Part shown: positions 1 to 20,361 of the stretch, one piece after another
How positions within the stretch are numbered: position 1 is the stretch's first letter
Layout: each line of letters starts with the position of its first letter
Virus record (IMG/VR): IMGVR_UViG_3300030380_002488
Span: 1 to 20,361 of that record
Reading direction: 5' to 3' (one strand)
DNA length: 20,361 nt
Source: a virus
The notes under the pieces: generated by a model
Told to the model about the DNA's origin: nothing
The model's input: only the letters and a program-made list of their open reading frames with translations
Databases searched by the model: none
Translations under genes and position numbers: made by a program

Positions 1-2
1 TA

Positions 3-1127
3 CAAATAGATGATTTTGGCACTCAGCAAGACACTGTAAATGAAGTACCCGGAGGCATACACGCACCTACTGCATTGACTAAGGCTAGTGCTAGGCGAAT
101 AGGTCAGAATATGCTTAGAATGGCTAAGAAAGCCAGTGGTTCTATGTCACTAAACGATGTATTGTCGGCTACTCATATACAGCCGGGTGATTCAGTCAAT
201 TACCAGTCGAGGAGTGACAGTGACAGAAAGATAGTATTGGGTGGGACTTATGATTTAATAAATCGTAAATCCCAACTACATGTAAATTCAGTAGATGCTA
301 CTTTAGAGGATGTATTACAACGCTTCCAAGAGGTCGACATTAGTGGCAGTTTAGACGAAAACTACGAAAGGAACCGTCAGTTTAGTGTAGAGGAATTTAC
401 TACCTCATTTGGCGTTAAAATGAAGATTAGTTGGGAAATTGCTGAAAGAGTTGACTCTAATCGTGGAGTTGGCTTTAATCTCGGTCAACCGAACAGAGAT
501 ACCATACACGGTGCCCGTAGATTACAGAGTACAGGTGTTTTGATTGATTTCACTGGTGTATCTAAATTTAAAATATCCTCCGCTGGCTCTAGTTATGGTA
601 CAGATACTGGTTCAGGGTTGCCCACATCTACCACTGATGCCGTTAATGTTGCTACAACAGGTGGGTCTGGAAGTGGGGCTAAGGTCAATATTCAAGTTAA
701 TTCTGCTGGAAACATCATTTATGCTAGTCTACATACTGCTGGAACTGGTTATGTTGTAGGAGAAGAATTGACTATTTCTGCTAGTGGCGCATCATCTAGT
801 GGTAGTGGGGGTAAAGTGATAATTGAAGAACTTGGTTACAATCCTGAATCAGGCTCTATTACTTCTTTAACAGTAAGCGGTACAAGTGCTACTAGTGCAT
901 TTGGAACTACTAATCAAGCAATCTATGATAAATCTGGTAATAAAATAGGACATAGACACGCATCTGGTATGGGAAGTACTACAGTTGCATTATCTTCAAG
1001 GATAACGAACCCTATTGGTAATGACGAAGAGTTGTATTTACTTTCAGATACTTTACCAGAGGCTAGGAACAATCATTTGAAGGTAGGGTTAGTACAGACT
1101 AAATATTTGAGGAATAGGAGAGGTTGA
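3..1127 (+). CDS. Probable virion structural protein, 5'-partial
   Basis: The reading frame is open from base 3, so the gene begins before the window; a TTG codon at 75 is only an internal codon and no convincing ribosome site precedes it. The visible 374 residues begin with a charged, mixed region and continue into a Gly/Ser/Thr-rich beta-type region. Around residues 200-300 there are two loose copies of a unit of the form SGSGxKVxI followed by a G-x-I stretch, and one copy carries the GTGYVVGEELTI type of motif common in marine phage fibre proteins. No enzyme motif is visible. It is followed one base later by the next gene, with which it is surely cotranscribed. A virion or tail role is inferred from composition and from the neighbouring fibre-like gene; I do not recognise a named family. 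Confidence 0.6.
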   Translation, partial: QIDDFGTQQDTVNEVPGGIHAPTALTKASARRIGQNMLRMAKKASGSMSLNDVLSATHIQPGDSVNYQSRSDSDRKIVLGGTYDLINRKSQLHVNSVDATLEDVLQRFQEVDISGSLDENYERNRQFSVEEFTTSFGVKMKISWEIAERVDSNRGVGFNLGQPNRDTIHGARRLQSTGVLIDFTGVSKFKISSAGSSYGTDTGSGLPTSTTDAVNVATTGGSGSGAKVNIQVNSAGNIIYASLHTAGTGYVVGEELTISASGASSSGSGGKVIIEELGYNPESGSITSLTVSGTSATSAFGTTNQAIYDKSGNKIGHRHASGMGSTTVALSSRITNPIGNDEELYLLSDTLPEARNNHLKVGLVQTKYLRNRRG

Positions 1128-1128
1128 T

Positions 1129-1485
1129 ATGCCAGTATTAAATGAAGGAACTAGATTTTTAATCGATACGCTAAGAGCAAGAATAAATGAAGTAGTGTTC
1201 GGCTTTGATGGGACAGTCGCTACTCAACAGGATGGGGGCATAGGTAAACCCGCCGTAGTGGTTACACCTAATGTCAGAGTTATAGACGATAACACATTAT
1301 CAGTGGAAGCAAAACTATCATTAGACACAACTTTCACCCAACCACTGAGGGAAGTAGTTATCAGATATAAGAATCCTAGCGATTCTTCTGATACTACAGA
1401 TTTTTGTAGATATACTTACAATTCAATAGAAAAGACAGCAAATAATGAAATTAAATTTTCAGCAGTAATAGAGGTGGGACAATGA
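1129..1485 (+). CDS. Small probable virion protein, 118 aa
   Basis: The ATG at 1129 follows the previous stop by one base and has a GGAG ribosome site about eight bases upstream. The protein opens with a helix-like segment (MPVLNEGTRFLIDTLRARIN) and continues as alternating hydrophobic/polar beta-strand sequence, including VVVTPNVRVI and REVVIRYKNP. This pattern suits a small beta-sandwich structural, adaptor or baseplate-type component, but I recognise no family. Its stop overlaps the start of the fibre-like gene in an ATGA arrangement, so the two products are probably made together. Function is inferred from position only. Confidence 0.6.
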   Translation: MPVLNEGTRFLIDTLRARINEVVFGFDGTVATQQDGGIGKPAVVVTPNVRVIDDNTLSVEAKLSLDTTFTQPLREVVIRYKNPSDSSDTTDFCRYTYNSIEKTANNEIKFSAVIEVGQ

Positions 1486-2663
1486 CTAATCCAAAAGCAG
1501 GGCATACTAGTGCTACAGGCTACGGTGCTAATTCACAAGGACTCAGAGATGGGGATGGGCTTACTAGCCCTAGTCTAACTAACCTCTACGAGGGGTTACA
1601 TGGTAATGGCATAATGAGATTGGGAGATGGGGCTGCGGGTGACTCTCTTAGAAACAGTATAGTTTCCGGTACACCCGGATTTGTCACCGTATCTAGTGGG
1701 GGCGTAGTAACTGTTAACGGTGGTTACTGTGTACTCGACGGAGTTATGTACAAATTCGCCAATGGACCTGCTAGTACAGAGGCATTTACAGTAGGCACTA
1801 GTAGTAACTTTTCAGGAGACCTACCTAGCGTACCGTCTTCTAGTGGAGAAGTATTTGTCGTAGTTTATCTAGTCGGTAGAAGCACTCCAGAAGCGCACCT
1901 GATGTACGAAATGGGTACTCCTGTAACTGCATCAGCGGGCACTCCACTGATACCGAACAGATTTCTTTCTGACCCTAGCATCACTGCTAATACTGACTTG
2001 AATCATAACTCAACCGTATTAGCGGTCCTAAGATATACAGTCGGCACCAGTGGCACTATACAAGAGGCATTAGGTGCTTCGCCTACAGTGTTTGATAGAA
2101 GGACCTTTATCAGAAATAGTCCTCTGTATCTGACCCCTATGACCGATGGAGCAATAGGGGATGTAGTAACCGCAAATGCTATCAATTCGGCTGCTGATTT
2201 AGACGCTTTCTTTTCAAATCCAGAAGATGGAGACTTTGCTGGTAGCACATTTGGGGCTATATGGCAGAGTCATAGAGAAGATAGGTCAAGTGGAAAGCAT
2301 GGTGTGATATATGCTGGCATACCTAAAAATCTACATTCAACACCTGTTACAGAGACTGTCGTATTAGGACCGAATAGAGTGTCCATATTAACCGCTAGTG
2401 CTTCATTTACATTCGACCAAGAGAATATCTTCTTGGTAAATCCAAATGGCGGTAGCGCTGATGCTACACTTACTCCTAGCGGTGATTTCCCATCAGGCCA
2501 TGTTATCGAGGTCCGAAATATATCTACTGCTGGTTCTCACGATACTAAGTTTACAGCCAAAACTGATAATGCAGCAGCAGGAGTTATTGATATAGCAAAC
2601 GGTAAATATGCTAGATTTGTTTATGACGGCACTGACTGGCATCTACTAATCCTACAGGCATGA
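1482..2663 (+). CDS. Tail fibre-like / virion surface protein
   Basis: This 393-residue protein starts at an ATG overlapping the preceding TGA, with a GAGGTGGG ribosome site just upstream. It is rich in Gly, Ser, Thr, Asn and Asp with regularly spaced short beta strands and no membrane segment. The N-terminal part (residues 1-110) has a repeated G-D-G/G-N-G texture. The middle resembles baseplate or fibre attachment regions. The last 30 residues contain YARFVYDGTDWHLL, a type of ending often seen in phage tail and receptor-binding proteins. The product is likely a fibre, spike or other surface-exposed virion part. No catalytic motif is visible. The specific role is inferred; the family was not recognised with certainty. 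Confidence 0.6.
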   Translation: MTNPKAGHTSATGYGANSQGLRDGDGLTSPSLTNLYEGLHGNGIMRLGDGAAGDSLRNSIVSGTPGFVTVSSGGVVTVNGGYCVLDGVMYKFANGPASTEAFTVGTSSNFSGDLPSVPSSSGEVFVVVYLVGRSTPEAHLMYEMGTPVTASAGTPLIPNRFLSDPSITANTDLNHNSTVLAVLRYTVGTSGTIQEALGASPTVFDRRTFIRNSPLYLTPMTDGAIGDVVTANAINSAADLDAFFSNPEDGDFAGSTFGAIWQSHREDRSSGKHGVIYAGIPKNLHSTPVTETVVLGPNRVSILTASASFTFDQENIFLVNPNGGSADATLTPSGDFPSGHVIEVRNISTAGSHDTKFTAKTDNAAAGVIDIANGKYARFVYDGTDWHLLILQA

Positions 2664-2926
2664 TAACCATGGGTAGACTAATTGATATGCTCAAGCATAA
2701 GTGTGAGAACTGTAATAGAATCGCACTACCTTTGACAATCTCAGGGAAATACCTGACAGGAGAAACTGCCGTATTGCATGAATGCTCCTTCTGTGGATAT
2801 ATCAGATTTCACGGTCAACTTGGATTTAAGGGTGTCCGTAAGCGTAAGGCTGAACCCTTGTCCAAGAAGGCCAATGGTCGTCTTTCTCGTTATCTCAGGC
2901 AAATGGCTGAGAAATTAGGAAGGTAG
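2660..2926 (+). CDS. Small zinc-ribbon protein, 88 aa
   Basis: Two CxxC knuckles are visible, CENC near residue 15 and CSFC near residue 42. About 25 residues of beta-type sequence lie between them, which is the classic zinc-ribbon layout. The C-terminal third is very basic (Lys/Arg-rich, VRKRKAEPLSKK and RLSRYLRQ), suggesting nucleic-acid contact. The start ATG overlaps the stop of the fibre-like gene (ATGA); a second in-frame ATG at 2669 is possible. It is the last + strand gene, and its TAG stop directly abuts the stop of the facing - strand gene. It could be a DNA- or RNA-binding regulator at the end of the structural operon; this is inference from the ribbon and charge. Confidence 0.6.
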   Translation: MITMGRLIDMLKHKCENCNRIALPLTISGKYLTGETAVLHECSFCGYIRFHGQLGFKGVRKRKAEPLSKKANGRLSRYLRQMAEKLGR

Positions 2927-3025
2927 TTACTCTTCCTCCTCTTTGGCTCCACGGAGACACGCTAGACAGAATCTAAATCCTTTATGGGCTAGATTAAAGC
3001 AGTCTCTTTTTGAACAAAGCCTCAT
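2927..3025 (-). CDS. Zinc micro-protein, 32 aa
   Basis: The ATG at 3025 lies one base after the chaperonin stop codon, and the TAA at 2927-2929 abuts the TAG of the facing + strand gene. The 32-residue product has a CSKRDC pair, a His about five residues on, and a CLAC pair, followed by GAKEEEE. The four Cys and one His make a compact zinc finger plausible. The layout (M-x-x-C start, central His, late CxxC) resembles the two other micro-proteins at 4498-4641 and 5234-5374. No strong ribosome site is visible, so expression would depend on coupling to the chaperonin gene. Function unknown. Confidence 0.5.
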   Translation of the reverse strand: MRLCSKRDCFNLAHKGFRFCLACLRGAKEEEE

Positions 3026-3026
3026 G

Positions 3027-4523
3027 TCAATCGCCACGCTTTCCTATAATGTCGTCTATCCTTAGAATACTAATGGTAACTTCACTAGCGGATTGCACTG
3101 CTTGTTTAACTAGGTCAAGTGGCTCCCAAACATCGGCTTCTTTCATTGAGCATGCTCCACCATTCTCTATATCTGGACCAGCATCGCTGTTACCCAGTTG
3201 ATGTTCATTTCTAAGCGTCAATACAGTATCTAGTGGGTCATGCCCTGCATTCTCTGCGATAGTGGCAGGTATCGATTCAAGAGCATCAGCAAACGCATCA
3301 ATAGCCATTTGTTCACGACCACCTGCTTCTGCTGCTCTTGACCTGATATGCAAGGCTGAGTTTAGATATGCTGAGCCTCCACCCGGCACTACGCCTAATG
3401 TAGTGTATGCTAAGCATACTACACCCAATGCGTCTTCAAAACCACGCTCTGTCTCATCAAGAGTTTGCTTAGTAGCGCCTCTTAGAATAAGAGTGGTGAC
3501 TTCTCCTTCACCTTTCACGACGACATACTTCATGTCGCCTATTACCTTGCACTCTACATCACAATCTACTGCTTCCTGTAAGTCTTCTGTAGTGTGCGCT
3601 ATTGTAGCGTTAAGCAGTTTAGATAAAGCGGTCATATCACTCTCAGGAACTCTATGAACCAGAGAAATACCTTGTTTTGCTAATGTCGCAGCAACTACCT
3701 CATTCACGCTATCTCTTACAAATACGACACCACCATCCGGTAACATATTGGCTATTTGTTGACCTTTTTCGACCCAATTATCACGGCCCGTTTGTCTCTT
3801 ATATTGCTGATACTCAGCAGCCGAGCCTAAATTGAGTTGAACATTATCATCTGTTTTGCTGTCACTCAGAGCAGTGTTGATGAGTAACGCCCTACCATTA
3901 GGTGTCATAGGCATAGCGGGTAAAGTAAACTCCTTGTGTAAGACTACACCAGAGAAGCAAGATGAATCATCTAGGCTACCTCCGGGCTGACATAACACAC
4001 GGATTCTTTCAAACTCTCCACCTGCCTTTTCTACTGCTTCTACACATAAATTACTAACATGCTCTATGCTTGATTCAAGCGCTTTCCCTGTAATCGAAGT
4101 TTTGGCTACATTCTGTAAATGGTCTTTCGCATCTACTCTAAGTGTTTCAAGATGCTCTGTAGTCCACCTAGACGCTTGTCTGTAACCTCTACAAATTACA
4201 TTGGCGTGTAGCCCCTTGTTAAACAAGAGTTCACTGTTACCCAATAGTTCACCCGCTAATACAACAGTGCTTGTAGTACCATCATAGCACATACTCTCCT
4301 GTGTATTTGCAGCCTCTACAACCATGCTTGCAGCAGGGTGGCTAACATCTAGTTCTTGTAAGATAGTAGCGCCGTCATTGGTGACTATTACATTACCACC
4401 AGCGTCTACCATCATTTTATCCATCCCCATAGGACCAAGTGTAGTTTTCACTGTCCCTACGGTTCGCTTCGCTGCTCTTATATTGTGCACTACTGCACTA
4501 ATGTTCTGTTCTTGTTCGTTCAT
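3027..4523 (-). CDS. Group II chaperonin (thermosome/CCT-type)
   Basis: The product is an ATP-driven protein-folding ring subunit. Family motifs are clear: TLGPMGMDK at 28-36, TNDGATIL at 48-55, DGTTS at 81-85, LRG near 347, [11 protein letters not shown] at 356-366 with the Asp at 364, PGGG at 380-383, and [10 protein letters not shown] and LRIDDII near the C-terminus. The ATG at 4523 is chosen because a GAGAGGG ribosome site precedes it by about six bases; an upstream TTG at 4538 is unlikely. At 498 residues it is shorter than the roughly 545 of cellular thermosomes, lacking N- and C-terminal extensions and parts of the apical domain. Two departures are Tyr before DGTTS, where Gly is usual, and SAYL after PGGG, where a Glu is usual. 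It may fold virion or replication proteins alone or mixed with host subunits. Confidence 0.95.
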
Positions 4524-4641
4524 TATTTTCCCTCTCAAATTTTTCTTCTAATATCGAATCTATGCATGAATCGCATGCTTTATGTTTGGCACATCTAATA
4601 CCATCCCAAGTTGTTTTGAAACAAAAATCACATGTTGACAT
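4498..4641 (-). CDS. Zinc-finger micro-protein, 47 aa
   Basis: The start ATG is embedded in the stop of the exonuclease gene (TAATG), and the last 26 bases overlap the chaperonin start in another frame. The product begins MSTCDFC and then has a Cys, a His and a CDSC pair (pattern CxxC, nine residues, C-x3-H-x2-C-x2-C), followed by a charged helix-like tail with [15 protein letters not shown]. Five or six potential zinc ligands in 25 residues argue strongly for a folded zinc-binding protein rather than chance. It resembles the micro-protein at 5234-5374 in its M-x-x-C-x-F-C start and its C-D-x-C pair. Function unknown; possibly an accessory factor for the neighbouring replication enzymes. Confidence 0.6.
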
Positions 4642-5249
4642 TACCAATCCACCTCGTATTCTGTGATTTCTCCTGTCTTTCTATCTCTAGCCTTTACGAT
4701 GCCCTCTTCCATTCCATGTTTCCACAATTCGTAAACTAACTCAGCGTCTTTCAAGCAATACTCAGCAACTTTGCTATAATTCCCCTTCCGCCACTCTATA
4801 GGGGCATCGTGACTATTCATTAACTTACCCTTGCCCAAGGTGTGATAACAGGCATCTGAAAGAGGCACTGCGTGACCGACTATACTTTTCAGTAGGACAG
4901 ATGTATCGAATACCTGCTCCTCCGATTTTGCCATTATATCACCTGCTGCCCAACAATCTAATGCATCTCTAATAATAGGTAAGTCGAATCCTTTTAGATT
5001 GTGACCTAAGACCATCCCACCATCATTTACATGCTTGGCTAAGTCCTCACCTATTGTTTTAGGATGCATCTTTTTGATGATAGTTCCTTCTGGTAAGTAT
5101 TTAGATATAGATTCGTTACTGTATACTGTTCCTTGGTCACCATCCCATGTGGCTACTACAGTAGGCTCAAACAAATGGCTGTGACCCCATCCACCTATCT
5201 CATGTGAGAAATTGGCAGTTTCAATATCGAGTGCTAACATTTTCCGCAT
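4641..5249 (-). CDS. DEDDy-type 3'-5' exonuclease, stand-alone
   Basis: This 202-residue protein has all three motifs of the RNase H-fold DEDDy exonucleases: Exo I LALDIE (Asp8, Glu10), Exo II GHNLKGFDL (Asn84, Asp89) and Exo III EYCLKDAELVY (Tyr164, Asp168). The closest look is to the proofreading domain of family B polymerases rather than to bacterial DnaQ with its His. The ATG at 5249 is chosen over the upstream GTG at 5267 because GGAGGA sits six bases before it. It lies between a zinc micro-protein and the helicase-like gene upstream and another micro-protein and the chaperonin downstream. It probably trims 3' ends during replication or recombination, or aids proofreading in trans; substrate is not readable from sequence. 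Confidence 0.85.
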   Translation of the reverse strand: MRKMLALDIETANFSHEIGGWGHSHLFEPTVVATWDGDQGTVYSNESISKYLPEGTIIKKMHPKTIGEDLAKHVNDGGMVLGHNLKGFDLPIIRDALDCWAAGDIMAKSEEQVFDTSVLLKSIVGHAVPLSDACYHTLGKGKLMNSHDAPIEWRKGNYSKVAEYCLKDAELVYELWKHGMEEGIVKARDRKTGEITEYEVDW

Positions 5250-5374
5250 ACTATATCCTCCATACACATTTTACACCAGTCGCATACTGCAACAGGGGTC
5301 TTCCAATGCATACCCAAGTGGTAGCCCCCTATGTCTTTTCCTATTATAGAATCGCAGAATATACACGGTGTCAT
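5234..5374 (-). CDS. Zinc-finger micro-protein, 46 aa
   Basis: The ATG at 5374 is fused to the stop of the helicase-like gene (TAATG), and the end overlaps the exonuclease start by 16 bases. The product starts MTPCIFC, has two His around residues 19 and 23, then CDWC and further Cys (KMC, VCGKC at the very end). That gives eight Cys in 46 residues, enough for one or two zinc sites. The GGAGGA that serves the exonuclease lies inside its last codons. It resembles the 47-residue micro-protein at 4498-4641 in its N-terminal M-x-x-C-x-F-C and its CDxC pair, so the two may be paralogues. Function unknown. Confidence 0.6.
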   Translation of the reverse strand: MTPCIFCDSIIGKDIGGYHLGMHWKTPVAVCDWCKMCMEDIVCGKC

Positions 5375-6810
5375 TACTTGTCACCGCCATTCTTAGATTT
5401 CTTGATGTAATCATCTCTGAGTTTAACATAAACTCTAACACCCTCTCTGGTGTCCTTGAACATCTTTGCTCCGTATGCATTGAATTTGTCATTTATCGAA
5501 CCCTTACTGCTTAGGTTAGCAAGTGCACCGAATGCTTTCATCATCTCTGCTTTCTTAACCCAATTGACTCCTCTATGGTCGTCAAAGTCAAATCTCTCGC
5601 TTCGATTGTAAGCGTCACGCCAGAATCCTTCCATCTTCTTTTTCTCATTGCCACCAGAGCCAACCTTAACTTCTGACTCAAGCCACTGGATTAGATTTTG
5701 ATAAAGGTCGAACAGTATTTCTTTAGCCATGTCTATGTGGTCGCCATTAACTTTCCACGAGCCTTCTATCATAGCCATGTGATGAGCAAGGACATTAGTA
5801 TAGTTCTGTAGTCCCATGATGAATGATGCACAAATACCCTGCTTTTCAGGACCCATTGATTCTACTAAACTATAGTATTCATCAATTGCTGCTATCAAAG
5901 CAGGTACATAGGATGAATCTACTTTAAACATGTTATTCATAACACTCATAGTTGCAGTTTCTCTATCATCCTCTGACATTTCTTGCCACTCTAAATGAGA
6001 CAAACCGCTGAGTTTCAAAACCCTGTTTCTTAGATTGGTTTTCAATCCCGTAAAGAAGTCAGCAACTTCATCAAATGATACCTCAAACTCAGGTTTATTA
6101 TGAACTGCTTCGGCTAGTTCATGGTTAACTGCTCTCTTCATCTCTAGTGTCCAGTGTCGCCAGTATGTCAATACACGCTGGAATATACCCTTGTCAAGCA
6201 CATGCTCTTTGATACCTTTTGGTGGGTATGTGGTAATCCACAGAGATACCTCAGACTTAACAGTGAATGTATCTCTAGCCATGTGTTTAGTGAGTATGTT
6301 TCTACCAGTACCCGCTGAGTTTAGAGCCGATTGTAAAAAGAGAGTAGTGTTCTCATTGTGTTGACCGCCTTTGAGTAATACAGAACCCTCATCAAAATTA
6401 AGCCCTTTTCTACCCGCCAATATACCCGGCCTAACCATCATGTCAGGATTTCTGTTATCCTCTGAATCAGGGTCAGGTACAAGCGTACCTACAAGTGCAG
6501 CGTCATTACCTGAATTATAATCAGTCGATTGTAAACCACACGCTTTCAACACCTTTTCTATTATCTGATAAGATGCCGATTTACCTGTTCTTGTATCTTG
6601 AATCCAGAATACGCTTACTCTTGGGTCAAGGTTACTTCCACCCACAGGTATTCTCACATAAGGTATCGATGCCTGTCCGAGAATAAAGAAAAAGGATAGT
6701 AAACCCGGTATCTCATTATTCTTACTAACTTGATTGAAATGGTCTAAGTAACCTTTCAATATAGGATATTTCTGTACACATTCATAATTCTCTGCTCTAT
6801 GTTCCATCAT
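5374..6810 (-). CDS. Helicase-like P-loop ATPase, candidate replicative helicase
   Basis: The 478-residue protein has a P-loop, DTRTGKS at 72-78, with Gln where the first Gly of the Walker A motif normally stands. It also has a Walker B-like GLNFDE (Asp140, Glu141), a sensor-like SLWITTYPP around 189-197 and a possible arginine finger in GIFQRVLTYW near 212. The order and spacing resemble MCM-like AAA+ and DUF3987-type phage helicases. The remaining 260 residues are mostly helical and unrecognised. It sits beside an XPF-type nuclease and the primase, and no other helicase is seen in the window, so a fork helicase is the best guess. ATG-ATG at 6810 follows GAGAGGGAATAG; the first 14 bases overlap the upstream gene. 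Confidence 0.6.
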   Translation of the reverse strand: MMEHRAENYECVQKYPILKGYLDHFNQVSKNNEIPGLLSFFFILGQASIPYVRIPVGGSNLDPRVSVFWIQDTRTGKSASYQIIEKVLKACGLQSTDYNSGNDAALVGTLVPDPDSEDNRNPDMMVRPGILAGRKGLNFDEGSVLLKGGQHNENTTLFLQSALNSAGTGRNILTKHMARDTFTVKSEVSLWITTYPPKGIKEHVLDKGIFQRVLTYWRHWTLEMKRAVNHELAEAVHNKPEFEVSFDEVADFFTGLKTNLRNRVLKLSGLSHLEWQEMSEDDRETATMSVMNNMFKVDSSYVPALIAAIDEYYSLVESMGPEKQGICASFIMGLQNYTNVLAHHMAMIEGSWKVNGDHIDMAKEILFDLYQNLIQWLESEVKVGSGGNEKKKMEGFWRDAYNRSERFDFDDHRGVNWVKKAEMMKAFGALANLSSKGSINDKFNAYGAKMFKDTREGVRVYVKLRDDYIKKSKNGGDK

Positions 6811-7522
6811 TTCTATTCCCTCTCTTATTGTATGTCTTTTGGACTCTGACTGGTTCTTCTGAGGTTAGAACATCTAGTAATCTCTGCCTCAAGGTAGAAC
6901 CCATACCTCTTACTTTTTTCAGTGATTCCACAAATAACATTTCTTCTATAGAACCGCACTTGTCGAGCAACTTGTCTACCAATTCCGGTCCAAAGCCGGG
7001 TATAGTAATCAGCATGTCAGCCCTCACATCATTAGTGCTTACTCTAGTAATTGCTCTTGCTCCATGTCTACTGGCTGGCTTGTGTAATTTACTGTGTAAC
7101 TTTGCTATGAACATAGCAGCCTCTGAATAGTCTTTGGCTCTGTATATATGGCAATCGAAATCAGCCATGATTCGTGCGAATGTTCCTAATAGTTCATTCA
7201 TCACTTTGGAATATGATATATTTCTCCCCTGTTTCTTGGATATGGCGACATACTTTGCTATGTCCCCATGCACTACGAGAAATACTCTCTCGCAGTTAGC
7301 ATCTAAGTTCTCTATTTGCCTCATCAAGTGCCCACTATGACTTGATTGAAAAAGGTCAGATAGGCTCTTACACTCTATGTTAGCATTACCTGCTTTGTAG
7401 TCACCCATACCCTGTAAATGTTCTTTCTTTGTTGGGAATCCTTGTCTTTCGGCAGCCCTAACTATTGCATCGTGTAAAGGTCCACGCTCATTACTGTCTA
7501 TAATTAGTGGAGGAAGTTTCAT
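6797..7522 (-). CDS. XPF/ERCC4-family nuclease with two HhH motifs (Hef-like)
   Basis: Structure-specific endonucleases of this family cut branched or flapped DNA. The catalytic domain shows LIIDSNERG (Asp9, Glu12), GMGDYKAG (Asp41) and IECKSLSD (Glu50, Lys52, Asp56). These match the family signature GDx(n)ERKx3D except that the usual Arg of ERK is Cys51. Two helix-hairpin-helix motifs follow: LITIPGFGPELVDKLL near 171-186 and LKKVRGMGSTLRQRLL near 201-216. At 241 residues it corresponds to the nuclease plus HhH half of archaeal Hef without a helicase domain. The start ATG overlaps the preceding stop (ATGA). It probably resolves replication or recombination intermediates of the viral genome. 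Confidence 0.88.
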   Translation of the reverse strand: MKLPPLIIDSNERGPLHDAIVRAAERQGFPTKKEHLQGMGDYKAGNANIECKSLSDLFQSSHSGHLMRQIENLDANCERVFLVVHGDIAKYVAISKKQGRNISYSKVMNELLGTFARIMADFDCHIYRAKDYSEAAMFIAKLHSKLHKPASRHGARAITRVSTNDVRADMLITIPGFGPELVDKLLDKCGSIEEMLFVESLKKVRGMGSTLRQRLLDVLTSEEPVRVQKTYNKRGNRNDGT

Positions 7523-7746
7523 TCTCTATCCCTCCCATGCTGTACACAATAGTCTTCTATCGTTATCTTTCTACATCTCTTTTTAGTGCTCTTAGATATA
7601 GCCTTACAAAAGAAATGTTCAGGTAAACTATCTTTGTTGCTCATACAATTGAGGCACAGATTAGTTAATCTGGTTCTACCACTATTTGCTAATTTCATAC
7701 CTTTACCACAATTAACACATTTGTTTGCATGTATAGTGTGTTTCAT
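7519..7746 (-). CDS. Double zinc-finger protein, 75 aa
   Basis: Two separate zinc-binding units are visible. The first is CVNC and CLNC about 20 residues apart, a zinc ribbon. The second is a CKAIS...RCRK...YCVQH arrangement, the C-C-C-H pattern seen in small phage zinc fingers of the type 'C-x(n)-C-x(n)-YCxxH'. The ATG at 7746 follows the primase stop by two bases, and the ribosome site GAGGAGGAG is embedded in the acidic tail codons of the primase gene. Its stop overlaps the nuclease start (ATGA). It may be a nucleic-acid-binding partner of primase or nuclease; that is inferred from position only. Confidence 0.7.
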   Translation of the reverse strand: MKHTIHANKCVNCGKGMKLANSGRTRLTNLCLNCMSNKDSLPEHFFCKAISKSTKKRCRKITIEDYCVQHGRDRE

Positions 7747-7748
7747 AT

Positions 7749-8852
7749 TTACTCCTCCTCATCTATTGCACCAGTGCCATCCCAATACCTACACTTACCA
7801 AGGCACATGCCCTTTTTCCATAGCATAGAGCAGGTCTGTGGATAATCGGTACCCACAATAGTCCCTACTTGATACCTAGTGGTGCTTTCATCAAAGTCAG
7901 CCCATTGAAGTGACCGAATGTAGTCTATTATTGTTTCAGTATGCTTTCGTATATCTTCGGAAGAAACTCTATGAGAGGACATAAAAAATCTCAGGCGTTT
8001 TGATAGGTATTTGACAAGTTGCACCCTCGCATCATGGCTAGGGTTACTTCCAACCCTACACGCTGCTGAATTAAGACAAGGTAATATCATCACGCCATCC
8101 ATACTGACTGTAGGTAAATCTATTGGCGCACTATTTCTATTGAATATCTGACTTCTTTCCTTTACATCTCTAACATTTAAAATCAATCCACTATTACCAT
8201 ACGGTATCATACCTGCTTTAGGACTCTCAGCCTTTTCCATGATAAATTCTAAACCTCTTTCCATGTCATTAGTAGTCAGTGGTATAGACCAAAGGCCACG
8301 CTTTGCATTGTAAGAGTTAGGTATGCGTATCATACCGCTAGTGTCGAATGGAACTGCCGGGTCTGAGCAAAATAAATCTAATTCCACAATCCAATCATTG
8401 ACTGTTTGCATGCCCGCTTCTTTGATAGCGGATAGTTTATTAGGTCCACTTGGCATGTATTCTTTATCAAGCATAACCCATACATGAAAGCCACCCCCAC
8501 TATACCATACAGCATGTGATACTTCTTTTTTAATCAAGAAGTAATGTAGTTTCAAAGTTTGCTTAAGGGCGACCTCTGTTTCTACATCTGGTCTATCTCT
8601 TTGTCTGAAATTCTTTGGGTCGAAGTCCATGACAAAATGCCTCACTATAGGGGTCATTAAATCTACACGCTTGTTGTACGGTTGCTGTAATCCCCTATAC
8701 CCGTAAACTGTCATAAACGCATTAGATACGCCATTCTTACCAGCCCAGTATTTTTCTAAGTCTTGATTTGACCTAACGAGTTTTCTGAAACCCTTACCTT
8801 TCTCAGTGCTAAGTTCCATCACCTCCCTAGGAAAATCAAATACAATTTTCAT
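7749..8852 (-). CDS. Archaeo-eukaryotic primase with PriL-like Fe-S C-terminus
   Basis: The catalytic half has the AEP motifs: FVMDFD (Asp76, Asp78), YSGGGFH (118-123, His123) and PFDTSGMIRIPNSYN with Asp170. The C-terminal third resembles the Fe-S domain of the large primase subunit: LPCL (Cys259), HDARVQLVKYL near 273, YQVGTIVG near 327, then Cys341, Cys350 and Cys354 as likely 4Fe-4S ligands. At 367 residues both halves are small, giving a single-chain PriS-PriL-like enzyme. It would make primers for the family B polymerase encoded nearby. ATG at 8852 starts one base after the upstream stop. The acidic end (DEEE) doubles as the ribosome site of the next gene. AEP identity is secure; the PriL assignment is by pattern. 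Confidence 0.88.
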   Translation of the reverse strand: MKIVFDFPREVMELSTEKGKGFRKLVRSNQDLEKYWAGKNGVSNAFMTVYGYRGLQQPYNKRVDLMTPIVRHFVMDFDPKNFRQRDRPDVETEVALKQTLKLHYFLIKKEVSHAVWYSGGGFHVWVMLDKEYMPSGPNKLSAIKEAGMQTVNDWIVELDLFCSDPAVPFDTSGMIRIPNSYNAKRGLWSIPLTTNDMERGLEFIMEKAESPKAGMIPYGNSGLILNVRDVKERSQIFNRNSAPIDLPTVSMDGVMILPCLNSAACRVGSNPSHDARVQLVKYLSKRLRFFMSSHRVSSEDIRKHTETIIDYIRSLQWADFDESTTRYQVGTIVGTDYPQTCSMLWKKGMCLGKCRYWDGTGAIDEEE

Positions 8853-8853
8853 T

Positions 8854-9138
8854 TCAATCAGTCCATTCGTTAATCTTGAGGTCTTTCATAATTTCATTAT
8901 CAACTATTTCTCTCAAAGTAATCATCAGTTCATCTATATCGCTCAATAATCGCTTATTCAAGTTTAGATACATTGGTCCTTTTGGACCACCTTTTTCATC
9001 AAACTCGTATAGGCTAGTCTGTATTGCCATAGAGTAACTAGTGTCTTTACCTAATTTAGTAAAGGTTGCATCAACTGGTCTGTCCACCAGAGGAGACAAC
9101 AATACTTCTATTGTCCTACTTATCATATCTTCATTCAT
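8854..9138 (-). CDS. Hypothetical protein, 94 aa
   Basis: I do not recognise this acidic, soluble protein. It has an N-terminal helix, a central beta-like stretch (SYSMAIQTSLYEFDEKGG), a Gly/Pro loop (GPKGP) and a C-terminal helical segment rich in Leu, Ile, Glu and Asp. No Cys and no catalytic motif are visible. ATG at 9138 is preferred to the GTG at 9147 because AGGAG lies about ten bases before the ATG but only one base before the GTG. It overlaps the end of the Cas4-like gene by eight bases and is followed one base later by the primase gene, so it may be an accessory subunit of either. Confidence 0.6.
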   Translation of the reverse strand: MNEDMISRTIEVLLSPLVDRPVDATFTKLGKDTSYSMAIQTSLYEFDEKGGPKGPMYLNLNKRLLSDIDELMITLREIVDNEIMKDLKINEWTD

Positions 9139-10129
9139 TTTCTTCACTCCTATATTTTTCTAAATATTCTTGTGGGTTATCTGACCCATCCCAACTCGGA
9201 CATATACTCTTAAAAGAGCACCACGCACATTTACCTGTGCTTGCCTTTGGTGGAAAATAATTTGTCAAGTAGGCCGTAATTAATGCCGTCTTGAGTTTCT
9301 CAACCTTCTTCTTGTAAGTGTTGATTGTTCTGTTGTTGAGTTTTTCATATATTACTCGGTCAACTGCTCTCTGCTCATAACCGTATTTATTGTAAGTGTC
9401 TAATTGAGCACTTGAACCTGCTGGATATACCCATCCCCAATGTGTTACATCTTGGTATTGATGGTCGGCTTTTTTCAACAAATATTGATAGAAAGCCATC
9501 TCAGTTCTCATCGATTGCATCTTGAAATTAGAGTCATTCCATTCATCATCTTTGTTCTTAGACTGTACCCATTTACCTGTCTTCAATTCCATTATGGCTA
9601 CACCTTCTTCTTCACTAAAGCCTCGGTCAATGCTACCAGCATAGTGTATAGGTATCTCAAGCGTTTCTCCGTTAAATTCAAACTCCTCTACCACATAAGC
9701 GTGAACTTCTAATTCATTCATAATCGGTAGATATTTGTCTGGACCTACTGACAACAGTCTTTCTAAGTCCCACCTGATGCGAGTCTCTATGATAGGTTCC
9801 TCGCCTAAAGTATACTCTTCTTTTGGTAGTATGCTTAGAGCCAAAGTCAGCGCTTCCTCTCGTTTATCTCTTTGCATAAGTTTGTAAAGTTCTCCTACTA
9901 TGGGCATAGCAGTATCATAAAACGCTTCTACAGCATTGTGTACATTAGTACCCTTAGTCATAGCGTCAGTCGTAGGCTCAGGTAGCCTGTGAACACGCTT
10001 ATACTCATATTGCTTGGGACAAAAATCGAAGTCACTCGTCAAACTTGTCTTGGTAATGCGGAGCATTTTCTCATGCTCTGGCTCCCACTGATATGTGGAT
10101 TTTGCATACGCTGCCCAGTCTCTACTCAT
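9131..10129 (-). CDS. Cas4/RecB-like PD-(D/E)XK nuclease with Fe-S cluster
   Basis: Cas4-type proteins are Fe-S nucleases that cut or trim single-stranded DNA ends. The expected elements are in order: a first cluster Cys in DFCPKQYEY (Cys37), GTNVHNAVEAFY with His64, GSID with Asp168, IMELKTGKW (Glu181, Lys183), an E-x3-Y stretch near 210-214, and CAWCSFKSIC with Cys301, Cys304 and Cys310. The 332-residue length is longer than typical Cas4 and closer to viral and AddB-type nuclease domains. No CRISPR array or cas1/cas2 is present, so a replication or recombination role fits better. ATG at 10129 follows GGAGGAGAG, and its start overlaps the preceding stop (ATGA). Confidence 0.87.
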   Translation of the reverse strand: MSRDWAAYAKSTYQWEPEHEKMLRITKTSLTSDFDFCPKQYEYKRVHRLPEPTTDAMTKGTNVHNAVEAFYDTAMPIVGELYKLMQRDKREEALTLALSILPKEEYTLGEEPIIETRIRWDLERLLSVGPDKYLPIMNELEVHAYVVEEFEFNGETLEIPIHYAGSIDRGFSEEEGVAIMELKTGKWVQSKNKDDEWNDSNFKMQSMRTEMAFYQYLLKKADHQYQDVTHWGWVYPAGSSAQLDTYNKYGYEQRAVDRVIYEKLNNRTINTYKKKVEKLKTALITAYLTNYFPPKASTGKCAWCSFKSICPSWDGSDNPQEYLEKYRSEENE

Positions 10130-10263
10130 TCGCTCTCCTCCTTTAATTTCACAGGCTTAGGTATGTTCTTTGCGAATCGCTCATTACAACAAGCGCAGGT
10201 GATTGATGGATGGTATCTAAGGCTCGCCCAATCAAGAGGAGTCCAATGAGAACGGTCACTCAT
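10126..10263 (-). CDS. Small CxCC-containing protein, 45 aa
   Basis: Both ends sit in ATGA overlaps: its ATG at 10263 overlaps the stop of the MazG-like gene and its TGA overlaps the start of the Cas4-like gene. An open frame continues upstream to 10341, but that stretch lies over the MazG-like gene and the coupled ATG is the better start. The product begins MSDRSHWTPLDWASL, has a single Cys cluster (ITCACCNERF) and ends in a Lys/Glu tail. One knuckle alone would bind metal only as a dimer or with a partner. Function unknown. Confidence 0.55.
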   Translation of the reverse strand: MSDRSHWTPLDWASLRYHPSITCACCNERFAKNIPKPVKLKEESE

Positions 10264-10448
10264 TCGCTCATCTCCATTTCGATGATGCGCTGTAGATAGA
10301 CTGCTAGGTCCATCGCTTCTTCTTGAGCGTGGACAAGCCATTCTAGCCTAGACAGAGGCGCAGTTTCCATAGTAACTCCATACTTACTTTTACCTACTTC
10401 TGCTCGCCCTTGGATTTTCTTACAAACTTCATCTTCTATTCTACTCAT
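10260..10448 (-). CDS. Short MazG-like / NTP pyrophosphohydrolase-type fragment, 62 aa
   Basis: The sequence contains KYGVTME, RLEWLVHAQEEAMDLAVYLQ and a helical end. This is the core signature of small phage MazG-like or dATP/dGTP diphosphohydrolase proteins (K-Y-G, W-L-x-H-A-x-E-E-x-x-D-x-x-x-Y-L). Such enzymes hydrolyse nucleoside triphosphates and bind Mg through helical E-E and D residues. Only one such helix is present here and the protein is about half the usual length, so it may act as an oligomer or not be catalytic. It is coupled by ATGA overlaps to DNA polymerase B upstream and to the CxCC protein downstream, which fits a role in the nucleotide pool. Family call is tentative. Confidence 0.55.
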   Translation of the reverse strand: MSRIEDEVCKKIQGRAEVGKSKYGVTMETAPLSRLEWLVHAQEEAMDLAVYLQRIIEMEMSE

Positions 10449-12805
10449 TGTTCTTCACTCCAATATTTTTTGGGCTGTGCAGCGCCAGATGCAAACTCTA
10501 AGTTCCAATCCAAAGCGCCAAAGATACCCTTCATCTTTTGCTTAACTAACTTGTCGACCATTTTATCATAATCTAATTCAAATCCTTCTAAATCTGATTC
10601 TTTTTCAAATGCCACCACATCAGTAGGTGGTAAATTGTCAGGCGTTTTAATGACATAAACCCAATTAACACTGTCGCCCTCACCGTATTTTTCAGTGGTA
10701 GCCAAGTGCTCATTGAAGTATCTAGCGCCTTTGACAGCGCCCCCTGCACCTGATGAATAAGAGTTGATTGCCTTTTGTAATCTAGTAGTGGTAGCAATAT
10801 CAGACAGACTAACATCACCTCGCTTTATGCGCTTTGATATTGGTCTAATCATCCCAATTACTTCATCCTCTTTTGCACCGCATATCGCAGTGAGAACATC
10901 ATTCTCTAAGTTTTTAGATATGGGAGCCAGTGTGCTAATCTTACCCCATCTTGCCGACTTCTTTTTCCCTTTATCTTCGGGAGGCCAAGAGCAAATACCG
11001 TAATACAAATTCTTACCACCCACAATCCAGTAAGGCATGTAAGCCTCAAACTCGACTATCAAATGACTAGACTCATGCTCTCTTTGTACAATCTCAGTTA
11101 AACGCTTGGCAAGCGCATGCGCTTCATCAAATGGTACTTTTACAAAGGCCGAATCTGTATGTCCATAAAGAGCATCGTAGCCTTGATTTTCAGACTCCTC
11201 CATGAGGAATTTGATGGCCCTTCGACCACATGCCGTAATAGCACTTGCTATATCGAAATCAGACCATCCCCAGTAAGCACTAGCGGTCATGCCATAGAAG
11301 GAGGCCATCACTCTCTTTACTGCTAATTGTAAAGTATTCCAGCCGTTTCTCTCATTTTCAGAAGAAGCGTCACGCATTTTCTGTTTGTACATGTCACGCA
11401 GGTCAAACATCTCTGTAACAATCTTAGGAAGCAAGGCATCTGTACCTTGCACCCAGCATGTACCATCTGGTAATTCTCTAACATTCGGCTCATCTTTACG
11501 ATGGTTTGGAACTTGGGTCTCCCACGATAGATTATGGCTCAGTATGATACTAGGGTACAATCCCTTGTAATCTACACAAGCCACACCCTCGTATCTACCG
11601 GGTGTGGGAGGGGGAATGAAAGCACCTTCATACTCTTGCTTATCTTGCCGAGAGCGTGTAGGCGCTTTCCAGTGAGTCCTTCTACTTAGAAGTCCTCTAG
11701 CGAATCTTGTCACATTATGACAAGAAGGGAATGAAACTCCACATATCCTTTGTAAGGACATGAAGAAATTGAGAACATGGTTATCCTCATCTATTTTTTT
11801 CAGTAGTATTGTATCTTGCATACAGTAGTCTACATAATCGTCAAATCGTTCTGTCCAACCAGTGAATACATCCATGTCAAATTTACCACCATAACCTAGT
11901 GTGCTCGCAATGGTGTCTAATTTAAGATTCTTCAATTGAGGTTGACCGCTGTCTTTCCATACACGCTCAAAGCCACTACCACTTCTCAGCGGGGCGGCTG
12001 TGTCAAAGCATAGTCTACCTATGATTGGTTGCGCTACATAATCATAAGAGCCACTTTGTCTAGGTCTAATCACTCTACCCAAAGGGCTGAGTTTTCTAAA
12101 ATCACCTAATCTTCTTACTAAGTGTGGCAAGTCAGCCCACATAATAGCGTGGGCTACAAATACATCAGGGTTGCACTCTTCCATGTAATTAAGGAATGCT
12201 ACATGCATATCCTTTTCCGAGCCGTACAGATGCCTTTCATAAGTAAACTTAACAGGCACATTGTTAACTGTGTACTCTACTTCCTTTTCCTCGATGTGGT
12301 TATCCATTTCATAGAGTCCTGTAGGATTATCTTTCATCCAACAGAAAGCAACCTTACGATTGTTATAGGAATCCACCACTGCCATGACAGTAGTCTCGTC
12401 GGTCTTTGGGTCCCACTCAAGGTCAAAGTGCCATACACGAGGCTTCCACTCTGGCATCTCTGAAATATTGTCTATCAGATACCTATCTACTAGGCTCAAA
12501 TCAGCCTCCCATGTAAGCCTAAATTCTCTTGCCATATCTCTAATATCGCTATTACGATAAGCATAGACTTTGACAAGTTCCTCTCCAGTTCTCAGGGCTT
12601 CGGACTTGTCGTTTCTATCTATGTCTGAGCCGGGGTATCTATCTAAGACTCTTCTTACAATCCTATCAGGTGTGGAAGCCTTAATCCAAAAGTAAGGTCT
12701 AAAATCTGATACAGTTTCCTCAATCAGGTTACCCTCAGCGTCACGCCATCTTTTGTAGATGTGGTCTGGACCTTCGGGGTCTGGTCGGAAGGTATCAATT
12801 ATCAT
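10445..12805 (-). CDS. polB: Family B DNA polymerase with variant motifs
   Basis: This 786-residue enzyme has the standard plan: an N-terminal domain with FRPYFWIK near 35-42, an exonuclease domain, then fingers, palm and thumb. Exonuclease motifs are HFDLEW (Asp128, Glu130), VFVAHAIMWADL (Asp225) and YCMQD (Tyr327, Asp331). Polymerase motifs are A VDYKGLYPSII (Asp412), B KRVMASFYG (497-505) and C YGHTDS (547-552, Asp551). Departures from the common forms are Ala in place of Asn and of Phe in Exo II, Ala before Ser in motif B (usual NS), and His549 where motif C normally has its first Asp. Metal-binding Asp412 and Asp551 are kept, so polymerase activity is likely. It probably copies the viral genome with the clamp and loader encoded nearby. 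ATG at 12805 lies close behind GAGGAAGAGGAA. Confidence 0.95.
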   Translation of the reverse strand: MIIDTFRPDPEGPDHIYKRWRDAEGNLIEETVSDFRPYFWIKASTPDRIVRRVLDRYPGSDIDRNDKSEALRTGEELVKVYAYRNSDIRDMAREFRLTWEADLSLVDRYLIDNISEMPEWKPRVWHFDLEWDPKTDETTVMAVVDSYNNRKVAFCWMKDNPTGLYEMDNHIEEKEVEYTVNNVPVKFTYERHLYGSEKDMHVAFLNYMEECNPDVFVAHAIMWADLPHLVRRLGDFRKLSPLGRVIRPRQSGSYDYVAQPIIGRLCFDTAAPLRSGSGFERVWKDSGQPQLKNLKLDTIASTLGYGGKFDMDVFTGWTERFDDYVDYCMQDTILLKKIDEDNHVLNFFMSLQRICGVSFPSCHNVTRFARGLLSRRTHWKAPTRSRQDKQEYEGAFIPPPTPGRYEGVACVDYKGLYPSIILSHNLSWETQVPNHRKDEPNVRELPDGTCWVQGTDALLPKIVTEMFDLRDMYKQKMRDASSENERNGWNTLQLAVKRVMASFYGMTASAYWGWSDFDIASAITACGRRAIKFLMEESENQGYDALYGHTDSAFVKVPFDEAHALAKRLTEIVQREHESSHLIVEFEAYMPYWIVGGKNLYYGICSWPPEDKGKKKSARWGKISTLAPISKNLENDVLTAICGAKEDEVIGMIRPISKRIKRGDVSLSDIATTTRLQKAINSYSSGAGGAVKGARYFNEHLATTEKYGEGDSVNWVYVIKTPDNLPPTDVVAFEKESDLEGFELDYDKMVDKLVKQKMKGIFGALDWNLEFASGAAQPKKYWSEEQ

Positions 12806-12807
12806 AT

Positions 12808-12984
12808 CTATTCCTCTTCCTCTATGTAAACATAAGTCACATCAGCGCCGCACGATGAGCAGTGTAATGTCGCTACTATACCTTGTCCTTCATACCCGTA
12901 GTCTTCGGGGTCGTAGTCACAACCCCATATGAGTTTACCACCGCATAACCAACAAACATCTCTTCTTTGGTAGTTATCAGACAT
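12808..12984 (-). CDS. Zinc-ribbon protein, 58 aa
   Basis: The ATG at 12984 has a GAGGGAG ribosome site, and the gene ends two bases before the polymerase start. The product has CWLCGGKLIWGCDYDPEDYG, then an H-C-S-S-C-G-A segment, then a strand and an acidic EEEE tail. The pair CxxC...CxxC with W-G-C-D-Y between is a recognisable small phage zinc-ribbon type of unknown function. The codons of the acidic tail (GAGGAAGAGGAA) form the purine-rich ribosome site of the polymerase gene. A regulatory or polymerase-associated role is possible but unproven. Confidence 0.7.
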   Translation of the reverse strand: MSDNYQRRDVCWLCGGKLIWGCDYDPEDYGYEGQGIVATLHCSSCGADVTYVYIEEEE

Positions 12985-13147
12985 TCTTCTCCCTCAACGC
13001 CAAAATTTCATTGTGTAAAAGAATAATTTGTTCTTTCATCTCGTCATTTTCAATACTTAATTCTAAAACCAACTTCCACAATCGTTTGATTTGCGCTTCT
13101 ACGCTCATGCTATCGGCTACATTGCTCATAGTTTCTTTTTCATTCAT
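12977..13147 (-). CDS. Short coiled-coil protein, 56 aa
   Basis: The ATG at 13147 lies two bases after the clamp stop, with GAGGAC just upstream, and the stop overlaps the start of the zinc-ribbon gene by eight bases. After an N-terminal MNEKETMSNVADSMS segment, the product is one long amphipathic helix (residues 16-56) with Leu/Ile at heptad-like spacing, including IKRLWKLVLELSIEN and IILLHNEILALREK. This suits a homo- or hetero-dimeric coiled coil. No Cys is present. It may bridge replication proteins, given its place between the clamp and polymerase genes; function otherwise unknown. Confidence 0.55.
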   Translation of the reverse strand: MNEKETMSNVADSMSVEAQIKRLWKLVLELSIENDEMKEQIILLHNEILALREKNV

Positions 13148-13149
13148 AT

Positions 13150-13914
13150 TCAGTCCTCCTCGTATTCTTGGTCCATTATCACCATCAGGAAGTTAGTAAA
13201 CGGTTGCTCTAAAACAAGCACCGTCTCATCACCTGTATACAGGTTTAACTCACCGTTAGGTAGATTGGATAATAATTCTGGTAGCCACTTGTCAAACGCT
13301 GACCTTGCCGGGTGACTCTCAGGCGCAGCAATGTTGGTGAGTGACGCTCTGATGAACATCTTACCAGTAGCCGACTTGCCTCCTCGTATGACAAACTCTT
13401 CACCCTGTGGGTCGAACTCAGTCTTACAGGAATACTTGTCACCTAATACTTTCTTAAAGCCAGTAGCGGGTCTCAGCGATTCGGCTGTAACTTTGGCATG
13501 GTAGGTCAAATCTAAGTGTGTCCATCTTTGCCACATACCTTCCTCTGATTGTTTTATTATCTTTTCAATCAATCCTACCAGTTCTTGAGACTTGATGTAG
13601 GATGAGGTAGGTAGTTGTAAACTAGACTTGTCACACTGTACATGTAGAGTACCTGTTTTAGAACTCTGCGTCAGTGTGAGGTTTTGACTCTTAACTGTGC
13701 TGATAAACGATTTCAACTTAGGTATATCTGTAATGTAGATATTACCAGTGTCAGTTGTACCGCATTCAACTTGTCTTCGGATATAATGAGTCTGTTGTCC
13801 AACGGCACTACTTATCCCGTTAGATGAAACCTTTATCACGAGGTCAGACAAATCCTTACCAAAACTAGATAAGAAGTTACCAAAGGTATCTCTTCCTATT
13901 GTAAAACTAGCCAT
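13150..13914 (-). CDS. DNA sliding clamp (PCNA-like)
   Basis: The 254-residue length is that of archaeal PCNA, and the sequence shows repeated beta-strand/helix units in two halves. Helpful details are the LSDLVIKVSSNGISS start of the first domain, a central linker region near residues 115-125, KKVLGDKYSCKTEFDPQGEEFVI in the second domain and a terminal FLMVIMDQ strand with an acidic EYEED end, as in PCNA C-termini. Identity is diverged enough that the call also leans on context: it precedes polymerase B in an operon and a clamp-loader subunit lies upstream. It would encircle DNA and tether the polymerase and nucleases. ATG at 13914 has AGGTGAT a few bases upstream, and a TATA box lies 50 bases upstream. 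Confidence 0.7.
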   Translation of the reverse strand: MASFTIGRDTFGNFLSSFGKDLSDLVIKVSSNGISSAVGQQTHYIRRQVECGTTDTGNIYITDIPKLKSFISTVKSQNLTLTQSSKTGTLHVQCDKSSLQLPTSSYIKSQELVGLIEKIIKQSEEGMWQRWTHLDLTYHAKVTAESLRPATGFKKVLGDKYSCKTEFDPQGEEFVIRGGKSATGKMFIRASLTNIAAPESHPARSAFDKWLPELLSNLPNGELNLYTGDETVLVLEQPFTNFLMVIMDQEYEED

Positions 13915-13963
13915 GTAATCACCTACTTACACAGGGTGGGGGAATAGATTCATGCGAAAAAAA

Positions 13964-13971
13964 CATATAAA
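13964..13971 (-). promoter_or_regulatory. Candidate archaeal TATA box for the clamp-polymerase operon
   Basis: Reading the - strand, TTTATATG lies 50 bases before the clamp ATG, inside the only gap over 100 bases in this region (13915-14030). With the usual 25-base spacing, transcription would start near 13940, leaving a leader of about 25-30 bases that includes the AGGTGAT ribosome site. A run of seven T follows directly after the box (13957-13963) and might also end transcription of the upstream ATPase operon. The upstream element is not a clear BRE. Apart from this, the gap holds nothing I recognise. Confidence 0.55.
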
Positions 13972-14030
13972 GCACTATCTCCAGACGAAACACTTTCTCT
14001 ATTATTACTGGATAAACCCCATGTGTAAAT

Positions 14031-15059
14031 TTATTGTTGTCCTCCGATTGCACCATCTCTAAGTTCTGGAAGACCGTACCATTGAGCATTCTCTCCTTTC
14101 TTAGTTACGAAATACAATCTTTCTTGATTGTGTAGATTTGGATTGAGTTTTGATTTGAAGAATGTAGCAGTGTGTTGAACCTCTCCAGTAGGAGAGCCGT
14201 CATTGTTTCTGACTTTCTTAGCCTTACACCAAACAATCTGCCACAAGTCTTTGTTGGCGCTCGCATGCCATGCAAACTTCCAACCTTCAAACTCAGGCTG
14301 ACTATCCTTATCCTCTTTCAGATGGCTTTCCCAGTAAACATCTACACCCAAAGCGTTGAGTTTTCTACAGATACCTGTCAGTTGTCTGAATCTAGTAGCA
14401 CGAATGTTCCAGTTCCAGCCGACCTCTTTGTTCAACTTAGAATGACTTGCTTCGATAGCATCCTTAGCATCCATGTCTAGGTCGTATATCTTCATACAAT
14501 CTATACACATACCGTCGAATTGGTCTACACCTGTAACAAAGAAAGTTCTTAGAAGGGGTCCTTCAAAACTCACCGACTGTTGTTTCTCAGCATACTCTAT
14601 GGCATATCTACCTAAGTCCATCACTCTTTGAAAGGTCAGTAAATAGTTGTAAGCAGTCCTATCTTCCATTTGCATAACCCAAGGGCTGAATACACGGATG
14701 TTGTCATTGTTTCTGTAGTGGGCTTGTTTACAAGACAATGCCCCGTTGTCAAAATCAACCGCTATCATCAATCCATCAGGGTATTTTTGAACATGTGCAT
14801 CGAGCACTACTCCACTCTTACCGGTACCTTCATGCCCTACTACTCCACAGAATACATCACTTGGTGCAACTGTAGGCTTTTGAGCATTCATCTCTGCTTC
14901 AATGTCAGGGAAACTGCTGACAAATTGAGAAGAGGTCACCTTTTCTACAGGTGGTGCTTGAGTAACCTGCGCTACCACAGGTTCATCTAGTATCTCTTCT
15001 ACAATCTCTGCAACCTTTGTTTGGTTGTTTCCTTGCGCTAATGCATCCCATCCACTCAT
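14031..15059 (-). CDS. RadA/Sak4-like recombination ATPase
   Basis: The P-loop GHEGTGKS at 75-82 is intact, followed by MIAVDFDNGA (Asp102, Asp104) and a Walker B-like FFVTGVDQFDG (Asp179, Asp182). This RecA-fold core of about 250 residues, with the phage 'AAA_24/Sak4' look, is typical of viral single-strand annealing or strand-exchange proteins and of RadB-like paralogues. The first 65 residues are low in structure and rich in Val, Glu, Pro and Gln. The stop is well separated from the clamp gene, so it ends an operon that starts at the clamp loader. Its start overlaps the end of the candidate ssDNA-binding protein gene (ATGA), fitting cooperation on single-stranded DNA. Confidence 0.8.
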   Translation of the reverse strand: MSGWDALAQGNNQTKVAEIVEEILDEPVVAQVTQAPPVEKVTSSQFVSSFPDIEAEMNAQKPTVAPSDVFCGVVGHEGTGKSGVVLDAHVQKYPDGLMIAVDFDNGALSCKQAHYRNNDNIRVFSPWVMQMEDRTAYNYLLTFQRVMDLGRYAIEYAEKQQSVSFEGPLLRTFFVTGVDQFDGMCIDCMKIYDLDMDAKDAIEASHSKLNKEVGWNWNIRATRFRQLTGICRKLNALGVDVYWESHLKEDKDSQPEFEGWKFAWHASANKDLWQIVWCKAKKVRNNDGSPTGEVQHTATFFKSKLNPNLHNQERLYFVTKKGENAQWYGLPELRDGAIGGQQ

Positions 15060-16336
15060 TGTTCATCTCCTCCAAATTGATTTAAGTCTGTGTTGCCACT
15101 GCCACCAGAAGGTCTTGCTGTCTTCCAAGGTACATAGATACCTAGTGCTCCAAGGCTTGGTAGCATCTCATCATTGTATGGTCTCATTCTCAATCGACCA
15201 ACTACGATTACTTGAGTACGCTCAGCATAAGGCTTCCATTCTCCGTCTTTGTTAAACTCAAACGGATGGTCTTCATCATGCATCTTGCCCGGAATCCAAA
15301 CAGTCACGGTAGATGCAAAACTATCTTTACCATATCGTGATTGTAATCCAAGGCTTGTAATGTTCATACGGAAAGACCTTCCTGTTTGGTCGTAATCACT
15401 GTTCATAGGTTCTTTGTTCAGTAAACTGACATATCCTTTCGTGACGACTATGGGGTTATATGTCATGCCGTTTGCACCTGCAATCTTACGGTCAGCGTGT
15501 GCTTCGACTAGTTCAGATAACTCTACATATTCATTATGCATGTTGTCATTGACTAGTAATCTTTCAGGAGTGAACTCTTTTCTAAGATGCTCAGGTAGCC
15601 AGTTGTCTGTATACTCTAGTTTCTCATGGAAATCTCTGTTAGTGTACAAAGTGTCTCTGTCCTCTTTAGGCGCAATGACTTGAATCTTACAAGCAGTCCA
15701 CTTCTCATAATTAATGTCCATACCCTTTCCAGATAGATTTACTCTCCATCGCTTAATGTCTCCGCCCTTTTCGGGAGAGCCTAAAAAGTAAGCAGTCCTA
15801 CTGAAACTTGTCGGTGCTAGTGGTGTATTCTTATCATCACGCTTGTTCATCAGACATAAAATCATGTCATTGTGTTCAAAGCCAAACCAAGGTAGATTAC
15901 TCCCGTCTACCTTTTCATTAGTAGGTTCACCGTTGACATGCCATACGCCACTCTTAGCAGTGACTATACCAATGTGTCCATCATCTATCGCTCTACCTTG
16001 GTTAGACTTGAATATATTCATAGCCCTTTCCATGACATTCGCTCTCTGGTCTTTGCTTTCATCTTCTATGCCGATGAACATACCGACATAGGTTACTGTT
16101 TCTCTTTGGCTAGAGCCACTAGAGCCACCCAAGTTACGGGTTTCTATAACGAATTGCTCACTCCACTGACTTAGGTAGAAAGGGTCTTCTGCTAACGGGT
16201 CGTCAACAGAAAATTCATTCTTAAGCCATATTGTGAACTGGTTGGCTGCTTCACCAACCTTAATGTTCATTCTCTCTCCGTAACCTCTGAGTCTTTCTAG
16301 TACATCTTCCGGCCATGTTTTATTCTCTTCATTCAT
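15056..16336 (-). CDS. Unrecognised large protein; candidate ssDNA-binding (RPA-like) protein
   Basis: I recognise no family for this 426-residue protein. It starts with a short helical segment, then has alternating beta strands through the middle (TVTYVGMFIGIED, HIGIVTAKSGVWHV, DMILCLMNKRD) and again at 300-400 (PIVVTKGYVSLL, TQVIVVGRLRMRPY). This could be two or more OB-like barrels. It ends in a flexible Gly/Ser/Asn tail finishing in DEQ, somewhat like SSB tails. It lies between the clamp loader and the RadA/Sak4-like ATPase with ATGA overlaps on both sides, a typical place for an ssDNA-binding protein. The SSB proposal is inference from context and strand pattern. Confidence 0.5.
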   Translation of the reverse strand: MNEENKTWPEDVLERLRGYGERMNIKVGEAANQFTIWLKNEFSVDDPLAEDPFYLSQWSEQFVIETRNLGGSSGSSQRETVTYVGMFIGIEDESKDQRANVMERAMNIFKSNQGRAIDDGHIGIVTAKSGVWHVNGEPTNEKVDGSNLPWFGFEHNDMILCLMNKRDDKNTPLAPTSFSRTAYFLGSPEKGGDIKRWRVNLSGKGMDINYEKWTACKIQVIAPKEDRDTLYTNRDFHEKLEYTDNWLPEHLRKEFTPERLLVNDNMHNEYVELSELVEAHADRKIAGANGMTYNPIVVTKGYVSLLNKEPMNSDYDQTGRSFRMNITSLGLQSRYGKDSFASTVTVWIPGKMHDEDHPFEFNKDGEWKPYAERTQVIVVGRLRMRPYNDEMLPSLGALGIYVPWKTARPSGGSGNTDLNQFGGDEQ

Positions 16337-17265
16337 ATTTTTTCCTCCTTATTTTTCTTCAATTTTGCTGTAAAGTACTCAACAAATGACAAATCATCAT
16401 CCGGCCACTGAGTAGCCAGCATGACAAATTCGCCATAAGTGAGCATGAAACTGTGCCAGTCGTCTTCGCTTGCCATCAGTGGCTTAGCACGATGCCTTAA
16501 TCCCTTTAAGACACCCAAACGGCTGTGTCCTGACTCTATCGCCTGAGTCAAGTAAGCGGTTAACTTTGGGAAGTCACTACCCAAAAGCGTAAACGCTGCT
16601 TTATTGAGATAGGTTGTATCTCGTTTTATGTTTTCTATTAGTGCTTCTGGTTCTCTTGGAAGGCTATCAAGAATGTCAAGCGCCCTTCTAAGACTACCAT
16701 TGGTGAATTTCAATAGATGAGGGAGGTTTGCTATCCATTCAGTAGGCATACCCTCCTCATTGATGATAGTTACAAGTCGTTCATTATCATCGAAACTTAT
16801 AGGCTTGAAATGATATGTAAGGCACCTATCTCTAATCGCATCGTGTATAGGTCCTATGTCATTAGCCGTCAATATGAATATGGTGGATTGGTGACTCTCT
16901 TCCATAATCTGTCTGAGAGCCTTTTGAGCAGGGGTTGTAAAACTATCTGCTTCATCTAAAAAGATAATGCGGCGACTTACTCCCATCCCCTTCTGCTTAC
17001 TTATTCCTTTCAATTGCCTGATGTAATCTATACCTCTGTCGTCACTAGCATTAGTGACAATAAAATTCATCGGGTCAAAGAACTCACCCAACAAGTCTTT
17101 ACCTAATGCATAGGCAGCACTTGTCTTGCCGACACCCGGTGGACCTACAATTAGTAAGTTAGCAGGGCACGATTCAAGAGTCCAGTTCTTAGCCGGATTC
17201 ACGAAATCGTGACAACCTACTAGGTCGCTCAAAGTGTTCGGTCTATATTTCTCTCTCAAGTTCAT
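16333..17265 (-). CDS. Replication factor C small subunit (clamp loader)
   Basis: RFC opens the sliding clamp and loads it on primed DNA. The AAA+ signature is complete: REKYRP at 4-9, Walker A GPPGVGKT (41-48), Walker B IIFLDEAD (Asp104, Glu105), sensor 1 ILTAN (131-135) and sensor 2 GSLRRALDIL (190-199). The arginine-finger motif, SRC in most RFCs, reads DRC here (IRDRC, 144-148), keeping the Arg. The 310 residues match archaeal small subunits, with a C-terminal helical collar. No large subunit is in the window; it may be elsewhere in the genome or come from the host. The stop overlaps the next start (ATGA). A TATA-like box lies about 35 bases upstream. Confidence 0.95.
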   Translation of the reverse strand: MNLREKYRPNTLSDLVGCHDFVNPAKNWTLESCPANLLIVGPPGVGKTSAAYALGKDLLGEFFDPMNFIVTNASDDRGIDYIRQLKGISKQKGMGVSRRIIFLDEADSFTTPAQKALRQIMEESHQSTIFILTANDIGPIHDAIRDRCLTYHFKPISFDDNERLVTIINEEGMPTEWIANLPHLLKFTNGSLRRALDILDSLPREPEALIENIKRDTTYLNKAAFTLLGSDFPKLTAYLTQAIESGHSRLGVLKGLRHRAKPLMASEDDWHSFMLTYGEFVMLATQWPDDDLSFVEYFTAKLKKNKEEKI

Positions 17266-17293
17266 TCCAATCCATCTCCATACCTTCTTCTGA

Positions 17294-17305
17294 CCTTTAT
17301 AAAAG
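17294..17305 (-). promoter_or_regulatory. Candidate archaeal TATA box upstream of the clamp loader
   Basis: On the - strand CTTTTATAAAGG lies in the 47-base gap between the 486-residue gene and the clamp loader, centred about 35 bases before its ATG. At normal archaeal spacing, transcription would begin about 8 bases before the start codon, giving a short-leader mRNA. The gap holds little else except a weak GGAG. The element is palindromic (TTTATAAA), so direction is set by the gene, not by the box. Confidence 0.45.
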
Positions 17306-17312
17306 AACTATT

Positions 17313-18773
17313 TCAGCCCCCCATTTCTATGAGGTCAGTCAATTGTGAAACATCACTATATCCTAAGTTATCATCAACATATTCTATTCTACTCTTCCCT
17401 ATCGATAAGTTGCTCAAATCAAAGTCACCTATCTCTGTAGTGATAATGATAGCGTATTCATCTATTGGTAGCCAATTCATTCCTATTAACACACCCTGCT
17501 GGGCTAACCGTTGCCTGATGTGTTGGGCTACATTGACAGGGACTTGTATCTGACCTACCTCATATATCTCGTAGCCATCCAGAGAGGACACCCTTATGTG
17601 TACATTGTATTCTTCATCTCTCATTATGGCATTAACTAACAAGTGTACATGGAAGGCATCTTTCAGAACTAGCCAGCCTCCATCTCCACTCACAGAGAAA
17701 GCCCCTGTTGATGTTAAACGGAGTCTTTCATTGTCTTCTAAAATCTCAGCCGTTTGGCTCAAATCCGAAGAAGCCTCCAGTAGTTTTCCTGTCTTGACAG
17801 GAATAGTGAATTTGATTCTATCGAGATAATCTACACGCTTACTGTAATTGAGTTTGTGTATATCCCAATCGTCACCCAATGCTAAAACATCAGTCACGCA
17901 TTTTAATTGTAATCCATCTGACTCGACTTCAAAGATGGCTTCGCTTTCTGTGTAGGGTAAATTGTTTATCTTACCCAGCACTTGTCTGTCTCTGTTGTAG
18001 AGGACTCCTTTGAATTGACCTTTAGGAAACTCAGTGATGTGTAGGTATCGTCTTGGATAACTAATGACCTCTGCATAAACATCAGTGGGTGTAGTCAGTT
18101 TGTCCCACGCTCTATAGATAGGGCCACTGAAAGCCTGTCCCGGTTGCATAGTCTTCACATCCATATCTATCATACCCTCTCCAAACAGTTTTTGAATAAT
18201 CTCAGAGGGGTGCATTGTTTCCATCATCGACCTGATAGACTGTAGGCTCTGTGCATAGCCGTCTGTCAAGTATGACACTGCCTGTAAGAAACGAGCAATA
18301 GGCATCATGGGTCTCTCACCAGTGGCTCTCGACCAAAACAACAATGCTTCTTTCTCATGCATTCTGCTGGCAATTTCCAAAAAGCCATCATCTCTTATCC
18401 TTGCCATCAAATTAAGCGCTTGCTTAACTGTCATACCTTCCCCTCCGTATTCAGGTGACTCCAATGATAACAGAGGAACCATGGGTTTCCCTGCAAATGA
18501 CTCATCCCATACTAAGGGAGAGATTGATAACTTCTTGCATACATCATCTCTTAACTCTCTAAAGGAAATGAACTGTCTAGGGTATCGTGAGTACTTAGGA
18601 TAGAATATCTCAACCAGTTCTCCTAAATCATCCAGTGCATTGTTAACTGCCTCTCTGATAATATCTATCGAGTGGCGAAAGTGGGTAGACCGATTCTCTG
18701 CATCGGTCATGTAATTCCTATACAAGTTCCTGAGACTCTCAGAAATATTTGCTGCCTCTGCTAGTAACATCAT
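17313..18773 (-). CDS. Unrecognised 486-aa protein, possibly a degenerate DNA ligase-like nucleotidyltransferase
   Basis: No family is certain. The N-terminal 190 residues are helical. The stretch EKEALLFWSRATGERPMM and the following region recall the DNA-binding domain of archaeal ATP-dependent ligases. Residues around 235-320 run as EVISYPRRYLHI, EAIFEVE and KCVTDVLALGDDWDIHKLNY, then RVDYLDRI. The last parts look like the ligase motif 'fDvLyl.G.d...l.Y.eR...L'. The expected catalytic K-x-D-G-x-R is not there. The C-terminal 130 residues are beta-rich, as an OB domain would be. If the likeness is real, the protein has lost adenylation chemistry and may be structural. It starts ATG-ATG at 18773 after GGAAGTGAG, directly behind the upstream gene. 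Confidence 0.5.
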   Translation of the reverse strand: MMLLAEAANISESLRNLYRNYMTDAENRSTHFRHSIDIIREAVNNALDDLGELVEIFYPKYSRYPRQFISFRELRDDVCKKLSISPLVWDESFAGKPMVPLLSLESPEYGGEGMTVKQALNLMARIRDDGFLEIASRMHEKEALLFWSRATGERPMMPIARFLQAVSYLTDGYAQSLQSIRSMMETMHPSEIIQKLFGEGMIDMDVKTMQPGQAFSGPIYRAWDKLTTPTDVYAEVISYPRRYLHITEFPKGQFKGVLYNRDRQVLGKINNLPYTESEAIFEVESDGLQLKCVTDVLALGDDWDIHKLNYSKRVDYLDRIKFTIPVKTGKLLEASSDLSQTAEILEDNERLRLTSTGAFSVSGDGGWLVLKDAFHVHLLVNAIMRDEEYNVHIRVSSLDGYEIYEVGQIQVPVNVAQHIRQRLAQQGVLIGMNWLPIDEYAIIITTEIGDFDLSNLSIGKSRIEYVDDNLGYSDVSQLTDLIEMGG

Positions 18774-18774
18774 C

Positions 18775-19419
18775 TCACTTCCATACAGTACTAATCAATT
18801 GTGTATTAGAGGGATTTAGTCTCATTCTAACTTTACAGTGCTTACACATTGATTGGTGATTTGAATCTTTAGTTATTTCTTTTTTAGTGGTGTGAATGCA
18901 TTTTCTACCACAGGGTATACCTTTTCTTTTACTAGACCATCTATTGTATTTACCACATGTATAAGAGTAATTGTAATATAACTTTTTAGGTGAGTTATTA
19001 GATTTAGCGGAATCTTTAGTTATCAAATCTTGAGCGTAGAAAACTTCCCCTTCCCTTTCTTCTTCAATGTATTTTTTTGGCCTGACAAATTTCATCACTC
19101 CCACTCTGGTTTCATTAAACAAGGCTTCGCCTGATTGAATATACTTTCTGTACCAAGAACCCCTAGAATTGTAATTCGTCAGTTGACCGTAGTTTCTTAA
19201 CAGTTGTCTTTTTTCTACCCACGAGTCTCCATGTTCTAGGAATACCTTTTTACTATTTCTATAAGCAACCATCCATAACTTTGAATCTTCTTCTGCAACT
19301 TCTTTTAATCCATTTTTCACTTTATATTTATTCAATAGCGCCTGTAAGTCGCTAACTAAATCGTCGTATAAAGAAGCCTTCTCCTCTAATTGCCTTACCA
19401 CATCACTTAATCGTATCAT
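18775..19419 (-). CDS. Hypothetical protein with C-terminal Cys/His cluster, 214 aa
   Basis: No family recognised. The N-terminal half is helical and charged (RLSDVVRQLEEKASLYDDLVSDLQALLNK is coiled-coil-like in its first 30 residues). A middle stretch is rich in Tyr, Asn and Ser. The last 70 residues hold several potential zinc ligands: TCGKYNRW, PCGRKCIHTTKK and MCKHCKVRMRLNP. The gene appears richer in A/T and Lys/Asn codons than its neighbours, which may reflect a recent acquisition. The ATG at 19419 overlaps the upstream gene by 17 bases and follows GAGGGAAAC. The basic Cys-rich end suggests nucleic-acid binding. Confidence 0.6.
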   Translation of the reverse strand: MIRLSDVVRQLEEKASLYDDLVSDLQALLNKYKVKNGLKEVAEEDSKLWMVAYRNSKKVFLEHGDSWVEKRQLLRNYGQLTNYNSRGSWYRKYIQSGEALFNETRVGVMKFVRPKKYIEEEREGEVFYAQDLITKDSAKSNNSPKKLYYNYSYTCGKYNRWSSKRKGIPCGRKCIHTTKKEITKDSNHQSMCKHCKVRMRLNPSNTQLISTVWK

Positions 19420-19678
19420 CTGTTTCCCTCATTTTTTCGAGGGTATGTAGTAATGCTTTGGCTAGACTCATTGCGTCTTCCTGTGTTAGCCTTACGCCCT
19501 CTTTCGTAAAGCCCTCGCCTTTGTGATGCTCTATTGTTCTTCTGGTTCTTATGTCAATCATAGCAGGGCTTTTCCCGATAGGGTCAGCCACACTCATAAC
19601 TACCTCAGCCTTGCCCCGCCATCTGACAGAAGTACATGGTACTCGCCAGAGTATTGTTTGTTCAAAGCCTCTTGTCAT
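19403..19678 (-). CDS. Hypothetical protein, 91 aa, weakly PC4-like
   Basis: The first 35 residues look like beta strands (QTILWRVPCTSVRW, KAEVVMSV). The second half, MIDIRTRR...KEGVRLTQEDAMSLAKALLHTL, has the strand-then-helix shape of PC4/p15-type ssDNA-binding coactivators, where an 'IdIRt...GisLt..e...L' pattern is usual. The likeness is weak and may be chance. The ATG at 19678 follows GAGGAG by about nine bases and overlaps the stop of the 37-residue gene (ATGA). A role in transcription or ssDNA binding is a guess. Confidence 0.55.
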   Translation of the reverse strand: MTRGFEQTILWRVPCTSVRWRGKAEVVMSVADPIGKSPAMIDIRTRRTIEHHKGEGFTKEGVRLTQEDAMSLAKALLHTLEKMRETDDTIK

Positions 19679-19788
19679 TTTGTCAACTCCTCATATCTTT
19701 GCATAAGTAATCGAGCCAGTTCATGGTGCTGTAGATGATGTATAATTGTTATAGCATCGATGGCTACTTTGTTAATTGAATCGTTCAT
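19675..19788 (-). CDS. Micro-protein, 37 aa
   Basis: This short gene fills the space between two others with ATGA overlaps at both ends, which is the main reason to accept it. The product is one amphipathic helix, MNDSINKVAIDAITIIHHLQ followed by HHELARLLMQRYEELTK, with four His in its middle. No Cys and no known motif are present. The GAGGAG ribosome site of the next gene lies inside its last codons. Function unknown. Confidence 0.5.
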   Translation of the reverse strand: MNDSINKVAIDAITIIHHLQHHELARLLMQRYEELTK

Positions 19789-20054
19789 CTTGCTCCCTCC
19801 GCATTTTGTTCCCAACAATAATAGCATTCATATTCACCATCAGCATTAGGATTCTCAAGTATTTTACCTCCTTGTAGATACTGTTCGGCTACTGATACAG
19901 AATTGCATTCATTACACCAACCCGCATTATCTCTATAATGAAGGAACTTTTCGTATGTGAAATCTTCATCTTCCATATACTTTAAGACTTCATGCATCCA
20001 ATCTATTTTCTTTTTTAAGTATGCATTTTCTTTTTCTAAATCTTCTTTGTTCAC
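19785..20054 (-). CDS. Coiled-coil zinc-ribbon protein, 89 aa
   Basis: A GTG start at 20054 is supported by GGAGGTGA six bases upstream and by a GTGA overlap with the previous stop. The N-terminal 35 residues form a charged coiled-coil-like helix (KEDLEKENAYLKKKIDWMHE). Then come GWCNECNS and, about 30 residues later, YECYYCWEQ, a zinc ribbon. The layout, coiled coil then ribbon, suggests a dimeric nucleic-acid-binding or adaptor protein. I recognise no family. It is tied to both neighbours by start/stop overlaps. Confidence 0.65.
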   Translation of the reverse strand: MNKEDLEKENAYLKKKIDWMHEVLKYMEDEDFTYEKFLHYRDNAGWCNECNSVSVAEQYLQGGKILENPNADGEYECYYCWEQNAEGAR

Positions 20055-20067
20055 GCCGTCACCTCCA
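20051..20067 (-). promoter_or_regulatory. Repeated ribosome-site/stop/start junction, copy 1
   Basis: The - strand reads TGGAGGTGACGGCGTGA. It is a perfect GGAGGTGA ribosome site, six bases before a GTG start that overlaps the TGA of the previous gene. Copy 2 at 20281-20297 matches it at 16 of 17 bases, differing only in GTG versus ATG. The same bases encode the EVTA end of each upstream protein. Confidence 0.75.
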
Positions 20068-20284
20068 TGCTTCGTAGTTTCTCTTTCACTTCATCAATTT
20101 TATCTTGCACAGATTGTTTGTATTCCGCTATACCTTTTTTGGTTATGCGACTCTCCAACTGTTTTATGCGTTGTCGTAGTTGAAATCTCTTAACACTCGC
20201 TCGGACTCTCTCTCTCCCTTCGGGAGTAGCCTTGTATCGTTTGTTCGCTTCCGCTTTCTTCTCTTTGCTATTGTATGCCATCAT
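20051..20284 (-). CDS. Basic helical protein, 77 aa
   Basis: The ATG at 20284 is chosen because GGAGGTGA lies six bases before it and it overlaps the stop of the upstream gene; a TTG at 20317 in the same frame is unlikely. The product is very basic in its first half (NSKEKKAEANKRYKATPEGRERVRASVKRF) and continues as a Lys/Glu/Gln-rich coiled-coil-like helix ending MEVTA. The KRYKATPEGRER stretch resembles small basic HNH-associated or DNA-binding phage proteins that carry the 'N..Y..TPEGr.r....r...' pattern. DNA or RNA binding is likely from charge; family unproven. Confidence 0.6.
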   Translation of the reverse strand: MMAYNSKEKKAEANKRYKATPEGRERVRASVKRFQLRQRIKQLESRITKKGIAEYKQSVQDKIDEVKEKLRSMEVTA

Positions 20285-20297
20285 GCCGTCACCTCCA
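20281..20297 (-). promoter_or_regulatory. Repeated ribosome-site/stop/start junction, copy 2
   Basis: The - strand reads TGGAGGTGACGGCATGA, coupling the partial right-edge gene to the basic 77-residue protein gene. It matches copy 1 at 20051-20067 in 16 of 17 bases. It decides the ATG start at 20284. Confidence 0.75.
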
Positions 20298-20361
20298 CGC
20301 CTTCGGGCAATTCGCAATCATCACAGTAGTAACGATAATACTGTGCCGTTTGCCACGCTAT
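20281..20361 (-). CDS. 3' end of a protein with a CxxC pair, partial at window edge
   Basis: The last 26 codons of a gene entering from the right edge are visible and open up to base 20361. They end in YYRYYCDDCELPEGVEVTA and a TGA that overlaps the next ATG. The CDDC pair suggests the second half of a zinc ribbon. The final EVTA codons also carry the ribosome site of the following gene. Confidence 0.5.
   Translation of the reverse strand: MAWQTAQYYRYYCDDCELPEGVEVTA

Follow-up and report, generated by a model that had tools for sequence, protein, structure and literature searches.

A magrovirus-type family-B DNA polymerase lineage in which the first motif C aspartate and the second KKRY lysine are exchanged together

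Family-B DNA polymerases (PolBs) of a magrovirus-type viral lineage carry histidine in place of the first aspartate of motif C and asparagine in place of the second lysine of the KKRY motif; this co-substitution is fixed in the lineage, has parallels in two other lineages and occurs in viruses with one polymerase apiece. We consider it reasonably probable that these enzymes are active replicases of tailed viruses with a rebuilt minor-groove contact, His549 standing where an Asp-Lys pair has its acidic member. The first motif C Asp is highly conserved in replicative PolBs, and its role is disputed between a part in the metal site and the positioning of the minor-groove Lys.

The polymerase that defines the numbering used here is encoded in a virus record of 20,361 bases, which was analysed over its whole length and is referred to as the window. 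The gene and its relevant motifs are located as follows.

10445..12805, minus strand: family-B DNA polymerase of the Magro type, 786 aa (PF00136, E 5.4e-33; phrog_262, E 2.6e-76)
12131..12154, minus strand: Exo II, AHAIMWAD, residues 218-225, with Asp225 kept
11291..11317, minus strand: motif B, KRVMASFYG, residues 497-505, with AS in only 73 of 153 frames
11150..11167, minus strand: motif C, YGHTDS, residues 547-552, aligned to RB69 D621/D623
11003..11014, minus strand: KNLY, residues 598-601, the counterpart of KKRY, with the Asn599 codon (11009-11011) aligned to RB69 K706
10937..10939, minus strand: codon of Ile623, the counterpart of RB69 K734

The protein scored 114.9 bits on PF00136 DNA_pol_B (cut-off 23), with motifs A, B and C all present (DYKGLYPS, KRVMASFYG and YGHTDS). 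Its AlphaFold2 model, with a mean pLDDT of 90, matched the E. coli Pol II ternary complex best among solved structures (Z 29.1, rmsd 3.3, 700 residues aligned), alongside KOD (Z 28.8; 3.2, 693), yeast Pol delta (Z 28.4; 3.4, 720) and RB69 (Z 26.2; 3.6, 719), where rows within 1 Z unit of each other are ties; the predicted structure is thus a match to full-length replicative PolBs. Of the two motif C aspartates expected in family B (YxDTDS), the first is His549 in the window enzyme, encoded by CAT on the coding strand at 11159-11161, with Asp551 encoded at 11153-11155. PolB2 and piPolB, both known members of family B, likewise lack the first Asp (PMC7544198).

A preliminary description of this minus-strand reading frame had reported the His549 replacement, an Exo II without its usual Asn and Phe, and the retention of Asp412, Asp551, Asp128, Glu130, Asp225 and Asp331. 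We recovered all of these from the sequence, each residue at its numbered position, with Ala220 and Ala224 standing at RB69 N217 and F221. The same description had singled out AS in motif B; this holds for the window and does not extend to the lineage, in which 153 distinct frames comprise 73 with AS, 79 with NA and one with NS, NA being also the state of E. coli Pol II. By alignment, motif C and Exo II therefore mark the whole lineage, and the AS of motif B marks the window's subclade alone. Asp412, Asp551, Lys497 and Tyr504 were invariant in 50/50 lineage rows, and D128, E130, D225, D331 and the Exo III tyrosine Y327 were present in every lineage row covering them; Asp388 was not conserved. 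Because Asp412 and Asp551, whose counterparts in relatives bind the catalytic metals, and the exonuclease carboxylates are present, the window enzyme should both polymerise and proofread. The loss of a widely conserved residue could otherwise signal an inactive polymerase or a sequence artefact, but the His form recurs in over a hundred contigs, the four polymerase-domain residues above are fixed, and the fold is confidently predicted over its full length, so that we find this explanation scarcely credible.

To gauge the extent of the substitution, viral contigs were searched, taking as queries the window protein and more divergent members. The resulting 234 loci yielded 164 distinct PolB frames, counted as distinct if they differed by one letter or by truncation, among which 154 carried His, six were pieces without motif C, and four carried Asp (YGDTDS), the last being haloviral PolBs that had been added deliberately. 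The 154 His-type motifs comprised YGHTDS (90), AGHTDS (53) and FGHTDS (11). His549 was unvaried in a 50-row alignment spanning 37-91% identity to the window, and it was encoded by CAC in 120 and by CAT in 33 of 153 distinct frames; since the codon varies, it is the residue rather than the DNA that is conserved. Asn599 was likewise present in 153/153 distinct frames, with codons AAC (78) and AAT (75). A historical double substitution without lasting functional effect would leave a neutral lineage marker, and a single event would be enough for this, the lineage forming one clade; both residues are nevertheless invariant in 153/153 frames down to approximately 37% identity while their codons vary, and we give this reading little credence. 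Motif C Tyr or Phe was paired with KN.Y (100/100) and motif C Ala with KN.N (53/53), a pairing that may just track subclades and to which we attach little weight; T4-like enzymes with Ala at the motif C Tyr position retain the KKRY Tyr, unlike the KN.N members of the lineage. In a mixed scan with an [HD] motif C pattern, the best 80 matches were all at least 35% identical, and intermediate Asp-type relatives of the lineage may exist beyond these.

Several PolB frames (L070, L076, L077, L047 and L204) were split into two pieces, reflecting either assembly errors or true frameshifts. A profile scan of cellular genome contigs, in which both patterns used (Exo II with AH; GHTDS) favoured the His lineage, returned one locus, at 40% identity, in a metagenome-assembled genome labelled Maricaulis. 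This genome (G019; L146, L267-L269) contained three PolB matches from two viral lineages: the locus at 40% identity, a further polymerase with YGHTDS that was broken by stops, and one of the H2 type described below. The matches are probably viral contigs in the bin.

We then asked which positions of the polymerase domain distinguish the lineage from its relatives. When 50 lineage rows were set against an 11-row outgroup, made up of RB69, T4, E. coli Pol II and eight haloviral or haloarchaeal sequences, the only columns that were fixed in both groups yet different between them (50/50 versus 11/11) were RB69 D621/His549 and K706/Asn599. A second comparison covered residues 380-786 in 51 lineage rows and 27 Asp-type rows, with PolB2 and H2 rows omitted and thresholds of >80% versus <20%; here the sole acidic column lost was 549, and the sole basic columns lost were 599 and 623. 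Position 623 was non-basic in 50/51 lineage rows and basic in 23/27 Asp-type outgroup rows (non-basic in 4/27). A Lys at 622 was gained in 51/51 lineage rows, and the basic residue at 623 may merely have shifted by one place. Other charged residues were gained as well, acidic at 485, 560, 646 and 711 and basic at 380, 389, 404, 478, 486, 528, 616, 622, 654, 675, 757 and 779. None of these columns lies within motifs A, B, C or KKRY; a compensating charge elsewhere was set aside by sequence position only, and compensation from outside these motifs may yet occur.

The exchanged residues correspond to a contact that has been described in the binary complex of one engineered Pfu enzyme, in which Y495, R613 and K593 contact the minor groove, Asp541 forms a salt bridge that orients K593, and at the penultimate base of the primer this Lys probes the minor groove (PMC3733885). 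By hand count on the aligned Pfu row, Asp541 is the first motif C Asp and Lys593 the second KKRY Lys; therefore, both partners of one contact have been exchanged in the lineage. The second contact, Pfu R613 or RB69 K734, is Ile623 in the window enzyme, and the third, Pfu Y495, is retained in the lineage as Tyr504. We propose that this Asp-Lys pair has been rebuilt in the lineage, where both halves have changed, Asp to His549 and Lys to Asn599, the second minor-groove Lys or Arg has been lost from position 623, and the third reader, Tyr504, stays in place. We infer that His549 and Asn599 touch each other, read the minor groove and alter mismatch sensing or the hand-over to the exonuclease.

His549 might instead be an adaptation of the metal site, changing the enzyme's choice of divalent metal, with a preference for Mn2+ as one example, or the activation of the primer 3′ end, with Asn599 a secondary change. 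The title of Saturno 1998 reportedly names the phi29 counterpart of the first motif C Asp as a metal ligand. Dpo2, in which that Asp is missing, shows higher activity with Mn2+ than with an equal amount of Mg2+; in structures, by contrast, the metal is bound by the second Asp, with the first pointing away (PMC8764526), the ligands of the catalytic ions being D411 and D623, not D621 (PMC3564110). Furthermore, loss of the Asp accompanies loss of the KKRY Lys. Collectively, the evidence points to the Asp-Lys minor-groove pair over the metal site, and we regard a metal-site adaptation as unlikely.

The association between the two residues was examined in a panel of 36 rows outside the lineage, including seven Pol II loci. 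The motif C Asp column of this panel held 27 Asp, three Ile (PolB2) and six His (a viral lineage here termed H2). All 27 rows with Asp kept the second KKRY Lys, even where KKRY was otherwise altered (Deinococcus VKNY, Salinibacter virus AKNY), and all nine rows without Asp were also without the Lys, PolB2 having Ile/Thr (3) and H2 His/Gly (6). Further Pol II loci outside the panel also combined Asp with KKRY, except L289, whose longest frame is not a polymerase. On the tree, each trait changed three times, with two (starred branches) to three independent losses and a paired-test p of 0.5, a test that cannot reach significance on 2-3 independent pairs; the coupling across lineages is thus suggestive and not statistically significant. 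The preliminary description's proviso, that the same residues might be standard across many active archaeal PolBs, was not borne out among the sequences sampled: Asp was the state in 27/36 outside rows, in a sample that covered archaeal B3 through one set of aligned rows only and had archaeal B1 outside it.

H2 itself (L269, L291-L313; IMG/VR contigs of up to 69 kb) is a further group of viral PolBs in which His stands in place of the first motif C Asp. It showed VYVHTDG in 20/20 distinct frames carrying GVWxQxGNY, with VGNY replacing KKRY, and its best phage-record match was only approximately 25% identical.

The place of the lineage was assessed with a tree of 51 rows from which the columns of His549 and Asn599 had been removed. 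The His549 lineage formed a single clade (100/100) and grouped with haloviral and T4-like PolBs at 91/96, slightly below the tool's mark for firm support; PolB2 fell outside this group. All 18 related virus records examined (63-116 kb) held a single PF00136 protein, which in one of them appeared as two adjacent pieces separated by a frameshift. The suggestion in the preliminary description that the enzyme marks a distinct viral PolB lineage is supported by the clade and by this single copy. Searches of the same records for PF00817 (family Y), PF00476 (family A) and PF03833 (PolD large subunit) gave 0/18, with positive controls. That the PolB was the sole A-, B-, D- or Y-family polymerase found argues for a working replicase, although the completeness of the records is not given and absence is no proof.

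These data also bear on whether the enzyme could be a translesion or damage-tolerant polymerase resembling archaeal PolB2 rather than the main replicase. PolB2, likewise without the first Asp and without the KKRY Lys, acts as an extender polymerase (PMC8764526). The lineage, however, keeps the exonuclease carboxylates and the Exo III Tyr, whereas Exo I and Exo II of PolB2 are unrecognisable, and the D(K/R) motif typical of PolB2 is absent, its Asp column holding L (26), Y (18), M (3), F (2) or I (2) in 51 lineage rows. A translesion specialist is quite unlikely, given the intact exonuclease carboxylates, the absence of D(K/R) and the detection in relatives of no other polymerase of families A, B, D or Y, and it was rejected as the main reading. 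A 2-aminoadenine genome made by PurZ-type synthesis was also considered as the cause of the changed minor-groove contact and rejected: PF00709 (adenylosuccinate synthetase family) was found in 0/18 related records, with controls positive in 14/14.

The neighbouring genes of the window that could be annotated are listed below.

3027..4538, minus strand: chaperonin of the Cpn60/TCP-1 family (PF00118, E 1.7e-129)
4641..5267, minus strand: stand-alone 3′-5′ exonuclease-like protein with DIET, GHN..FD and YCLKD, approximately 5 kb downstream of PolB
6797..7522, minus strand: ERCC4-type nuclease (PF02732, E 8.3e-11)
7749..8852, minus strand: primase-like protein, weak (PF04104, E 1.2e-4, 21.9 bits versus a cut-off of 22.4)
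9131..10129, minus strand: PD-(D/E)XK nuclease (PF12705, E 2.6e-17)
16333..17265, minus strand: protein resembling the clamp-loader small subunit, RFC-S (NF001679, E 9e-46, 156 bits, under the model cut-off of 303; PF00004 above cut-off)

Read from its letters, the chaperonin appears thermosome-like. Together with the ERCC4-type, PD-(D/E)XK, primase-like and RFC-S-like genes, it resembles published magrovirus gene content (PMC10768690, PMC12999244), as also described in PMC10160649, and by analogy with the magrovirus literature, rather than from the sequence, the host would be marine Poseidoniales archaea. The frame directly upstream of PolB (13150-13914, minus strand, 254 aa) had no match in Pfam, PHROGs, NCBIfam or a PDB sequence search; a sliding clamp, which might be expected at this place, was considered and found unsupported by those searches. 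On the strand opposite the replication cluster, 75-2926 (plus strand) holds four ORFs, two of them Gly/Ser-rich and without a PHROG match, which are perhaps structural genes.

The exonuclease side of the polymerase is altered as well. Exo II begins with AH[AS] and keeps Asp225 in 50/50 lineage rows, and it differs from columns fixed in the outgroup (each 11/11) at W216/His219 (50/50), N217/Ala220 (49/50) and F221/Ala224 (48/50). In relatives, the Exo II Asn and Phe hold single-stranded DNA. The stand-alone exonuclease-like protein encoded at 4641-5267 had a homologue in 17/18 related records; the remaining record (G012) gave no match, and by the spacing seen elsewhere the gene would fall past the end of its contig. 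Sixteen copies keep the residues of the three motifs, the last of which shows Leu/Val and Lys/Ser variation, and one copy (L259, in G001) lacks DIET and FD. The model of the window's copy (pLDDT 94) matched PolB structures in all 50 rows listed (TMq 0.64-0.70), which comprised archaeal PolBs and a number of Pol epsilon entries, and its motifs suggest that the matched part is the PolB exonuclease domain. In Pfam, the family matched PF10108, PF01612 and PF03104, all weakly, PF10108 being hit by 8/10 members when E values as high as 1 were admitted (7.5e-4 for the best) and not by the window's own copy, and 4641-5267 matched PHROG 403, 'DNA polymerase exonuclease subunit', at E 6e-11. Searched by tblastn at E 1e-5 over 50,697 phage records, it gave no match.

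This protein may assist proofreading. It is conceivable, though doubtful, that mismatch checking has moved altogether, the His-Asn pair and a small residue replacing the charged minor-groove track, Exo II having lost its Trp, Asn and Phe, and the separate exonuclease, with its canonical Exo II, proofreading in trans. Trans-proofreading was rejected as a settled function: the polymerase keeps its own carboxylates, and L259 is degenerate although the polymerase of the same virus (L075) has the lineage Exo II.

A large natural lineage that apparently replicates with His, and in which the presumed partner has also changed, makes the question of the Asp's role testable: if the two residues are a true pair, single reversions should harm and the double reversion should rescue. 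Motif C alone is, moreover, a poor ground for calling such enzymes inactive or translesion-type.

Among known systems, the lineage agrees with the 'Magro' PolB group, which Kazlauskas et al. 2020 had already described and placed, together with haloviral B5 and T4-like enzymes, in a PolII-like subclade (PMC7544198). The tree presented here shows the same neighbours, and on the sequence evidence the lineage is not a new family. No named magrovirus appeared among the best 40 phage-record matches listed for the window PolB. The lineage being known, what appears new is the two-residue exchange of His549 and Asn599: the available text of PMC7544198 on the Magro group is silent on the KN motif, on the altered Exo II and on the His of motif C, although its logo figure may already show them, and no mention of the string YGHTDS was found in the literature searched.

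For 4641-5267, the closest known counterparts are the stand-alone PolB-type exonucleases of PF10108 and PHROG 403, through a weak PF10108 match in its relatives, the PHROG 403 match and a PolB-like fold. The PolB of plasmid pSE-12228-03, presumably a primer-independent enzyme, carries Thr in place of the first motif C Asp (VTTDG, aligned) and is very distant from the lineage; its KTRG, judged by eye, might be the KKRY counterpart. Archaeal PolB2/Dpo2 shares with the lineage the absence of both the first motif C Asp and the second KKRY Lys (3/3 rows), but its conserved His stands at the Tyr position (HGI[GV]DS) and not at the Asp position, a different substitution, its motif being given as HxxxD (PMC8764526). 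It further differs in its unrecognisable Exo I and Exo II, its D(K/R) motif and its clade, whereas the lineage keeps Exo I and Exo III, the two motifs whose loss characterises PolB2. Nearest in the tree are RB69/T4 and the haloviral B5 enzymes, which have in common with the lineage the exonuclease carboxylates, the metal-binding aspartates of motifs A and C and the motif B Lys and Tyr. They carry Asp621, Lys706 and, in Exo II, W216, N217 and F221, where the lineage has His, Asn and His/Ala/Ala; in place of the 'GWN' by which Exo II of the PolII-like clade is recognised, AH[AS] stands in 50/50 lineage rows, against [GA]WN in 11/11 outgroup rows.
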